Source: Pantoea allii
GTDB lineage: Bacteria; Pseudomonadota; Gammaproteobacteria; Enterobacterales; Enterobacteriaceae
Length of the DNA stretch: 64,000 bases
NCBI RefSeq assembly: GCF_002307475.1
Contig: NZ_NTMH01000011.1
Location: 62,001 to 126,000, forward strand
Reading direction: 5' to 3'
Part shown: positions 1-64,000 of the stretch, piece by piece
How positions within the stretch are numbered: position 1 is the first letter of the stretch
Layout: every line of letters starts with the position of its first letter
The notes under the pieces: generated by a model
Seen by the model: the letters and a program-made list of their open reading frames with translations, nothing else
Databases searched by the model: none
Told to the model about the DNA's origin: nothing
Translations under genes and position numbers: made by a program

Positions 1-443
1 AAGGCGCCGTCAAAGGCGATGATGCCCGGTCGTTGCGTATAAGAACGGGCAATTTTAACCGCATTCTCCACCGCTTCTGCACCGCTGGTGAAAAACACGC
101 TCTTATAGTGTTCGTCCCCGCCTACCAGCTTATTCAGGCGCTGCGCCAGTTCGATATATCCCGGATAGGCCACCACCTGAAAACAGGCGTGCGATACCAG
201 GCCCAGCTGGCGGGTTACAGCGTTAACCACAGCCGGATGGTTGTGGCCCACGTTAAGCACGCCAATGCCGCCGACAAAATCCAGATAGCGATTGCCTTCT
301 ACATCCCACACTTCACTGCCTTTGGCTCGCTCAATCACCAGCGGATGAGCGGTAACAATGCCGCGCGGCACATTATGATCTCGGACATCCAGCAACTGGC
401 TGTTGTCCGCATAGGTTTGCTGCTCTGCCAGGACATTCTGCAT
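1..443 (-). CDS. 4-aminobutyrate-type aminotransferase, N-terminal part (cut by window edge)
   Basis: Class III pyridoxal-phosphate aminotransferase, probably moving the amino group of GABA or a related omega-amino acid to 2-oxoglutarate. Only the first 147 codons are present. The protein starts MQNVLAEQQ and contains the N-terminal hallmarks of GabT/PuuE-type enzymes: RGIVTAHPLVIERA, then a GNRYLDFVGGIGVLNVGH stretch, and FFTSGAEAVENAVKIAR, which forms part of the cofactor-phosphate site. The ATG at 443 follows GAGG by seven bases. It is the last gene seen in the minus-strand nitrogen block and lies 113 bp beyond the M20 amidohydrolase stop, so it may be read from the same transcript. With gabD at 14-15 kb it would complete a GABA-to-succinate route. 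The catalytic lysine lies outside the window. Family assignment is firm; GabT versus PuuE cannot be decided. Confidence 0.88.
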   Translation of the reverse strand, partial: MQNVLAEQQTYADNSQLLDVRDHNVPRGIVTAHPLVIERAKGSEVWDVEGNRYLDFVGGIGVLNVGHNHPAVVNAVTRQLGLVSHACFQVVAYPGYIELAQRLNKLVGGDEHYKSVFFTSGAEAVENAVKIARSYTQRPGIIAFDGA

Positions 444-556
444 TTTTATACCTCATCCACGTCGTGTTCGATTGGCTTAAGTATCGCAATCTGTGGGGCA
501 ATAACGCTGCCGTAATTCCGTCAGCAGCGGCATTTCGTGTCAAAATCCCACGGGTT

Positions 557-1690
557 TCAGCGAGTAAATGTTGTTCCCAGCCCGTGGCAGGCCAGGGTAA
601 TCAACGCCTGGATGCCATGCGGTATCAGCGCGTCGTTAAAGTCATAGGCGGCATGATGAAGCGGCTTGCTGGGGGCCGATCCTATCCATACATAGGCACC
701 GGGCTTTGCCTGTAACATAAAGGCAAAATCTTCCGAGGTGAGTGCAGGCTGGCGCGCCAGTTGGGTTGTCATGCCCGCCGCCTGCAAGGCCGCCAGGGCC
801 TGAGTCGCCTCAGATTCATTGTTGATGGTGGCCGGGTAATAACGCAAATAGTTCACCTCGGCCTGTAACCCGTGCGCCGCCGTAATGTGTTCCGCCATCT
901 GCCGCAGCCGGGATTCAATAATGTCCTGCGCTGCCGGGTTAAAAGTGCGCACCGTACCGGTGATGTTGGCTTCCGCAGGGATCATATTGTGGGAAAAACC
1001 GCCTTGCATTCGCGTCACCGTCAGCAAAGCCGGTTCGCAGGGATCGAGCGCCCGGGAAACCAGCGTGTTTAACTGCACCACCAGTTCACTGACGGCTAAT
1101 AACGTATCGTGCGTAAGATGCGGCTGTGCGGCATGACCGCCCGCGCCTTTGACAGTGATATCAAACCGGTCTGCCGCGGCCATAATGGCACCGGGCCGGG
1201 TCTGAATTTCACCCAGGGGTAATTCAGGCCAGTTATGCAGGGCAAACACCGCATCACAGGGGAAGCGCTGAAACAGACCGTCGTCAATCATGGCCTTCGC
1301 GCCTGCCAGGCCCTCTTCTGCCGGCTGAAAGATAAAGCAGACCGTGCCGCTGAACTCAACCTCACGCGCCAGTTTTTCCGCCGCGCCCAGCAGCATGGTG
1401 GTGTGACCGTCGTGGCCACAGGCATGACTGTGGTTCGCTACCAGACTGGTCCAGGGCACCTCGCCTTTGTCCTGCATGGGAAGCGCATCCATGTCGGCCC
1501 GCAGCCCAATCATGCGTGAGCCGTTGCCTTTCTTCAGCACGCCCACTACGCCCGTTTTGCCAATTTCCCGATGCACCTCAATGCCTAACTCCTGTAGAAA
1601 ACGCGCGACAATATCGCTGGTTCGCTGTTCATGGAAACCCAGTTCAGGATTACGGTGTAGATCGCGGCGCAACGCCACTAAATGGTCCAT
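557..1690 (-). CDS. M20D-family amidohydrolase (N-acyl amino acid or peptide hydrolase)
   Basis: Cytosolic metal-dependent amidohydrolase of 377 residues, a typical length for M20D enzymes such as hippurate or indole-acetyl amino acid hydrolases, which split an acyl group from an amino acid. Visible metal-site motifs are RADMDALP near residue 65, ACGHDGH at 90-96, PAEEG at 123-127 and HNWPELPLG at 152-160. The ATG at 1690 was chosen because GAGG lies nine bases upstream, it lies one base after the stop of the preceding dehydrogenase gene (TGATATG), and the encoded MDHLVALRRDLHRNPELGFHE is the normal family N-terminus; longer versions only read into the neighbour. It is the last closely packed gene of the amine/peptide operon. 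This suggests that an acylated or amide-linked compound is cleaved inside the cell after import. The real substrate is unknown. Confidence 0.88.
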   Translation of the reverse strand: MDHLVALRRDLHRNPELGFHEQRTSDIVARFLQELGIEVHREIGKTGVVGVLKKGNGSRMIGLRADMDALPMQDKGEVPWTSLVANHSHACGHDGHTTMLLGAAEKLAREVEFSGTVCFIFQPAEEGLAGAKAMIDDGLFQRFPCDAVFALHNWPELPLGEIQTRPGAIMAAADRFDITVKGAGGHAAQPHLTHDTLLAVSELVVQLNTLVSRALDPCEPALLTVTRMQGGFSHNMIPAEANITGTVRTFNPAAQDIIESRLRQMAEHITAAHGLQAEVNYLRYYPATINNESEATQALAALQAAGMTTQLARQPALTSEDFAFMLQAKPGAYVWIGSAPSKPLHHAAYDFNDALIPHGIQALITLACHGLGTTFTR

Positions 1691-1691
1691 A

Positions 1692-2618
1692 TCAATATCC
1701 TCGTGAACGATCAACGACGCCGTGCAGCGGTTCACCACGCTGAAAGCGACGCAGATTAGCCAGCAGTGCGCTGATCGCGCTGTCATTTTGCGTCTGGCTG
1801 GCGATGTGCGGCGTGAGCCAGATTGCGGGATGCGTCCAGAATGCATGATCGGAGGGCAGAGGTTCAGGGTCGGTCACATCAATCACCACCGCCCGTAACT
1901 GGCCGCTGTCGAGCGCATCCAGCAGATCCTGATGATTAAGCTGAGGACCGCGCCCGGCCTGCACCAGTGCAGCACCTGTTGGCAGTTGGCTGAACAGCCC
2001 GGCATTCAGTCGCCCCTGAGTACTGGGCGTCAGCGGTAGCAGGCACACCAGAATATCGCTGCGGGCGAGAAAGTCGGGCAGCTGATCGTCACCATGCCAG
2101 CACGGCACGTCCGGAATAAGATGCGGCGTACGGCTCCAGCCGCCGCAGTCAAATCCCATCGCCTGAAGCTGTGCCAGTGCCGCGCGGCCCAGTTCGCCCA
2201 GTCCCATGATCCCGACGCGGCGCTGACTGGCGGGAATAGCCAGATGCGCCTGCCATTGCTGATGCCGTTGCTGCTGAAAATAGCGTGGCATATCACGATG
2301 TAATCCCAACACCGCAAAGGTGATGTACTCCACCATGCCCTGCGTCAGGCCGGGTTCAATCGTTCTGACCAGCGGGATATGTGACGGCAGCGTGGACAGA
2401 TCAAACTGTTCCGCTCCGGCCCCTACGGAAAACAGGATTTTCAGATTGGGAAAACGGTCTGCAAGGTTATCGGGCGGCAGCCAGGCGACCAGCGCATCAA
2501 CCTGATCGGCATCGCCGGTCTCCGGCCAGAGGTGTAAATGAATATCGGGCGCGTGCTCAGCCAGCCAACGCTGCCAGTGCAGGCCGCGCTGTGGCTCCGA
2601 TTTATAAACGATGTGCAT
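1692..2618 (-). CDS. D-2-hydroxyacid dehydrogenase, glyoxylate/hydroxypyruvate reductase A-like
   Basis: NAD(P)-dependent 2-hydroxyacid dehydrogenase of 308 residues, close in size and layout to GhrA (glyoxylate/hydroxypyruvate reductase). The nucleotide-binding motif is GIMGLGELGRAAL near residue 135. The catalytic region includes VQAGRGP, DVTDPEPLP and the C-terminal TPHIAS histidine segment. Its ATG shares one base with the stop of the GNAT gene upstream (TGATG), and its stop lies one base before the amidohydrolase start, so translation is probably coupled through all three. In this context it may reduce a 2-oxo acid produced by oxidative deamination in the pathway. Members of this subfamily act on several small oxo acids, so glyoxylate is not established as the substrate. 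Confidence 0.85.
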   Translation of the reverse strand: MHIVYKSEPQRGLHWQRWLAEHAPDIHLHLWPETGDADQVDALVAWLPPDNLADRFPNLKILFSVGAGAEQFDLSTLPSHIPLVRTIEPGLTQGMVEYITFAVLGLHRDMPRYFQQQRHQQWQAHLAIPASQRRVGIMGLGELGRAALAQLQAMGFDCGGWSRTPHLIPDVPCWHGDDQLPDFLARSDILVCLLPLTPSTQGRLNAGLFSQLPTGAALVQAGRGPQLNHQDLLDALDSGQLRAVVIDVTDPEPLPSDHAFWTHPAIWLTPHIASQTQNDSAISALLANLRRFQRGEPLHGVVDRSRGY

Positions 2619-3460
2619 CAGGCCATTGCCTGCGTCATCAGCCCAAATGCCTGCATGCCTTGTGGCACCCAGACGTCACCGCGCACCATCGTGATCGGCG
2701 AGTCAACCTTTGTCAGGCCCAGGCTCTCCAGCCAGGCGGCCAGCGGCAGCGCGGCATCCGTATCCATGCGCAGATATTCGCCCTTCAGGCTCTGCATCAG
2801 CGCGGCGGTTAGCGCCTGGGCAACCGGAAAATCCTGTGCAATAACGGGTCCAATGACCCAGCCACGACCAAAGCGCCGCAGGCTGGCATAACCCTGAGGG
2901 GTTTGCTGGTCATCCTGCAAGATAATGGTCTGATTGTCGGTAATCAGATGTTCCACCAGCGCCGGGCGGAAAAGCCCGTGCGCGGCCTGCTCCATCTGCA
3001 CCAGCGCATCCCGATCGTCAAGAGTGGCGCTGCGCAGCGTCAATCCAGCCGGAATCTCCACTCTGGGTAACGCGTTCAGGGCAGGCGTTTGGTACTGTAA
3101 GATCTTACCGCAGGTAACAAAGCCGAGTTTTTCATACAGGCCCTTACCCATCTCCGTCGCGTGCAGACGGACGTTATAACCGGGCACTTTCTCTAATAAG
3201 GCCAGCATCAACTGCTTGCCCAGCCCGCGCCCCTGGTGCTGATTTGCGACAATCACCAGACCGATGGTCGCGGCCTTGTCGCCCCAGCGCCAGAGAATCG
3301 CACTGCCTATTACTTCGCCCTGCTCTTCAATGACCACGCCTTCGCCGAGCTGCATGCCGATAGCCCAGTCTTCATGGCGGTGCGGCCAGTTCAGCGCCTG
3401 GCTCATCGCGTAAACCTGGGGAATGTCTTCGGTCGTCATGGTACGAATATCAACTGTCAT
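2618..3460 (-). CDS. Tandem GNAT N-acetyltransferase
   Basis: Cytosolic acetyl-CoA-dependent N-acetyltransferase of 280 residues. The first GNAT domain (about 1-135) carries the acetyl-CoA loop QHQGRGLGKQLM near residues 75-86. The second half (about 140-280) looks like a second, degenerate GNAT fold starting at GLTLRSATLDDRDALV. The ATG at 3460 follows AAGGAAAGCAAA, a good ribosome site. It sits ten bases after the upstream flavin oxidase and overlaps the following dehydrogenase by one base. Such tandem proteins often acetylate small amines, so here it could protect or modify an amine intermediate. That role is inferred only from the neighbours. Confidence 0.8.
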   Translation of the reverse strand: MTVDIRTMTTEDIPQVYAMSQALNWPHRHEDWAIGMQLGEGVVIEEQGEVIGSAILWRWGDKAATIGLVIVANQHQGRGLGKQLMLALLEKVPGYNVRLHATEMGKGLYEKLGFVTCGKILQYQTPALNALPRVEIPAGLTLRSATLDDRDALVQMEQAAHGLFRPALVEHLITDNQTIILQDDQQTPQGYASLRRFGRGWVIGPVIAQDFPVAQALTAALMQSLKGEYLRMDTDAALPLAAWLESLGLTKVDSPITMVRGDVWVPQGMQAFGLMTQAMA

Positions 3461-3470
3461 TTTGCTTTCC

Positions 3471-4802
3471 TTACATCATGCCGGGTGCATCAAGTCCGCT
3501 GCCGTCGATAAAACGGCTGTAGCGATAAGGCGTGGGATCGACCACCGGCGTGGAGTCTGTCGCCAGTTGAGCCGCCAGGCGGCCCGCACCGGGCCCAATC
3601 CCAAAACCGTGGGCACTGAATCCTGCCGACAACACCAGGCCTGGCAGTTTTGCCACCGTTGAAATGACCGGAATCGCGTCCGGCGTACTGTCAATCATCC
3701 CACCCCAGGCCTGGGCGACTTTCAGGTTTGCCAGCGCAGGAAATTCACGCCGCATTGCCGCAAGTCCGCTTTCCACGACCCAGGCATCGGCAGCGGGGTC
3801 CAGAATACGCATCCGCTCGAAGGGTGAAATCGCATCCAGATCCCAGCGGCCCATCGCCTCAGGGCCATTAAAGAACGGCTTCACCCCCAGATTCAGGGTA
3901 AGATTTTTACGCCGACTTTTAAACGTGGGATAAAACTGTCGCAGGTAACGAATCCCCTGCGCACCGGGTTCAAGCCGCCCGCGGCCCGATACGGAAACGG
4001 TATAGCTGCCATCCATCTGCGGTCGACAGGCAAAGCTTTCGGTATAAAAAGGGACGGCGATAGCCTGCTCAATCGGGTAGGTACGGAAGGCGGTGCCAAT
4101 GACGTTCCCCAGCGGCAAATCAATACCGTGCCGACGGCAAAACATCGAGGTCCAGGCGCCCGCCGCACAGATCACCCGGGTGGTTTTGATCAGGCCGCGT
4201 TCCGTTATGACTCCGCTGACGCGCCCGGCTGAAATATCCAGCCCGCGCACTGCGCACTGCTGGAAAACCAGCGCGCCTTTTTTTTGCGCGCCAGTCACAA
4301 TGCCCGGTGCAGCCAGTTTAGGTTCAGCCGCACCATCCGCCGGGGCGGAAACGCCGCCCAGCCAGTTTGTGGTACTGCCTGGCGTCATGGCTTTCGCCTG
4401 CTGAGCATTCAGGATATCGCTGCGCACGCCGTACTGTTTGGCCATCTGGCCCCACTTATCCCAGGCCGCAATATCTGCTTCATTGCGGGTAGCATAGACC
4501 AGACCGCTGCGACGAAAGCCCAGCTCTTCCCCGGTTTCAATACTAAGTTCTTCCCAGCCGCGTAAGGCTTCAATCACCAGCGGCAGTTCGCGCTCGTCAC
4601 GATTCTGCTGACGGCACCAGCCCCAGTTGCGGCTCGACTGCTCGGCGCCGACCAGCCCCTTCTCGATCAGCACCACCTTCAATCCTTTTTTTGCCAGTTC
4701 CCAGGTGGCGGCGGCCCCCGCAATACCGGCACCAATCACCACCACATCGGCGGACGCCGGGAAATCACTGCTGTCCTGTACGTAACGAATCGGTGCGGGC
4801 AT
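3471..4802 (-). CDS. FAD-dependent amine/amino-acid oxidoreductase (DAO family)
   Basis: Flavoprotein of 443 residues in the DAO (D-amino acid oxidase/glycine oxidase-like) superfamily. The FAD dinucleotide-binding motif GAGIAGAA lies at residues 24-31, preceded by DVVVI. A second FAD-family signature, EQSSRNWGWCRQQ, follows near residues 54-66; the RNWGWCRQQ version is typical of a subgroup of bacterial amine oxidases. C-terminal GGMIDSTPDAIPVI and GFSAHGFGIGPGAGRL complete the fold. Such enzymes oxidise a C-N bond to an imine that hydrolyses to an oxo acid or aldehyde plus ammonia or amine. The ATG follows GAGGTGG by seven bases. A 108-bp gap separates it from the ABC ATPase upstream, the largest gap but one inside this block. 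A second, different DAO enzyme lies at 10155-11432, so the pathway may need two oxidations. Confidence 0.86.
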   Translation of the reverse strand: MPAPIRYVQDSSDFPASADVVVIGAGIAGAAATWELAKKGLKVVLIEKGLVGAEQSSRNWGWCRQQNRDERELPLVIEALRGWEELSIETGEELGFRRSGLVYATRNEADIAAWDKWGQMAKQYGVRSDILNAQQAKAMTPGSTTNWLGGVSAPADGAAEPKLAAPGIVTGAQKKGALVFQQCAVRGLDISAGRVSGVITERGLIKTTRVICAAGAWTSMFCRRHGIDLPLGNVIGTAFRTYPIEQAIAVPFYTESFACRPQMDGSYTVSVSGRGRLEPGAQGIRYLRQFYPTFKSRRKNLTLNLGVKPFFNGPEAMGRWDLDAISPFERMRILDPAADAWVVESGLAAMRREFPALANLKVAQAWGGMIDSTPDAIPVISTVAKLPGLVLSAGFSAHGFGIGPGAGRLAAQLATDSTPVVDPTPYRYSRFIDGSGLDAPGMM

Positions 4803-4910
4803 GGCGTAGCCACCTCTTAATCTGTTTGTTTGCCGGTGCCATGACGCTCATCGCGCCCGGCGCCTGGATACTGTCTGTCTGTCGAACGTGGTCGACGGCA
4901 TAACAGCCTG

Positions 4911-6575
4911 TTACTCAGCTTTCAGAATCTCTTCATGCTCATCCAGCCAGCCCTGACGCAGCTCAGGAACCGCACGTTTCAGGCGTTCGAAATAGAGTTC
5001 ACTGGTAGGCTGGTCATAATTGCTGCGCGCCAGCTGGGTGACGATGCTGCCATTTCGCATCACGACGATCTCATCACATACCGCGCGCACGGCGTGCATA
5101 TCGTGGCTGATAAACATTACCGACAGGCCCAGCTCGCGGCGCAGTTCGCTGATCAGATCCAGCACGGCGGAAGCTACCACGGTATCCAGCGCCGACGTGA
5201 CTTCATCACATAAAATCACATCCGGTTCAGCCGCCAGTGCACGGGCCAGGTTAACACGCTGTTTTTGCCCACCTGACAGTGACCAGGGGCGGCGGGACAG
5301 CACGGTGCGCGGCAGCTTAACCAGATCAAGCAGTTGATAGAGTCGCTGCTGGCGAGCGATGCCGCTCAGACCATGAAACAGCGTCAGCGGACGCGTTAAA
5401 ATGCGTTCCACGCTATGGGCCGGATTGAGGGCTGTATCCGCCATCTGGAAAACGTACTGAATACGTCGCAGCTCATTGTCGCTGCGTTTTTGCATCTGGC
5501 CCGCAACAGAGTGGCCGTTAAACAGAACATGTCCCTGGCAGGCAGGATTGAGACCGGCAATGGCATGCGCCAGGGTGGTTTTACCCGAGCCGGATTCCCC
5601 GATAATGCCAATGGCCTGACCTTTCCACAGCGTGAGATTAATATTTTCCAGAATGCGGACTTTGGGCAATCCATCACTGCCCTTTGGACCGTAACCGGCT
5701 GACAGGTCACGCACTTCAAGCAACGGCAGTTCATTCGCCTTTGCCTGACACCAGTTGCTGGGCCGCTCTTTTTGCTGAGCGGCATCCATCAGCAGGCGCG
5801 TATAGTCCGCCTGGGGTGCACCAATCAAATGCGCCGTTGTGCCGTATTCGGCAATTTTGCCTTGCAGCAGAACCAGAATCCGGTCGGCCATTTGTGCCAC
5901 CACGGCCAGGTCATGGCTGACATAAATCGCCGTTACGCCGCGTTGTTTCACCACCCGACGGAAGGCTTTTAGCACTTCAACCTGGGTCGTCACGTCTAAC
6001 GCCGTGGTGGGTTCATCAAGAATGACCACCTCGGGATCGCTAATCAGGGCCATCGCCGTCATTAAACGCTGTAACTGCCCGCCTGAGACCTGATGGGGGA
6101 AGCGATCGCCAATCGTATCCGGGTTGGGTAAAGCCAGCTCACGGAACAGCGCCAGCGCTTTGACCTTCGCCGCCTTGCGCGTCATGGTGCCGTGAATCAC
6201 GACCGGTTCGATAACCTGGTCGATGATTTTCATTCCGGGGTTAAAAGAGGCGGCGGCACTCTGGGCAATATAGGACACTTTATTGCCGCGAAACACGCGC
6301 AACTGCGCGGGCGTGAGATCCATGATGTTGGTGCCCGCCACATGAATATTGCCCTCGGCGATCTTGCAACCGTGGCGCGCATAGCCCATCAGCGCCATCG
6401 CAATGGTGGTTTTACCCGAGCCGGATTCGCCAATCAGCGCCAGCACTTCGCCTTTTTGCACCGTGAAGCGGATATCGGAGACGATATCCAGTTCATCCCC
6501 ATTGTCGGTATGAGCCGTCACGCGCAGGTTCTCGACAGAAATCACAGGCATTGCCGTATGTTGTGTCACGTTCAT
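4911..6575 (-). CDS. Double ABC ATPase of a peptide/amine importer
   Basis: Energy-coupling subunit on the cytoplasmic face of a dipeptide-type importer. The 554-residue protein is a fusion of the two ATPases that are separate in DppD/DppF. Domain 1 has Walker A GESGSGKTT at 49-57, signature VSGGQ at 163-167 and Walker B VILDEP at 184-189. Domain 2 has Walker A GESGSGKTT at 326-334, signature LSGGQ at 433-437 and Walker B VILCDE at 453-458. Both halves look catalytically complete. Fused ATPases like this occur in YejF- and GsiA-type systems. The start overlaps the end of the permease gene by four bases (ATGA). It works with the two permeases and binding protein immediately upstream. Confidence 0.92.
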   Translation of the reverse strand: MNVTQHTAMPVISVENLRVTAHTDNGDELDIVSDIRFTVQKGEVLALIGESGSGKTTIAMALMGYARHGCKIAEGNIHVAGTNIMDLTPAQLRVFRGNKVSYIAQSAAASFNPGMKIIDQVIEPVVIHGTMTRKAAKVKALALFRELALPNPDTIGDRFPHQVSGGQLQRLMTAMALISDPEVVILDEPTTALDVTTQVEVLKAFRRVVKQRGVTAIYVSHDLAVVAQMADRILVLLQGKIAEYGTTAHLIGAPQADYTRLLMDAAQQKERPSNWCQAKANELPLLEVRDLSAGYGPKGSDGLPKVRILENINLTLWKGQAIGIIGESGSGKTTLAHAIAGLNPACQGHVLFNGHSVAGQMQKRSDNELRRIQYVFQMADTALNPAHSVERILTRPLTLFHGLSGIARQQRLYQLLDLVKLPRTVLSRRPWSLSGGQKQRVNLARALAAEPDVILCDEVTSALDTVVASAVLDLISELRRELGLSVMFISHDMHAVRAVCDEIVVMRNGSIVTQLARSNYDQPTSELYFERLKRAVPELRQGWLDEHEEILKAE

Positions 6576-7420
6576 GCCCCCTCCTTTGCCAGCGTCAACG
6601 GACGCATGCTTTGCAAGCTGTCAATAAACAGGTTGACCGCGATGGTCAGGCTGGCAATCGCTACCGCAGGCATCAACACCGCCGGTGAGCCGTCAAACAA
6701 CCCCTGAATATTTTCACGCACTAATGTTCCCCAGTCGGCATAAGGTGGCTGAACGCCCAGCCCCAGGAAGCTCAATCCACTCAGCAGTAAAACGATATAC
6801 ACAAAGCGCAGACCAAAATCCGCCAGGACCGGATGCACCATGTTGGGCAGAATATCGTGGATGGCGATGTACCAGCGGCTTTCTCCCCGCAGGCGAGAGG
6901 CGCGGACATAGTCCATGTTGCGTAAGTTGCTGGCGAGGGCAAAGGCGATACGAAACGCACCCGGCCAGTAGGTAAACACCGCCGTGATCAGCAGCATCGG
7001 CAGCGAGGACCCGAACACCGCCACAATCATCAGCGCCAGTATTTTGCCTGGCAACACCAGCATCGCGTCGTTGATACGGCCCAGCAGCTCTTCCAGCCAG
7101 CGTCCGGTTACCGCCGCTAACAACGCCAGCATGGTGCCAATCAGGCTGGCCAGCATGGCAGCGCCCAGCGCCAGCCCCAGGGAAAACTTCGCACCGTACA
7201 TAATGCGGCTGAGCATATCCCGCCCGAGGTAATCGGTACCCAGCAGGTTTTCATGCGTCAATCCGCCCATTAATGGCCCGACCCCAATGTCGTCAAGATT
7301 GTGGGGGGCCCACCAGGTGCCGAAGATGGCGATGATCAACCAGAACAAGGTCACCACCAGGCCCAGGCGGCCCGATAAAGACAGTGACTGAAAAATACGC
7401 CACGGAAGCAATATTTTCAT
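6572..7420 (-). CDS. ABC importer permease, DppC type
   Basis: Inner-membrane permease of 282 residues with about six hydrophobic segments. It contains the early cytoplasmic loop and GTDYLGRDMLSRIMYGAK typical of DppC/OppC-type subunits, and the ATPase-contact loop with RGESRWYIAIHDILPN near residues 180-195. The internal ATG at 7420 is preferred over one four codons earlier because GGAGG stands five bases before it and its first base is shared with the stop codon of the partner permease (TGATG). It ends by overlapping the ATPase gene. Together with the partner it forms the membrane channel of the importer. Confidence 0.9.
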   Translation of the reverse strand: MKILLPWRIFQSLSLSGRLGLVVTLFWLIIAIFGTWWAPHNLDDIGVGPLMGGLTHENLLGTDYLGRDMLSRIMYGAKFSLGLALGAAMLASLIGTMLALLAAVTGRWLEELLGRINDAMLVLPGKILALMIVAVFGSSLPMLLITAVFTYWPGAFRIAFALASNLRNMDYVRASRLRGESRWYIAIHDILPNMVHPVLADFGLRFVYIVLLLSGLSFLGLGVQPPYADWGTLVRENIQGLFDGSPAVLMPAVAIASLTIAVNLFIDSLQSMRPLTLAKEGA

Positions 7421-8373
7421 CAGCTCCTCCATTTCGGGTTAAAGGCGATAGTGACAATATCCGCCGCCAGCAGCAGCACAAGATAACAGCTGGCAAACAG
7501 CATTACGCAGAGCTGTACCACCGGCAGATCGCGATTACTGACCGCGTCGACCATCTGGCTGGCCAGACCCGGATAGCTGAAGATGGTTTCGATAATAATG
7601 ACCCCACCAAACAGGTAAGAAAGACTGAGGGAAATCGCGTTAGCAATGGGGCCGACGGCATTCGGTAAGGCATGGCGTAACACCGCCCGCATGGGGGAAA
7701 CCCCTTTGAGCAAGGCCATTTCAAGATAAGGGCTGTCGAGCTGGTTAATAATGGCCGCGCGGGTCATACGTGCCATTTGCGCGACCAGTCCGCAGCATAA
7801 CGTCATCACCGGCAACGCATAGGCTTTGATGTAGCTGGCGAAGTCCATACTGGGACTGCCCAGCGACATCGCAGAAACCCAGTGCAGCTTCACGGCAAAA
7901 ATCAGCACCGCAATCGTGGCCACCAGAAATTCCGGTACGGCCACCGTCGCCATCGTGCCAATCACCAACGCACGATCGAGTTTGGAGCCACGATTCATGG
8001 CCGCCGCGATACCAATAATCAGTGCGAGCGGCACACAAATCGCTGTGGTAGTAGCAGCGAGTTCAAAGGTGGCGGGAAGACGCTGCGCCACCAGCTGTGC
8101 GACCGGCAGATGACTTGCAAATGAGGTGCCAAAATTTCCCGTCAGCATGCCGCCAAGCCAGGTGAAATAGCGCACCAGCAGCGGCTGATCTAAACCGAGC
8201 TGCTGGCGCAAGGCCGCTACCGTTTCTGGCGTGGCGTTTTGCCCCAGGATCATTTGCGCCGCATCGCCCGGCAGCAGGCTGGTGATAAAAAATACCACCG
8301 CCGAGACGATAAGCAAGGTCAGGATGCCGGCGCCAATGCGCCGGGCAATCAGGAACATCATGTATCGGTTCAT
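7420..8373 (-). CDS. ABC importer permease, DppB type
   Basis: Inner-membrane permease of 317 residues. The N-terminal membrane segment RIGAGILTLLIVSAVVFFI is followed by the LLPGDAAQMILG periplasmic segment usual in DppB/OppB proteins. A later loop, RMTRAAIINQLDSPYLEMALLKG, precedes the ATPase-coupling segment with RHALPNAVGPI. Six membrane spans are expected. It follows the binding protein gene by 26 bp and is coupled to the DppC-type gene. The pairing with a Tat-exported binding protein and a fused ATPase differs from the classical dpp and opp operons. The substrate cannot be read from the permease sequence. Confidence 0.91.
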   Translation of the reverse strand: MNRYMMFLIARRIGAGILTLLIVSAVVFFITSLLPGDAAQMILGQNATPETVAALRQQLGLDQPLLVRYFTWLGGMLTGNFGTSFASHLPVAQLVAQRLPATFELAATTTAICVPLALIIGIAAAMNRGSKLDRALVIGTMATVAVPEFLVATIAVLIFAVKLHWVSAMSLGSPSMDFASYIKAYALPVMTLCCGLVAQMARMTRAAIINQLDSPYLEMALLKGVSPMRAVLRHALPNAVGPIANAISLSLSYLFGGVIIIETIFSYPGLASQMVDAVSNRDLPVVQLCVMLFASCYLVLLLAADIVTIAFNPKWRS

Positions 8374-8399
8374 CGGCGAACTCCTTCGTCAGACGATTA

Positions 8400-10007
8400 T
8401 CAGGCTGAAAGCCAGGCAAACTCATGGAAGCGATAGCCCATTAGCATGCCCGATGGCCAGGCCTCAAGGCCGTTAACCTTCTTGCTGTAGCCATCCATTG
8501 AACTGATAAATGCCGGGATGAGCGTGCCGCAGTGGTCATAGATCAGGGTTTGCATATCACCGTACATCTGCTTGCGTTTGGCTTTATCACGTTCACCGCG
8601 TGCCGCAATCACCAACTGGTCAAACTGGGGATTTTTCCAGCCGCTCTCGTTCGTGGAGGAGCTTGACAGGTAGAACTGGGAGAACAGCATATCCAGCGTT
8701 GGGCGCGGGTTGATCGAGCCGTAGCCGACCGGATCTTTCGTCCAGTGTGTTCCCCAGTAGCCTTCATACGGCACGCGCCGCACGTTAACGTTAAGCCCTG
8801 CGTTGCGCCCGACCTGCTGGATGAGCTGCGCCCCTTCCGTCGCGCCTTCCAGCGGCGGTGTGGTAATAATCTCTATCGACTGTCCGGTCATGCCCGCTTT
8901 GTTGATGTAAAACTTGGCTTTTTCAGGATCGAGCGGACGCGGTTTAAGATCGGCGTTAAACAGCGGATGCCACGGCGGAACCGGCGTGTCATTACTGACA
9001 TCGCCAAAGCCCTGCAGCACCGTTTTCACGATGATTTCTCTGGGCTGCAGGTATTTCATCGCCAGCACGAAATCCGGGTTGCTGCCGGGTTTGATATCGG
9101 TACGGATGATCAGGTTGGTATACATGCCGCCCTTGGTTTCAAGCACCGCGTGATCCGTCGTATGACCAATGCGCATACTGTCTGAGGCTTTCAGGCCCGA
9201 GGCCACCTGGATATCACCCGACAGCAGGGCGTTGACGCGGGCAGCCTGATCGGTAACGCCAAGCAGCTCCACTTCGTCCAGATGCGGCAGGCCCGGTTTA
9301 AAGTAGTTCGGGTTTTTGGTGCCCACGGTATTCACGCCAGGCGTAAAGCTCTTGCATACGAAGGGGCCAGTGCCGATCCCTTTGCTGAAATCTTTGGTGC
9401 CATCCTGAACAATCAGGAAGGGAGACGTGGTCAGCATATAGGGAAGATCAAAGTTAGGTGCCACGAGAACAAGCTGCACTTCATTATCGTTGACGGCAGT
9501 GATGGTCTTGAACTGTTCAGCAAGCTTGAATGCGCTGGAGGCAACGGCAGGATCTTTATGACGATTAAGCGAGAAAATCACATCCTTCGCGGTAAAAGGT
9601 TTACCGTCGTGGAAGGTAACACCTTTGCGCAGTTTAATGCTCCAGGTGATGCCGTCGTCAGAATCAACCGACTCTGCCAGGCCGGGCTTAACGGACATCG
9701 CCTTGTCGACCTCGGTCAGACAGCTGTAAAACATAAACTGGCGCGTGTAGTCGGCGCTGTTACTGCCTTTTGCCGGGTCCAGCGTATCGGTTGCAGACGC
9801 GTTAGACATCCCGACACGCAGTTTCCCGCCCTGTACGGGTTTGCTTTCCGCCAGCGCCATGCCGGGGAAGCCAATCAGTCCCGTGCTCATCACCGCACCG
9901 GCGGAGAGTAGCTTCATTAAACTGCGACGGGACAATGTGCCTTCAGTGATCATCCGCGTCAGAGCAGGATTGGTTACGTCAGATTCTTTATTATCAATTT
10001 TACTCAT
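8400..10007 (-). CDS. Family 5 extracellular solute-binding protein, predicted Tat export
   Basis: Periplasmic receptor of the importer, 535 residues, in the SBP_bac_5 (oligopeptide/dipeptide/nickel) family. The N-terminus has an SRRSLMKLL segment at residues 26-34 followed by a hydrophobic stretch ending in GMALAES, which looks like a twin-arginine signal peptide with cleavage near residue 53. Family landmarks include TDTLDPAKGSNSADYTRQ, ITWSIKLRKGVTFHDGKPFTAKDV and LNRHKDPA. Tat export is unusual for this family in enterobacteria, where DppA and OppA use Sec. A 147-bp gap separates it from the upstream flavin oxidase; I saw no clear terminator there. Neighbouring amine oxidases suggest a peptide-, opine- or amine-like ligand rather than a general dipeptide. 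Confidence 0.9.
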   Translation of the reverse strand: MSKIDNKESDVTNPALTRMITEGTLSRRSLMKLLSAGAVMSTGLIGFPGMALAESKPVQGGKLRVGMSNASATDTLDPAKGSNSADYTRQFMFYSCLTEVDKAMSVKPGLAESVDSDDGITWSIKLRKGVTFHDGKPFTAKDVIFSLNRHKDPAVASSAFKLAEQFKTITAVNDNEVQLVLVAPNFDLPYMLTTSPFLIVQDGTKDFSKGIGTGPFVCKSFTPGVNTVGTKNPNYFKPGLPHLDEVELLGVTDQAARVNALLSGDIQVASGLKASDSMRIGHTTDHAVLETKGGMYTNLIIRTDIKPGSNPDFVLAMKYLQPREIIVKTVLQGFGDVSNDTPVPPWHPLFNADLKPRPLDPEKAKFYINKAGMTGQSIEIITTPPLEGATEGAQLIQQVGRNAGLNVNVRRVPYEGYWGTHWTKDPVGYGSINPRPTLDMLFSQFYLSSSSTNESGWKNPQFDQLVIAARGERDKAKRKQMYGDMQTLIYDHCGTLIPAFISSMDGYSKKVNGLEAWPSGMLMGYRFHEFAWLSA

Positions 10008-10154
10008 CTGTACACCTCATTACGTGTTCGAGCGAACATGGAAAATTCCCTGCGTTATTCAGACGGCGCATGCTGCATTGCCCATCCGCGACGGGCTGTT
10101 GGTCGCTCTCGGCGAACACAACAGCCCCGCAACGGCCTGAAAAACAATGTGAAT

Positions 10155-11432
10155 TTACGAAAGGCGATCCTTTGCTTTGTAGTAGAGCCCGGCAAGGGGC
10201 AAAAACCACGGTTTTCCGTGATAGCCCGGCAGTGCAGGCCATGTCTGACGCTGCCAGGGGTTGTCCCGGACTTTCTCACTTAACAGATCGGCCATCACGC
10301 GGCCCATCCATACCGACATCTGGGTGCCATGACCGCTGTAACCCAGCGAATAAAATATGCCGTCCTGTTCGCCGGCGTGCGGCAGGCGATCGGCCGTCAT
10401 ATCCACCATGCCACCCCAGCAGTAATCAATTTGGGTGTTAGCCAGCTTCGGAAACATCTTCGCCATTGCAGCATGCAATATCTCGCCGCTGCGTGAGTCC
10501 GAGGTCGGATTACTGATGGCAAAGCGCGCACGGCCACCAAAGACCAGACGGCGGTCCGCCGTGGTGCGGAAGTAGTTACCAATATTCATGGAGGTAACGT
10601 AGTTACGATCCTCAGGCAGCAAGGTACGGATTAGCCCATCATCCAGCGGCTCAGTGACAACGATAAAGCTGCCTACCGGCACGATACGACGCTGGAACCA
10701 CGGAAACGGACCTTCACTGGAGCAGCCCGTTGCCATCAGTACTTTGTCTGCCTGGATTTCACCCTTGCTGGTCACCACCCGATGGCGATAGCCGTCAAGG
10801 CGTTCCAGTTGGGTGACGTGATGGTGGGGATAAATTTTTGCGCCGCTGCGTGCCGCGGCTTCGGCCAGGCCCACACCAAACTTGCCCATGTGCATCTGAC
10901 CGCCGCGCTGTTGCAGCAATCCACCGTGAAAATCGCTACTGCCGATCTCACGCTGAACGTCATCTTTACTCAGTAACTGGATATCGGGGTCCACCGTGCG
11001 CCGCATCAACGTGAAGGCGTCCTGCAGTCCGGCAAAATGCGAGGCTTTACTGGCCAGCTTGAGTTTGCCGCACCACCGAAAATCGCAGTGAATCTGCTCG
11101 TCCTTCACTAACTGCTCAACATAGGTAACCGCATCATCAAACGCCCGATAGAAGCGACTGGCCTGTTCAAGTCCCTGGCTGGCAACCAGCGAGGCAAAGT
11201 TTTGCGCCACGCCGGTATTGCAGTGACCGCCGTTGCGCGACGAGGCCTGACTCATCACCTCTCCGCTATCCAGCACCACAACATTGATACCGTTTCGCGC
11301 CAGCGTCAGCGCCGCAGACACACCGGTAAAGCCAGCGCCTATCACCACCACATCCGCCTGTGACGGCAACGGCCCCTGCGCGGCAGCGCTGAACGACGGG
11401 GCGGTGGCTTGCCAGTACGATTCCAGTTTCAT
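10155..11432 (-). CDS. PuuB-like FAD amine oxidase
   Basis: Flavoprotein of 425 residues, the same length and organisation as gamma-glutamylputrescine oxidase PuuB. Its N-terminus has the FAD motif GAGFTG at 32-37 and the characteristic SRNGGH at about 65-70. It ends with SLGYSGHGTQMSVWMGR, also a PuuB-family feature. Likely reaction: oxidation of a primary or secondary amine to an aldehyde plus ammonia and hydrogen peroxide. The ATG at 11432 is preferred because GAGGACATCGAC precedes it and MKLESYWQATAP is the expected N-terminus; the 29 extra residues available upstream overlap the HAD gene. A separate, canonical puuB lies at 60138-61415, so this paralogue probably handles a different amine. 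The aldehyde product would feed the aldehyde dehydrogenase two genes upstream. Confidence 0.87.
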   Translation of the reverse strand: MKLESYWQATAPSFSAAAQGPLPSQADVVVIGAGFTGVSAALTLARNGINVVVLDSGEVMSQASSRNGGHCNTGVAQNFASLVASQGLEQASRFYRAFDDAVTYVEQLVKDEQIHCDFRWCGKLKLASKASHFAGLQDAFTLMRRTVDPDIQLLSKDDVQREIGSSDFHGGLLQQRGGQMHMGKFGVGLAEAAARSGAKIYPHHHVTQLERLDGYRHRVVTSKGEIQADKVLMATGCSSEGPFPWFQRRIVPVGSFIVVTEPLDDGLIRTLLPEDRNYVTSMNIGNYFRTTADRRLVFGGRARFAISNPTSDSRSGEILHAAMAKMFPKLANTQIDYCWGGMVDMTADRLPHAGEQDGIFYSLGYSGHGTQMSVWMGRVMADLLSEKVRDNPWQRQTWPALPGYHGKPWFLPLAGLYYKAKDRLS

Positions 11433-11442
11433 GTCGATGTCC

Positions 11443-12111
11443 TCAAAGACCGACGACGCCAGGCAGGCCGCCAATGTCTTTAACTTCGGTGTATTGATAA
11501 TACGGATTAGCCGGTTCATGGCCGCGGTTGACCCAGACCTTATGCTTAATGCCGAGGTCGTGGGCGGTCATCAGGTCATAACGGAAACTGGATGACACAT
11601 GCAGGATCTCGTCCGGACGGCAGTCCAGTTTTTCCAGCATGTATTCAAAACCTTTCATATGCGGTTTGTAGGCACCGGCCTCTTCCGCCGTGATCGTCAT
11701 ATGGATCGGTGCGCCCAGGCGAGGAATATGATGAGGAATCAGGTCATTCATCGAGTTAGTCAACAGCACCAGCGGGAATTCTTTTGCCACTTTGGCTAAG
11801 CCAGCGGGCACATCAGGATGCGGGCCCCAGGTGGCGCAGTCAGCGTAAATAAAATCGCTGTCTGCCTGTTGCCATTTCACGCCCCACTTTTTGCAGGTGC
11901 GCTGAATAGCATTGCTGACGACATCGTAATAGGGTTTCCATGCACCCATGACTTCGTCCAGACGGTAGCTGGAAAAATCAGTCACAAAGGCGTCCAGCGC
12001 TTCTGCGTCGACACGATCGGCGAAACAGCGTTTAGCCGCACCGGCCATGTCAAAAAAAATCAGCGTGCCGTAACAATCAAATGTGATGAATTTGGGTTTA
12101 AACAGTGCCAT
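11443..12111 (-). CDS. HAD-superfamily hydrolase, type II haloacid dehalogenase-like
   Basis: Cytosolic HAD hydrolase of 222 residues. Motif I FDCYGTL at 11-17 provides the nucleophilic aspartate (D12). Motif II LLTNSMND lies near residue 115, and the later motif HVSSSFRYDLMTAHDLGIKHKVWVNRG covers the conserved lysine/aspartate region. The SSSFRYDL-ALG-type arrangement resembles L-2-haloacid dehalogenases (type II), but most relatives of unknown function hydrolyse phosphates. It lies between the aldehyde dehydrogenase and the PuuB-like oxidase with very short gaps, so it is a regular member of the operon. A dehalogenase or phosphatase step in an amine pathway is unexpected, and the substrate is open. 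Confidence 0.84.
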   Translation of the reverse strand: MALFKPKFITFDCYGTLIFFDMAGAAKRCFADRVDAEALDAFVTDFSSYRLDEVMGAWKPYYDVVSNAIQRTCKKWGVKWQQADSDFIYADCATWGPHPDVPAGLAKVAKEFPLVLLTNSMNDLIPHHIPRLGAPIHMTITAEEAGAYKPHMKGFEYMLEKLDCRPDEILHVSSSFRYDLMTAHDLGIKHKVWVNRGHEPANPYYQYTEVKDIGGLPGVVGL

Positions 12112-12143
12112 TGAATTAACCTCGTTATTGTCAGGTGTGGTGC

Positions 12144-13613
12144 TTAAAAATCGATAAGTACACTTTTCTGGCGCTGGCAGGCCTGGAAGGCCTGGCGACC
12201 CAAATCTTTGCCAATACCCGATCCCAGAAAGCCGCCGGTAGGGATAATAAAATCGCCAGAGCGACCGTAGCGGTTGACCCAGACGGTACCGGCTTCAATC
12301 GCGCGTATCGCCCGCATCGCTCGTGGCAAACTCAGCGTATGCACGCCCGCGCACAGGCCATACGTGTCATGTGCCGCCAGTGCCAGCCCCTGCTCTTCCT
12401 CATCGAAGGTCTGAATCGTCAGCACCGGACCAAAAATTTCCTGCTGAACCGCCGGGTTGTCAGGTTTAACCTGGCTTAACAGCGTGGGCTGCCAGAACCA
12501 GCCCTCATCGGTATCCGCAAAGCGTTCGCCGCCCACCAGCACTTCTGCGCCCAGGGCTTTGGCTTCTTCAATCACCGAACGCACTTTATTGCCCTGGCGT
12601 GCATCAATCAGCGGCGCATAACGACTGGTTTCCTGCCAGGTGACGCCGGGTTTAACCTCACGGCACAACGTCATCAGTCGCGCCGTGAGCGCATCGGCAA
12701 TGCCGCGCTGCACGATTAAGCGCGTACCCGCTACGCAGGCCTGACCGCCATTGGCGGTAAAACCGCGCAGAATACGCTGCGCCAGCACCTCGATATCACC
12801 CGCATCATCAAAGACCAGTTGTGGACTTTTTCCGCCCAGCTCCAACGTCACCGGTTTCATGCCGAACTGCGCCGCATCGCTCATAATGCGCGCGCCGGTC
12901 AGGGTTGAGCCGGTAAAGGAGACCTTACGGACCAGAGGATGCCTGACGAGCGCACTGCCCGTTACGGCCCCACTGCCCTGTACAATATTGAGGATACCGG
13001 CGGGCAAACCGGCCTGGACCGCCAGTTCTGCCATGCGTACGGTAGAAAGCGGCGTCAGTTCTGATGGCTTGAGTACCACGGCATTCCCCGCAGCCAGCGC
13101 CGGTCCGCACTTCCACGAGGCCATCGACAACGGAAAATTCCAGGGTGTAATGGCACCGATCACCCCATAGGGTTCAGCAATCAACATCCCCAGGCTGTTT
13201 TCACGGGTGGGGAACAGGTCACCGCTGTATTTGTCCGCGCATTCGGCATAGAAACGGATGGCTTCGGCAGTGAAAGGAATTTCATGCTGTATTACGTCAG
13301 CAATCGGACGCGTCGAGCCCAGCGCTTCAAGCTGGGCCAGCAGCCGATCCTGCTCAATTAAATCGGCCCAGCGACGCATTATCCGACCGCGTTCACGGGG
13401 TGCGCAGCCTGACCAGCCGCTGGTTTTTAATGCCTGATGGGCCGTCATGACGGCATAGTCAACGTCCTCGGCCTGCGCTTCATGCAGAGTGGCAAAGACG
13501 TGACCATCTGAGGGGCGTTTGACGGCAAAAGATTCGCCTTGTGTTTGCACATGTTTCCCGCCGATATAATGGCCCAACGGGAGTTGCACGCTTTCCGGGT
13601 CGAAACTCAACAT
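12144..13613 (-). CDS. NAD(P)-dependent aldehyde dehydrogenase, first gene of the sigma-54 operon
   Basis: Aldehyde dehydrogenase of 489 residues that oxidises an aldehyde to an acid using NAD(P). The catalytic glutamate is E258 in LELGGKSP, the catalytic cysteine is C293 in GQACVAG, and TPWNFP lies at 156-161. It resembles gamma-aminobutyraldehyde or gamma-glutamyl-gamma-aminobutyraldehyde dehydrogenases (PuuC/PatD group), but I cannot separate these by eye. The ATG at 13613 is chosen because AAGGATTCTTCC precedes it; an upstream start ten codons earlier lacks a clear ribosome site. It is the first gene after a sigma-54-type promoter at 13697-13712. It could supply the PuuC step missing from the puu locus at 55-61 kb. 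Confidence 0.88.
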   Translation of the reverse strand: MLSFDPESVQLPLGHYIGGKHVQTQGESFAVKRPSDGHVFATLHEAQAEDVDYAVMTAHQALKTSGWSGCAPRERGRIMRRWADLIEQDRLLAQLEALGSTRPIADVIQHEIPFTAEAIRFYAECADKYSGDLFPTRENSLGMLIAEPYGVIGAITPWNFPLSMASWKCGPALAAGNAVVLKPSELTPLSTVRMAELAVQAGLPAGILNIVQGSGAVTGSALVRHPLVRKVSFTGSTLTGARIMSDAAQFGMKPVTLELGGKSPQLVFDDAGDIEVLAQRILRGFTANGGQACVAGTRLIVQRGIADALTARLMTLCREVKPGVTWQETSRYAPLIDARQGNKVRSVIEEAKALGAEVLVGGERFADTDEGWFWQPTLLSQVKPDNPAVQQEIFGPVLTIQTFDEEEQGLALAAHDTYGLCAGVHTLSLPRAMRAIRAIEAGTVWVNRYGRSGDFIIPTGGFLGSGIGKDLGRQAFQACQRQKSVLIDF

Positions 13614-13696
13614 GGAAGAATCCTTATTTGTTACAGCCGTCACACACTGGTTTGGTTAAATTTCGGCAATGCTTTTCTGAAATATTAATTAGGTAA

Positions 13697-13712
13697 TGCA
13701 GAAAGTATGCCA
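13697..13712 (-). promoter_or_regulatory. Sigma-54 (-24/-12) promoter for the ALDH-ABC-amidohydrolase operon
   Basis: On the minus strand the sequence reads TGGCATACTTTCTGCA. It matches the sigma-54 consensus TGGCACG-N4-TTGCA with exact GG-N10-GC spacing. Transcription would begin about 12 bases downstream, near 13685, leaving a leader of roughly 70 bases before the aldehyde dehydrogenase ATG. No other gene lies between. The spacing and location make it convincing, though it is predicted by eye. Confidence 0.75.
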
Positions 13713-13832
13713 GCCGTTAAGAAAATTAAAATGCGTTTAAAACCACGCAAAAAAATTTTTCTGCCGTATTAATGACGGATTTATTGCGGAATTGCCGAAG
13801 CCTTAAACAGATGATTTACCTCACAAAAAAGC

Positions 13833-13849
13833 CGCATTGCTTTGGTGCA
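13833..13849 (-). promoter_or_regulatory. NtrC-like enhancer site
   Basis: CGCAT-N7-GTGCA fits the NtrC dyad TGCAC-N7-GTGCA in eight of ten half-site positions. It lies about 130 bp upstream of the sigma-54 element, a usual distance for an enhancer, and the nac promoter in this window has the same layout. The right half-site is perfect and the left is degenerate. Confidence 0.55.
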
Positions 13850-13907
13850 TTGCGCATGAAACTTGCACTAAAAAGGAGAATGGAAGGAAAACTTAGATCT
13901 GGCGCAC

Positions 13908-13942
13908 AAAAAAAAGCGCCAGCAGAGTGCTTATGCTGGCGC
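13908..13942 (-). terminator. Rho-independent terminator after gabD
   Basis: The arms GCGCCAGCA (13916-13924) and TGCTGGCGC (13934-13942) pair perfectly around a nine-base loop and are followed on the minus strand by eight T residues. It lies 26 bp past the gabD stop, so it should separate gabD from the downstream sigma-54 operon. Confidence 0.88.
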
Positions 13943-13967
13943 GTACATTTATGAATACCGTTTTAAA

Positions 13968-15425
13968 TTACAGGCTGCCGAGATGGAAAGTTTTTTGCTC
14001 CAGATATTCATCAATTCCGTAACGTGAACCTTCACGACCAATACCGGATAATTTTACCCCACCAAAAGGAGCGACTTCTAAAGAGATTACGCCCGTATTA
14101 AAACCGACCATGCCAAATTCCAGCGCTTCCGCTACCCGCCAGGCACGACGAATATTCTCGGTAAAGAAGTAAGCGCCCAGTCCATAAGGTGTGTCATTTG
14201 CCATCGCCAGTGCCTGCTCTTCATCGTCGAAGATAAACAGCGGCGCCACGGGGCCAAAGGTTTCTTCCTGGGCAATACGCATCTCACGCGTGACCTGACC
14301 GAGCACGGTAGGCTGAACCCAGGTGCCCGTTCCATTGCTGATGCCGCCTGTTAACAGCGTCGCCCCTTTTTGTAAGGCATCGTCGATGTGCGCATTCACC
14401 TTTTCGACCGCCCCGGTATTGATTAGCGGCCCGATGGTGCTTCCGGCTGCAAATCCGTCACCCACCTTCAGGGTAGCAACGGCCTCCAGCAGACGGGCGG
14501 AAAAGCGGTCATAGATGTTGCGCTGAACCAGAATCCGGTTGGCGCAGACGCAGGTTTGCCCGGCGTTACGGAACTTGCTGGTCATTACGCCCGCCACCGC
14601 AATCTCAATGTCGGCGTCATCGAAAACGATTAACGGCGCATTTCCCCCCAGCTCCAGACTCAGCCGTTTTATGCTGTCAGCGCACTGCTTCATGAGTAAC
14701 TGACCCACGCGAGTTGAACCGGTAAAGGAGATCTTACGGACAAGGCGGCTTTCGGTCAGCGCGGCACCAATTTCCGTCGGCATACCGGTGACCACCTGCA
14801 AGACACCGGACGGAAAGCCAGCGCGCTCGGCCAGTACCGCCAGCGCCAGCGCGGAGAGCGGCGTCAGGTCGGAGGGTTTAACGATAATGGGGCAACCCGC
14901 CGCCAGCGCCGGAGCCACCTTGCGGGTAATCATGGCGATAGGGAAGTTCCAGGGTGTGATCGCTGCCGCCACACCGACCGGCTGTTTCAACACGATAATT
15001 CTGCGGTCTGAGGTGGGAGCAGGAATGGTATCGCCATAAATGCGACGTGCCTCTTCGGCAAACCATTTGACGAAACTGGCACCGTACAGCACTTCGCCTT
15101 TCGCTTCCGCCAGCGGCTTGCCCTGCTCGGCCGTCATGATGATGGCAAGATCGTCCGCGTTATCGATAATAAGCTGGTACCACTTCTCCAGCAGCCCGGC
15201 ACGCGTGGCATTAGGCGTTTTTGCCCATTCATGACGCACCGACTCCGCGTGGTTAATTGCCGCCTCGGTTTCCTCACGGCCCAGCGCCGGAATGGTGGCC
15301 AGCGTGTCGCCGGTGGCCGGGTCGATAACCGGCAAGGTTTCGCCCTGATAGCCATTCTGCCATTGGCCCGCGAACAGCGCCTGTTGGCGCAGCAGCGTGT
15401 GATCGTGTAGTTGTATACGTGACAT
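13968..15425 (-). CDS. gabD: Succinate-semialdehyde dehydrogenase
   Basis: Oxidises succinate semialdehyde, the product of GABA transamination, to succinate with NAD(P) in the cytosol. The 485-residue length matches GabD (482 in E. coli). The catalytic glutamate is E258 in LELGGNAP and the catalytic cysteine is C292 in GQTCVCANR; the second nearby cysteine is typical of the GabD redox switch. TPWNFPIAMITRK and the C-terminal GLGREGSRYG-like segment (here GIGREGSRYGIDEYLE) are GabD hallmarks. It has its own terminator and a 151-bp upstream gap. With the aminotransferase at 1-443 it closes the GABA shunt end of putrescine breakdown. Confidence 0.93.
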   Translation of the reverse strand: MSRIQLHDHTLLRQQALFAGQWQNGYQGETLPVIDPATGDTLATIPALGREETEAAINHAESVRHEWAKTPNATRAGLLEKWYQLIIDNADDLAIIMTAEQGKPLAEAKGEVLYGASFVKWFAEEARRIYGDTIPAPTSDRRIIVLKQPVGVAAAITPWNFPIAMITRKVAPALAAGCPIIVKPSDLTPLSALALAVLAERAGFPSGVLQVVTGMPTEIGAALTESRLVRKISFTGSTRVGQLLMKQCADSIKRLSLELGGNAPLIVFDDADIEIAVAGVMTSKFRNAGQTCVCANRILVQRNIYDRFSARLLEAVATLKVGDGFAAGSTIGPLINTGAVEKVNAHIDDALQKGATLLTGGISNGTGTWVQPTVLGQVTREMRIAQEETFGPVAPLFIFDDEEQALAMANDTPYGLGAYFFTENIRRAWRVAEALEFGMVGFNTGVISLEVAPFGGVKLSGIGREGSRYGIDEYLEQKTFHLGSL

Positions 15426-15576
15426 CCCATCCCCCTTTGTTCAGATCTTTCCACTTTATCGGGTGGGGGGAAGCGCAGGATGTTGTTATTGCCAGCCAGA
15501 AAGCGTTCGCTGAGAGGATTTACGGCAGAAAAAAAATTTTATGCCGTCACGATATGCAGCCCGATGTGCCCGAGCG

Positions 15577-16536
15577 TTAAATCTGAAAATCGATCACCGG
15601 TTCATCATCACCTGCTGATGAAAGCGCCTGCTTTTTGATCTCTTCAAGCGACAGGTTGGCGTTGCACAGCTCAAGAAATTGCCAGACGTAGTTGCGCTGT
15701 AGCTGTCCCCGTTTCAGGCCCAGCCATACCGTGTTGGCGTCAAACAGGTGCGTGGCATCCAGCCTGACCAGCTCTCCGCCCGGCTCGGTTTCACAGGCCT
15801 GATCGGCCAGGATACCAACTCCGAGACCAAGTTTGACATAGGTTTTCACCACATCGGAATCCTGGGCGCTGAGCACGATGTCCGGTTTTAAACCTGCACC
15901 CTGAAAGGCTCTGTCCACGCGCGAGCGTCCGGTAATGCCCTGACGATAGGTAATAAGAGGATGGTGGCTCAGCGCATTCAGTGATACCGGTTGCTGCTGA
16001 ACGAGGTCATGATCGTGCGGTACCAGCAAAGCATGATGCCAGCTGAACCATGGAAACGCCGCCAGACTGCCGTTGTTCACCAGCATTTCACTGGCAATGC
16101 CGACATCCACCTCTCCTGCCAGCAGCATATTTACGATTTCCTGCGGCGATCCCTGGTTGAGTTCAAGCCGGACATTGGGATAAAGCTGGCGGAACGCCTT
16201 GATAACCGGCGGCAGACTGTATCGGGCCTGAGTATGGGTGGTTGCGATGGAAAGAATACCGCTGGATTCATTGGTGAAGACGTCCGCCAGACGACGGACT
16301 TTACCGGCTTCGTCCAGAATTCGCTCAGCGATGGTTAACAACGCCTTACCCGGCTCTGTCATACCGAGCAGTCGCTTGCCGCGCCGGATAAAAATTTCGA
16401 CGCCAAGCTCATCTTCCAGATCGCGGATATGGCGACTGACGCCCGATTGTGACGTAAACAGGGTGCTTGCCACCTCTGTCAGGTTGAACTCCCGCCGCGC
16501 GGCTTCGCGAATAATTTTAAGTTGCTGGAAATTCAC
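15577..16536 (-). CDS. cbl: LysR-type regulator Cbl (CysB-like)
   Basis: Transcription factor of 319 residues (316 in E. coli) that controls genes for organosulfur/sulfonate use in E. coli. The N-terminus MNFQQLKIIREAARREFNLTE matches the CysB/Cbl family, with the helix-turn-helix at about 19-40 (LTEVASTLFTSQSGVSRHI) and RRGKRLLGMTEPG after it. The effector domain begins near residue 90 with TTHTQARYSLP, the sulfate/APS-pocket region. It lies 209 bp downstream of nac in the same direction, the same order as in E. coli, where Nac and NtrC link nitrogen control to cbl. CysB itself is elsewhere in enterobacteria and the nac linkage favours Cbl. Confidence 0.92.
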   Translation of the reverse strand: MNFQQLKIIREAARREFNLTEVASTLFTSQSGVSRHIRDLEDELGVEIFIRRGKRLLGMTEPGKALLTIAERILDEAGKVRRLADVFTNESSGILSIATTHTQARYSLPPVIKAFRQLYPNVRLELNQGSPQEIVNMLLAGEVDVGIASEMLVNNGSLAAFPWFSWHHALLVPHDHDLVQQQPVSLNALSHHPLITYRQGITGRSRVDRAFQGAGLKPDIVLSAQDSDVVKTYVKLGLGVGILADQACETEPGGELVRLDATHLFDANTVWLGLKRGQLQRNYVWQFLELCNANLSLEEIKKQALSSAGDDEPVIDFQI

Positions 16537-16745
16537 ACCCTTTACCTCTCTTTACACAATCTGATAATCAGAGGGTAAAAAGGATTATCGATAACAGGAA
16601 ATACTAAAAAAGTTTTATTTATGCATTTAAAGCATATGACACGCAGCAGGAGAGAATGAATCACATCAGGGAGGACAGCCAGAGAAAGGGCAGTGGCGCG
16701 ATGTCTCCGCGCCCTGCTTTACAGACAGATCAACAAGGATGAGCG

Positions 16746-17663
16746 TTAGCTGACCAGCGTGAGTTCGCGTTTTTCCGTCAGCGGCTTGTTAAGCAGCGAC
16801 AGCAGGATATTTTTAACGGCCTGCGCAGGCGGCGATAAAGGCAAACGGTGTGACAGGTTCAGCGACAACGGCAGGCTGATGGTCGGACTGGTAATGCGCG
16901 CCATCCACGCCTGGGTTGATCCTACCAGCGCCCGGGCAGCCGACTCCGGCAACACGGTCACACCCATTCCGCTTGATATGGCGGCGGTGAGGGTAGAAAG
17001 CGACTCTATTTCGCCAATAATGCGCGCACTCAGGCGACGCAGTGAAAACGCCTCATCGACCCGCTGGCGCACAGCGCTGTAGTCGCGTGGCAGAAACAGG
17101 CTCATCTGCGCCACGTCGGCCAGATCCACGTTAGTCCCCGGACAGGCCGTGGTGCCCACCAGATACAGATCTTCTTTCAGCAACGGCACGCTGTTAATGC
17201 CTGCCGTCGGCGCACGGTCATACAGCACGGCCATATCCAACTGACCGTTGATGATGTTTTCGTTTAGCGCACTGCTGCTGTTTTCATGCAGATAAACCAT
17301 GATATCGGGATACTGTTCCCGTACGGTTTGCAGCAGCGGCATAGTTAAGGCTGAGGCCGCTGTTCCCGGTGCCAGGCCAATCGACACCTGCCCGTTGACC
17401 ACCTCACCCGCATTCATCACCGCTGACTGTGCCAGTTCGCACTGCCGCAGAATAACGCGCGCATGGCTGTAGAGTAATTTCCCGGCTTCCGTCGGCGTAA
17501 CGCCGCGCTTGGTGCGGTTGAGAAGCTGCTGTTCCAACTCACCTTCAAGCGTAGCAACCTGCTGGCTCAATGCAGGCTGAGCAATATGCAGCACTTCGGC
17601 TGCCCGCGTCAGGCTACCGATATCGACGATTTTCACAAAATATTTCAGCCGTCTTAAATTCAT
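16746..17663 (-). CDS. nac: Nitrogen assimilation control protein Nac
   Basis: LysR-family regulator of 305 residues, identical in length to E. coli Nac. It couples sigma-54/NtrC-dependent nitrogen limitation to sigma-70 genes for alternative nitrogen sources and represses some assimilation genes. The N-terminus MNLRRLKYFVKIVDIGSLTRA, helix-turn-helix with AAEVLHIAQPALSQQVATLE, RTKRGVTPTEAGKLLYSHAR and VSIGLAPGTAAS match the Nac family closely. A near-perfect sigma-54 promoter and an NtrC-like site lie upstream, as expected for nac. Candidate targets in this window include gabD, the sigma-54 operon region and puu, but no Nac boxes were established. Confidence 0.95.
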   Translation of the reverse strand: MNLRRLKYFVKIVDIGSLTRAAEVLHIAQPALSQQVATLEGELEQQLLNRTKRGVTPTEAGKLLYSHARVILRQCELAQSAVMNAGEVVNGQVSIGLAPGTAASALTMPLLQTVREQYPDIMVYLHENSSSALNENIINGQLDMAVLYDRAPTAGINSVPLLKEDLYLVGTTACPGTNVDLADVAQMSLFLPRDYSAVRQRVDEAFSLRRLSARIIGEIESLSTLTAAISSGMGVTVLPESAARALVGSTQAWMARITSPTISLPLSLNLSHRLPLSPPAQAVKNILLSLLNKPLTEKRELTLVS

Positions 17664-17729
17664 CTTGCCTCCGTTGCTACGTCAAGGTATCTGGCTGGTC
17701 TCTGTCAACCAGCTTGCATAAGAGGGAAT

Positions 17730-17745
17730 TGCAATATGCAGACCA
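17730..17745 (-). promoter_or_regulatory. Sigma-54 promoter of nac
   Basis: The minus strand reads TGGTCTGCATATTGCA: GG and GC elements with exact N10 spacing and a perfect TTGCA -12 box. It lies 67 bp upstream of the nac ATG. nac is a classic sigma-54 target, which supports the call. Confidence 0.88.
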
Positions 17746-17873
17746 GGTTTATTCAGATCGCGAAACATGTCGGGAAATAATTGCTAAGCATCAGAATAAA
17801 CAGCGTTTATCTGTACCTCCAAAGAGGTAAGTCTGGGAGCGCCGCCGCATTCAGGCGGCGACGCGAGGTGAGC

Positions 17874-17890
17874 TGCACCGCAACAGTGCG
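17874..17890 (-). promoter_or_regulatory. NtrC-like enhancer site of nac
   Basis: TGCAC-N7-GTGCG differs from the NtrC dyad TGCAC-N7-GTGCA at one end position. It is about 130 bp upstream of the nac sigma-54 promoter, a normal enhancer distance. Confidence 0.72.
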
Positions 17891-18140
17891 CAATATGTCA
17901 AACCAGCGTGCAGCGTCGGCCCTGTGCCAGCAAAGGTTATCGACGTGCCAGCGCCCGGCCCGGTTATGCAGGAGAAAAAGCAGAAAGAGAGAGGCGTTGC
18001 TGCGTTGCTGCGTTGCTGCGTGAAAGTCTAAGACTGTTGGCTGAGGAGAAACACGTTATTGCCTGAGTGGTTGATCGATTCGAAACGTCTTCCCACCTAT
18101 AACGCTAAATATACTCACGTTTTTTTAAAAAGTCAGAAAG

Positions 18141-18303
18141 GCGAATACTCAAACGCATTTGTGTTGTAGCAAGGCAGATATCCTCTGGCACCAGAGAAAA
18201 CCCCCACGGGATTTCGGTAAAAAGCTTTTTAGTTTTGCTGTCTTTTATTCACCTCAGCCAGCAAAGCGCGAATACGCAAACGCATTTGTGTTGTAGCAAG
18301 GCG
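18141..18303. repeat. 36-bp direct repeat flanking a 91-bp spacer
   Basis: A 36-base unit at 18141-18176 recurs at 18268-18303 with two mismatches. It contains AAACGCATTTGTGTTGTAGC. The second copy leads directly into the ERIC-like palindrome; the first is followed by unrelated sequence. The rest of the 730-bp gap between nac and the sugar importer holds the nac control sites and no convincing gene. Confidence 0.85.
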
Positions 18304-18306
18304 GCG

Positions 18307-18361
18307 CCAGGCGCTTAGGCCCAGGAGCATAGTTAACTATGTGACTGGGATAAGCGCCTGG
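18307..18361. repeat. ERIC-like intergenic palindrome
   Basis: A 55-bp near-perfect inverted repeat: CCAGGCGCTTA, CCCAG, CATAG on the left and CTATG, CTGGG, TAAGCGCCTGG on the right, centred on GTTAAC. The right arm GTGACTGGGATAAGCG resembles the ERIC2 primer core GTGACTGGGGTGAGCG. The extended element runs to about 18397 and reaches the stop codon of the permease gene. On the RNA level it would fold into a long hairpin at the end of the sugar-importer transcript. Confidence 0.75.
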
Positions 18362-18396
18362 AGCCAACGCCGCTACGGCGCAAAGGCGGCAGCGTA

Positions 18397-19449
18397 TTAG
18401 CGTTTGGCGCGATTGCGTCGCATATCGATGGTAACTGCGGCGACGATGATGATGCCTTTGATGATGTCCTGGATATACGCATCCACCCCAACAAAGGTGA
18501 ATCCGCTTTTAATCAGACCAAGAATCACCGCACCAATCAGCGTGCCGGTAATACGACCCACGCCGCCCATCAGGCTGCTGCCGCCGATGACCGCTGCGGC
18601 AATCGCATCCAGTTCGTAGCCCACGCCCATGCTTGACTGGCCGCTGCTGACGCGTGCCGCCAGCACCACACCCGCCAGGCCTGACAGCGCCCCTGCGATG
18701 GTGTAAACGATGATCAGGTATTTATTGACGTTAATGCCGGACACTTTGGCCGAAGTCATATTGCCGCCGATGGCATAAACATATTTGCCGTAACGGGTAT
18801 GTTTCAGCGCAACGTGAAACACCAGCGCCACAACCAGGAAAATCACCACCGGCATGGCTCCCTGACCAATAGAGGTGAATCCATCGGACAGAAAACTGAT
18901 GGGGTTGCCCTGGGTGTAATACTGCGCCAGACCGCGCGCGGAGACCATCATACCCAAGGTGGCAATAAACGGCGGGATACCGGTACGGGTAATTAAGACG
19001 CCATTGATCAAACCGCACAGTAAACCAACGCCAATGCCGGCAGCAATCGGCACGGCCGCAGGCATATTCACCAGGGATGGAAACATCGGCGTCAGCGTTT
19101 CTGAGGTTTGCGCCAGGCTGGCAGCCACCACCGCAGTCAACGCAATCACCGAACCGGAAGAGAGATCGATACCGGTCGTAATGATCACCTGGGTTACGCC
19201 GACGGCGATGATGCCGATGATAGCGACCTGTAATACGATTAAAATCAGGCGGTTCGTGTTCATCAGGAACGACTGATCGCGAACATACCAGCCAAAAATT
19301 TCAAAAATTAAGGCAATCCCCACCATCACCACAAAGATGCCGGTATCCTTTGGAACCTTGTGACGCAGGTTTGCCAGGAAAGAGGGTTGTTGCTGAGAAG
19401 CCTGAGCGGCCGTGGCTTTCATATTACTCATCGTGGTTTCGCGCCTCAT
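18397..19449 (-). CDS. Sugar ABC importer permease (RbsC/inositol type)
   Basis: Inner-membrane permease of 350 residues, BPD_transp_2 family. The [18 protein letters not shown] signature lies near residues 100-117, and [13 protein letters not shown] with [14 protein letters not shown] near the C-terminus; the latter wording resembles myo-inositol permeases of rhizobia and ribose permeases. About ten membrane spans. Two starts are possible: an ATG overlapping the ATPase stop (ATGA) at 19449, or an ATG at 19431 ([10 protein letters not shown]) behind GAGG at an overlong distance. The overlap start is given; the shorter form is equally plausible. It is the last gene of the importer operon. Confidence 0.88.
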
Positions 19450-20930
19450 TCGGATGCTAACGACAAAATAGTTTCCTGATCGGCCTCTTCTTTATCGAGG
19501 ATGCCGGTAATGCGCCCACCATGCATCACCATGATGCGATCACTCATGCCCAGAATCTCCGGCAGCTCTGAGGACACCATAATGATGGCGACTCCACGGT
19601 TGGCAAGCTCACTAATCAAACGATAAATTTCGGCTTTTGCCCCCACATCGATTCCTCGCGTTGGCTCATCCAGGATCAGGATTTTCGGTTGGGCCAGCAG
19701 CCAACGGGCGATCAAGACTTTCTGCTGATTGCCGCCGCTCAGGTTATTGATGATTTGATCCATGGTAGGGGTTTTGATATTCAGACGGCGGATTTGATCC
19801 ATGCAGTCCTGAGCCATTTTGACATGGCTGACAAAGCCGCTTTTACCGCTGTATTCCGGCATATTGACAATGCTCATGTTCTCCAGCACCGATAACACCA
19901 AAAACAATCCTGACTTTTTACGATCCTCGGTCAAAAACGCCATGCCCTTTTCGATTGCGACCGAGGGTGAGTCAATATTCGCCGGGATGCCGTCAATCAG
20001 AATTTCGCCGCTGTCAAAATGCGCCATGCCAAACAGGCTTTCCATCACTTCGCTGCGCCCGGCACCGACCAGGCCTGCCACACCGAGAATTTCTCCCCGG
20101 CGCACACCGAAACTGATGTCGGTAAAGCGGTCTTTGCAGCTCAGATGACGAACGGTCAGCACCTCTTCCCCGATGGCATTATTGAATTTCGGGAAAAGCT
20201 GTGTCAGCTCACGCCCGACCATTTTGGTAATCAGAGACTGGCGCGTGAACGCACTGGTACTGTCACTGCCTACCCAACTGCCGTCACGAAACACACTAAT
20301 CTCATCCGTGATGGCAAAGATCTCATCCATTTTGTGACTGATATAAACGATGGCTTTACCCTGCTCGCGCAGATCGCGAATGATGGTAAATAAATGTGCG
20401 ACTTCGGTTTCCGTCAGCGCAGAGGTGGGTTCGTCCATAATGACAATGTCGGCATTCCAGGACACCGCTTTGGCAATTTCCACCATCTGCTGTGAGGCAA
20501 TGCTCAGTTCGCCTACCATGCGGTCGGCTTTCAGTTTGATATTTAGCCGGTTAAGCAGCGCCTGGGTTTCTTTATTCAACTGGGCATGGTCGACAAAGCC
20601 AAATTTAACCGGCTCCCGTCCAAGCCAGATATTTTCAGCCACGGTCATGTGCGGCACCAGATTCAGTTCCTGATGGATCATTGAAACACCGGACCGTAAC
20701 GCATCCATCGTGTCCCTGAATTGCACTGGCTCCCCTTTAATCTTGATGGTGCCCTGATCGGGACGGTAAATCCCGATCAGGCACTTCATTAAAGTGGATT
20801 TGCCCGCGCCATTTTCACCCATCAAAGCATGTACCGTTCCGGAACGTACGCGCAGCGACACATTATCCAGTGCCTTCACACCCGGAAAGAACTTGCTGAT
20901 GCCTTCGGCTTCAAGCGCAAAAGCGGTCAT
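19446..20930 (-). CDS. Sugar ABC importer double ATPase (RbsA/MglA type)
   Basis: Cytoplasmic ATPase of 494 residues with two ABC domains. Domain 1 has Walker [10 protein letters not shown] at 38-46, and [14 protein letters not shown] and [11 protein letters not shown] for the signature and Walker B regions. Domain 2 has the degenerate GLVGAGRSE loop and [14 protein letters not shown] followed by [15 protein letters not shown]. This pattern is standard for ribose, galactose and related importers. ATGA overlap with the permease gene and a 30-bp gap from the binding protein show one operon. No kinase or isomerase is adjacent, so the sugar is not identified. Confidence 0.91.
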
Positions 20931-20960
20931 ACATCACCTCCGTACTACGGGTTCAGACGT

Positions 20961-21884
20961 TTATTTTTGGTTCATAGTGGTGTATTTGGTGTAGTTGTCT
21001 TTGGTGATCAGCTGGAACGGGATATCGACAATCTTCTGCACTTTTTCACCGTTTGCCAGCTTGATGGCGGTCTGAACAGCGCCTTCACCCTGCCCTTTTG
21101 CATCCTGGAATACGCTGGCCACCATCTTGCCGTTCTTGATCATCTGCAACGCATCCGGTGTGCCATCCACGCCTGCTACCAGAATGTGTTTATCGTTCTT
21201 GCCTAATGCCTGAATGGCACCAATCGCCATTTCATCGTTGTTTGACGCGATGGCATTGATATCATCGCCAGCGGTCATCCAGTTGCTCACGACATCTACC
21301 GCATCGTTACGGCTGAATTTCGCCGTCTGCTTTTGCACCACTTTAATATTCGGGTATTTCGCCACTACGGCTTCCACACCTTTGGTGCGTTCGCGGGTTG
21401 ATTCGTTAGCCAGATCACCTAATAAGATGGCAACATTGCCCTTACCGTTCATGGCCTTCGCCAGGGCTTCCATCTGCAAACGGCCCGCCAGTTCAGAGTC
21501 GGAGCCTACAAAAGCCATTTTGTCGCCTAACTGGGCCTGCGGTTTACGGTTTACGAATACCAATGCCACACCGGCCTTGGACGCCTGATCGATAATCGGT
21601 TTTACGGCGTCAGTGTCGACTGGGTTAACAATAATGGCGTCGACGCCCTGTCCAATAAAGTTCTGTACTTGCTGGAGCTGCTGGGCCACATCGCCTTTGG
21701 CATCTTCGATCTGGCCTTTTACGCCATCTTTTTTCATCTCATTTTGTACGGCGTTACGCACAATCGTCAGAAAGTTGTCATCAAATACCGCCATAGAAAC
21801 ACCCACGGAAATATCTTTCGCCATCGCAGCGGCGGGCAACATGCAGGCTAACAGTGAGGCAACAATCGTTTTTTTGATGTTCAT
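20961..21884 (-). CDS. Periplasmic sugar-binding protein (ribose/inositol type)
   Basis: Exported receptor of 307 residues, Peripla_BP_4 family. The Sec signal peptide MNIKKTIVASLLACMLPAAAMA ends before KD, predicting cleavage after residue 22. The mature part begins ISVGVSMAVFDDNFLT, and includes IVNPVDTDAVKPI, FVNRKP, FVGSDSELAGRLQMEAL and VAGVDGTPDALQMIKNGKM, all usual for sugar receptors of this family. It is the first gene of the operon. The absence of a neighbouring repressor or catabolic genes leaves the ligand open between inositol, ribose and similar sugars. Confidence 0.9.
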   Translation of the reverse strand: MNIKKTIVASLLACMLPAAAMAKDISVGVSMAVFDDNFLTIVRNAVQNEMKKDGVKGQIEDAKGDVAQQLQQVQNFIGQGVDAIIVNPVDTDAVKPIIDQASKAGVALVFVNRKPQAQLGDKMAFVGSDSELAGRLQMEALAKAMNGKGNVAILLGDLANESTRERTKGVEAVVAKYPNIKVVQKQTAKFSRNDAVDVVSNWMTAGDDINAIASNNDEMAIGAIQALGKNDKHILVAGVDGTPDALQMIKNGKMVASVFQDAKGQGEGAVQTAIKLANGEKVQKIVDIPFQLITKDNYTKYTTMNQK

Positions 21885-22340
21885 AGGGACCCTTCTTATT
21901 TGTTAACTTGCTAGCGAATAACGCTTTGAATGAAAAATATTTTTTACATTCGAGCCGCTTCGCTGGCGTTTTTATGGAAAATTTGAGGTAAGGCAACTCC
22001 GTTAATGCTTTTTTTCAATCCACCATTACTTTTCTTATCTACATGATTTTACTAAATAAGGATGAGACACCCTCTTTACGCTGGCACGTCCATCCCACTT
22101 TCCCGCGCCGAACAGTTTATTTATTCCATATATTTTGTTTTTGAAATTTTTATCATAAAAGCACTGAAACAAGTGTTTTGATATCGTCAAATAACAAAAC
22201 TTTGACATGCGTCTAACATCTACTGAGAAATGGGTTTAAAGTGAGATCCTGTTAGCAGTTTGAAAAGCAAGCGAATGTGTCTGATATTCGCCAAAGCGCT
22301 GCTTTTACGAGCACTTGAACGCAAACGATGAAAGAGTGCT
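21885..22340. other. AT-rich intergenic region upstream of the sugar importer
   Basis: About 455 bp without a credible gene. It must hold the importer promoter on the minus strand. An imperfect inverted repeat (AAAAGCACT ... AGTGTTTT) lies near 22159-22181 and could be an operator, but no CRP or LacI-type site was convincing. Confidence 0.4.
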
Positions 22341-22369
22341 TTGACATCCCGAACTGACGCCGCTACTAT
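22341..22369 (+). promoter_or_regulatory. Sigma-70 promoter of tRNA-Asn copy 1
   Basis: TTGACA (22341-22346), 17-bp spacer, TACTAT (22364-22369), then a GC-rich discriminator CGCCCCG, as expected for a stringently controlled stable-RNA promoter. Confidence 0.88.
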
Positions 22370-22387
22370 TCGCCCCGTTCCAACAAT

Positions 22388-22463
22388 TCCTCTGTAGTTC
22401 AGTCGGTAGAACGGCGGACTGTTAATCCGTATGTCACTGGTTCGAGTCCAGTCAGAGGAGCCA
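22388..22463 (+). tRNA. tRNA-Asn (anticodon GTT), copy 1
   Basis: A 76-base tRNA with encoded CCA. Acceptor arms TCCTCTG and CAGAGGA pair. The anticodon loop CTGTTAA carries GTT, and the T arm has GGTTCGAGTCC. The sequence is identical to the copies at 25595 and 37574. In E. coli, asn tRNAs also lie beside cbl-nac and serve as island insertion sites. Confidence 0.98.
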
Positions 22464-22473
22464 GATTTTGAAA

Positions 22474-22505
22474 AGCCCGCTCAGGGAAACCTGAGCGGGC
22501 TTTTT
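22474..22505 (+). terminator. Terminator of tRNA-Asn copy 1
   Basis: Perfect 12-bp stem AGCCCGCTCAGG / CCTGAGCGGGCT around GAAA, followed by TTTTT. The opposite strand would form the same stem with AAAA-derived T residues, so it may also stop the Ner-like gene whose last codons run into it. Confidence 0.93.
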
Positions 22506-22750
22506 GCTTGCTGGGGGTTAGCGTTTGTGGCGTCGCCCGGTAAGACGGCTGCATGGGAATAGCGCGATCGCCAAATCTTTTCCGGTTTAACCCCTAACGC
22601 AGCCGCAATAAGGCTTTCCCCTTTCGGCCAGGGCCGCGTGAGTGCATTGGCCAATGTGGATAAGGCCAAACCCGCCTTGCGCGACAGCGCTGTCTCTTGT
22701 TTCTTTATTCCCGCGATGATATCTGCCGGATGCCAGTCCTGATTTTCCAT
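22481..22750 (-). CDS. Ner/Nlp-like winged-helix DNA-binding regulator
   Basis: Small protein of 89 residues resembling phage Mu Ner and the chromosomal SfsB/Nlp regulators. MENQDWHPADIIAGIKKQ is followed by a helix-turn-helix LSRKAGLALSTLANALTRPWPKGE and IAAALGVKPEKIWRSRY, the normal Ner-family core. The tail is longer and unconserved. The ATG at 22750 follows GGAG by eight bases; an in-frame GTG three codons upstream is less likely. The stop codon lies inside the bidirectional tRNA terminator, showing that the gene was inserted or grew right up to the tRNA. It is divergent from the XRE gene across a 68-bp shared promoter. Confidence 0.82.
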   Translation of the reverse strand: MENQDWHPADIIAGIKKQETALSRKAGLALSTLANALTRPWPKGESLIAAALGVKPEKIWRSRYSHAAVLPGDATNANPQQAKSPLRFP

Positions 22751-22785
22751 CCTGCTCACTCCGCGTTATGCAAACGCATCGTATA

Positions 22786-22800
22786 ATCCCATTTTGGGAT
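22786..22800. promoter_or_regulatory. Palindromic operator between Ner-like and XRE genes
   Basis: ATCCCA-TTT-TGGGAT is a perfect six-base inverted repeat in the 68-bp divergent promoter, 18 bp before the XRE start. It is a good candidate for autoregulation by one or both neighbouring regulators. Confidence 0.6.
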
Positions 22801-22818
22801 AAAGATCGAGATAAAACG

Positions 22819-23076
22819 ATGTCGACTATCTATACAGAAGAATATCAACGCGTTGTTAAAGCATTACGTGATGCAAGAGTAGCGAAAGGCATTACCCAGC
22901 AGCGGCTGGCGGATGCGCTCAATAAACCCCAATCCTTTATCGCTAAGATTGAAAGTGGTGAGCGGCGATTAGATGTGATCGAGTTCGTCCATGTGGCACG
23001 GCTGCTGGGAATTGAGCCTGCGCCGCTTCTGGAGGAGATAGTGCCGAAACGAAAAATAGCGCTGAAACAGAATTGA
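22819..23076 (+). CDS. XRE-family helix-turn-helix regulator
   Basis: DNA-binding protein of 85 residues. The Cro/C1 helix-turn-helix spans about residues 12-66: LRDARVAKGITQQRLADALNK, then SFIAKIESGERRLDVIEFVHVARLLGIE. A short basic tail PKRKIALKQN ends it. The internal ATG at 22819 is preferred over the ORF start at 22768 because it gives the normal N-terminus MSTIYTEEYQRVVKAL and leaves the palindromic operator outside the gene. No toxin partner follows; the next 430 bp has no recognisable gene. It may regulate itself, the Ner-like gene, or a lost element. Confidence 0.85.
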   Translation: MSTIYTEEYQRVVKALRDARVAKGITQQRLADALNKPQSFIAKIESGERRLDVIEFVHVARLLGIEPAPLLEEIVPKRKIALKQN

Positions 23077-23507
23077 GAGGCCGGGCAGGCGTGCATTACG
23101 GCTACGCCATTTTACTGAATGAAGAAGGCTGCCTGGTGCCAGGACCGACGCAAGGTACGCGACAGAGAAAATACGGGTGGTGTGCCTGTCACTGGCCTTT
23201 TCAATCGCCTGAAAAATCAGAACGGGTGAGCTGGTCGCGCCACATGGCAATTGATGATGAAAGAACCGGGTGGAATATCAGGGTGCAGACGGGCTGCACA
23301 GCCTTCAATAGCCTTGGGAATGCCTCATCCGTTTCAAAGCCAACCGTGTTCTGAAGGGCGGTGACGACCAAAAAACCTTATTGGGGTGTAAAGGATGACC
23401 ATCAATAATCTGCAGGTCACACAGCCCGTCATTGCGCATTTCACGAGAAAGCTTAACGCGTCATGGCGATGTCATAGTCAGCCTGACGCGCAACCTTTCC
23501 TTCGCGA
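23077..23507. other. 430-bp gap, no recognised gene
   Basis: Lies between the XRE gene and the convergent end of the protease-nuclease gene. A 36-codon plus-strand frame (23119-23229, MKKAAWCQDRRKVRDRE...) is open but I do not recognise it and see no good ribosome site. It may be decayed DNA from the partner of the XRE gene. Confidence 0.3.
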
Positions 23508-25307
23508 TTACAACACCTCTGCCCACGTCATAATCAGTTTGGCCTGCACAGGCTCGGCCAGCAGACTGGCATCTGGCTGCCAGCTGTCCCAGTCGCGGAA
23601 AGCACTGAAATCAAGCCCGGCCAGCGTTTCCAGCGAGCGGACAGAGACACGGTATTCGTCCACCTGCGGCACCGCTTCCGGCTGCAAGGAAGGCAACACG
23701 CGGCGCGGCTCATCCAGCAACTTATCCTGACTGACCAGCAAGGCGGTCGCCTGCGGTTTGCCCTGTGGCCCGATGCGCAGAACCACTTTCCAGAACATCA
23801 GCGGCACCTGTAACTCTCCATATTGCCGATGTTGATCGTTAAGTATCGGTCCGGTCAGCACGCTAATCTGCTGTTTGGTCTTGAGCACGCCATATTCCAG
23901 GATATAGCGCTCGACGCCTTGCCAGTACTGTACGCTCTGGTTAAAGCGAAAATGCTGCGGTGAGCAGTTGGTAAAATGAAACGTATCTTTGTTGGCGCGC
24001 ACCGCCTCGGCCGCCGTGCCCCAGGTGGGATCGCTGCGGCGAGTAAGATGACCGCGGTCGAACCAGCGGCTGAACGCACTATAGAACGACTGCCCGGTAA
24101 CGTAGCGGCTGTCGATGCGGCTGTCTTCAGACCAGCGATCGCCTTCGGGGAGCAGAGAAGGCTGCCCGCTGCCACGGTCAATGTTGATATAGCGCGCGCC
24201 ATCAATATTGGTGGCGGTGAAAAATGCCAGCTTGCGTTCAGCATTCATCAGCAGGGAAAAGTGTTCGTAATCCAGCCTTGCCTCAGCGCCGTTGCGCCCG
24301 TCACGCAGGGGCGCGACTTCACCGGAACGCGGGGCGATAATCGCGGCCATATCGATGTGGGTATCAGCCAGAAAGTCCGCCTGAAAACCGTCGCGGTTAC
24401 GATAATTTTCGTCCGGCGCGGCGGCACCTGGAAGCGCGTAGTCCGGTGCGGGTTCAGCCTTGAGTGCCTGCATCAGGATTGCCTGCCGGTCAGCAGGCAG
24501 CGTCGGCAGTTCGCCTTTCAGCCAGTCAGTGAGCGCGCTGATGCGTATACCTTCGTTAACCCATTTCCCGTTATCTTCAACACCGCCATGATGGAGTGCC
24601 ACCAGTTGCCAGCCATCGTTGAATACCGGCGCACCCGACGAGCCGCCTTCGCTGTCGGCCTCGTAGTGTAGAAACTGTTCGTGACGGGCTAACAGCGCAT
24701 TATTGCGCAGCGTAATTTGCTGTGGCGCACCAGCCGGGTGATGGATCAGATTAAGGCTGATGCCCAGTGCATGTTTATCGTTGCGATCGTTAAGCGCCAG
24801 CGGCAACGGATTCTCAGCGCTGTCGTTAAGCGCTTCTCCCAGCGCGACTAGCGTGCAGTCAAAGGCGTCCGTCGGACTGGTAAGCCAAAAGCGTTCTGCA
24901 TCTACGCTATAAAGACGCCCCTGAATAAGCTCGTCCGCCTCGCCCTGACGGTAGCCGAACTGAAGTGTAATACGGCCTGATGCCGCGGGGTCAGACAGCA
25001 GATGATGGTTAGTCACAAAGAGGTTGCCGTGGGTGAGAAATCCACTGCCTTTCGGCACGCCATCTTCTCTGACCAGCGCCACGGCTTTGGCCGCGCGCAA
25101 TCCTTGCTGCAAAAAAGATACCGGTAGCAGATCGTTCGTGCCGATGATGACACTCTGGCGGGCGCGTTGCTGAAACGCATAGCGTTGCGCGCGTCGTTGA
25201 TCCGGCTCCGCCTGCTGGCCCTGGCTGAGCGCTGTGCGTGTCTGCTGTCGTTGTCCGGCCGTTACCGCCAGCCTTGCGGCTATCTGCGCTTTCAGTTGCT
25301 CGTTCAT
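23508..25307 (-). CDS. Trypsin-like serine protease fused to a DRGH (beta-beta-alpha metal) endonuclease
   Basis: A 599-residue two-enzyme protein. The first part (about 70-265) is a V8/trypsin-like protease: catalytic His102 in FVTNHHLL, Asp150 in DAFDCTLVAL and Ser224 in EGGSSGAPVF, with ALHHGG after it. The second part (about 310-590) is a DNA/RNA non-specific endonuclease: DRGH at 417-420, then FTNCSPQ at 445-451, with Asn456 in FNQ and Trp462/Glu466 in the following helix, the layout of Serratia-type nucleases. All key residues of both enzymes are present. There is no signal peptide; residues 1-55 are Gln/Arg-rich and probably a helical lead. The ATG at 25307 follows GGAGAGG by three bases. 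It stands alone between two tRNA-Asn genes. A cell-suicide or phage-defence effector whose nuclease is released or controlled by proteolysis is a reasonable inference, not shown. Confidence 0.9.
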   Translation of the reverse strand: MNEQLKAQIAARLAVTAGQRQQTRTALSQGQQAEPDQRRAQRYAFQQRARQSVIIGTNDLLPVSFLQQGLRAAKAVALVREDGVPKGSGFLTHGNLFVTNHHLLSDPAASGRITLQFGYRQGEADELIQGRLYSVDAERFWLTSPTDAFDCTLVALGEALNDSAENPLPLALNDRNDKHALGISLNLIHHPAGAPQQITLRNNALLARHEQFLHYEADSEGGSSGAPVFNDGWQLVALHHGGVEDNGKWVNEGIRISALTDWLKGELPTLPADRQAILMQALKAEPAPDYALPGAAAPDENYRNRDGFQADFLADTHIDMAAIIAPRSGEVAPLRDGRNGAEARLDYEHFSLLMNAERKLAFFTATNIDGARYINIDRGSGQPSLLPEGDRWSEDSRIDSRYVTGQSFYSAFSRWFDRGHLTRRSDPTWGTAAEAVRANKDTFHFTNCSPQHFRFNQSVQYWQGVERYILEYGVLKTKQQISVLTGPILNDQHRQYGELQVPLMFWKVVLRIGPQGKPQATALLVSQDKLLDEPRRVLPSLQPEAVPQVDEYRVSVRSLETLAGLDFSAFRDWDSWQPDASLLAEPVQAKLIMTWAEVL

Positions 25308-25548
25308 TCGCCTCTCCGTGATAAGGTTATGCACCCTTTTAACCATAGCTGCTGCTTATCACGGCACAAGCGGCGCGAATATCACCGCGCGCACCAACGC
25401 CCTGCCCTCATCCGTTAAGGGCCAGGTCATGTATCTGAAAGGCGATTGAACGAATGCTTAAATGGAACCTTACAAAGGGACTATTGCGGGCGAAATAACC
25501 AGGCTGTTGAAACCTTCAGCAAAGGGTTCAGAAGCCGGTAAAACCGCT

Positions 25549-25577
25549 TTGACTCAGCATCCTGACTCCATTAGTAT
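25549..25577 (+). promoter_or_regulatory. Sigma-70 promoter of tRNA-Asn copy 2
   Basis: TTGACT (25549-25554), 17-bp spacer and TAGTAT (25572-25577), followed by the GC-rich GCGCCCTG discriminator, the same design as copies 1 and 3. Confidence 0.84.
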
Positions 25578-25594
25578 GCGCCCTGTAGCACGAT

Positions 25595-25670
25595 TCCTCT
25601 GTAGTTCAGTCGGTAGAACGGCGGACTGTTAATCCGTATGTCACTGGTTCGAGTCCAGTCAGAGGAGCCA
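25595..25670 (+). tRNA. tRNA-Asn (anticodon GTT), copy 2
   Basis: Identical in all 76 bases to copies 1 and 3, including CCA. Unlike them it lacks the GC-rich terminator within 45 bp; only a weak hairpin (GATGTATG / CATGCATC) follows. The normal terminator is found 5.1 kb downstream, indicating insertion of an island at the 3' end of this gene. Confidence 0.98.
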
Positions 25671-25673
25671 GAT
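25661..25673 (+). repeat. Putative attL: 3' end of tRNA-Asn copy 2
   Basis: AGAGGAGCCAGAT at the tRNA 3' end matches AGAGGAGCAAGAT at 30734-30746 in 12 of 13 positions. The two copies would bound an island of about 5.07 kb. Confidence 0.6.
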
Positions 25674-25831
25674 GTATGTTTTCATGCATCTTCCCGAATC
25701 TTTATACGATTAAAATTCAACAGGTTAGCGTGAAAAGTCTTTCCGATGCATTTTCATTTTCCCCTCCGCATCGGGAAAGATTGGTGGTCTGATTTGGGGT
25801 CATTTCAGTTCGATAATGGCGTAACCACTCT

Positions 25832-26202
25832 ACGTCCCTGAACGACACGACAATCCGCAGCGTAAAACCATCCGCTAAACCTTACAAAGTTTCCGATTCT
25901 CATGGCCTGTCCCTTTTCGTCAATCCAGCCGGTTCACGTCTCTGGTGTCTCAAATATCGTATCAATGGTAAAGAATCCCGCCTCGGCTTAGGTGCCTATC
26001 CCGATGTTTCTCTGGCTTATGCCCGGCAGCAACGTGATGGCATACGCAAGGTGCTGGCGCAGAATATCAATCCAGCACAGCAACGTATCGCCAGGAAAGC
26101 TGCCCGCTCACCGGAAAAAACGTTTAAGCACATTGCATTGAGCTGGCACAAGCGCAACAGAACATGGTCACAGAACCACTCCGTCCGTCTGCTTGCCAGT
26201 CT
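25832..26202 (+). pseudogene. Truncated P4-type tyrosine integrase
   Basis: N-terminal third of a P4-like phage/island integrase that once recombined at the tRNA. The frame reads TSLNDTTIRSVKPSAKPYKVSDSHGL, then LFVNPAGSRLWCLKYRINGKESRLGLGAYPDVSLA, which is the family's arm-binding domain, and continues to TFKHIALSWHKRN and NHSVRLLASL. The expected start codon is ACG instead of ATG at 25832, and homology ends abruptly near 26202 where it meets a fragment of a different gene on the other strand. The catalytic domain is absent. It is in the standard place and direction, about 160 bp past tRNA-Asn copy 2. Confidence 0.85.
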
Positions 26203-26365
26203 CCGGTTTTTTTCCTTCCCATATACCAGGGTCAGTCCCGCAGATTGTCGTTTTGGTTAGTTTAATAATGGCATCAGTAGCTTCCATAACCGTTGGACGA
26301 ACCCTTTCCTCAACACGAATATCATTTTTCCCGTGATAAACCATTGCTTTCATTTTTCTTTGCAT
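26203..26365 (-). pseudogene. N-terminal fragment of a zinc-type alcohol dehydrogenase
   Basis: The frame starting at ATG 26365 reads MQRKMKAMVYHGKNDIRVEE and RPTVMEATDAIIKLTKTTICGTD, the normal start of medium-chain zinc alcohol dehydrogenases, including the first zinc-ligand cysteine in CGTD. Homology stops after GIWEGKKPE, at the same point where the integrase fragment ends on the other strand. GAAGGGTGATTAAC precedes the ATG, so the 5' signals are intact. About 50 of some 350 residues remain, so it cannot be functional. Confidence 0.8.
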
Positions 26366-26891
26366 GTTAATCACCCTTCTCTTTTTTATAAAATCGCTCC
26401 AGTTTAAATAACATTGAAAAAAATACTCACAAAATTATCTTAGTTTTGAAAAATTAAACTATTGGGGATTAGCTCACAAAACCAGCGTGATATTAATTGG
26501 CATTAAAGTCCGCCACCCGTTATTAATAACTTAGCACCCACATGAGACCGCTATTAAAATAGATAAAAAACACGCCTGGTGAGAAAGATTATCCGATTAA
26601 TTTTGGCTGAATTGGTTAACAGATTGGCTATATTGCGCAATGACACTTTACCTTTAAATCCATATCATTTTTAGCGATCATGTCTATTTTGATCGTATGC
26701 GCAACCGTCATATCCCTAATTAACAACTTGTGGCGATATCGAACCCATTATTATGATGTTCAATGCAATGGACATGATGTGCAGCGCGTTGACGCCGACA
26801 ATTACGGAAATTCAGCATGTTCAACAGGCAGACTGTCCTTGTACTCATATCAAACTGTTATTATCCGCGCCCATCGAGTGTGGTAGTGGGC
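26366..26891. other. AT-rich intergenic region of the island
   Basis: About 525 bp, visibly richer in A+T than the flanking core genome. Short open frames are present but none resembles a protein I know. It should contain the promoter of the siderophore importer; I found no convincing Fur box. Confidence 0.4.
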
Positions 26892-27803
26892 ATGAAGTAT
26901 GCGCTGGCTATAATCTCACTGACATTCTTTGCTCTTTTTTCGAGCATGCTGCAAGCCGAAGCGATAACCGTTCATCATACTCAGGGGATAACCAGCGTAC
27001 CGGTCAAGCCCAGGGTTGTGGCTGTACTTGATATCGCTGCACTAGATACCCTTTCCACGATAGGGGTTGATGTTGCTGGCGTTCCCACACTCAACTATCC
27101 CCCTTATCTCGCTAAATTTGGGGAAAGCCGTTACCGGAAGGTTGGTTCACTTTTCGAGCCCGATTACGAAGCACTTAATGCGCTGTCCCCTGACCTGATC
27201 ATCGTGGGGGGACGTTCATCACCCAAGTACACCCAATTAGCAAAGCTCGCCCCTACCATCGACCTTAGTCCTGACTTTCAACACCGGGTTGACAGCGCCA
27301 TATCGCATGCGCAGCTTCTTGGAGAAATATTTGGGAAGCAAGCCGAGGTTGACCGTCGTACCAGCAAGCTACGTGCAACAGTAGAGGCACTTCGAGCACA
27401 AACGTCGAAAATGGGGACAGGACTGCTGGTGATGACCAGCGGTGGACGCATCGCGGCGCTCGGCCCAAACTCTTGGTTTGGTACACTTTATAACGACTTT
27501 GGCGTGCAACCCGTGACGCGCAAACTGGATGATGGCCCTCACGGCCAGGTGATATCCTCTGAGTTCATTCTCGAAACGAATCCTGACTGGCTTTATGTGA
27601 TTGATCGTGACGCGGCCATAGGGGAAAAAGGAGCATCAGCCCAACAGCTGCTGGATAATGAACTGGTGCGTCAAACTAAAGCCTGGAAGGCTGGTCACGT
27701 TGTCTACCTTGATCCTGTCGCATGGTATATTGTTGGCGACGGACTCACTGCGCTTCAGTCAATGGCTGATGAAGTTTCCCTGGCAATAACGAAGACAAAA
27801 TGA
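26892..27803 (+). CDS. Siderophore ABC importer, periplasmic binding protein (CeuE/FatB/YclQ type)
   Basis: Periplasmic receptor for a ferric siderophore, 303 residues. The signal peptide MKYALAIISLTFFALFSSMLQA predicts cleavage near residue 22. PRVVAVLDIAALDTLSTIGV, SPDLIIVGGRSSPKY and MTSGGRIAALGPNSWFGTLYNDFGV are typical of the class III receptors for catecholate, petrobactin or anguibactin-type siderophores. The ATG at 26892 gives a clean signal peptide; the longer frame from 26817 adds an unlikely leader. Its stop overlaps the next gene (ATGA). Codon choice and composition differ from the core genes, consistent with horizontal gain. Confidence 0.87.
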   Translation: MKYALAIISLTFFALFSSMLQAEAITVHHTQGITSVPVKPRVVAVLDIAALDTLSTIGVDVAGVPTLNYPPYLAKFGESRYRKVGSLFEPDYEALNALSPDLIIVGGRSSPKYTQLAKLAPTIDLSPDFQHRVDSAISHAQLLGEIFGKQAEVDRRTSKLRATVEALRAQTSKMGTGLLVMTSGGRIAALGPNSWFGTLYNDFGVQPVTRKLDDGPHGQVISSEFILETNPDWLYVIDRDAAIGEKGASAQQLLDNELVRQTKAWKAGHVVYLDPVAWYIVGDGLTALQSMADEVSLAITKTK

Positions 27804-28792
27804 CGTCTCCAGCGCACGTTGACAAATCGTCAGTGAAAGGACTTTTGATCGCACTGAGCGTTATCGGATTGCTTTCCCTTATTAGCCTCTTTATCGGTGC
27901 GACGACAACTTCGCCTGTATCGCTTTTTGCAGGCAATACGACATCGACTATAAGCATTCTGCTGGCTAGCCGCATTCCGAGGACCCTTGCATTGCTCCTC
28001 GCTGGAAGTTCCATGGCTGTTGCTGGCCTGATCATGCAAATGCTTTCGCGAAACCGATTCGTGGAGCCTGGCACAGCAGGTACGATTGAGTCCGCCACTC
28101 TTGGGTTATTGCTGGCTGCGCTACTGGCCCCCGGGCTGCCTGTGCTCGCGCGCATGCTTGTGGCATGTTGTACCGCCCTTCTGGGAACACTGCTGTTCCT
28201 TGTCATCCTGCGACTGTCGCCCATGCGCTCGCCATTAATGGTTCCGCTCGTCGGCCTGATGCTCGGCGGCGTAATCAATGCAATGGCGACATTTCTTGCC
28301 TACCGCTTCGACCTTATTCAGTCCCTCGTAGCCTGGTCTACTGGGGACTTTTCATCGGTTCTGCGCGGCCGCTATGAACTACTGTGGATCTCATTTGGCG
28401 CAGCCGTCCTCGCTTACATTGCAGCCGACAGGTTCACTGTGGCAGGACTTGGACAGAATTTCGCAAATAACCTGGGCCTGAACTATCGGCTGACACTCAT
28501 TACCGGGCTGGTCATCGTTTCAATCGTAACGGCTGCAGTGGTCGCGACGGTAGGTGCAATTCCCTTTGTCGGTCTTGTCGTGCCAAATATCATCAGCATG
28601 ATGATAGGCGATAATTTGCGCAGGTCAGTACCCTGGACCGCCACTCTCGGCGCCGGTTTCGTACTGAGTTGCGACATTCTAGGTCGCTCCGTAAACCAAC
28701 CCTTCGAGATCCCAGTGGGCCCCATCATAGGGATTGCTGGCAGTGTGATTTTCCTTTTCATCCTCAAAAGGGGAGCTGCACGATTTGATTGA
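27800..28792 (+). CDS. Siderophore ABC importer permease 1 (FecCD family)
   Basis: Inner-membrane permease of 330 residues with about nine to ten hydrophobic spans. LLASRIPRTLALLLAGSSMAVAG and LIMQMLSRNRFVEPGTAGT match the conserved ABC-2-type iron permease start. GLGQNFANNLGLNY and IPFVGLVVPNI are the loops that contact the ATPase and partner subunit. It begins inside the stop of the binding-protein gene and overlaps the second permease by eight bases. Similar pairs are named FatD/YclN/CeuB in other systems. Confidence 0.9.
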   Translation: MTSPAHVDKSSVKGLLIALSVIGLLSLISLFIGATTTSPVSLFAGNTTSTISILLASRIPRTLALLLAGSSMAVAGLIMQMLSRNRFVEPGTAGTIESATLGLLLAALLAPGLPVLARMLVACCTALLGTLLFLVILRLSPMRSPLMVPLVGLMLGGVINAMATFLAYRFDLIQSLVAWSTGDFSSVLRGRYELLWISFGAAVLAYIAADRFTVAGLGQNFANNLGLNYRLTLITGLVIVSIVTAAVVATVGAIPFVGLVVPNIISMMIGDNLRRSVPWTATLGAGFVLSCDILGRSVNQPFEIPVGPIIGIAGSVIFLFILKRGAARFD

Positions 28793-29747
28793 ATCTCAAG
28801 AGATAAGACCCGTTATAGTAATCATTTTGCTCGCTACACTGACATTACTCTTATCAGTGGCTTTCATGACAGTCGGTGCAGGAGGACATTGGTCTTTTGT
28901 GCTACCTCTTCGTGCACAAAAGCTCGCAGGGCTTTTGTTAGTTGGTTATTCGATAGCCGTCTCTACTGTGCTATTCCAGACCATAACCCAGAATCGTATT
29001 CTGACGCCATCCGTCATGGGTTTCGATGCACTGTACGTATTTATTCAGACCTTAGTGGCATTCACCATAGGCTATGTCCACGACGCTACCATCAACCCAT
29101 TTCTACGTTTTGCAGTCGAGACATTCGTCATGATCGGTTCAGCAACCCTGCTCTATAGCAGACTCTTCGCCGGGGGGCGCAGAGACCTGATGTTTCTGGC
29201 GATGGCCGGTCTCGTTTTCGGTGGGCTACTGCGAAGTCTGTCAAATTTCCTGCAGCGTGTTATCAATCCGGGGGAATTCGCCGTCCTGCAGGACCGCCTC
29301 TTTGCAAGCTTCAATCTTATCGACGCCAGCCTGCTATTCATAGCAGCAATACTTGTCCTTAGCGTCTCGCTGATAGGCTGGAGAATGCGGCACAGCTTTG
29401 ATGTGTTGGTGCTAGGGCGAGACACCGCGATCAATTTAGGCATTGATTACAAACGAACGGTTAGAGCCATCCTGATGATGATTGCCATCCTCGTATCGGT
29501 CTCTACGGCATTGGTTGGGCCGGTTACTTTCTTCGGCCTGCTGGTAGCCAATCTAACTTATCGTTTTGTCGGGAATGCGCGGCATGCTCTGATGCTACCG
29601 GCCTCTGTGCTGATCGCGATGACGTGTCTGGTCTGCGGGCAGTTTGTTCTGGAGAGGCTATTTGGCTTTAATACCGGCCTGAGCATTATAATTGAGTTCT
29701 TCGGCGGTATTACTTTCATTATATTAATCATGCAGAAGGCGCGATGA
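28785..29747 (+). CDS. Siderophore ABC importer permease 2 (FecCD family)
   Basis: Second inner-membrane permease, 320 residues. LRAQKLAGLLLVGYSIAVSTVLFQTITQNRILTPSVMGFDAL is the family hallmark region, and VLGRDTAINLGIDYKR with GPVTFFGLLVANLTYRFVG the coupling region. The start codon is TTG at 28785, supported by GGGGAG nine bases upstream and by an eight-base overlap with the first permease; no ATG fits. It corresponds to the FatC/YclO/CeuC partner in related importers. Confidence 0.88.
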   Translation: MIESQEIRPVIVIILLATLTLLLSVAFMTVGAGGHWSFVLPLRAQKLAGLLLVGYSIAVSTVLFQTITQNRILTPSVMGFDALYVFIQTLVAFTIGYVHDATINPFLRFAVETFVMIGSATLLYSRLFAGGRRDLMFLAMAGLVFGGLLRSLSNFLQRVINPGEFAVLQDRLFASFNLIDASLLFIAAILVLSVSLIGWRMRHSFDVLVLGRDTAINLGIDYKRTVRAILMMIAILVSVSTALVGPVTFFGLLVANLTYRFVGNARHALMLPASVLIAMTCLVCGQFVLERLFGFNTGLSIIIEFFGGITFIILIMQKAR

Positions 29748-30502
29748 TAAAAACGCACGCACTCACTAAACGGTACGGCACAATTACGACTGTGGACAAC
29801 GTCTCAGTGAGTATACCTAAAGGCGGACTGACATCCATCATCGGTCCTAATGGTGCAGGTAAATCCACACTTATGATGCTCATTAGCAGGTTATTGCCAG
29901 CAACCAGTGGAACAGTGACGGTTGACGAGATGAATGTCGTTAACACGCCCACGAACATACTTGCACAACGTCTGGCAATTCTACGCCAGGATAACCATAC
30001 CAGCGTGCGCCTGACCGTCAGTGACCTGGTAGCTTTTGGCCGCTACCCGCACTCGAAAGGACGTTTCACCCAAGATGATCGAGAGCATATTGAGCATGCA
30101 CTTGAGTATCTGGACATAACATCGTTGCGCGATTGTTTCCTTGACGAGCTTTCAGGTGGACAGCGCCAGCGCGCCTTTATTGCAATGGTCCTGTGTCAGG
30201 ACACCGATTACCTGTTACTCGATGAACCCCTGAACAGTTTAGACCTCAAGCATGCTACTGCTACAATGAAGATTCTTCGAAGAGCAGCAGACGATCTGGG
30301 TAAAACCGTCGTATTAGTGCTTCATGATATCAACTTTGCTTCGTACTATTCAGATCACATTATTGCGATGTCCGCAGGCAAAATATATTGTGAGGGTTCT
30401 CCTGACCAGGTTATTAGAGCTGAACGTCTCGGCCAACTTTATGATATGAAGGTTAGTGTCCATGAACTGAGTGGGCAACGGATAGTGACTTACTACGAAT
30501 GA
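29744..30502 (+). CDS. Siderophore ABC importer ATPase
   Basis: Cytoplasmic ATPase of 252 residues. Walker A GPNGAGKST lies at 34-42, the Q-loop in RQDNHTSVRLTVSDLVAFGRYPHS, signature LSGGQ at 136-140, Walker B LLLDEP at 157-162 and the switch histidine in VLVLHDIN. The length and GRYPHSKGRF segment match FatE/YclP/CeuD-type iron-siderophore ATPases. ATGA overlap with permease 2. It is the last gene of the importer; no siderophore synthesis gene or TonB receptor is in the island, so it probably uses siderophores made by others or encoded elsewhere. Confidence 0.92.
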   Translation: MIKTHALTKRYGTITTVDNVSVSIPKGGLTSIIGPNGAGKSTLMMLISRLLPATSGTVTVDEMNVVNTPTNILAQRLAILRQDNHTSVRLTVSDLVAFGRYPHSKGRFTQDDREHIEHALEYLDITSLRDCFLDELSGGQRQRAFIAMVLCQDTDYLLLDEPLNSLDLKHATATMKILRRAADDLGKTVVLVLHDINFASYYSDHIIAMSAGKIYCEGSPDQVIRAERLGQLYDMKVSVHELSGQRIVTYYE

Positions 30503-30733
30503 TATACAAAATATTTTAACGTTGCCCTTTCAGACATCTGAATAAACTGTTTTCGTGAAAAAAAAGCATTAATAAATATAAATCACATGCAAATACTTTC
30601 ATGAAAATAATGTACCGTGTTAAACAGTTGAGAGAAAACAAGGCGAATGTGACGGGTGCTGGTGGTCCTGACAACCGCCATTTTTCGGTTTCGCTTGTCA
30701 TTCAGCCAGTTAATGGCAAAGGCGATCCTGGTG

Positions 30734-30746
30734 AGAGGAGCAAGAT
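30734..30746 (+). repeat. Putative attR: degenerate tRNA-Asn 3' end
   Basis: AGAGGAGCAAGAT repeats the 3' end of tRNA-Asn copy 2 with one mismatch and is followed by TTAGAGAAGCCCGCTCAGGG, matching the normal downstream sequence of copy 1 (TTTGAAAAGCCCGCTCAGGG). This places the right boundary of the island. Confidence 0.65.
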
Positions 30747-30753
30747 TTAGAGA

Positions 30754-30785
30754 AGCCCGCTCAGGGAAACCTGAGCGGGCTTTTT
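30754..30785 (+). terminator. Displaced terminator of tRNA-Asn copy 2
   Basis: AGCCCGCTCAGG-GAAA-CCTGAGCGGGCT then TTTTT is identical to the terminator after tRNA-Asn copy 1. No tRNA or tRNA promoter precedes it here. The best explanation is that it belonged to copy 2 before the island was inserted. Confidence 0.88.
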
Positions 30786-31036
30786 GCGGGGTATCGCTAA
30801 CGCACCTTGAAACCCGATTGATGTTGGCAGGCAACACTTTCAGATGGCCTCACTGTTTACACATCGATCATGATTGCCTTCACGCGACGGGCAACGTCCA
30901 TACATTTCCCTTTCCAGACGGGCACTGATCAATAAAAAATTCGTTTATCAATGGTTTATAGATCGGTAATCAATCGGGATGCTAGTGTTCTGGCTGATAA
31001 AAAATTTATAATATGCCCCCCACTGAGAGGCAGTTG

Positions 31037-31438
31037 ATGAGTACGCGCTTTCTTTATTTTGCCTTAACAGTATTGCTAACTGGATGTGTAGCACGGTCTC
31101 ATGAACCCGATCCGTTACAGGTGCAGTTCGCTAATTATGGCACGCTGCCTAATAACTATAAAACGCTAGTCAAAGATACGTTTTATTATCATCTAAAAGA
31201 TCCCTATAGCGCCCATTATCGTTTTTTCCAGCCCTATAGAGGATATTCATGGATCATGAATGTTCCCGAAGATAAAGAAGAATTGATGTTCGGTTGGATC
31301 ATTCCCGGCATGGTTAACGCTAAAAACAGTTACGGAGCCTATGTCGGTCAGAGGAAGTTCATTGTGATTTATTCAAATGGCCAATATCACAACCTTAACT
31401 ACATCAAAGGTACAAAAAAAATTGGCCGGCCGCTTTAA
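31037..31438 (+). CDS. Small predicted lipoprotein, unknown function
   Basis: 133 residues. MSTRFLYFALTVLLTGC is a lipoprotein signal with lipobox LTGC and Cys17 as the acylation site. After it come PDPLQVQFANYGTLPNNYKTLVKDTFYYHLKDPYSAHYRFFQPYRG and a tail rich in Tyr, Lys and Gly. The residue after Cys17 is Val, not Asp, so outer-membrane placement is expected. The ATG at 31037 follows GAGAGG by six bases; the frame from 31013 adds no sensible leader. I do not recognise it beyond a similarity in style to small enterobacterial lipoproteins. It is alone, just outside the island. Confidence 0.75.
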   Translation: MSTRFLYFALTVLLTGCVARSHEPDPLQVQFANYGTLPNNYKTLVKDTFYYHLKDPYSAHYRFFQPYRGYSWIMNVPEDKEELMFGWIIPGMVNAKNSYGAYVGQRKFIVIYSNGQYHNLNYIKGTKKIGRPL

Positions 31439-31565
31439 AACTACATGAGCTTTTGGCCGTTGAGCAAGCCGGGAACGTATCGGCGTGACATCAGGATAGA
31501 GCCACCATACGGAGTATGATGGCCAGGCGATAACAGAACCTGGATTTACCAGAGCCATGGTTTCA

Positions 31566-32033
31566 TTATGTGCTTTTAATCGGGTAGGTCGTTAAAGGTT
31601 TAATTTCCTTTAAGACAAACATGCTTTGCATCTCTTTGATACGCGGCAGCCTGCGCACGACAGACATGGCGAAATCGGCGTACGAGTCGAGGTCGGTTGC
31701 CACCACCTGCAACAGAAAGTCAGCGTCGCCGCCTATGCTGTAGCAGGCCACAACGTCCTCCAGTGCGGTCACCTGCTGCTCAAACTTTTCCGCTTCAGCT
31801 TCGCTGTGACAGTCAATGACCACCCGAATAAACACCATTACCCCAGAGCCGGTTTTTTTTCGATCCAGTACCGCCCGATAGCCCTGTATCACGCCCTGTT
31901 CTTCCAGTTTGCGAACTTTGCGCCAGCACGGTGAGGCGGACAGGCCAATTTTATCGGCCAGTTCCTGATTGGTGATGCGCGCATCGCCCTGCAATACGCT
32001 TAAAATTTTTATTTCTGTCTTGTCGAGTGCCAT
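31566..32033 (-). CDS. Lrp/AsnC-family regulator
   Basis: Feast/famine transcription factor of 155 residues. The N-terminal helix-turn-helix spans about 8-50 (ILSVLQGDARITNQELADKIGLSASPCWRKVRKLEEQG); the C-terminal RAM domain that binds amino acids includes FIRVVIDCHSEAEAEKFEQ and YSIGGDADFLLQVVATDLDSYADF. The start at 32033 gives the normal Lrp N-terminus MALDKTEIKIL; the longer frame adds about 57 residues without a family match. It is divergent from the LysE-type exporter across a 280-bp gap, so it probably controls that gene in response to an amino acid. Confidence 0.9.
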   Translation of the reverse strand: MALDKTEIKILSVLQGDARITNQELADKIGLSASPCWRKVRKLEEQGVIQGYRAVLDRKKTGSGVMVFIRVVIDCHSEAEAEKFEQQVTALEDVVACYSIGGDADFLLQVVATDLDSYADFAMSVVRRLPRIKEMQSMFVLKEIKPLTTYPIKST

Positions 32034-32313
32034 AGAGGTCAGTTCCTTTCCGATTAAGGCATAAAACAGGTAAATTCTTGCAAAGAGTAAGGCATATCGA
32101 CGTGATTCAGACAACCCATTTCTGGTCAGCTCCGGCATACTGTATTCACCCTGTGTTGTGTGCGGTGCGAGAGGTGAATGCATTACAGACAGGATGAAAC
32201 GCAACGAAGTAAGGCGGATAAGGGCATTTTACTTCGCCTCTGAGCGAGCGTGCTGTCAGGGCTACAGGACTCGTGAACAGACGCATACATGTCATCTAAA
32301 GAAAGGAAATGCT

Positions 32314-32940
32314 ATGCCTGCCAATGCAGAATTACTGCCTTATGTTTTGGCGCTTGGCCTGGCCGCCGCGATTCCTGGCCCGGGCATGACGGCGATTGTC
32401 GCGCGCAGCTTAAATGGCGGTTCACTGGCCGGCTTAGCCGCCCTGGCGGGCGTGATAATGGGCGATCTGTTTTATCTCACCCTTGCCGTTTTTGGCCTTG
32501 GCGTGGTCGCGCATACCTATACCGCTCTCTTTACCCTGATTAACTGGGCGGCTGCACTTTATTTGGGTTTTCTGGCCTGGCAGTTTTGGTCTTATCAACC
32601 CCATGCAATCAACATCGACCAGAAAGTGACGCGTCAGCAACTGGCTTCAGCCTGGCTGTCCGGTCTGAGTATTACGCTGGGTAACCCCAAAACGATTGCT
32701 TTTTATCTGGCAATACTGCCGCTGGTGATTTCCCTGGAGACGATCTCACTGAAATTTTGGGGGACAGTGCTGGTGCCCGTTACCGCCGCGGTATTACTGG
32801 CTGTCGGCGCAATGTTTATATTGGCGGCGATGAAAATCCGGGTTTTTCTGACCAGCCCGCAATCGCTGCAGATAATGTACAAAGTGGTAGGCGTGATTAT
32901 GCTGCTGGCCGCCATCGGTATGATCGTAAAAACGCTGTAA
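32314..32940 (+). CDS. LysE/RhtB-family amino acid exporter
   Basis: Inner-membrane exporter of 208 residues with about six spans. The family motif is AAAIPGPGMTAIVARSLNGG in span 1-2, followed by AGVIMGDLFYLTLAVFGLG; a central GLSITLGNPKTIAFYLAILPL is the second conserved NPK motif. The ATG at 32314 follows AAGGAAATGCT. Partner of the divergent Lrp regulator. Substrate could be threonine, homoserine or another amino acid; not readable from sequence. Confidence 0.9.
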   Translation: MPANAELLPYVLALGLAAAIPGPGMTAIVARSLNGGSLAGLAALAGVIMGDLFYLTLAVFGLGVVAHTYTALFTLINWAAALYLGFLAWQFWSYQPHAINIDQKVTRQQLASAWLSGLSITLGNPKTIAFYLAILPLVISLETISLKFWGTVLVPVTAAVLLAVGAMFILAAMKIRVFLTSPQSLQIMYKVVGVIMLLAAIGMIVKTL

Positions 32941-33116
32941 TGCAGCAATAACGTCAGAGGGGAAAAGGTGCCGCTGCCTTATCGAGAACGCACCTCAGAA
33001 CAGACTGATTAATCCTGATTGGCCGGGGGATTTTCCCCTGTCGGCGCAACAGTATTGTTTCGCTGTGGTAGTATCAGCCTCTTACTTTCTCGTTATCAGG
33101 CAACCCGTTGAGCACT

Positions 33117-33749
33117 ATGTCGGACACTACGAAACGCAAAAACGATCCCGAAGGGCTTAAAAAACGCATTCTGGCTGGTGCACTGAAAACCTTTGCCGAA
33201 TTTGGTATGCAGGGTGCTCGCCTGGAGCAGATTGCCGAGAATGCCCAGACCACCAAACGCATGGTGGTTTACCATTTTGGCAATAAAGAGCAGCTCTATA
33301 TCGATGTGCTGGAACAGGTTTATCAGCAGATCCGGGAACACGAAACCGGCCTGAATCTGGCGGCAATGCAACCTGAGCAGGCCATAACCAAACTGGTTGA
33401 GGCCAGTTTTGATTACCATGTTTCTCATCCAGACTTTATTCGGCTGATCTGCATGGAAAACCTGTCCCGCGGTCGCTATATCGCGCAGTCAGCCCGCCTG
33501 GGCCAGCTGAACCGTAGTGCGCTGGATCTGCTGGATGACATCCTCAGTCGGGGACAGCAGCAGGGGCTGTTTATTCAGGAAGTCGAGACGCTGGATGTAC
33601 ATCGCCTTATCAGCAGTATCTGCGTGCATCAGGTATCGAACCGGTTCACGTTTAATACTCTGTTCAGCCCCGACAAAGATGAAGCGGACATTATCCGTCG
33701 TAACCGCCAGTTAGCGGTCACGGCCACCCTGCGTTATATCTGTCGCTAG
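33117..33749 (+). CDS. TetR-family transcriptional regulator
   Basis: DNA-binding repressor of about 210 residues. The N-terminal helix-turn-helix covers about 14-58, with RILAGALKTFAEFGMQGARLEQIAENAQTTKRMVVYHFGNKEQLY, a strong TetR match. The C-terminal ligand domain includes SHPDFIRLICMENLSRGRYIAQSARL, as in TetR_C_15/RutR-like groups. ATG at 33117 is chosen; an in-frame TTG at 33108 is possible. It precedes the FAD oxidase-glycosyltransferase pair in the same direction by 79 bp and may control it. Confidence 0.85.
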   Translation: MSDTTKRKNDPEGLKKRILAGALKTFAEFGMQGARLEQIAENAQTTKRMVVYHFGNKEQLYIDVLEQVYQQIREHETGLNLAAMQPEQAITKLVEASFDYHVSHPDFIRLICMENLSRGRYIAQSARLGQLNRSALDLLDDILSRGQQQGLFIQEVETLDVHRLISSICVHQVSNRFTFNTLFSPDKDEADIIRRNRQLAVTATLRYICR

Positions 33750-33828
33750 CGGCCAGCATCCCGGGCGTAAAAAGCAATAGTCTATGCTTAAGAGGTATTT
33801 TTAATATCACTTAACTAAGGACTGCAGT

Positions 33829-35226
33829 TTGAGCAGAGACGCCAACCTTTATCCGCTACGCCAGACCCACGTTGATCCGCACGATGATGCTGTCTGGAAC
33901 TGGGCGCAAAATGCACAAATTGGGACGCGTCAGCAGGTAAAACACCCCGCTGATGAAGCCGCGCTTCAGCAGTTATTGCGTGAATCCAGTGGCAAGGTAC
34001 GCGTGACCGGCAAAACCTATTCCCCTGGCAGAATGTTGTCCGTGCACCCGGACGAGTTGCTGCTGGATCTCAGTGCGCTGACCGGCCTTGTCCGCAGCGA
34101 CGAGAACAGCGTGACCTTCGCGGCTGCCACACCGCTGGAAGACATCTACAGCACCTTGACCGACATGGATCGCATGCTCGCCTCTTCGCCCGGCGTCATT
34201 TCCGTACAGACGCTGGCGGGCGCAATGGCGACCGGCACCCACGGTCAGGGCCTGCAACAGAGTTCGATTGCCGATGAAGCTGAGCACATCCGCATGGTGC
34301 TGAGCGACGGTTCAGTTCGTGAGCTGTCACGTGGTGATGCGGATTTTGCTGCTGCGCAGGTTTCCCTTGGCGTGCTTGGCATCGTCACTGAGGTCACCTT
34401 GCGCACCCAGCCTTTTCGTATTTTCACCTGCCATAAAAATGCGGTTCCCGCAGATAACCTGGAAAGTGATTTGCTGCGCTGGAATGACGAATACGAACTC
34501 AGCAAAGCCTGGTGGTTTGTGGATGACAACCTGATGCACGTGTGGAATGCGCATCAGGCCAGTGAAGACGAGATCCAGCATTATGAGAAGAATGGCCGTG
34601 AAGTCGTGGAGCACGCTGATGAAGGTGATGACAGCCTGAACGACACCATCGATCAGACGCTGGAACATATGCATCGCGACACGCAGATTCACGGTAAAGG
34701 CGGCAAACAGTTCCGCACCGTGACACGTTTTCGGGATTTTACCGATGTCACCGGCGATATCTATCAGCTGTTCTGTCGCGGCATTGCCGTGCCGCAGATC
34801 AACGTAGAGATCGGCGTGCCGCTGGAAAAAACACCGGCGGTTATCCGCAAGATTAAACGCTGGTATGCCGAAAATCGCCCGCACATGCACTATCCAATTA
34901 TCCTGCGCTGTACCGGTGCCTCATCGGCCTGGCTGAGCCCAGCCTTCGACCAACCCACCTGCTTCTTTGGCTTTGTGGTGTATTACGCCGATGACGGTTC
35001 CCTTTCTGAAGCGGGCCTGCACTTTTTAACTGAGGTGGAGAAACTGCTGGCAGAAGAAGGCGGTCGTCCTCACTGGGGCAAATATTATGATGCCTCGCTG
35101 TACCGTTGGCAGGATCTCTATCCCCACTGGGGAGCCTTCCGCGCCCTACGGGAGCAGCGCGATCCGCAAAGCCGCCTTAGCAACGACTACACCACCGCAC
35201 TGTTTAATGAAACCGATAAGGGATGA
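33829..35226 (+). CDS. FAD-linked aldonolactone/sugar oxidase (D-arabinono-1,4-lactone oxidase family)
   Basis: Oxidase of 465 residues. The N-terminal FAD_binding_4 domain spans about 35-205, with VRVTGKTYSPGRM and SPGVISVQTLAGAMATGTHGQGLQQSS, where family members bind the flavin. The C-terminal ALO domain includes INVEIGVPLEKTPAVI and ends with RPHWGKYYDASLYRWQDLYPHW; HWGK is the active-site hallmark. The usual HxxGxG flavin-attachment histidine is replaced in VRVTGKTYSPG, suggesting non-covalent FAD. The start is TTG at 33829, supported by AAGGA seven bases before; no ATG fits. Substrate likely a sugar or sugar lactone. The glycosyltransferase gene begins one base after its stop. Confidence 0.86.
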   Translation: MSRDANLYPLRQTHVDPHDDAVWNWAQNAQIGTRQQVKHPADEAALQQLLRESSGKVRVTGKTYSPGRMLSVHPDELLLDLSALTGLVRSDENSVTFAAATPLEDIYSTLTDMDRMLASSPGVISVQTLAGAMATGTHGQGLQQSSIADEAEHIRMVLSDGSVRELSRGDADFAAAQVSLGVLGIVTEVTLRTQPFRIFTCHKNAVPADNLESDLLRWNDEYELSKAWWFVDDNLMHVWNAHQASEDEIQHYEKNGREVVEHADEGDDSLNDTIDQTLEHMHRDTQIHGKGGKQFRTVTRFRDFTDVTGDIYQLFCRGIAVPQINVEIGVPLEKTPAVIRKIKRWYAENRPHMHYPIILRCTGASSAWLSPAFDQPTCFFGFVVYYADDGSLSEAGLHFLTEVEKLLAEEGGRPHWGKYYDASLYRWQDLYPHWGAFRALREQRDPQSRLSNDYTTALFNETDKG

Positions 35227-35227
35227 T

Positions 35228-36055
35228 ATGTTTGCCTGGGTAACCTTACTGACGCAACCGGATTATCTGGTGGGCGTGAAAGCGCTGCACCGTTCACTGA
35301 TGCAAAGTAAAACGCGCTGGCCACTGGTGGTCATGGCAACCGATGCCATTGATGCACAAGACTGCGCCGCACTGGAAGATGAAGGCTGTGTGATCCATCG
35401 TGTTGACGGACTTTATCCGCACAGCGATCTGAACGCGCACTATGCGTCTGAACGCTTCGGGGAAGTCTGGACCAAACTGCGTGCATGGCAGTTGACCGAT
35501 TATCAGCGGGTCGTGTTTCTGGATGCCGATATGCTGGTCTTACAGAACATGGATGAACTGTTCTCACTGGATCTCGGTGACAACTTTCTTGCTGCCTGTC
35601 ATGCCTGCCGCTGCAATCCCAACCAGATCGACGCCTATCCTGACAACTGGCAACCCGAATTCTGTCACTATACCTGGCAGGAACGTGAGGAATCGCCACC
35701 CGCGCATCTGGATGACTACCTCAACGGCGGCTTTCTGGTACTGAAGCCCGATAACGGCGTGTTTGAAAAACTGGAAGCCCGCATTGCGGCTATCGATGAC
35801 CTGAGCGAGTACACCTTTTCCGAGCAGGATTTGCTGAACGAGGCCTTTAAAGGCCAGTGGATGCCGCTCTCTTATGTTTACAACGCCCTGAAAACGCTGC
35901 GTTTCCAGCATGACAAACTGTGGGAATGTGACGACGTCAAGAACCTGCATTACATTCTGGATAAGCCGTGGCAGCGCGATCTGTCTCAGCCTGTCAGTCA
36001 GCGCGATCGCTACTATGCGATGGACAAGCTGTGGTGGGATAAAGCGTCAGCCTGA
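35228..36055 (+). CDS. Glycosyltransferase family 8 (glycogenin-like)
   Basis: Cytosolic nucleotide-sugar glycosyltransferase of 275 residues. It begins MFAWVTLLTQPDYLVGVKAL, the GT8 nucleotide-binding strand. FLDADML near residues 97-103 is the DxD metal/UDP-sugar motif, and LDDYLNGGFLVLKP with FSEQDLLNEAFKGQW are conserved acceptor-site segments. The ATG at 35228 lies one base after the oxidase stop, so translation is coupled. Bacterial glycogenin-like GT8 genes are uncommon in enterobacteria; the acceptor is unknown. Confidence 0.86.
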   Translation: MFAWVTLLTQPDYLVGVKALHRSLMQSKTRWPLVVMATDAIDAQDCAALEDEGCVIHRVDGLYPHSDLNAHYASERFGEVWTKLRAWQLTDYQRVVFLDADMLVLQNMDELFSLDLGDNFLAACHACRCNPNQIDAYPDNWQPEFCHYTWQEREESPPAHLDDYLNGGFLVLKPDNGVFEKLEARIAAIDDLSEYTFSEQDLLNEAFKGQWMPLSYVYNALKTLRFQHDKLWECDDVKNLHYILDKPWQRDLSQPVSQRDRYYAMDKLWWDKASA

Positions 36056-36066
36056 TCAACGTTGAC

Positions 36067-36092
36067 CGGCCCCGACATGATGCTCGGGGCCG
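36067..36092. terminator. Bidirectional hairpin between GT8 and Gfo/Idh/MocA genes
   Basis: Perfect nine-base stem CGGCCCCGA / TCGGGGCCG with an eight-base loop, between convergent genes. The T tract is weak on both sides, so termination efficiency is uncertain. Confidence 0.6.
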
Positions 36093-36132
36093 ACTTTATG
36101 TTGTGCAGCCATAAGTATGATGTAACTAAGAC

Positions 36133-37254
36133 CTATACCGCCTTCCAGCGTCTTTCTGCTGCCGACAGGGCTATCGCCTCCAGCACCTTCTGCACCTGCA
36201 ATCCTTCTGCAAAATCTGGCCACATGCGGTCGCCCGCAGCGATACCATTAATCAAATCGCGAATTTCTACCGTTTTCTGATCGTTAAAGCCGATGCCATG
36301 GCCTGCCGAAACGCAGAAGTTAGCATAGTCCGGATGCGCAGGCCCGGTTAGCAGCGTTTTGAAGCCCTGCCGCCCTGCCGGTTCATCATGAATATAGAGC
36401 TCAAGTTCCGCCATGCGCTCCTGGGTATAACGCAGCGTGCCTTTGGTGCCGGTCACGACATAGGTCAGCCCCATCTTGGCGCCGCAGGCGATGCGCGAGG
36501 TTTCAATTACGCCGTGCGCGCCATTGTGAAAGCGCAGCAAGGCACTGGCCTGGTCTTCGTTTTCTACCGGCAACTGACGGCTCAGGTCTTTTGGGTCCGG
36601 GCGGGTTTTAATCACCGTCATCATATCCCCACTGACTTCAGCAATGTTGCCTACGAGATAGTGCGCCATATTGACGATGTGCGCGGCCAGATCCCCCAGT
36701 GCACCTAACCCGGCCAGCGCTTTCTGGCAGTGCCAGTCGAGCGGCGTTTCCGGCTTCGCCAGGTAGTCTTCATTATGGGTGCCATAAAAATGCACCACCT
36801 CACCGATTTCGCCCCGCGCAATGATTTCTTTTGCCAGCTGGCTGGTGGGATTCTTCATGTAATTGAAGCCCACCAGGGTTTTAACCCCTGCCGCATTGGC
36901 CGCCTCTACCATCTCCTGCGCATCGGCCACCGTCAGAGACAGCGGCTTTTCAGAATAAACGTGCTTGCCGTTGGCAATGGCAGCCAGCGCCATCTCTTTG
37001 TGCAGGAAATTGGGCGCGCAGATGTCTACGACGTCAATATTCGGGTCGCATACCAGCGCATGCCAGTCACCCGTGGAGCGGGAAAAGCCAAAGGTGGCGG
37101 CCTGCTTTGCCGCCAGTTCGGGATTAACCTCTGCCAGCATCTCACGCACGATCTCCCCTTTTAACGCAAACACCGCCGGTGCCTGGGCATAGGCGATCGC
37201 ATGGCAGCGACCGATATAACCGCTACCGATCATGCCGATTCTGACTTTATTCAT
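36133..37254 (-). CDS. Gfo/Idh/MocA-family NAD(P)-dependent oxidoreductase
   Basis: Sugar or inositol dehydrogenase-like protein of 373 residues. The N-terminal Rossmann motif is GMIGSGYIGRCHA at 8-20; DICAPNFLHKEMALAAIANGKHVYSEKPLS carries the EKP active-site lysine near 95-100, and the C-terminal domain includes GFNYMKNPTSQLAKEII and HIVNMAHYLVG with the catalytic histidine region. No catabolic partner is adjacent. The inositol-like sugar importer at 18-22 kb is too far to link without data. A 319-bp gap, holding mainly the promoter of tRNA-Asn copy 3, follows upstream. Confidence 0.86.
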   Translation of the reverse strand: MNKVRIGMIGSGYIGRCHAIAYAQAPAVFALKGEIVREMLAEVNPELAAKQAATFGFSRSTGDWHALVCDPNIDVVDICAPNFLHKEMALAAIANGKHVYSEKPLSLTVADAQEMVEAANAAGVKTLVGFNYMKNPTSQLAKEIIARGEIGEVVHFYGTHNEDYLAKPETPLDWHCQKALAGLGALGDLAAHIVNMAHYLVGNIAEVSGDMMTVIKTRPDPKDLSRQLPVENEDQASALLRFHNGAHGVIETSRIACGAKMGLTYVVTGTKGTLRYTQERMAELELYIHDEPAGRQGFKTLLTGPAHPDYANFCVSAGHGIGFNDQKTVEIRDLINGIAAGDRMWPDFAEGLQVQKVLEAIALSAAERRWKAV

Positions 37255-37526
37255 TTTGACTCCGGGCTGACAGAGAAAGGATTAAATGAAATTTAAATTC
37301 CATTTAAGGGTATTTCAAACTAAAAATGAAATAACTGTGACGAACCTAAAGAACATTCGTGCAACCAGGCCTTTCAGAGTCGTTAAGAAATGGAACAGAG
37401 ATTCTGTTTATTGAATAAAAGGTGCAGTTTGCGGCCATTTTTGGCGGTCACAAAGCAGAGCGGAACGGCTGAACCGCGGGAGTTGGCGAGTATTTCAGCA
37501 ATTAGACAGTTTTGTGAAAAAGAGCT

Positions 37527-37555
37527 TTGACAAGCCTGCGGGACGTCGATAATAT
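37527..37555 (+). promoter_or_regulatory. Sigma-70 promoter of tRNA-Asn copy 3
   Basis: TTGACA (37527-37532), 17-bp spacer, TAATAT (37550-37555), and GCGCCCCG discriminator: a near-consensus stable-RNA promoter. Confidence 0.88.
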
Positions 37556-37573
37556 GCGCCCCGTTCAAACGAT

Positions 37574-37649
37574 TCCTCTGTAGTTCAGTCGGTAGAACGG
37601 CGGACTGTTAATCCGTATGTCACTGGTTCGAGTCCAGTCAGAGGAGCCA
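37574..37649 (+). tRNA. tRNA-Asn (anticodon GTT), copy 3
   Basis: 76 bases with encoded CCA, identical to the copies at 22388 and 25595. Its promoter and terminator are intact and similar to copy 1. Accessory DNA (SymE-like gene, Hcp cassette) follows downstream. Confidence 0.98.
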
Positions 37650-37658
37650 AATTTTAAG

Positions 37659-37690
37659 AGCCCGCTCAGGGAAACCCGAGCGGGCTTTTT
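37659..37690 (+). terminator. Terminator of tRNA-Asn copy 3
   Basis: AGCCCGCTC / GAGCGGGCT stem with a short inner loop, followed by TTTTT. Same design as the copy-1 terminator with one base change in the stem. Confidence 0.93.
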
Positions 37691-37867
37691 GTTTTTTTAT
37701 TTTACCCACCAGCGCTGACGGACGTCAGGTAGAAGAAGACGGCAAGTCGTGCTGGATGCTAACCGGGCTGGCGCGCAGGGCTTTTATATTTAACCAGGCG
37801 TTGCTACCTGCGTGCGGCAAAAGATGAAGATCGTCCTTAAGGCGTTTTTTGGCCTGACGCTTCCCCT

Positions 37868-38089
37868 TTATGACTTATCGATCCGCAGCACAATACATCC
37901 CAGGCTAATTTCTGCCGTCACCCGCGTGCCGGTTTCAAATCCGACTTCACGCAGCCATTTACCACTTATATTTAGCGCAGGTGTGCTGGTATCGCCAAAA
38001 TTAGGCACATAGCCGACTTTGTATCGACGCTGGGTTTTAAAAGATACTGAGACAGGTGCAGCATCAGAAGGTCTTAAGTTCATAGTCAT
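37868..38089 (-). CDS. SymE-like toxin (type I toxin-antitoxin family)
   Basis: 73 residues. The segment RRYKVGYVPNFGDTSTP is followed by ALNISGKWLREVGFETGTRV and GCIVLRI, which match the SpoVT/AbrB-like core of SymE (E. coli: LKGQWLEAAGFATGT, EGCIVL). E. coli SymE is an SOS-induced protein that condenses the nucleoid and affects RNA, held down by the antisense RNA SymR. The ATG at 38089 follows AGGAG by seven bases; the longer frame to 38224 adds unlikely residues. The C-terminus ends soon after the core, so it is shorter than E. coli SymE (113). No LexA box was found, and any antisense RNA is not visible by eye. Confidence 0.75.
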   Translation of the reverse strand: MTMNLRPSDAAPVSVSFKTQRRYKVGYVPNFGDTSTPALNISGKWLREVGFETGTRVTAEISLGCIVLRIDKS

Positions 38090-38903
38090 TTGCAAGCTCC
38101 TGGTTAAGAGGATGATTCCATGATAAGAGGTGCCCGTTTCAACGGTGATGGGCTGACCGCATTGTGAACGTCTGCTTATACTAAACCCGCGTACCTCATA
38201 ACTTACTGCGTCCTTACCGCGCACCTTAGTGTGCTCTCACACAGCCCACGTGATAATGATGCGTAGCAAAGCTGACGAGGTTTAAAAGACGCAGGCTCGC
38301 ATGATATCGCCGGGAAAGTTTTCGCTGCAGACGTCCCGTCACTGGGTTTTGCAAGTGCCCGTAAACGATAGCGTTTTTGACGCCTGCCAACAAGCCAGAC
38401 TCTGGAAGCCTCCTCGCATAACGCTAAAAATAGCCCCCTTTCTGCACGATCCCCTGCCGCCGTCCTGTGCTTTAATAACCCCAGCGATCGTGCCAGTGCG
38501 CGCTGTAAGGACAGTGCTTAACGACGCAGTGCCATGAGCAGTGAATTTCTGATTGACGTAAGGATGTAAAAATCCCTTCCCCACAGCGCGGCGGTTTTTT
38601 GGTTTGCCCATCGACACGTTACACGCGATGGAAGGCCTGCGTCTGACTCTTCGCCCCGGCACTGTGCCTGAGCGAGTGGGCAAACTGGTTAGCGGAAAAA
38701 CGCCTCAACTCCCACTGGGCTGGGTCGATTTTGCCCTGGCGCAGACGGTGTAACCTGGAGGCCGGACTCGACACCGGTATTCATGGTCGTTGCATATGAG
38801 GGGTAATCGGAACCGCAGGTCCGCCAAACAAGCAGCGGCCGACCCTGAGAAATTCACCTCAGGGCGCTGTACAGCCTGTCATTTTATTAGGAAAAATATC
38901 GGA
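38090..38903. other. Decayed or noncoding region between SymE-like gene and Hcp cassette
   Basis: About 814 bp. A plus-strand frame near 38598-38753 reads FGLPIDTLHAMEGLRL, then TLRPGTVPERVGKLVSGKTP and ends at TAA 38751; it looks like the C-terminal end of a lost protein, which I do not recognise. A long minus-strand frame (38339-38683) has coding style unlike a real gene. No promoter or RNA gene was established. Confidence 0.35.
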
Positions 38904-39740
38904 TTATGGGAATTTTAAGTTGATAAGAGTACTGTACTGCGTGCGTGACAGACTTAGCGGTGACTGGTTTCTGAAAAAAACTTTCACAAACGGGTTGCTG
39001 GTGCCATACAGCTCGACACGCTTATATTCATTGTGAATAAACTGCTGCAGGATAGTCGCCATATCCTGCGCCAGGTCCGGTGTCATCGCGTTATGAGAGG
39101 CTACGGTTTGCTCAAAGCTGAGTGGTATGCGCATTTCCGTATCAGGTTTAAAATTGGCACGTTTACGTTCAGCTTCCACTTTAAACTCTTCAAAGGCTTC
39201 GTGTGTTGAATTGAATGTATCAGCCAGCGTTTTGATATGTGCAGCCATCTGGTTAACAGCAAACGTTCTTTTTGTGACGAAATAGCCGCCTACACTCGAA
39301 GCGATGGACGCAATAACAGGAAGAGAACCACGCCCAATAATACTTCCCAGACCATTTAAGGCTGACCATAAGGCCATACCTGTCGCGCCGGTAGAGCTGG
39401 CTACAGCACCTGTCACAATCATACTCGCCTGCTGTACTTTTACGCCCGCAATACGATTATCCAGGCGACGAATCTCCCCGCCCGGTTTTCTATGCGACGC
39501 AGACTCTTCATTCCAGCTTTTGAAGCGGCGGTTATTTTCATCTTTATAATTCGACATCGCATAGGCAATCTGGCTTGTTTCCGTTTTACTGAGCTGGGCG
39601 ATTTCTTTTGGCTCAAACGATCTGACTAAAATCAGGGCTTCTTCAAGCACCTCTTTTGTCAGAAAATTAGCGGAACCCGCAGGGTTAGAACCAGGGTCCG
39701 TAGTAAGGCCCTCAATAAGGTTAACTTTGGGAAATGCCAT
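38904..39740 (-). CDS. Putative type VI effector encoded with Hcp, membrane-insertion candidate
   Basis: 278 residues, no recognised enzyme domain and no signal peptide. An N-terminal soluble part (1-103) is followed by two hydrophobic Gly/Ala/Ser-rich segments at about 104-133 and 138-156, ending before FVTKRTF. Then comes a charged helical part (about 160-205), with EEFKVEAERKRANF, and a tail ending in LSLSRTQYSTLINLKF. The hairpin of two membrane helices in an otherwise soluble protein suggests a pore-forming or membrane-disrupting toxin. It is the third gene in a row after two Hcp genes, 36 bp after hcp copy 2. Effectors carried behind Hcp are loaded into the Hcp ring in known systems; that this one is an effector is inferred from position and layout. 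No immunity gene is apparent on the downstream side. Confidence 0.6.
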   Translation of the reverse strand: MAFPKVNLIEGLTTDPGSNPAGSANFLTKEVLEEALILVRSFEPKEIAQLSKTETSQIAYAMSNYKDENNRRFKSWNEESASHRKPGGEIRRLDNRIAGVKVQQASMIVTGAVASSTGATGMALWSALNGLGSIIGRGSLPVIASIASSVGGYFVTKRTFAVNQMAAHIKTLADTFNSTHEAFEEFKVEAERKRANFKPDTEMRIPLSFEQTVASHNAMTPDLAQDMATILQQFIHNEYKRVELYGTSNPFVKVFFRNQSPLSLSRTQYSTLINLKFP

Positions 39741-39776
39741 AACGCCCTCTCTGTTTGATGCCGCCTGACGAAGTGA

Positions 39777-40259
39777 TTAGCTTTCTTTATTTTGTTTAAT
39801 ATCCCAGCCCATCTGCACCGAGGCTGCTTTACTTCCCTGAGAAGCCTGCTCCCAGTATTCCAGTGCCACTTTGCTGGCCTGAAATGCGTATTGCATCCCC
39901 AGCGTGGAGGCGTGACCGACTCCGGTAAAGTCAGTCTGTGTCACCAATACATCTTCCAGCGTGATACGGGTATACTCCACTTCCTGTCCGCCCGCTTTAC
40001 AGACAGACAGTTGAACTTTTGGCAGATGTTTACCGGTGGCGCAATATTTCACTAAAGCAGGCGTGGCTTTATCGATCAATGCCTCAACGCTTAGATCATG
40101 ATAATTAACTTTCCCTGCTCCACCGCCGCCGCCAACAGCCATATTGCCTGGCTGCTGCGCTCCCCAGTTAAATGACAGGACATCAATCCATTTTTTATGA
40201 TTCGCATTTTGCGATTCGCCTTCGATTCCATCTATTTTTAAAAATATATCAATAGCCAT
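39777..40259 (-). CDS. hcp: Hcp-family type VI secretion tube protein, copy 2
   Basis: 160 residues, the normal Hcp length. Begins MAIDIFLKIDGIEGESQN and contains HKKWIDVLSFNWGAQQPG, GGGGGAGKVNYHDLSVEALIDKATPAL and the C-terminal WDIKQNKES. Hcp hexamers form the inner tube of the type VI secretion system and carry small effectors. The Gly-rich loop GGGGGAG is the extended loop typical of Hcp1. It differs from copy 1 over most of its length but shares the ends, so it is an old duplication. It lies 31 bp after copy 1. No other type VI component is in the window. Confidence 0.93.
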   Translation of the reverse strand: MAIDIFLKIDGIEGESQNANHKKWIDVLSFNWGAQQPGNMAVGGGGGAGKVNYHDLSVEALIDKATPALVKYCATGKHLPKVQLSVCKAGGQEVEYTRITLEDVLVTQTDFTGVGHASTLGMQYAFQASKVALEYWEQASQGSKAASVQMGWDIKQNKES

Positions 40260-40290
40260 TTTTCACCTTTATATTTCAGGGCAGATTCAC

Positions 40291-40773
40291 TCAGCTCTCT
40301 TTATTTTGTTTAATATCCCAACCGGCTTTGGTTTCCGCGCCTTTGGTGCCGCTTGCGCTTTGTTCCCAATAGCTGGTTGAAACTTTGGATGCCTGAAAAG
40401 CGTAGTCAACCACAATAGTGTCACTTTGCCCGATGCCGTTGAAATTGGTCGCGGTAACCAGAACATCTTCTAATACGATTTTGGAATACTCGACCTGGCT
40501 TCCACCGGCTTTACAGACGGACAGTTCAACTTTTGAAACATGCTTTCCGCTGGAACAGTATTTAAGGATAGCAGGCGTGGATTTATCGATTAGCGCTTTA
40601 ACACGCAGATCGTTGAAATTCACTTTCCCTGCGCCGCCACCGCCTCCCACCGCCATATTGCCGGGTTGTGAAGCCCCCCAGTCAAATGACAGCACGTCGG
40701 TCCATCCTTTATGGTTACTGTCCTGGGATTCTCCTGTGGTACCTTCAACTTTCAAATAAATATCGATCGCCAT
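40291..40773 (-). CDS. hcp: Hcp-family type VI secretion tube protein, copy 1
   Basis: 160 residues. MAIDIYLKVEGTTGESQDSNHKGW, then VLSFDWGASQPG, GGGGGAGKVNFNDLRVKALIDKS, and the same WDIKQNKES end as copy 2. Both copies keep the Hcp fold landmarks. It is the first gene of the cassette, with a 490-bp AT-rich upstream gap that must hold the promoter. The two ends are so alike that recombination between copies would delete one gene. Confidence 0.93.
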   Translation of the reverse strand: MAIDIYLKVEGTTGESQDSNHKGWTDVLSFDWGASQPGNMAVGGGGGAGKVNFNDLRVKALIDKSTPAILKYCSSGKHVSKVELSVCKAGGSQVEYSKIVLEDVLVTATNFNGIGQSDTIVVDYAFQASKVSTSYWEQSASGTKGAETKAGWDIKQNKES

Positions 40774-41202
40774 TAATTTTTTCCGATTACGTTGTGATGA
40801 GGATAAAACGGGCGTTGCAATCCGTTATGTTCAGTAGGTTTCGACAGAATTTAGTGCCATTTGATATTAAAAAATATAAAGCAGCATGCAATGACTGTCG
40901 TAGCGTGCGAACAAGAAATAAAAAGACGCCTGCGTGTTTTACGCAGTGAAGATGAATATGTCAGGATATCTAAAATAGAGGTATCCTTTTGAAGATCTTG
41001 ATACATTAATAAAATTAACATGACTTCATGTCAATTAATTTACAACGCACGCTAATTTATTGGGATAAATCTGAAAGCAAATATTATCGAAAGGTTATCG
41101 TTTCAAGAGGTAATAGTTTTAACCAAAACGCGGCACTGCCATTGACCTAATCGGCAGGATGTTGGGGGCGCGAGGGCTGTCGAAGTGGGGTTATTATTGA
41201 AT
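40774..41202. other. AT-rich region upstream of the Hcp cassette
   Basis: About 430 bp before the terminator at 41203. It has no credible gene. The cassette promoter is expected here on the minus strand. The base composition is lower in G+C than the flanking core, consistent with transferred DNA. Confidence 0.4.
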
Positions 41203-41237
41203 AAAAAAACCCCACGCAACCAGTGCTGCGTGGGGTT
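41203..41237 (-). terminator. Terminator of the LLM oxidoreductase gene
   Basis: AACCCCACGCA / TGCGTGGGGTT, 11-bp perfect stem, eight-base loop, with a run of T residues on the minus strand (41203-41209). It lies 26 bp past the stop. Confidence 0.92.
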
Positions 41238-41263
41238 ATCAATCGGCTGGAATCAATCAGGGC

Positions 41264-42286
41264 TTAACGCCAGCCCAGCTCCGGAGCCACATACTTCAGA
41301 ATCGATTCTATGACATGCGCATTGTAATCCACGCCCAGCTGATTCGGCACGGTCAGCAGCAAAGTATCGGCTTCAGCTATTGCTTCGTCCTCTGCCAACA
41401 GCTTGATCAGTTTTTCCGGTTCGGCGGAATAGCTGCGGCCGAAAATGGCGCGGGTTTTCTCATCCAGAAAACCCACTGAATCCTGATCCTGTCCACTGCG
41501 GCCAAAGTAAGCCCGGTCCATATCATTTACCAGTGCAAAAATACTGCGGCTGACGGAAACCCGTGGCTCACGCTGGTGCCCTGCCGCTTTCCAGGCTTCA
41601 CGATAGGCGCGAATCTGTTTAGCTTGCTGGATGTGGAACGGCTCGCCGGTTTCATCATCTTTCAGCGTCGAGCTTTGCAGGTTCATGCCCATCTTCGCCG
41701 CCCATACGGACGTAGCGTTGGAGCCGGAACCCCACCAGATGCGATCGCGCAAGCCTTCAGACAGCGGCTCCAGGCGCAGCAGGCCGGGTGGGTTCGGAAA
41801 CATCGGCTGTGGATTGGGTTTGGCAAAACCTTCGCCACGCAGCGCATCCAGGAACACCTCGGTGTGACGACGGCCCATGTCGGCATCCGTCTCGCCTTCC
41901 TGCGGTGCATAGCCAAAGTAGCGCCAGCCATCAATAACCTGTTCTGGTGAACCGCGGCTCAGTCCCAGTTGCAGGCGACCGTTAGAAATCAGATCGGCCG
42001 CACTCGCGTCTTCCACCATATAAAGCGGATTCTCATAGCGCATATCGATAACGCCGGTGCCTATTTCAATTTTTTTGGTGCGCGCGCCGACGGCTGCCAG
42101 CAGCGGAAACGGCGAGCTGAGCTGACGGGCAAAGTGATGCACACGAAAATACGCGCCGTCGGCGCCCAGTTCTTCTGCCGCCACGGCAAGATCGATAGAC
42201 TGCAGCAATACGTCCTGAGCCGAACGGGTGGCTGACTGAGACGAAGGTGTCCAGTGGCCGAATGAGAGAAAACCAATATTTTTCAT
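41264..42286 (-). CDS. LLM-class flavin-dependent oxidoreductase
   Basis: Luciferase-like monooxygenase of 340 residues. MKNIGFLSFGHWTPSSQS, ELGADGAYFRVHHFARQLSSPFPLLAAVGARTKKIEIGTGVIDMRYENPLY and GLSRGSPEQVI are LLM-family landmarks; this subgroup is common and mostly uncharacterised. It uses reduced FMN and oxygen on an unknown substrate. The ATG at 42286 follows AGGAG by nine bases and gives the expected N-terminus; the longer frame to 42367 is upstream junk. Divergent from the PanE-family gene across 257 bp. Confidence 0.86.
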   Translation of the reverse strand: MKNIGFLSFGHWTPSSQSATRSAQDVLLQSIDLAVAAEELGADGAYFRVHHFARQLSSPFPLLAAVGARTKKIEIGTGVIDMRYENPLYMVEDASAADLISNGRLQLGLSRGSPEQVIDGWRYFGYAPQEGETDADMGRRHTEVFLDALRGEGFAKPNPQPMFPNPPGLLRLEPLSEGLRDRIWWGSGSNATSVWAAKMGMNLQSSTLKDDETGEPFHIQQAKQIRAYREAWKAAGHQREPRVSVSRSIFALVNDMDRAYFGRSGQDQDSVGFLDEKTRAIFGRSYSAEPEKLIKLLAEDEAIAEADTLLLTVPNQLGVDYNAHVIESILKYVAPELGWR

Positions 42287-42543
42287 CTGTGACGTCTCCT
42301 GACGAAAGACGGTTGCTTTCGCGTTATAAACCGTAATGCACAAAGGGTACGCCAGCTTGTCCATCACTGATAGTGAATATCCTTAAGCGCTACGTTCAAG
42401 AATTTTGACATAAGGTTAGCCTGCCAGTCCCTATCCTGTTGGCGTTCAGGTTGTAATATTACTTGCGAGCGCGTTGGATTTTGACGCATAACAGAAATTG
42501 CGGCGCTGTGTTAGGGCAGACGCTTTTCATACAAGGATATCGG

Positions 42544-43458
42544 ATGCGCATTTTAATGGTGGGTGCCGGAGCAACCGGCGGATATTTTGGCGCACGGCTG
42601 GTACAGGCCGGGCAGGATGTGACCTTTCTTGTGCGTGAGCGCCGTCTCAGTCAATTACAAGAAACCGGCCTGGTGCTGCAAACCCCATCCGGACGCGAAG
42701 TCCTGCAACCGCAGTTAGTCACTGCTCCTGCGCTGAACAGCCCGTTTGACCTGATCATTCTGACCGTTAAAAGTACCGGCCTTGAGCAGGCGTTGCGCGA
42801 TATGAATAACGCGGTCGGGCCAGAAACCCTGATTATGCCGATTCTCAACGGTATGCGGCATTTCGATACCCTGATTGCCCATTTTGGCGCAGACAAGGTG
42901 GTGGGCGGCCTGTGCAAAATTAACGCCACGCTTAACGAACAGGGCCACGTGGTGCAGCTCACGCCACTGCATCAGCTCTATTACGGTGCGCTGGATGGCC
43001 ATAACGACGCACGGCTTCAGCAACTGGATGCGGCGCTACGCACCTGTGCGGTAGAGACGTTTTTTACCGAGGATATTATCAGTGAACTGTGGGAAAAATG
43101 GCTGCTGTTAAGCACGTTAGGCGCGGTCTGCTGCCTGGCGCGAGGTAACACGCAACAGGTGCTGAACGCTGAAGGCGGCGAGATGCTGCTTCAGGGCATT
43201 TACGCTGAGGTGCTTCAGGTTATTTGCGCCGAGGGTTATCACCCCCGCCCTGCCGTTACCGCCAAAATTTATCAGTGGCTGAACAATCCGGCCACGCCGA
43301 TGACGTCTTCAATGTATCGTGATTTGACCCAGGGTTTCGCGATTGAAGCAGAGACCATCATTGGCGACCTGCTGTTGCGCGCCAACCGTCACAGTCTTAC
43401 GGTGCCGCTGTTGAATGCGGTGAACGTTAACCTGCAAATCTATCAACAGAACCGTTAA
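42544..43458 (+). CDS. 2-dehydropantoate 2-reductase family protein (PanE/ApbA-like)
   Basis: NADPH-dependent ketoacid reductase of 304 residues. MRILMVGAGATGGYFGARL is the nucleotide-binding motif; ILTVKSTGLEQAL, PILNGMRHFDTL and the C-terminal ELWEKWLLLSTLGAV with SSMYRDLTQGFAIEAETIIG carry the catalytic lysine and binding residues of the ApbA domains. It is probably a paralogue rather than the biosynthetic PanE, because the N-terminus differs from E. coli PanE, so no gene symbol is given. ATG at 42544 follows AAGGATATCGG; the ORF extending upstream to 42463 is not supported. Confidence 0.84.
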   Translation: MRILMVGAGATGGYFGARLVQAGQDVTFLVRERRLSQLQETGLVLQTPSGREVLQPQLVTAPALNSPFDLIILTVKSTGLEQALRDMNNAVGPETLIMPILNGMRHFDTLIAHFGADKVVGGLCKINATLNEQGHVVQLTPLHQLYYGALDGHNDARLQQLDAALRTCAVETFFTEDIISELWEKWLLLSTLGAVCCLARGNTQQVLNAEGGEMLLQGIYAEVLQVICAEGYHPRPAVTAKIYQWLNNPATPMTSSMYRDLTQGFAIEAETIIGDLLLRANRHSLTVPLLNAVNVNLQIYQQNR

Positions 43459-43550
43459 ACACGGAAGTGATGAGAAAGCAGCCGCGCCGTTGCAGGACGC
43501 GCGGGTAACGGAATTTTGTTACACTCGCTGCCTCATCTTATGGAGGAATA

Positions 43551-44609
43551 ATGACGTCCCGCTCTGTGACCCTTGATGATGTTGCCCAACTGGCTGGCGT
43601 TTCCTATCAAACTGTTTCTCGTGTACTTAACCGGTCTGAGCAGGTCTCCCCCCGCACCCGAGAAAAAGTTGAAGCGGCGATGCAACAACTTAACTATGTT
43701 CCCAACCGGGTCGCGCAGCAGCTGGCGGGAAAAGCCACCCGCACCCTGGGGCTGGCCACCAGCAATCTGGCCCTGATGGCACCGGCGCAAATTGCCTCGG
43801 CCATACAGCAGCGCGCCGCCAGAGCCGGATACCACCTGGTTATCGCCATGGACAGTGAAGACAACCCCGAAGCCACGGTGAATGAACTGATGGCCCAACG
43901 TGTTGATGCGGTGCTGATTAATATCCCTTTAGAGGCGGCTGAGGCAGAAAAAATCCGCGCGATGTGTGGCAAAAAACCCGTACTGTTTCTGGATGCCGAT
44001 CCGCATGCTGTTGTCTCTCACTGCCAGTATTCAAACGAACAAGGGGCACGAGCCGCCGTGGCGCATCTGATTGCCCTTGGACACCGGCAAATCGGCCTGC
44101 TCAATGGCCCTGTGCGCTCGATATCGGCGCGTCAGCGCGAAGCCGTCTGGCGTCAGGTACTGGCCGATCATCAGCTCTCCCCCTGCTGCGTACTGCGCGG
44201 CGACTGGAGCGCAAAATCGGGCTATCTGGCCATGCTGACGCAGCTACCCGATGCCCTGCCCCAGGCGCTGTTAGTGGCGAATGACGAGATGGCGTTGGGC
44301 GCAATGCGGGCGCTGCATCAGCACGGCGTGGCGATCCCGGCCGATATTTCCATTGTGGGGTACGATGACACGGCGGAAAGTGCCTGGTATCAGCCCCCGC
44401 TCACCACCGTGCGTCAGGACCTTCAACAACTTGGCACCCACAGCGTTGATCGGGTGCTGGCCGAACTGCGCGGTGAGGCGGTGACGTCCCGCATACTGGA
44501 GCCGGTTCTGGTGATACGGGAAACCACCGCCGTACCCGCCAGTCAGGACCTGGACTTATCCGATCTGGCCCGTCAGCTGCAGCAGATTGCGCGTAAGCTT
44601 TCGGGTTAA
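43551..44609 (+). CDS. LacI-family repressor close to LacI
   Basis: DNA-binding regulator of 352 residues. VTLDDVAQLAGVSYQTVSRVLN, LNYVPNRVAQQLAGKATRT and LATSNLALMAPAQI closely match E. coli LacI, including the YQ-T-recognition helix and hinge QLAGK. The sugar-binding core includes LFLDADPHAVVSHCQYS, HLIALGHRQIGLLNGPVRSISARQR and IVGYDDTAESAWYQPPLTTVRQD. C-terminus with LARQLQQIARKLS resembles the LacI tetramerisation helix. There is no lacZ or lacY nearby. Its target is elsewhere, or it controls an unlinked beta-galactoside system. A hairpin GCCCGC-CAT-GCGGGC follows the stop. Confidence 0.88.
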   Translation: MTSRSVTLDDVAQLAGVSYQTVSRVLNRSEQVSPRTREKVEAAMQQLNYVPNRVAQQLAGKATRTLGLATSNLALMAPAQIASAIQQRAARAGYHLVIAMDSEDNPEATVNELMAQRVDAVLINIPLEAAEAEKIRAMCGKKPVLFLDADPHAVVSHCQYSNEQGARAAVAHLIALGHRQIGLLNGPVRSISARQREAVWRQVLADHQLSPCCVLRGDWSAKSGYLAMLTQLPDALPQALLVANDEMALGAMRALHQHGVAIPADISIVGYDDTAESAWYQPPLTTVRQDLQQLGTHSVDRVLAELRGEAVTSRILEPVLVIRETTAVPASQDLDLSDLARQLQQIARKLSG

Positions 44610-44634
44610 GCGTTTTAGCCCGCCATGCGGGCGC

Positions 44635-44670
44635 AAAAAAGCCCGCCCAACCTTGAGGGTTGCAGCGGGC
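44635..44670 (-). terminator. Terminator of tmaR
   Basis: On the minus strand GCCCGCTGCAACC ... GGTTGGGCGGGC forms a stem-loop followed by six T residues. It lies about 43 bp past the tmaR stop. Confidence 0.82.
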
Positions 44671-44712
44671 CGGTGATATCGGTAACGGACGTTCTGCGCT
44701 ACCGGCGCGCCA

Positions 44713-45039
44713 TTACGGCGCTTTTGTCTCACCCACGCCCAGCGTCTTGAGCTTTTTAGACAGCTCACGGCGCTCTTTAGACAGGTCAGCATTTTTGATG
44801 ATGTATTCATCAACGCGATCTTCATAGTCAGCACGCATGCTGGCGATGATTTCCTGAATCGCCTCAACGCTCATGCCGGGTTTAATGTATTCGCTCAGGT
44901 TATCCAGCAGCAGCACACGCTTTTGGTTGTCACGAATTTTCTTCTCATTATCGACAATTTCACGCTGCAGTTTGTTCTTGCGGCGAAACGTACGCACAAA
45001 CTCAAGTACGTCCTGAAATGATTGCTTGGCATTTTCCAT
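44713..45039 (-). CDS. tmaR: PTS system regulator TmaR (YeeX)
   Basis: 108 residues (109 in E. coli). [28 protein letters not shown] and [30 protein letters not shown] match E. coli YeeX almost throughout. The protein is mostly coiled coil. E. coli TmaR gathers Enzyme I of the phosphotransferase system at the cell pole. Linked to yeeA, dacD and sbcB as in E. coli. Confidence 0.95.
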
Positions 45040-45199
45040 GATGGCACCTTTCTTTAAGCCTGCTAAAGCAGGGAGAGAGTCAAAACGATCAGCTTAGCGG
45101 CTAGCCAGCCTTATGGGCAATTCTCACAGCTAAATTCGGACTGGCTCTTATCTTAGCGCAAAAAAACCGGGTTTCGCATTAAGTCATTGTCTGAGGTGA

Positions 45200-46255
45200 T
45201 TATTTACGCAGCGCCAGACGCATCAAATCGGTCATGCGCTCCAGCTGCTTCGCCAGCTCCAGACTCAGCCAGACATAGCCATAAATCGGCGTTTCCTCCA
45301 GACGGTCGCTGCCGTCGGCGATCAACTGCTTAAGTTCTTTGACGATTTCTGTTAACTCATGGTTGGCAGCAATAATGTCATAGGTTTCCCCCTTCACCGC
45401 CATCACCGATAAGGTGCGTAACGCGTTTTCCGTCATCTGCTGGGTACGACGCAGTGCCGGGGCGTTCAGCATAATCAGATGGCTTTCCCGCGATGCCCAC
45501 CAGGCATTAATTTGCATCTCAATGGTGTACACCATATTACGGTTAATGGTCTGAATCGCTTCAAACACCGAACGGGGAATGCGCGTTTCCTTACTGGACG
45601 GCTCCAGCAAAGCCCGCATTTTGATCACGCTGGTGAGCAGTTTACCAAACGGCTTGTTCAGTCGCGGCTTGTCCACCAGGTTGGCCGAAAACCCCGCATG
45701 ATAGATTTTTGCCATCTCGCCCAGCGTATCCGAAAGTTGGATACGCCAGTGAATATACGCGCGTTGCGCCCAGACGGCGGTAAATATCAGCGCCAGCAGC
45801 GAGCCTAAAATCACATCGCCACCGCGCCACATGGCAACGGTGAAATCCCCCACCGGCGCGCCTACCACTACGCAGAGCGTGATGCCAATCAACAACGCCA
45901 TATAGGGATGTTTTCCCAGGGTCAGATAGCCGCTGATAAACATAATCAGCCCGCACCATGCCAGCATACCCGGCAGCGAAATGATCTCCAGCTTTAGCGC
46001 GATTAATCCCGAAATGGAACCGGCAATCGTGCCACCAATGCGCTGAATGGCGCGGGGAAACACATTGCCCCACGTCGAAATCGGCCCCATGACGACCACC
46101 AGCGTAATCAGTGGCCAGGTGCCTTCGGGGATTTCAGTGATGCGGACAAATAAAAAAGCAAAGAGAAACGCGACCGCGATGCGCAGACCGTGCACGCTGC
46201 GGTAATGACGATACAACCAGAATTCCAGATTTGAGATGGGCTTATCAGAGCGCAA
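45200..46255 (-). CDS. yeeA: FUSC-family inner-membrane protein YeeA
   Basis: 351 residues (352 in E. coli). The N-terminus HYRSVHGLRIAVAFLFAFLFVRI is followed by six hydrophobic segments in the first half, with ITLVVVMGPISTWGNVFPRAIQRIGGTIAGS as the FUSC signature. The cytosolic C-terminal half includes ETRIPRSVFEAIQTINRNMVYTIE. FUSC proteins resemble aromatic acid or fusaric acid efflux subunits. Function of YeeA is not established. Same order as E. coli between tmaR and dacD. Confidence 0.92.
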   Translation of the reverse strand: MRSDKPISNLEFWLYRHYRSVHGLRIAVAFLFAFLFVRITEIPEGTWPLITLVVVMGPISTWGNVFPRAIQRIGGTIAGSISGLIALKLEIISLPGMLAWCGLIMFISGYLTLGKHPYMALLIGITLCVVVGAPVGDFTVAMWRGGDVILGSLLALIFTAVWAQRAYIHWRIQLSDTLGEMAKIYHAGFSANLVDKPRLNKPFGKLLTSVIKMRALLEPSSKETRIPRSVFEAIQTINRNMVYTIEMQINAWWASRESHLIMLNAPALRRTQQMTENALRTLSVMAVKGETYDIIAANHELTEIVKELKQLIADGSDRLEETPIYGYVWLSLELAKQLERMTDLMRLALRK

Positions 46256-46468
46256 GGTGGCTGTCCGCTGGTAAAAAGGTGATTCTACGCGATGCGCCCT
46301 GTCAGTCCTGGCGCGCCGTCAATATTTTGGTGAATGCCTGAAGCAATGGGTCATTATCTCCGACCCGTGACCGTAAATCAGCAAAATTAACCGCTCAGGT
46401 GGCCAGACGGTCCTGAGGCAGGCGATCGCCCGGCACCTGCCCGACAGGCAGGTGCGCGTTGCGTGAGA

Positions 46469-47629
46469 TTAAAACTTACGTTTCAGATAGTCAGACAGGC
46501 GGCTAACTATGCCCGCTTCGTTTACAGCGCTGAGCGCCACCAGTGGATAACTGGCAATCTGCTTATCTTTGTCCATCACCTGGATTTCCCCAATGTTTTC
46601 ATTGGCTTTCAGCGGCGCTTCCAGATCGGTACGCTGAATGACGTATTTGGCTTTGACGTTCGGGATTTCACTGCGCGGTAGCGACAGATAGACGTCCTCT
46701 GCCGTGCCCACTTCCACCTGGTGCGGATTACCATACCAGACATGCTCGCTGCCAATTTTCTTACCGGCATGGAACAGTTGCACCGTGTCGAAGGTATTCT
46801 GTCCCCAGACCAGCAGCTTGCGGGCCTGCTCTTCGCGCCCTTTGGCACTTTTACCGCCCATGATCACGGCAATCAGACGGTGCTGGCCGACCACATTCGA
46901 AGCCACAATGTTGAACCCGGCCGTTTCGGTATGGCCCGTTTTCAGACCATCGACGTGCAGGTTGTTATCCCACAGCAGGCCATTACGGTTGTTCTGGGTG
47001 ATGCCATTCCAGGACAGGGTTTTCTCACGGTACATGGCATAGAAATCTGGCTCGCCGCTGATAATGGCGCGGGACAGTTTTGCCATGTCCCGCGCGCTGG
47101 AGAATTGTCCTGGTGCATCCAGACCGTGGACGGTTTCGAAATGGGTATTTGCCAGGCCCAGTTTCTCAACGTAGTGATTCATCAGCTTAACAAAATTGTC
47201 CTGGCTCCCGGCGACGTAGTCGGCCAGCGCCACGCAGGCGTCATTGCCTGAGTCGATGATGACGCCACGGCTCAGGTCGCGCACAGTCAGCTTATCGCCT
47301 GGCTTAAGAAACATCAGCGAGGAACCTTTGAAGACCGGATTGCCCGCAGCCCAGGCATCTTTACCCACGGTGACCATATCGTCGCGGGTAATTTTCTTTT
47401 GATCGATCGCGCGATCGACCACATAGCCGGTCATCAGTTTGGTCAGACTGGCAGGATTGCGGCGCTCGTCGGGATTGCCCGCGGTAAGAACCTGCCCCGT
47501 GGTGGCATCCATCAGCACCCATGACGCGGCATCAATCGCCGGTGGCGTCACGGGAAACGGCATATCGTCGGCCTGTGCCAGCGAAGCCCAAAAAACAGTT
47601 ACGGTAATTAACAGACGCCTTTTCAACAC
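46469..47629 (-). CDS. dacD: D-alanyl-D-alanine carboxypeptidase DacD (PBP6b)
   Basis: Low-molecular-weight penicillin-binding protein that trims the peptide stems of peptidoglycan in the periplasm. 386 residues (388 in E. coli). A signal peptide with LLITVTVFWASLAQA is cleaved before DDMPF. Active-site motifs: SLTK at 61-64 (Ser61), SGN at 127-129 and KTG at 230-232. The tail SAVNEAGIVSRLSDYLKRKF is an amphipathic membrane anchor. The likely start is GTG at 47629 (MLKRRLL, as in E. coli), with AAGGA upstream; TTG at 47626 is possible. A stem GCACCTGCC / GGCAGGTGC at 46433-46455 follows but lacks a T tract. Divergent from sbcB. Confidence 0.95.
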   Translation of the reverse strand: MLKRRLLITVTVFWASLAQADDMPFPVTPPAIDAASWVLMDATTGQVLTAGNPDERRNPASLTKLMTGYVVDRAIDQKKITRDDMVTVGKDAWAAGNPVFKGSSLMFLKPGDKLTVRDLSRGVIIDSGNDACVALADYVAGSQDNFVKLMNHYVEKLGLANTHFETVHGLDAPGQFSSARDMAKLSRAIISGEPDFYAMYREKTLSWNGITQNNRNGLLWDNNLHVDGLKTGHTETAGFNIVASNVVGQHRLIAVIMGGKSAKGREEQARKLLVWGQNTFDTVQLFHAGKKIGSEHVWYGNPHQVEVGTAEDVYLSLPRSEIPNVKAKYVIQRTDLEAPLKANENIGEIQVMDKDKQIASYPLVALSAVNEAGIVSRLSDYLKRKF

Positions 47630-47823
47630 TTCATCCTTAGTTGCGCAAATAAAACAGACGGGAACAGCCGGACGTTTTACGGCAAAAGCCTTAATAAGGT
47701 TTAAATAAATTGAAAAAAAATATGAACTGCTGCGCGCCGTTACGCAGCATTGTCCTGCACGGTTGTGCTGAAGCGCGCAGAAGACTATCCTGAACATTGA
47801 TTTTTTGCAGACAGGACAGCGAC

Positions 47824-49245
47824 GTGCCCGCCTCTGAATTAACTTTCTTGTTCCACGATTACGAAACCTTCGGCACCAGTCCATCCCTGGATCGTCCGGC
47901 GCAGTTTGCCGGTTTACGTACCGACAGCAACTTCAATCCGATTGGCGAGCCAGAGGTGTTCTATTGCCGTCCTCCGGATGATTACCTGCCCCAGCCCGAA
48001 GCGGTGATGATCACCGGCATTACGCCGCAAATTGCCGCCTCACGAGGCGTGAGCGAGGCCGAGTTTGCCGCCCGTATTCATGCCCTGTTCACCACAGAGC
48101 AAACCTGCGTGGTGGGCTACAACAACGTACGTTTTGACGATGAGGTGACGCGGAATATTTTTTACCGCAACTTCTACGATCCCTATGGCTGGAGCTGGCA
48201 GAACGGTAACTCCCGTTGGGATTTACTGGACGTGATGCGCGCCTGCTATGCGCTGCGGCCCGAAGGCATTAACTGGCCAGAAAATGAAGACGGCTTTCCC
48301 AGCTTCCGGCTGGAGCACCTGACCAAAGCCAACGGCGTGGCCCATGAAAACGCCCATGATGCGATGTCAGATGTGTACGCCACACTTGCCATGGCAAAAC
48401 TGGTTAAAGAGAAACAGCCCAAACTGTTTGAGTTTTTGTTTACGCATCGCAACAAAAACAAACTCATTCAGCTGGTCGACATCCCCCAAATGAAACCGCT
48501 GGTGCACGTTTCCGGTATGTTTGGCGCGGCACGCGGCAATACCAGTTGGGTGGTGCCGCTCGCCTGGCATCCCGACAACCGTAATGCGCTCATCGTGGTG
48601 GATCTGGCCGGGGACATCACGCCGCTACTGGCGCTGGATGCCGACAGCCTGCGCGCGCGTCTGTATACGCGCAAAAGCGATCTCGGCGATCTGGCAGCCG
48701 TTCCCGTTAAGCTGGTACATATCAATAAGTGTCCCGTGCTGGCACCGGCGAATACCCTGCGACCAGAAGATGCCGAGCGTTTGGGTATCGATCGTCAGTT
48801 CAGCCTGGATAACCTGGCGACGCTGCGACAACATCCTGAGGTGCGTGAAAAACTGGTGGCGATCTTTGCCGATGCGGACCCCTTCACGCCGTCGGATGAT
48901 GTCGACACCCAGCTCTATGATGGTTTCTTTAGCGATGCCGATCGGGCGGGCATGAACATTATTCGCCAGACAGCACCGGCGAATCTGCCCGCGCTGGACC
49001 TGACGTTTGACAGCCCACGCGTGGCTAAGCTGCTGTTTCGTTACCGGGCGCGTAATTTTCCGGGCACCCTGGATGATGCCGAGCAGCAGCGCTGGCTGCA
49101 GCATCGACGCGAGGTGCTGAACCCGGAGAAAGTGCAGTCCTTCCTGATGGAGCTGGAATCCCTGGCCAGCCTGCATGAAAGCGACCAGGAAAAAGTGGCA
49201 CAGTTGAAAGCGCTGTATCGCTATGCGCAGGAACTGGTGTCCTGA
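47824..49245 (+). CDS. sbcB: Exodeoxyribonuclease I
   Basis: Degrades single-stranded DNA from the 3' end during recombination and mismatch repair. 473 residues (475 in E. coli). DEDDh motifs: FHDYETFG with Asp12 and Glu14, GYNNVRFDDE, and ENAHDAMSDVYAT. The C-terminal SH3-like and helical parts (HRNKNKLIQLVDI, VLNPEKVQSFLMELESL) are present. The GTG at 47824 is selected because AGGACAGCGAC precedes it and MPASELTFLFHDYE is the family N-terminus. Upstream sequence reads into the divergent dacD region. Confidence 0.96.
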   Translation: MPASELTFLFHDYETFGTSPSLDRPAQFAGLRTDSNFNPIGEPEVFYCRPPDDYLPQPEAVMITGITPQIAASRGVSEAEFAARIHALFTTEQTCVVGYNNVRFDDEVTRNIFYRNFYDPYGWSWQNGNSRWDLLDVMRACYALRPEGINWPENEDGFPSFRLEHLTKANGVAHENAHDAMSDVYATLAMAKLVKEKQPKLFEFLFTHRNKNKLIQLVDIPQMKPLVHVSGMFGAARGNTSWVVPLAWHPDNRNALIVVDLAGDITPLLALDADSLRARLYTRKSDLGDLAAVPVKLVHINKCPVLAPANTLRPEDAERLGIDRQFSLDNLATLRQHPEVREKLVAIFADADPFTPSDDVDTQLYDGFFSDADRAGMNIIRQTAPANLPALDLTFDSPRVAKLLFRYRARNFPGTLDDAEQQRWLQHRREVLNPEKVQSFLMELESLASLHESDQEKVAQLKALYRYAQELVS

Positions 49246-49255
49246 CGCTCAGACT

Positions 49256-49285
49256 GGCCGGGGAAAGCTAATCGCCTTTCCCGGC
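49256..49285. terminator. Bidirectional terminator between sbcB and ygbN
   Basis: GGCCGGGGAAAG / CTTTCCCGGCC stem with a short loop between two convergent genes. T tract weak in both directions. Confidence 0.6.
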
Positions 49286-49292
49286 CTACGCA

Positions 49293-50648
49293 TCAGATCA
49301 CCCACCACAGCGCCCAGATCAGAGCAAAACCGCACAGCCCCATCAGGGTTGTCAGTACCGTCCAGGTTTTTAACCCATCCGCCACCGACAGGCCCAGATA
49401 GCGGGTCACCACCCAGAAGCCCGCATCGTTAACGTGAGACAGCCCAAGCCCACCGAAACAAATTGCCAGCGTCACCAGCACCCGATGCACATCATCAATG
49501 CCGCCGACGGCCTGCGTCAGTAAGCCACTGGTGGTGAGAATCGCGACGGTGGCCGATCCCTGAGAGGCGCGCAACGCCAGTGACAGAATAAAGGCGGCAG
49601 GGATTAACGGCAGGTGCAGTGTTTCCAGCGCCAGGGCCAGCGCTTTACCTACGCCAGACTCAACCAGCACCTTACCAAAAGCGCCCCCTGCGCCCGCAAC
49701 CAGAATCACGCTGGCCGATCCCGGAATCGCCCGTCCGGTCAGGTCTTCCAGCTTATCTTTGCTCCAGCCACGGCGGATGCCCAGTAGCCAGGCAGCCAGC
49801 CCTAATGCAATCAACAGCGCAACAGGCGGCGTGCCAATGACCGTCATCACTTTCCCCAGCAGGCTGTCTGGCGCCAGCAGTGAGTGCGACAACGTGCCCA
49901 GAACAATTAAAACAATGGGAATCACGATCAGGCCACAGATGGTCAATGCGCCCGGTGGGGCCGGCTCATTTTTCTTTATGGCACCTTCAGGCTTCGCCAT
50001 CTGTAACTGTTCCAGCACCTCGACTGACAGATGATACTGACGGCGATTCATCACCCGGGCGACGTAATACCCTAAAATACCAACCGGAACAGAGATAAGA
50101 ATCCCCAGCAGCATCAGCCAGCCCATATCGGTGTGCAAAATCGCTGCCGCCGCCGCCGCACCCGGATGGGTGGGCAATGCCACATGCACCGTTAACATCA
50201 CCCCGGCCATCGGCAGGCCAAACTTTAAGGGAGAAACCCGTGCCACTTTGGTAAAGCCGTAGATCAACGGGATAACGATAATAAAGCCCACTTCAAAAAA
50301 GACCGGGATGCCCAGAATAAACGCCGCCATCGTCAGGGCGGCAACGGTCCGTTTCAGGCCCAGGGCTTTACTGAAGCGCTGGGCCAGCGACTCCGCTCCG
50401 CCGGAGGCTTCGATAATGGCCCCGAGCATGGCACCCAGCACAATAATAATGGTGATATGGCCCAGCAGCCCGCCCATGCCGCTGATAATCGTCTCCATGA
50501 TTTTTTCAGCCGGGATACCGGTCGCTATCGCCACCAGCAGGCTGACAATCAGTAGCGCGACAAAGGGGTGCACTTTGGCTTTAATGACCAGCAGCAGCAG
50601 AATCACAATGCTGGCGGTCGCGATGGCTAACAGCAACGCAGTCGTCAT
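49293..50648 (-). CDS. ygbN: Gluconate/threonate:H+ symporter YgbN
   Basis: Inner-membrane carrier of 451 residues, GntP family (454 in E. coli YgbN), with about 12-14 membrane spans. IVLGAMLGAIIEASGGAES, FEVGFIIVIPLIYG and GLSHVNDAGFWVV are GntP-family signatures. Its position as the last gene of the otn/ltn operon points to uptake of L-threonate, D-threonate or erythronate rather than gluconate. The 126-bp gap to otnI could contain an RNA-processing or internal promoter site. Confidence 0.9.
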   Translation of the reverse strand: MTTALLLAIATASIVILLLLVIKAKVHPFVALLIVSLLVAIATGIPAEKIMETIISGMGGLLGHITIIIVLGAMLGAIIEASGGAESLAQRFSKALGLKRTVAALTMAAFILGIPVFFEVGFIIVIPLIYGFTKVARVSPLKFGLPMAGVMLTVHVALPTHPGAAAAAAILHTDMGWLMLLGILISVPVGILGYYVARVMNRRQYHLSVEVLEQLQMAKPEGAIKKNEPAPPGALTICGLIVIPIVLIVLGTLSHSLLAPDSLLGKVMTVIGTPPVALLIALGLAAWLLGIRRGWSKDKLEDLTGRAIPGSASVILVAGAGGAFGKVLVESGVGKALALALETLHLPLIPAAFILSLALRASQGSATVAILTTSGLLTQAVGGIDDVHRVLVTLAICFGGLGLSHVNDAGFWVVTRYLGLSVADGLKTWTVLTTLMGLCGFALIWALWWVI

Positions 50649-50774
50649 GGTAAACCTCAGAGTAAATTATCTTTTTTAGGATTTTTGGTTACAGCTCAAC
50701 CTGATGCTGGTGCGTATAAAAGACGACCAGAACTGCACCGGTGCTGACACACCGGTGTGATGTTTATCAATTCC

Positions 50775-51560
50775 TTAGCGGTTTTTTGCCCAGGGCGAGA
50801 ACCAGTTCAGCCCCTGAACGGTGTCCCCGCGCGGGATATACTCACAGCCGATCCAGCCGTCATATCCCACTTCATCCAGTAAGCGGAACAGCCAGGGATA
50901 GTTGATCTCCCCTTCGTCCGGTTCGTGGCGGTCGGGGGCCGCGGCAATCTGCACGTGGCGGTAACGTCCCGCGTAATGGCGAATCAGATGGCTGAGGTTG
51001 CCGTCCACGATCTGGGCATGGAACAGATCAAGCTGAGTAAACACGTTGGGACGGTCGATCAGGTCGACCATCTCCAGCGTCTGATACTGGCTGGCATACA
51101 GATAGCGCGGTTTCGTCGTGGGATTTAACGCTTCGATTAATAGCCTGATGTTATGGGGTGCGAAGCGTTCTGCGGCGTAACGCATATTGCTGACAAAGGT
51201 GTCAACGTACTGCTGGCGATCCGCACCCGGCGGTACGGTGGCCGCCATGATATGCACCTGGGGGCAGTCAAGCGCCAGCGCGTAGGCCAGCGCGCTGTCG
51301 ATATCGGCCCGTGCCTCCGCTTCCCGGCCAGGGATAGCGCTGACGCCCCATTCGCCAGCCGCAACGTTGCCCGGTGCCGTATTGAACAGCACCAGCTTTA
51401 GGCCGTTGTCATCCAGCAGCGGTTTTAGCTGCTCAGCCGAATAATCATAAGGGAACAGAAACTCCACCGCCTCAAATCCGGCCTGTGCGGCGGCGGCAAA
51501 GCGCTGCAGGAACGGCACCTCATTGAACTGGGTAGACAGGTTGGCTGCAAACTTTGGCAT
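50775..51560 (-). CDS. otnI: 2-oxo-tetronate isomerase OtnI
   Basis: TIM-barrel isomerase of 261 residues (YgbM, 258 in E. coli), of the hydroxypyruvate isomerase/AP-endonuclease 2 fold. [21 protein letters not shown] and [16 protein letters not shown] begin it; [20 protein letters not shown] and [18 protein letters not shown] contain metal ligands, and GCEYIPRG the late glutamate. It interconverts 2-oxo-tetronate and 3-oxo-tetronate. Its ATG shares one base with the otnC stop (TAATG). Confidence 0.93.
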
Positions 51561-52186
51561 TATCGGCTCCTGAGTTCGGCGACGTCGTCAGCGCTGAGAT
51601 AGCGGATGGCCCGATCGCCCAGAGTAAAGATCAGGCGCGCGGTCTCTTCCAGTTCTTCGGTATTGTCCGCGGCTTCCTGCAGAGATTTACCCATCACGAC
51701 CGGGCCATGGTTAGCCAGCAAAAACGCACGATAGCGCGGTGCCAGCTGTGCCAGATCTTCCGCCAGTCGCACGTCACCGGGTTTGTAGTAAGGCACAACC
51801 GGCACATCGCCCACCCGCATCACCACGTAGGGCGTGAACGGGCGGATGCAGTTCTGGCTGTCCAGATTTTGCAGGCACGACAGCGCGGTCAGATAGTGGC
51901 TGTGCAGATGAACGACCGCCTGGCAGTCCGGATTGTTCAGGTAGAGCGCCCGGTGAAAGGCGATTTCTTTTGAGGGTTTATCCCCGCCAAGCCATTCTCC
52001 CTGTAACGTGACCGTTGACAGAAGGCTGGCATCCAGCGCTCCCAGGCAGGAACCGGTGGGTGTTGCCAGCAGATTGCCGTCGTCCAGCAGCAGGGAAAGG
52101 TTGCCGGCTGACCCGGTGGCATAACCGCGCTGGAAGAACGACGCACCGAGTTTGACCATCTCTTCACGGGCCTGTTGTTCAGTCAT
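51560..52186 (-). CDS. otnC: 3-oxo-tetronate 4-phosphate decarboxylase OtnC
   Basis: Class II aldolase-family decarboxylase of 208 residues (YgbL). [16 protein letters not shown] is the class II aldolase signature; [12 protein letters not shown] provides metal-binding histidines and [11 protein letters not shown] the third. It releases carbon dioxide to give dihydroxyacetone phosphate. ATG at 52186 overlaps the otnK stop by eight bases and is preceded by GGGG; the longer frame to 52291 reads through otnK. Confidence 0.93.
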
Positions 52187-53444
52187 GGGGAAACTCCGTT
52201 TGCGCGCGACGGAAAAAGTGCTCGTCGCCAAAATTACCGGATTTGAGCGCCAGCGACAGCGGCTGCTGTATATCTCTGACCCAGGGAACACCCGGCGAGA
52301 TCACCGGGCCAATATGAAACGCGGTGACGCCCAGGCTTTGGGCGACCACGCCCGAGGTTTCGCCGCCCGCGACAATAAAACGCTGCCAGCCGCGGGATTG
52401 CAGTTCCCGGGCCACCTGCGCAAACAGCTGCTCTACCGCTTCACTACTGCGCTGCGCGCCATATTGCTGTTGGATCGACTGCAGCTGTTGGGCCTCGGCG
52501 GTGGCAAATAACATCGGGGCCAGCGGTCCATCGCTATTTTCTGCAACCCAGTCACAAAGCACCTGTGCGTAATGTTCATCACTGAGACAACGCTCGACGC
52601 TGATCGCCTGGGCTGGTGCCTGCTGTTGATAGGCCGTGACCTGGCGATGAGTCATCTGTGAACAGGAGCCGGACAGCACGACGGCCCGCTCACCCTGGGG
52701 ATAACCGGCACGCTGCGCCTGACGTTTATCGCCGCTGTCGCCTGACCACTGACGTGCCAGGCCAATCGCCAGCCCGGAGCCACCGGTAACCAGCCGCCTG
52801 TCCTGCAGCGCCTGGCCCTGTGCTAACAGATGCTGCTCACTGAGCGTATCAATCACCACATAGTTAACGCCCTGCTCGCGCAGTTGATCCAGCTGCTGCT
52901 TTATCGCCATGGCCCCCTGATCCACGGTGGCGGCAGAAATGAGACCGGCTGTTCCCGTACTCTGACTTTCCATCAGCCGTAGCAGATTGCTGTCAGTCAT
53001 TGGCGTGACCGGATGATGACGCATGCCGGAGTCGGACAGCAGCTGTTCACCGACAAACAGATAGCCCTGATAGACGGTGCGACCGTTCACCGGCAGGGCC
53101 GGACAGATTACCGTTTGCGTCTCATTCAGCTCAGCCAGCAGCGCATCGGTGACCGGGCCAATATTGCCGCCGCGCGTGCTGTCGAAGGTGGAACAGTATT
53201 TGAAATAAAAACGTTCACAGCCTTGCTGTTGCAGCCAGCGCAGCGCGTTGAGCGACTGTGTCACCGCCTGATCAGCCGGACAGGAACGTGACTTAAGGCT
53301 GATCACAATGGCCTGCGCATCAGACGGCGCGTCCTCCTGAGGGATGCCGTTAAACTGAATCGTGGACAGGCCGTTTTGCACCAGAAAGCTGGCAATGTCG
53401 GTTGCGCCGGTAAAGTCATCGGCAATCACACCTAAACGTATCAT
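52179..53444 (-). CDS. otnK: 3-oxo-tetronate kinase OtnK
   Basis: Four-carbon acid sugar kinase of 421 residues (YgbK family, DUF1537). MIRLGVIADDFTGATDIAS is the family start with the DDFTGA catalytic loop; KYCSTFDST, CPALPVNGRTVY and GGSGLAIGLARQW follow, and the C-terminal nucleotide-binding part has VAGGETSGVVAQSLG and ISPGVPW. It phosphorylates 3-oxo-tetronate at the 4-position. ATGA overlap with ltnD. Confidence 0.94.
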   Translation of the reverse strand: MIRLGVIADDFTGATDIASFLVQNGLSTIQFNGIPQEDAPSDAQAIVISLKSRSCPADQAVTQSLNALRWLQQQGCERFYFKYCSTFDSTRGGNIGPVTDALLAELNETQTVICPALPVNGRTVYQGYLFVGEQLLSDSGMRHHPVTPMTDSNLLRLMESQSTGTAGLISAATVDQGAMAIKQQLDQLREQGVNYVVIDTLSEQHLLAQGQALQDRRLVTGGSGLAIGLARQWSGDSGDKRQAQRAGYPQGERAVVLSGSCSQMTHRQVTAYQQQAPAQAISVERCLSDEHYAQVLCDWVAENSDGPLAPMLFATAEAQQLQSIQQQYGAQRSSEAVEQLFAQVARELQSRGWQRFIVAGGETSGVVAQSLGVTAFHIGPVISPGVPWVRDIQQPLSLALKSGNFGDEHFFRRAQTEFPHD

Positions 53445-54346
53445 GCTTTCTCCTGGCGCTGCGGCAGCGTAATCCCGCTGAAGATTTTAATGACCGCGCT
53501 GTCATCCTCGCGCCCAAAACCGGCATTGCTGGCTTCGGTGAACATAGTGAGTGCGGTGGACGCCAGCGGCAGCGGGAAATGCAGGGCTTGCGCAGTATCG
53601 GCGACCAGATTCAGGTCTTTCACAAAGATGTCGACCGCTGAGGTTGGGCGGTAATCGCCGTCAACAACGTGGCGCATGCGGTTTTCAAACATCCATGAAT
53701 TCCCTGCGGCATTGGTGACCACCTCATACATCGTATCCAGGGGAATCCCGGCGCGGGCGGCCAGCGCCATCGCTTCGGCCCCGACGGCAATATGCACGCC
53801 AGCCAGAAGCTGATGAATGATCTTGACCGTGGAACCCTGACCGATTTCGCTCCCGACGCGGTAAACCTTCGCCGCCACCGCGTCCAGCACCGGCTGCAAC
53901 GCCGCAAACGCCGCATCGCTGCCTGACGCCATGACGGTCATGTCGCCTGTCGCGGCTTTGGCCGCACCGCCTGACACCGGCGCGTCCAGCATCAGCAGTT
54001 GATGGTCAGCCAGCCCTTGTTCGATTTGCTTTGCATCCTGCGCGGACAGGGTTGAGGAGACCATGACCACCGTGCCGGGTCGAAGCCTGGCAGCCAGTCC
54101 CTCTTCGCCAAACAGGATGGCGTTAACCTGCTTCGCGTTGACCACCAGCAGCAGCACGGCATCAAGCTGCTCAGCAAACGCGTGCGCTGAGGTCTGCGCA
54201 TCGCGCGCGCCAGCCTGACGCAGTGTCTCCAGCGCCAGCGGATTCAGATCGACGCCCCACGTTGACAGCCCTGCCCGGATACACGACTGCGCCGCGCCCA
54301 TTCCCATTGAACCTAAGCCTATGACACAGACTTGTGAAACTGGCAT
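53441..54346 (-). CDS. ltnD: L-threonate dehydrogenase LtnD
   Basis: 3-hydroxyisobutyrate-dehydrogenase-family enzyme of 301 residues (YgbJ). The Rossmann motif is VIGLGSMGMGAAQS; LDAPVSGGAAKAATGDM is the substrate-binding signature and VKIIHQLLAGVHIA contains the catalytic lysine. It oxidises L-threonate to 2-oxo-tetronate with NAD. It is the first gene of the operon, divergent from ygbI across 264 bp. Confidence 0.93.
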   Translation of the reverse strand: MPVSQVCVIGLGSMGMGAAQSCIRAGLSTWGVDLNPLALETLRQAGARDAQTSAHAFAEQLDAVLLLVVNAKQVNAILFGEEGLAARLRPGTVVMVSSTLSAQDAKQIEQGLADHQLLMLDAPVSGGAAKAATGDMTVMASGSDAAFAALQPVLDAVAAKVYRVGSEIGQGSTVKIIHQLLAGVHIAVGAEAMALAARAGIPLDTMYEVVTNAAGNSWMFENRMRHVVDGDYRPTSAVDIFVKDLNLVADTAQALHFPLPLASTALTMFTEASNAGFGREDDSAVIKIFSGITLPQRQEKA

Positions 54347-54610
54347 CGGTGGCCTCCCTTGTTAAATTAAGTGAATTTTTGATTTCTGTTGTTGATAGTG
54401 CCAATAAAGTGCGCACAAAAACGTGCCTTAATTCACATAAATTAACGCAAAAGGATCGATATTAAACATTTATTCACACTGGAAATGCGCCGGCCCCGAC
54501 TGTTCACTGCCTTTAACAGCCGGTTCAGCGGGGGAAACCGCGTTAAAATTTCCGTGTGTCTTCGTGAGCCGATGCTCTACAATGTGAAAAAATGATAAAT
54601 CGAGGTAGTT

Positions 54611-55378
54611 ATGATCCCCGTTGAGCGTCATCAACAGATCCTGGCTCTGGTGGCAGAGCGCGGCGTCATGAGCATTGCCGAGCTCACGGAGCGGTTTGGC
54701 GTGTCACATATGACCATTCGCCGCGATGTGCAAAAGCTGGAAGAGCAAGGCGCGGTGCTGTCCGTGTCGGGTGGCGTGCGTTCCGCTAACCGGCTGGCCA
54801 GTGAACCCTCGCATCTGACCAAGACGGCCCTGTTCAATGATCAGAAGAAGGCGATAGGACGACTGGCGGCCCAGCATATTCCGCGAAACAGCTGTATTTA
54901 TCTGGATGCCGGCACCACCACGCTGGCACTGGCACGGGAAATCGCCGAGCGGGACGATTTGTTAGTGGTGACCAATGATTTTATGGTGACCAATTTGCTG
55001 ATGGAGACAAGTCGTTGCCGGGTCATTCATACCGGCGGCACAGTATGTCGCGATAATCGCTCCTGCATTGGCGATGCGGCAGCGCGCAGCCTGCGCCAGT
55101 TGGCAATCGATATTGCGTTTGTTTCCACCTCAAGCTGGGGACTGCGTGGATTGTTTACGCCGGACGAAGATAAAGTGGCGGTGAAGCAGGCGGTATGTGA
55201 CGTCAGCAGCAAACGCGTGCTGCTCAGTGACAGCTCTAAATACGACAAAATCGCCACCTGGCTGGCCTTACCGCTGGAGACGTTCGATGTCATTATTACC
55301 GACAGTCAGCTGAATGCGACGGGACGTGAAGCGTTGAGTACGGGGAGCTGGGAATTGGTGATCGCGCGGGAAAACTGA
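54611..55378 (+). CDS. ygbI: DeoR-family regulator YgbI
   Basis: 255-residue repressor. MIPVERHQQILALVAERGVMSIAELTERFGVSHMTIRRDVQKLEEQG is the DeoR helix-turn-helix; the sugar-phosphate-binding part includes YLDAGTTTLALAREI, HTGGTVCRDN and LSDSSKYDK. Divergent from ltnD, so it most likely controls the threonate/erythronate operon. The ATG is preceded by GAGGTAGTT. Confidence 0.93.
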   Translation: MIPVERHQQILALVAERGVMSIAELTERFGVSHMTIRRDVQKLEEQGAVLSVSGGVRSANRLASEPSHLTKTALFNDQKKAIGRLAAQHIPRNSCIYLDAGTTTLALAREIAERDDLLVVTNDFMVTNLLMETSRCRVIHTGGTVCRDNRSCIGDAAARSLRQLAIDIAFVSTSSWGLRGLFTPDEDKVAVKQAVCDVSSKRVLLSDSSKYDKIATWLALPLETFDVIITDSQLNATGREALSTGSWELVIAREN

Positions 55379-55388
55379 ATGGATGCTG

Positions 55389-55424
55389 CCCTGCTCTGCT
55401 CCCGTCATCGGGAACAGAACAGGG
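55389..55424. terminator. Bidirectional hairpin between ygbI and puuP
   Basis: CCCTGCTCTGCTCCCG / CGGGAACAGAACAGGG long stem with a TCAT loop between convergent genes, without a strong T tract. Confidence 0.6.
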
Positions 55425-55432
55425 CCAGGGTC

Positions 55433-56791
55433 TTACACTTCTTCGCTAAACTGCGGAACAGGATTGCGGAAACTGCGGGTCACAAACGCCAGATAAATAA
55501 TACCAATGGCAGCCCAGATCAGGCCCAGCACCATTGAGCTTTGCTCCAGGTTTACCCACAGCGCACCCACGGTCAGCGCGCCCAGCATCGGCAGAACCAG
55601 ATACTGGAAGTGATCGTTAAGGGTTTTGTTACGTTTTTCACGTACCCAGTACTGCGCGATCACCGACAGGTTCACGAAGGTAAAGGCCACCAGCGCACCA
55701 AAGTTAATCAGCGCGGTGGCGGTGACCAGGTCAAAGTTAATCGCCATCAGCGCCACGGCACCGACCAGAATCACGTTCAGGGACGGCGTGCGCCATTTTG
55801 GATGGATATAACCGAAGAAACGCTCCGGGAAGACACCATCACGGCCCATTACATACATCAGACGTGAAACACCCGCGTGTGCCGCCATACCGGAAGCCAG
55901 TACCGTGACCACAGAGAAGACCAGGATACCGACCTGCAACGCTTTACCCGCCACGTACAGCATGATTTCAGGCTGTGAGGAGTCCGGCTCTTTAAAGCGC
56001 GAGATGTCCGGGAAGTACAGCTGCAGGAAGTAGGACGCCACGATAAACATCAGGCCACCAATCAGCGCGGTCAGGAAAATCGCACGCGGAATGGTCCGTT
56101 CTGCATCTTTGGTTTCTTCCGACAGCGAGCTGATGCCGTCAAAGCCCAGGAACGAGAAACACAGAATGGTCGCCCCCGTAATCATCGGCACCACATGGGC
56201 GTTCTCCGACCAGAACGGCTTGCTGCTGACCACGGTTCCCGCGCCTTCACCGTGCGCCACACCGTAAATCACCATGGCCGTAATCCCGACCATCACCACA
56301 ACCTGCAAAATCACAATCACGCTGTTGAAGTTGGCAACGGTTTTGATGCCCTTAAGGTTGGACAGCGTCATAAAGCCGACCAACAGCACCACGAAAATCC
56401 ACGACGGGATACCTGGCACCAGGGTTTCAAAATAGTTTTTTGCCAGCAGGATGTTAATCATCGGCATGAACAGATAGTCCAGCAGCGATGACCAGCCCAC
56501 CATAAAGCCGACATGCGGACTGATTGCCTTTTGAGCGTAGGTATAAGCGGAGCCCGCAGATGGGAAGCGGCGTACCAGCTTACCGTAACTCACGGCAGTG
56601 AACAGAATCGCAATCAGGGCGAAAGCATAAGCGGTGGCAACGTGACCGTCGGTCAGACCCGAGACAATCCCAAAGGTATCAAACAGGGTCATCGGCTGCA
56701 TGTAGGCTAAGCCCATCATGACGACCGGCAGTAACGTCAGCGTTTTTTTCAGTTGAGCACGTTGTGGTGCAGCAGAGGTATTAAGCGACAT
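55433..56791 (-). CDS. puuP: Putrescine importer PuuP
   Basis: Inner-membrane APC-family importer of 452 residues with 12 predicted spans. [68 protein letters not shown] and [27 protein letters not shown] are characteristic of E. coli PuuP. It imports putrescine for the glutamylation pathway. It follows puuA in the same direction but a terminator (57052-57084) lies between, so it may have its own promoter. A small open frame upstream overlaps its start. Confidence 0.95.
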
Positions 56792-56945
56792 GCTTCAGTC
56801 CTCCTTGCGCAGCAACCTGACTGGGTTGACTCACAAGGATACTGCGCATTAAGCGACAGGGAGTAAGGTTTGCGGCAAGCGCGGCGCCGTAGTCGTCACG
56901 AAAACGTGTACCAGCCTGAGCCGGTAGAGTATTAAACATCCCCAT
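56781..56945 (-). CDS. Possible small protein or leader peptide upstream of puuP
   Basis: A 54-codon frame, [20 protein letters not shown], then a cysteine-containing middle and ending in [12 protein letters not shown] stands eight bases before the ATG, a better site than many real genes. Its last codons overlap the puuP start by 11 bases, and the puuP ribosome site (AAGGAGG) lies inside it. This suggests translational coupling. I do not recognise the protein and it may be chance. Confidence 0.35.
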
Positions 56946-57051
56946 CTTTACATCCTCTATCTCACGCCAATGCGTGTTTTCAGTGTTTATCTATCCGGGT
57001 ACGCGCCCGGCCTCGGTTGTGTCAGCGAAAATTCACTCTGTGATAACGTGC

Positions 57052-57084
57052 AAAAAAATAACCGGCGCGGTGAGCGTCGGTTAT
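57052..57084 (-). terminator. Terminator between puuA and puuP
   Basis: On the minus strand ATAACCGACGC ... GCGCCGGTTAT, followed by seven T residues. It lies 83 bp past the puuA stop. The rest of the 375-bp puuA-puuP gap has no other gene besides the small open frame. Confidence 0.85.
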
Positions 57085-57166
57085 GTTCTGAATTTGCAGG
57101 GGGCGTATTTTGCCCCAACCCAACGCATTATTTCAAGACGTTGTCGCATAGAATGCAAAATATTAA

Positions 57167-58582
57167 TCAGGCGTTCTTTAACATCCAATCAATTTCCGTG
57201 GAAGTGATTAACCTTTCGAACTGCATTAGTTCATAATTTTTACAGCTAAACCACACTTTGGCAAACTTCTCACCCAGTAACTTTTGTAAAGGGTTGCTGT
57301 TTTCAAATTCATAAAGGGCATCACTTTGCCGTATCGGTAATGCCAGCCCTTCCGCCTCATGACCATTACCTTTTACCGGCTGCGGTAAGGAGAGCGGCGT
57401 ATCAAGACCGTGCAACATCCCGGCTAAAATCGCTGACATCACCAGATACGGATTCGCATCCGCCCCGGCAACCCGATACTCAATACGACGACTTTCTATA
57501 TCGCCACAGGGGATGCGCAGCGCAACCGTGCGGTTGTTATGGCCCCAGGATGCCTGTAACGGCACATAGGCTTCCGGTACAAAACGGCGGTAGGCATTCA
57601 CGTTTGGTGCCAGTAGCGCCATGGAAGCCGGCATTAAATCAATCATGCCGGCCAGGGTGCGCTTCAGCAGCGGTGAGTCGCTGCCGTCGTCGCAGGCAAA
57701 GGCATTATGGTCGGCCGCATCCAGCATACTGATATGCACGTGCATGCCACTGCCTGCATAGTCCTCATAGGGCTTCGCCATGAAGGTCGCCGTCATGCCG
57801 TGATTTTCAGCCACCTGACGAATCAGGCGCTTAAGCTGAATGGCGTGGTCGCAGGCGCTCAGTACGTCCCGTGTATGGTGCAGGTTGATTTCAAACTGCC
57901 CAGGCGAGGCTTCTGCCAGCGCGCCGTCGGCTGGAATCCCCTGCAGGCGGGCCAGCGTGTCGATATCCCGTAGTACATCGGAGAAGTGATCAAGGTTGTC
58001 CAGAGAATAGACCTGGCTCTGCATATTGCGCTCGTCGCTGCCCGGCGCACAGGGCGGCTGAATAAAGCCTTCGGCATCGCGCTTTTTATCGACCAGATAG
58101 AACTCCAGCTCTACCGCTACCACCGGAAAAAGCCCTCGGTTACGCAGCTGTTGCCACAGCCGGTTCAGGACATTTCGGGGTTCAACGTCAAAGGGAGTGC
58201 CATCTTGGTTGCACATGGTTAACAGCAGTTGTGCAATGTGTTGCGGATCGGCGGCAGAGGGAACGAGCGTATCCGGAATGGGGAGGCAAAGATTATCGGG
58301 CTCGCCGAGAGACTGTCCCAGCCCGGCGTCTTCAACGGTGTTGCCAAGAATATCCATGGCAAACACAGAAGCGGGGAAGTAGCAGCCTTTCTCCAGCTTC
58401 GCTAACGCGGAAACCGGGATGCGCTTACCACGAAAAACACCATTTAAATCATTCAGTAAAATATCAACGTACTGCGTTTCAGGGTGGCGCTCCAGCCAGT
58501 TTTTCACCTCTTGCTGGAACGCGCTGGTTCGTCTCTCTTCACTGTGCAACGTGAAGTCTTCTACTTCTACCAGGTTAGTCAT
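57167..58582 (-). CDS. puuA: Gamma-glutamylputrescine synthetase
   Basis: Glutamine-synthetase-family enzyme of 472 residues, the same as E. coli PuuA. It joins glutamate and putrescine using ATP, the first step of the Puu pathway. VAVELEFYLVDKK holds metal-binding glutamates, DGALAEASPGQFEINLHH and MAKPYEDYAGSGMHVHIS are GS signatures, and PNVNAYRRFVPEAYVP with EYRVAGADANPYL line the active site. The ATG at 58582 (MTNLVEV) is preceded by GGCGG and gives the correct length. Divergent from puuD; PuuR-like boxes lie between. Confidence 0.96.
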   Translation of the reverse strand: MTNLVEVEDFTLHSEERRTSAFQQEVKNWLERHPETQYVDILLNDLNGVFRGKRIPVSALAKLEKGCYFPASVFAMDILGNTVEDAGLGQSLGEPDNLCLPIPDTLVPSAADPQHIAQLLLTMCNQDGTPFDVEPRNVLNRLWQQLRNRGLFPVVAVELEFYLVDKKRDAEGFIQPPCAPGSDERNMQSQVYSLDNLDHFSDVLRDIDTLARLQGIPADGALAEASPGQFEINLHHTRDVLSACDHAIQLKRLIRQVAENHGMTATFMAKPYEDYAGSGMHVHISMLDAADHNAFACDDGSDSPLLKRTLAGMIDLMPASMALLAPNVNAYRRFVPEAYVPLQASWGHNNRTVALRIPCGDIESRRIEYRVAGADANPYLVMSAILAGMLHGLDTPLSLPQPVKGNGHEAEGLALPIRQSDALYEFENSNPLQKLLGEKFAKVWFSCKNYELMQFERLITSTEIDWMLKNA

Positions 58583-58722
58583 GATTTCATCCGCCTTTAA
58601 CCACAAAATGGGAGTGCGTAATGCTCAAAAAAACGGCCACACCTCTAACATAGCGCTAACACAAAAAGTGTGCAAATGTAACAAATCTGTTTGAAGATTC
58701 AGCGATGGGTTGCTAGATTGAC

Positions 58723-58735
58723 AAAATATTGCACA
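58723..58735 (+). promoter_or_regulatory. PuuR-like operator 1
   Basis: AAAATATTGCACA resembles the E. coli PuuR consensus AAAATATAATGAACA. It lies in the divergent puuA/puuD promoter region, where PuuR acts in E. coli. Confidence 0.5.
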
Positions 58736-58763
58736 CTTAACCGTCAGTTATGCCCTTTTCGTC

Positions 58764-58777
58764 AAATATTTTGAACA
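58764..58777 (+). promoter_or_regulatory. PuuR-like operator 2
   Basis: AAATATTTTGAACA matches most of the PuuR consensus AAAATATAATGAACA, 18 bp before the puuD ATG. It is the stronger of the two candidates. Confidence 0.6.
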
Positions 58778-58794
58778 GCTGTTGAGGGGGAAGC

Positions 58795-59556
58795 ATGGGC
58801 ATTATTTTTGACAAGCCGTTGATTGGCGTAGTGATGTGCCAGACTCATCATCAGGGCCATCCTGTCCAGTCGGTGCATAATAAATATCTTGATGCTGTCG
58901 TTATCGCCGGTGGCGCGCCGCTCGCTCTGCCTCATCAGCTTATGGCTGCCCCGCATCTATTAGAAAACGCTATGGCTGCACTGGACGGCATCTTACTGAC
59001 CGGCAGCCCAAGCAACCTTGAACCCTGGCTGTATGGTGAAGAAGGCGAGGAACCGGACGCAGATGCAGGACGGGATCGTCTGGCCTTTAACCTGATTACG
59101 CACGCCGTGGGTAAACAGCTGCCGTTATTTGGCATTTGCCGCGGCATGCAGGAGCTGGTGGTGGCTAACGGCGGTGCACTTTATCGTCACCTTAATCAGC
59201 ATCCCCAGTTTCAGCGCCATCACGATGATGATGCCGCCCCGCTCCCCCAGCAGTACGCACCCGCTCACGACGTCAATATTGAACCCGGCGGATTACTGGC
59301 CGCGCTGCTGGGTACTGCGCCGTTAAGCGTAAACTCGGTGCATCATCAAGGCATTCGTGAAGCCGGGCCTCAGCTGCGCATTGAAGCCCGATCGCCGGAC
59401 GGACTGATTGAGGCCATAAGCCTGGCCAGACATCCTTTCGCGCTGGCCGTGCAGTGGCATCCAGAATGGCAATTGAAACCCGCGACGCCTTCCTTTCAAC
59501 TGTTTAACGGCTTTATTCAGGCCGCGCATCTCTACAAACGGGAAAAGCAACAATGA
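58795..59556 (+). CDS. puuD: Gamma-glutamyl-GABA hydrolase
   Basis: Class I glutamine-amidotransferase-like hydrolase of 253 residues (254 in E. coli) that releases GABA and glutamate. GICRGMQE gives nucleophile Cys115 and VQWHPEW gives His222/Glu224 of the triad. PLIGVVMCQTHHQGH and LLTGSPSNLEPWLY are PuuD hallmarks. The ATG follows GAGGGGG. Overlaps puuR by four bases. Confidence 0.95.
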   Translation: MGIIFDKPLIGVVMCQTHHQGHPVQSVHNKYLDAVVIAGGAPLALPHQLMAAPHLLENAMAALDGILLTGSPSNLEPWLYGEEGEEPDADAGRDRLAFNLITHAVGKQLPLFGICRGMQELVVANGGALYRHLNQHPQFQRHHDDDAAPLPQQYAPAHDVNIEPGGLLAALLGTAPLSVNSVHHQGIREAGPQLRIEARSPDGLIEAISLARHPFALAVQWHPEWQLKPATPSFQLFNGFIQAAHLYKREKQQ

Positions 59557-60110
59557 GCGATGCGACCCAGGCTCCCGGGCGACGCCTGTCGCAGATTCGC
59601 CAGGCGATGGGCTTATCCCAACGGCGCGTTGCTGAACTGGCTGGTCTCACCCACAGCGCGATCAGCACCATTGAACAGGACAAGGTCAGCCCGGCGGTCA
59701 GTACGCTGCAAAAGCTGTTAAAGGTCTATGGCCTGTCGCTGTCGGAGTTTTTCTCTGAGCCGAAGGGGCAGGATGGGCCAAAAGTGGTAGTGCGCGCTGG
59801 GGATCTGCTGGAGATCGGCAGCCAGGGCGTTTCACTGAAGCTGATTGATAACGGCACCACCCGACGAGCCCTGGGCATGCTGCTTGAGACGTATCAACCC
59901 GGTGCCAGTACCGGGGAAAAGTTACGTCACGCGGGTGAAGAAACCGGCACGCTGCTGGAAGGCCAGATTGTACTGGAGATAAACGGTCAGCAATTTCACC
60001 TCTCTGCCGGTGAGAGTTATGTCATCGATACGGGCCTGCCACACAGTTTTACCAACCCTGCCGATGTGCCTTGTCGCATCGTCAGCGCCCATACGCCCGC
60101 TAATTTTTAA
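59553..60110 (+). CDS. puuR: Putrescine-responsive repressor PuuR
   Basis: 185 residues, as in E. coli. An XRE helix-turn-helix at about 10-65 (LSQIRQAMGLSQRRVAELAGLTHSAISTIEQDKVSPAVSTLQ) precedes a cupin at about 110-185 with HAGEETGTLLEGQIVLEINGQ and DTGLPHSFTNPAD. It represses puu genes until putrescine accumulates. ATGA overlap with puuD. Confidence 0.96.
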   Translation: MSDATQAPGRRLSQIRQAMGLSQRRVAELAGLTHSAISTIEQDKVSPAVSTLQKLLKVYGLSLSEFFSEPKGQDGPKVVVRAGDLLEIGSQGVSLKLIDNGTTRRALGMLLETYQPGASTGEKLRHAGEETGTLLEGQIVLEINGQQFHLSAGESYVIDTGLPHSFTNPADVPCRIVSAHTPANF

Positions 60111-60137
60111 CCCGGGTCGACAGCCAAGGAGCTTGAT

Positions 60138-61415
60138 ATGAATTATGTGGAAAATTACTACACTGCGACAAGGAATCCACATGCGCCCTGGCCGGTATTG
60201 CAGGAGAGCGTTCAGTGTGACGTTTGCATCATTGGCGCGGGGTTTACCGGATTATCCGCCGGGCTGTTTTTAACCGAGGCCGGCTACGATGTGGTCCTGC
60301 TTGAAGCGTCACGGGTCGGCTTTGGTGCCAGCGGCCGTAACGGCGGCCAGGCGGTCAACTCTTACAGCCGTGATGTGGATGTGATTGAGCAACGTTACGG
60401 CAACGATACCGCGAAAATGCTGGGCAGCATGATGTTTGAAGGCGGTGATATCATCCGTGACCGCATCGATCGTTACGCGATTGCCTGCGACTATCGGCCT
60501 GGCGGGATTTTTGCTGCCTTTAATGCCCGTCAGATGGCGCACCTGGCAAAACAAAAAGCAGCATGGGCGCGCTATGGTAATCATGAGCTTGAACTGCTGG
60601 ATGAACGTGGGATTCGGCGCGAAGTGGCAAGTGAACGCTATGTCGGCGGTTTGCTCGATAAACGTGGGGCACATTTGCATCCCCTCAACCTGGCACTGGG
60701 CGAAGCCGAAGCGATTCGCCGTCACGGCGGGCGCATTTATGAGCAGTCCGCCGCGTTAAGCGTCAACTATGGCTCACCTAATCGGGTGAAAACCGCTCAG
60801 GGGGAAGTCAGCGCCACCTTCCTGGTTTTTGCGGGTAATGCCTATTTACCTTCCGAACTGGAGCCGCGCCTGAGCCGAAAAAGTATGCCCTGCGGCTCGC
60901 AGATTATTGCCACCGAACCGCTGTCCCGCGATCAGGCCCTGGCGCTGTTACCCAATAATTATTCGGTAGAGGACTGTAATTATCTGCTGGATTATTTTCG
61001 CCTGAGCGCTGACAACCGCCTGCTCTACGGCGGCGGGGTGATTTACGGCGCGCGGGAACCCGCCGACGTAGAGAAAATAATCCGCCCTAAGATGCTGCGC
61101 ACCTTTCCGCAGTTACATAACGTGAAACTCGATTTCGCCTGGAGCGGCAATTTTCTGCTGACGATGTCACGTATGCCGCAGTTTGGTCGGCTGGAAAACA
61201 ATGTCTATTTTATGCAGGGCGACAGCGGTCATGGCGTCACCGCAACGCATCTCTCCGGCAAACTGATCAGCGAAGTGCTGCGCGGTGATGCGGAACGCTT
61301 TGACGCTTTCGCCAGACTGCCTCATCTGCCCTTCCCTGGCGGACGGCGGTTTAAAGTGCCGCTGACGGCAATGGGCGCAGCCTGGTATGCGCTGCGCGAC
61401 AGGCTCGGCGTCTGA
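60138..61415 (+). CDS. puuB: Gamma-glutamylputrescine oxidase
   Basis: FAD enzyme of 425 residues (426 in E. coli) that oxidises gamma-glutamylputrescine to the aldehyde with hydrogen peroxide and ammonia. FAD motif GAGFTGLS at about 33-40, GASGRNGGQAVN near 63-74 and GDSGHGVTATHLSGKL near the end are PuuB landmarks. It follows puuR by 27 bp. In E. coli puuC comes between puuR and puuB and puuE follows; both are absent here. Confidence 0.95.
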   Translation: MNYVENYYTATRNPHAPWPVLQESVQCDVCIIGAGFTGLSAGLFLTEAGYDVVLLEASRVGFGASGRNGGQAVNSYSRDVDVIEQRYGNDTAKMLGSMMFEGGDIIRDRIDRYAIACDYRPGGIFAAFNARQMAHLAKQKAAWARYGNHELELLDERGIRREVASERYVGGLLDKRGAHLHPLNLALGEAEAIRRHGGRIYEQSAALSVNYGSPNRVKTAQGEVSATFLVFAGNAYLPSELEPRLSRKSMPCGSQIIATEPLSRDQALALLPNNYSVEDCNYLLDYFRLSADNRLLYGGGVIYGAREPADVEKIIRPKMLRTFPQLHNVKLDFAWSGNFLLTMSRMPQFGRLENNVYFMQGDSGHGVTATHLSGKLISEVLRGDAERFDAFARLPHLPFPGGRRFKVPLTAMGAAWYALRDRLGV

Positions 61416-61459
61416 CAGCCGGTTCATACATTCATTGCCCGGCGAGGGGAAAACCGGGC

Positions 61460-62287
61460 TTATTCCAGAGGCATTTTTTGCGGGTCATCGTAGCGGTACT
61501 CAAAACCCAGCTCGTGACAAATCCGCGAACCGTCTATTAGCTTACCGCTGTCGTCACCGGCTTCAGGCGCAAAGGTCGGTGGCGTCATGCCCAACTGGCG
61601 TGAGACGCCGGGGTAGAACTGCGCACGAGACGGATGTTTCAGAGAGCACAGGTTGAACGTGCGCCCGCCTTTAGGCGTTTGTAACAGCAACAGGATGGCC
61701 TCAACCACATCATCAAGGTGAACCAAATTGACACCATGTGAACCGTTGGGCAGCGCCAGCTTACCGGCCAGGAAACGTCCCGGATGACGCTTTGGCCCCA
61801 CCAGCCCTGCCAGACGCAGAATATCCACGCTGGTGCCAGGTAAATCATGCAGCCAGTTTTCCAGTTCCACCAGCGTTTTGCCCGCCGTGGTTTCCGGTTG
61901 CAAGGCGCTTTTTTCGGTTTTGATGCCTGAGCTGCCGCCATAGACGGATGTCGAGCTGGTAAAGATAATACGCGGTACGTTACGGGCCAGCGCCGTGTCT
62001 ACCACGTTTTGCACCGCCTGTACGTAAGCGTCCCCGCCCTCTGCCGTGCGGCTGGCGGGCAAGGTGACGACCAGCGCGTCAACGTCGAACAGCACGTCCA
62101 GATCTTCCGCATCGCAGATAAGGTCGGGCGTCAGTTCCAGTTGAAACGCGTCGATACCGCAGCGACGGGCCGCCTCAACGCCATCCGGCGTGGTTTTACT
62201 GCCGGTGACCTGCCAGCCTCTGGCGGTTAACGCCGTAGCTAACGGCATGCCCAGCCAGCCCAGTCCTACTATTGCGACCTTTTTCAT
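61460..62287 (-). CDS. yeeZ: NAD-dependent epimerase/dehydratase family protein YeeZ
   Basis: 275 residues (274 in E. coli). The Rossmann motif VAIVGLGWLGMPLA is at 4-17; FTSSTSVYGGSSG is the SDR active-site region, LRLAGLVGPKRHPGRFLAGK and NLVHLDDVVEAI are extended-SDR landmarks. Substrate unknown. The ATG at 62287 follows AGGAGACAAA. As in E. coli it is adjacent and divergent to the his operon. A weak hairpin (GCCCGG/CCGGGC, 61437-61459) abuts its stop. Confidence 0.94.
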   Translation of the reverse strand: MKKVAIVGLGWLGMPLATALTARGWQVTGSKTTPDGVEAARRCGIDAFQLELTPDLICDAEDLDVLFDVDALVVTLPASRTAEGGDAYVQAVQNVVDTALARNVPRIIFTSSTSVYGGSSGIKTEKSALQPETTAGKTLVELENWLHDLPGTSVDILRLAGLVGPKRHPGRFLAGKLALPNGSHGVNLVHLDDVVEAILLLLQTPKGGRTFNLCSLKHPSRAQFYPGVSRQLGMTPPTFAPEAGDDSGKLIDGSRICHELGFEYRYDDPQKMPLE

Positions 62288-62395
62288 TTTGTCTCCTGCT
62301 GCAGACTTCAAGATGTTCTCATCTTAAGCCTCCGCTGAGTTGCAAACCAGTTCAAAGTGTTTCGGCGCTTTGCGAATAACAACATTAAAAAAGAG

Positions 62396-62424
62396 TTGCC
62401 AATTTCAACTATCTTCGTTAGGTT
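62396..62424 (+). promoter_or_regulatory. Sigma-70 promoter of the his operon
   Basis: TTGCCA (62396-62401), 17-bp spacer, TAGGTT (62419-62424). The -10 TAGGTTAA sequence is the same as that known for E. coli and Salmonella hisp1. Leader transcript would begin near 62431, 35 bases before hisL. Confidence 0.78.
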
Positions 62425-62465
62425 AATTCCACACAAATGAATAACTTTTCATTATCGAGAATTTT

Positions 62466-62513
62466 ATGACACGCGTTCAGTTCAACCATCATCACCACCA
62501 TCACCCTGACTAG
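62466..62513 (+). CDS. hisL: his operon leader peptide
   Basis: 15-residue peptide MTRVQFNHHHHHHPD with six consecutive histidine codons. Ribosome stalling at these codons when charged tRNA-His is scarce prevents the attenuator from forming. The E. coli peptide (MTRVQFK, seven His, PD) has one more histidine, and lysine where this one has asparagine. Confidence 0.97.
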   Translation: MTRVQFNHHHHHHPD

Positions 62514-62573
62514 TCTTTCAGGCGATGTGTGCTGGAAGACGTCTAGGATCTTCCAGTGGTGCGAACGCAAGAG

Positions 62574-62607
62574 AACCCCCGGAAGATCGTCTTCCGGGGG
62601 TTTTTTT
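62574..62607 (+). terminator. his attenuator terminator
   Basis: AACCCCCGGAAGA-TCG-TCTTCCGGGGGTT followed by seven T residues, 60 bp after the hisL stop. Upstream TCTTCCAG segments (about 62549) can pair alternatively with GGAAGAC-type segments (about 62534), as required for attenuation. Confidence 0.95.
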
Positions 62608-62661
62608 ATGGGCTGACGCAAATCAATCATTCAGGACAGGTCAATCAAGGGGACAGGAACG

Positions 62662-63561
62662 ATGTTAGACAATAGCCGTTTACGCATAGCTATGCAGAAA
62701 TCAGGTCGATTAAGCGATGATTCACGCGAGCTGCTGGCACGCTGTGGTATCAAAATTAATCTTCAGCAACAGCGTCTGATCGCCTTTGCGGAAAATATGC
62801 CTATTGATATCCTGCGGGTGCGCGATGACGATATTCCGGGACTGGTAATGGACGGCGTAGTGGATCTGGGCATTATCGGCGAGAACGTGCTGGAAGAAGA
62901 GATGCTGAACCGCCGCGCGCAGGGCGAAGACCCGCGTTATTTCACGCTGCGTCGTCTGGATTTTGGCGGTTGCCGCCTGTCACTGGCCATGCCGGTTGAC
63001 GACGCGTACAGCGGCCCGCAGGGCCTGAACAATGCCCGTATCGCCACCTCCTATCCTCACCTGTTAAAACAGTATCTCGACAAGCAAGGCGTCAACTTTA
63101 AATCCTGTTTATTAAACGGCTCGGTAGAAGTGGCACCGCGTGCCGGTCTGGCCGACGCGATCTGCGACCTGGTCTCCACCGGCGCGACGCTGGAAGCGAA
63201 CGGCCTGCGCGAAGTAGAAGTCATTTATCGCTCAAAAGCCGTGCTGATTCAGCGCGACGGCGAGATGCCAGCCGCCAAGCAGGAGCTGATCGATAAAATG
63301 ATGACCCGCATTCAGGGCGTGATCAAAGCGCGTGAATCGAAATACATCATGTTACACGCGCCAAGCGAGCGTCTGGAAGACGTGATCAGCCTGTTGCCGG
63401 GTGCCGAACGCCCGACTGTCCTGCCGCTGGCGGGCGATGTCAGCCGCGTGGCGATGCACATGGTGAGCAGCGAGACGCTGTTCTGGGAAACCATGGAAAA
63501 ACTCAAAGCGCTGGGTGCCAGTTCTATTCTGGTGTTGCCAATCGAAAAAATGCTGGAGTAA
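62662..63561 (+). CDS. hisG: ATP phosphoribosyltransferase
   Basis: First enzyme of histidine synthesis, joining ATP and PRPP; feedback-inhibited by histidine. 299 residues, the same as E. coli (long form). [48 protein letters not shown] and [14 protein letters not shown] (PRPP-binding) are present, and the regulatory C-terminal domain ends [17 protein letters not shown]. It lies 54 bp after the attenuator and 3 bp before hisD. Confidence 0.97.
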
Positions 63562-63564
63562 GCG

Positions 63565-64000
63565 ATGAGCAAAATCATGACGCCCGTGAATTGGCAAGCG
63601 TGCAGCCGCGAGGAGCAACAGGCGCTGCTGGCGCGCCCCGCACTCTCCTCATCTGACAGCATCAGTCAGATTGTGCGCGATGTGTTGGTCAGGGTGAAAG
63701 ACGAGGGTGACGCGGCATTACGTGAATTCAGCGCGCGCTTTGACAAGGTCGACGTAAAAACGCTGCGCGTCACACCGCAGCAGATTCAGGCCGCCAGCGA
63801 TCGCCTTGGTGACGAACTGAAGCAGGCGATGGCAGTAGCCATTGGCAATATTGAAACCTTTCACCGGGCGCAGATCTTACCGCCGGTGGATGTGGAAACG
63901 CAGCCCGGCGTGCGCTGTCAGCAAATGACGCGCCCGGTACAATCCGTCGGTTTGTATATTCCTGGCGGTTCTGCCCCGCTATTCTCTACCGTGTTGATGT
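63565..64000 (+). CDS. hisD: Histidinol dehydrogenase, N-terminal part (cut by window edge)
   Basis: Catalyses the last two oxidations in histidine synthesis. Only the first 145 codons are present: [56 protein letters not shown] and [18 protein letters not shown], all matching E. coli HisD. ATG at 63565 lies three bases past the hisG stop. Confidence 0.97.

Follow-up and report, generated by a model that had tools for sequence, protein, structure and literature searches.

The minus strand of the 64,000-nucleotide stretch of Pantoea allii DNA analysed here (the window) encodes a 599-residue protein that fuses an EndoG-type nuclease to a V8-like serine protease and has no recognisable secretion signal. 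Our tentative first choice, at somewhat less than an even chance, is that this protein is related to the NucA-trypsin conflict systems but stands alone in a single gene, and that it would lie dormant inside the cell until its protease releases or switches on the nuclease and thereby stops the cell. A sequence-only reading of this DNA had proposed an undescribed defence or programmed-death protein. Part of that interpretation holds, backed by the two-enzyme layout, a hydropathy profile without a signal, conserved catalytic sites, purifying selection, patchy occurrence, a flexible link and a conflict class already in print, but the adjective 'undescribed' does not.

The gene occupies 23508..25307 (ATG at 25307, stop codon at 23508-23510), as the sequence-only reading had correctly placed it, and the plus strand of the same interval contains seven stops. 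Mechanical calling of open reading frames yields a longer, 612-residue frame from an ATG at 25346. This ATG falls within an upstream element, the core of which, CTATGGTTA, is present in 16/16 Erwiniaceae upstream stretches; the full 12-base form GCTATGGTTAAA (25338..25349, minus strand), which resembles a promoter -10 sequence and may act as one, occurs in 10 of the 16 (both counted by eye). A Shine-Dalgarno-like GGAGAGG lies at 25311..25317 on the same strand, ahead of the ATG at 25307. Because the position 25346 is internal to the conserved upstream element and GGAGAGG precedes 25307, the start giving 599 residues, also that of the earlier reading, is the better one. SOS control of the gene was rejected, since a strict pattern found no LexA box in the 16 Erwiniaceae upstream stretches.

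Pfam assigns Trypsin_2 to residues 87-238 (E 2e-14) and Endonuclease_NS to residues 339-568 (E 3e-40), and both domains are present in 118 of the 120 best of 632 homologues, so the two-domain fusion is far beyond chance. The AlphaFold2 model (mean pLDDT 87.8) predicts two modules with confidence and the link between them with little, and places an N-terminal helical module ahead of them. This last comprises residues 1-56 (25140..25307; predicted helices 3-15, 17-28 and 37-48), with block pLDDT of 90-95 at residues 1-30 and values declining to 69 and 56 over residues 41-60. It is followed on the minus strand by the trypsin/V8-like protease domain (residues 57-266, 24510..25139; from Pfam Trypsin_2 and Foldseek), a linker that is partly disordered by pLDDT and fast evolving by dN/dS (residues 267-300, 24408..24509; pLDDT below 50 at residues 287-296) and the EndoG/NucA-type nuclease domain (residues 301-575, 23583..24407; from Pfam Endonuclease_NS, the fold matches and the EndoG match). 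With a pTM of 0.53, the model lends no support to an inhibited pose in which the protease lies over the nuclease.

The catalytic residues are all at the positions that the earlier reading gave. On the minus strand, the protease triad is encoded at 25002-25004 (His102), 24858-24860 (Asp150) and 24636-24638 (Ser224), and the nuclease site by the DRGH motif of residues 417-420, with His420 at 24048-24050, together with Asn456 (23940-23942) and Glu466 (23910-23912); a DRGH-N-E active site is a feature of the EndoG/NucA nuclease family. Every one of these residues is invariant in a 19-sequence alignment, and H102, D150, S224, H420, N456 and E466 are likewise invariant across 63 sequences. Foldseek matched the protease side to the FAM111A protease and staphylococcal Esp and the nuclease side to EndoG, EXOG and Anabaena NucA; it also ranked NPP3 and autotaxin, which at rmsd 24-25 were taken as spurious. 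Profile searches concur, retrieving EndoG (1e-12) and NucA (5e-11) on one side and V8 and other staphylococcal S1 proteases (6e-10 to 1e-9) on the other. EndoG, EXOG and NucA share the nuclease fold of the Pantoea protein but have no fused protease, EndoG being mitochondrial and NucA having the inhibitor NuiA; the V8/Esp glutamyl endopeptidases and the FAM111A protease share the protease fold, but neither carries a nuclease, the staphylococcal V8/Esp members being secreted and FAM111A human. NCBIfam gave no match to the window protein, and among the PADLOC models none spans most of it, the protease part alone matching RT-Protease_XI (E 5e-7).

Hydropathy reveals neither a signal peptide nor a membrane segment in the window protein (maximal 15-residue mean of 0.59 within the first 60 residues; maximal 19-residue mean of 1.03 overall), so the earlier claim that it has no signal peptide is borne out by hydropathy alone; among the 301 relatives longer than 400 residues, three pass the N-terminal hydropathy threshold and two have a membrane-like stretch. 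By the same measure only, the Pantoea protein differs from the secreted Serratia-type nuclease in having no N-terminal secretion signal. This profile argues against an effector that is exported or injected (type VI secretion being one possible route) and whose protease works in the target, a reading that we consider improbable. Two Hcp genes within the window, about 14 kb from the fusion, would suit such a route, as would two plasmid relatives with secretion genes as neighbors, one of them embedded in a gsp (type II secretion) operon and the other close to genes for type I secretion, a placement that also counts against an intracellular effector. The window's Hcp genes, however, have no relatives in the Erwiniaceae stretches in a search that covered Hcp, and no constant candidate for an immunity gene accompanies the fusion in the Erwiniaceae loci.

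The architecture of trypsin plus Endonuclease_NS was already noted in 2008 (PMC2605481, in the portion available). Kaur et al. 2020 then predicted, as System 3, 'NucA-trypsin' conflict systems in which the nuclease is deployed by proteolysis, a prediction that is untested in the available portion of that paper and in which the partners (further peptidases, EAD1 proteins and a STAND ATPase) are optional and confined to a subset (PMC7159879); experiments on a protein with this layout were published in 2026. Like System 3, the Pantoea protein combines a NucA/Endonuclease_NS domain and a trypsin-like peptidase in one chain; unlike it, the Pantoea gene is seen without operon partners, EAD1, STAND ATPase or transmembrane segment, and it is from the Erwiniaceae whereas System 3 is mostly alphaproteobacterial. 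An EAD1 search of the window's own genome returned zero matches, its control likewise matching nowhere.

The protein tested in 2026 is Caulobacter LypC, described by Banks et al. as a trypsin-linker-endonuclease within a CARD-NLR-like LypABC operon (PMC13236601). In the available sections of that paper, the LypC S296A mutation abolished lysis, the H471A and N505A mutations, singly or together, did not, LypC bound neither LypA nor LypB in a two-hybrid assay, and the LypC of one species has no nuclease domain (PMC13236601). Compared by layout only, LypC and the Pantoea protein share an N-terminal trypsin-like domain, a flexible linker and a C-terminal endonuclease with a His/Asn site; they differ in that LypC has the partners LypA (CARD-trypsin-ATPase) and LypB (NLR), neither of which was found with the Pantoea protein. 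A search of its own genome revealed no protein of LypA size among six Trypsin_2 matches, five of which were over the cut-off; the other Trypsin_2 open frames there encode 487, 473, 356, 281 and 338 residues, and LypA has at least 592.

The dispensability of the LypC nuclease site for lysis argues against the simplest form of the idea put forward in the sequence-only reading and favors an alternative in which the protease acts first, lysis or arrest following from its cleavage of a different cellular protein, with the nuclease serving as a stabiliser or in secondary clean-up. This alternative, which we regard as rather unlikely, also draws on the protease triad, which is intact as His-Asp-Ser in 303 of the 304 collected relatives whatever their C-terminal domain (P0046 alone departs from this, being a fragment that lacks the head). 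Against it stand the missing LypA- or LypB-like neighbor and the selection on the nuclease: among ten Erwiniaceae sequences, median dN/dS is 0.10 for the nuclease, 0.13 for the protease, 0.20 for the N-terminus and 0.51 for the linker, values that are rough because dS is high (medians 0.8-1.3). These medians rest on 45 pairs, of which 42-45 were valid; from the window and 16 loci, all sequences but that of L006 were recovered, and ten of these 16 entered the calculation. Both enzyme domains thus appear to be under purifying selection while the linker drifts, and the constraint on the nuclease, at least as strong as that on the protease, together with the invariance of H420, N456 and E466, implies that the nuclease is probably used. 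The linker is the least conserved part of the protein among the Erwiniaceae and contains no conserved cut site, which is a point against cleavage by the fused protease as we favor it.

Activation of a nuclease by a trypsin-like protease has a tested precedent in Tuck et al. 2025, in whose available text a partner protease activates an MBL pro-nuclease (PMC12799240). The Hachiman, AVAST, Lamassu and DRT systems treated there resemble the Pantoea protein in pairing a trypsin-like protease with a nuclease that proteolysis activates, but in these systems the MBL-fold nuclease is a separate gene and the protease is fused to another defence protein, whereas in Pantoea an EndoG-type Endonuclease_NS nuclease is fused to the protease itself.

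A closer link to the published operons comes from a locus, L129, that encodes, one after the other, a trypsin-Endonuclease_NS fusion, a protein with weak similarity to lysozyme/pesticin, a trypsin, a 644-residue trypsin protein of LypA-like size, a 1097-residue AAA_16/NB-ARC-like protein and an EAD1-trypsin, and is thus an operon of the NucA-trypsin type. The L129 fusion and the window protein share 31% identity in the nuclease and are barely similar in the protease. The EAD1-trypsin, on the other hand, matches the protease heads of 65 of the 68 loci of the solitary family, all 65 matches being family heads (best E 4e-40 at full length and 6e-33 with the protease part), and its protease part matches 16 of the 17 Erwiniaceae loci (best 2e-24). 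The protease of the L129 fusion matches 1 of the 68 loci and the LypA-like protease 50, weakly (best 6e-9); no match came from the EAD1 part, the 397-residue trypsin of L129 or three further trypsin-type proteins encoded in the window's genome. By these matches, the solitary family and the operon share parts in a rearranged order: the protease carries EAD1 in the operon and its own effector in the solitary family. With the L129 NLR as query, no NLR homologue was found in the window or in any of the 68 family loci, nor does any of the 68 hold a second head. This solitary version without an NLR homologue is new.

The head is also found on effector domains other than the nuclease. Residues 1-275 of the window protein retrieved at least 886 proteins, and among the best 120 of these, ten have no Endonuclease_NS domain, seven of the ten carrying Lipase_3, Endonuclease_1 or PLDc_2, and three more have Lipase_3 alongside Endonuclease_NS. 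A second search with the head of a lipase member retrieved at least 3223 proteins, the best 120 comprising 54 with Lipase_3, 53 with Endonuclease_1, three with PLDc_2 and ten with none (Pfam column, counted by hand); as the samples were chosen by the queries and the candidate lists of both searches were limited in length, these proportions are not population frequencies. Five of the ten effector-less head proteins were inspected by eye: four look like lipases or Endonuclease I proteins with a disrupted reading frame, and the fifth stops at the linker motif described below, so we claim no further type of effector. By parsimony, a tree of 103 heads needs six changes of C-terminal type, compared with a minimum of four for five types and 50 with shuffled labels, although it is flagged for long-branch joins (that of the Erwiniaceae included) and its well-supported branches force fewer than six changes. 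By this analysis, effector types appear to follow clades for the most part, with a few exchanges.

Many relatives carry a short strand-like motif, with the consensus ATWTIPLxVSVSLG, in the linker between head and effector domain. A simple pattern, composed after the sequences had been viewed, finds it in 201 of 303 proteins: with effector classes set by sequence pattern, in 87/160 with nuclease, 51/56 with lipase, 42/53 with Endonuclease I, 0/3 with nuclease plus lipase and 21/31 unassigned. Linkers shuffled so as to preserve composition, not kinship, give it at 0 to 0.45%. The motif occurs in none of the 45 closest relatives (P0001-P0045), and the window protein is without it. In the predicted structure of the lipase member P0175, the linker (residues 340-412, motif inside) has pLDDT of about 32-40, so docking of the motif within one chain is not predicted. 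The retention of this motif in a disordered linker ahead of unrelated enzymes suggests that it is a site of cutting, docking or assembly. A broader proposal, possible but on present evidence doubtful, is that these proteins form a large, self-contained and NLR-free family of death effectors, with a helical and V8-like head akin to the EAD1-trypsins and a warhead that can be swapped among EndoG-type nuclease, Endonuclease I, class-3 lipase and PLD; in many lineages the strand-forming ATWTIPLxVSVSLG linker motif would serve as firing switch, at which the head would cut, dock or self-assemble, whereas the Erwiniaceae form would be minimal, its motif lost.

The joining of one head to Endonuclease I, class-3 lipase or PLD domains, the linker motif before unrelated enzymes and the match between head and EAD1-trypsin are new as far as the open-licence literature goes, a body that does not include Wein et al. 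2025; neither the exchange, the motif nor the kinship with EAD1-trypsins was found in it. As the available sections of PMC13236601 relate, Wein et al. 2025 describe CARD-NLR gasdermin systems in which gasdermins are replaceable by phospholipases or endonucleases, and that work may already contain part of the effector exchange.

The fusion gene is accessory and patchily distributed. Named close homologues are from Pantoea, Erwinia and Mixta, and the gene is present in 11/61 genomes of the genus (one copy broken by two stops) and in 4/198 sampled genomes of the family, its own genome included in both counts. In the class of Pleomorphomonas, a relative at 1e-20 occurs in 3/289 sampled genomes (centre genome counted), and 112 of 72,556 plasmid records match, 56 of the 112 in five rhizobial genera listed. 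The phage collection gave no match to the fusion, and a phage origin was rejected for this reason.

As the sequence-only reading had noted, the gene sits between two tRNA-Asn(gtt) genes on the plus strand (22388..22463 and 25595..25670), and an 84-nucleotide stretch spanning each is 99% identical between the copies. A tRNA-Asn gene lies within the fetched stretch of 14/17 Erwiniaceae loci, where the fusion stands alone next to tRNA-Asn, core genes or both and occurs in two or more contexts: one is what we take to be a ribose-type transporter, TetR and FAD-oxidase region, and the other, in five genomes, presumably another transporter operon with an SDR-type gene. Six Pantoea stretches that have no fusion gene retain the TetR-oxidase neighbors (one of these stretches is only 6.6 kb). 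Since the relatives are solitary in more than one context and the gene-less stretches retain these neighbors, the tRNA-Asn pair is not by itself the mark of a mobile island, and an island between the two genes was rejected as the main account. A core gene that we assume to be of TetR type adjoins the fusion in 6/17 Erwiniaceae loci, three divergently and three convergently, and is present in 57/61 genomes of the genus with or without the fusion; it was accordingly not counted as a partner or dedicated regulator. A toxin-antitoxin pairing with the adjacent HTH genes (22481-23076) was likewise rejected, no HTH relative being found beside the gene in the compared Erwiniaceae stretches. No neighbor is constant across the 17 Erwiniaceae loci.

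In a test for defence islands, 39 of 42 loci (L039-L079 and L094) gave the target gene and 113 of 125 neighbors were scanned, 12 having been dropped by hand; the control comprised 53 of 60 neighbors (seven dropped) from 17 of 21 stand-alone-nuclease loci. Recurrent among the 113 were subtilases (six), C92 papain-like peptidases (four, in Bacillales), HAMP/chemoreceptor proteins (three to four) and two-component proteins (three). At 1e-10, PADLOC found six subtilases and single members of other families (including GajB, RTasHel and LmuA), among the 25 of 49 families listed, and in the control single members of SoFic, PDC-S04 and PDC-S24. There is no clear difference in defence-type neighbors between the 113 and the 53. 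The search for homologues and gene neighborhoods that the earlier reading had proposed supplied 632 homologues and no clear defence-island signal. Nine annotated plasmid contexts include some of conflict type (SIR2 with an ATPase; PLD, patatin, pYEATS and HEPN/Toprim) and others with the gsp operon, groEL, a chemoreceptor or type I secretion genes.

The lack of clear enrichment, with many neighbors that are transporters, regulators, chemoreceptors or metabolic genes, speaks for an ordinary intracellular or scavenging enzyme with two activities, one that breaks down protein and nucleic acid for recycling and has no conflict role. Also consistent with that account, which we judge unlikely, are stand-alone Endonuclease_NS-type nucleases without a signal peptide or a neighboring protease, seen by eye among the matches listed. 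However, the gene is patchy within one genus, some plasmid neighbors are of the conflict type, and the C-terminal types, nuclease, lipase and PLD, are those of a typical effector repertoire; moreover, a non-specific nuclease constitutively present in the cytosol would harm the cell. For the stand-alone nucleases, a protease acting in trans was rejected, one weak head match having been found in six genomes. Stand-alone relatives with no such protease beside them and the dispensable nuclease of LypC are the strongest facts contrary to the self-activating effector. Also counting against it are the lack of clear enrichment of defence-type neighbors, the empty search of the phage collection and the strict-pattern search that found no LexA box.

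According to that favored reading, the fusion would stay latent within the cell until a trigger, on which the protease would likely cut the link, or act on a second copy, freeing or otherwise activating the nuclease; the nuclease would go on to degrade nucleic acid and so halt a cell that is infected or damaged, by abortive infection or death. If true, the Pantoea protein would be a one-gene counterpart of a protease-then-nuclease death step that elsewhere is divided among several genes, its nuclease being replaceable by other enzymes, and it would join three ideas published separately: NucA-trypsin, CARD-NLR/LypABC and protease-gated nucleases. One protein and two point mutants would then provide a simple testbed for a fused protease that gates its effector, and in the wider family the linker motif ahead of unrelated enzymes would offer a concrete, testable site.

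Beside the protease-nuclease gene, the tRNA-Asn gene at 22388 is adjoined by a divergent pair of small HTH genes (22481-22759, minus strand; 22768-23076, plus strand), which Pfam assigns to PF13693 winged HTH and HTH_3; comparison with related loci did not find this pair beside the protease-nuclease gene. The tRNA-Asn gene at 25595 adjoins an open stretch at about 25802-26256 on the plus strand that appears to resemble a tRNA-targeting integrase in its N-terminal portion and then breaks off; it is probably an integrase remnant. Approximately 1.3 kb past the third tRNA-Asn of the window (37574) lies a group of three genes that looks like an orphan Hcp/effector cluster: two tandem Hcp genes (T6SS_HCP; 39777-40259 and 40291-40773, both minus strand), followed by a gene whose 278-aa product matches no Pfam family (38904-39740, minus strand).

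Elsewhere, in five Pantoea genomes (L018-L022), the family gene has a transporter operon on one side and an SDR-type gene on the other, a chromosomal context that differs from that in the window. On a Cupriavidus plasmid (L106:5992-8097) it interrupts the gsp operon for type II secretion, with gspF and gspG as its immediate neighbours, and at four Bacillales loci (L045, L048, L049, L050) it is directly followed by a C92 papain-like amidase gene, with subtilase-type genes recurrent in the vicinity.

Relatives of the nuclease also stand alone in Pseudomonas, Salinicola, Thiothrix and Chitinophaga (L081, L084, L091, L103, L104; target genes near 7850-8970), where inspection by eye found neither a signal peptide nor an adjacent protease. 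The Thiothrix nuclease (L091:7848-8864) carries MTIDIPLRITVSIG near its N-terminus; this stretch resembles the motif found in the linker of the fused proteins and is perhaps a tag for a protease acting in trans. This genome holds a single, weak match to the family's N-terminal helical and protease part.

At one further locus (L129:4528-16741), a conflict-type set comprises a trypsin-nuclease fusion, a weak lysozyme/pesticin-like protein, a trypsin, a 644-aa trypsin protein, an NB-ARC-like ATPase and an EAD1-trypsin, and ties NucA-trypsin System 3, a predicted conflict system (Kaur et al. 2020), to a set like LypABC, the CARD-NLR-like system of Caulobacter.
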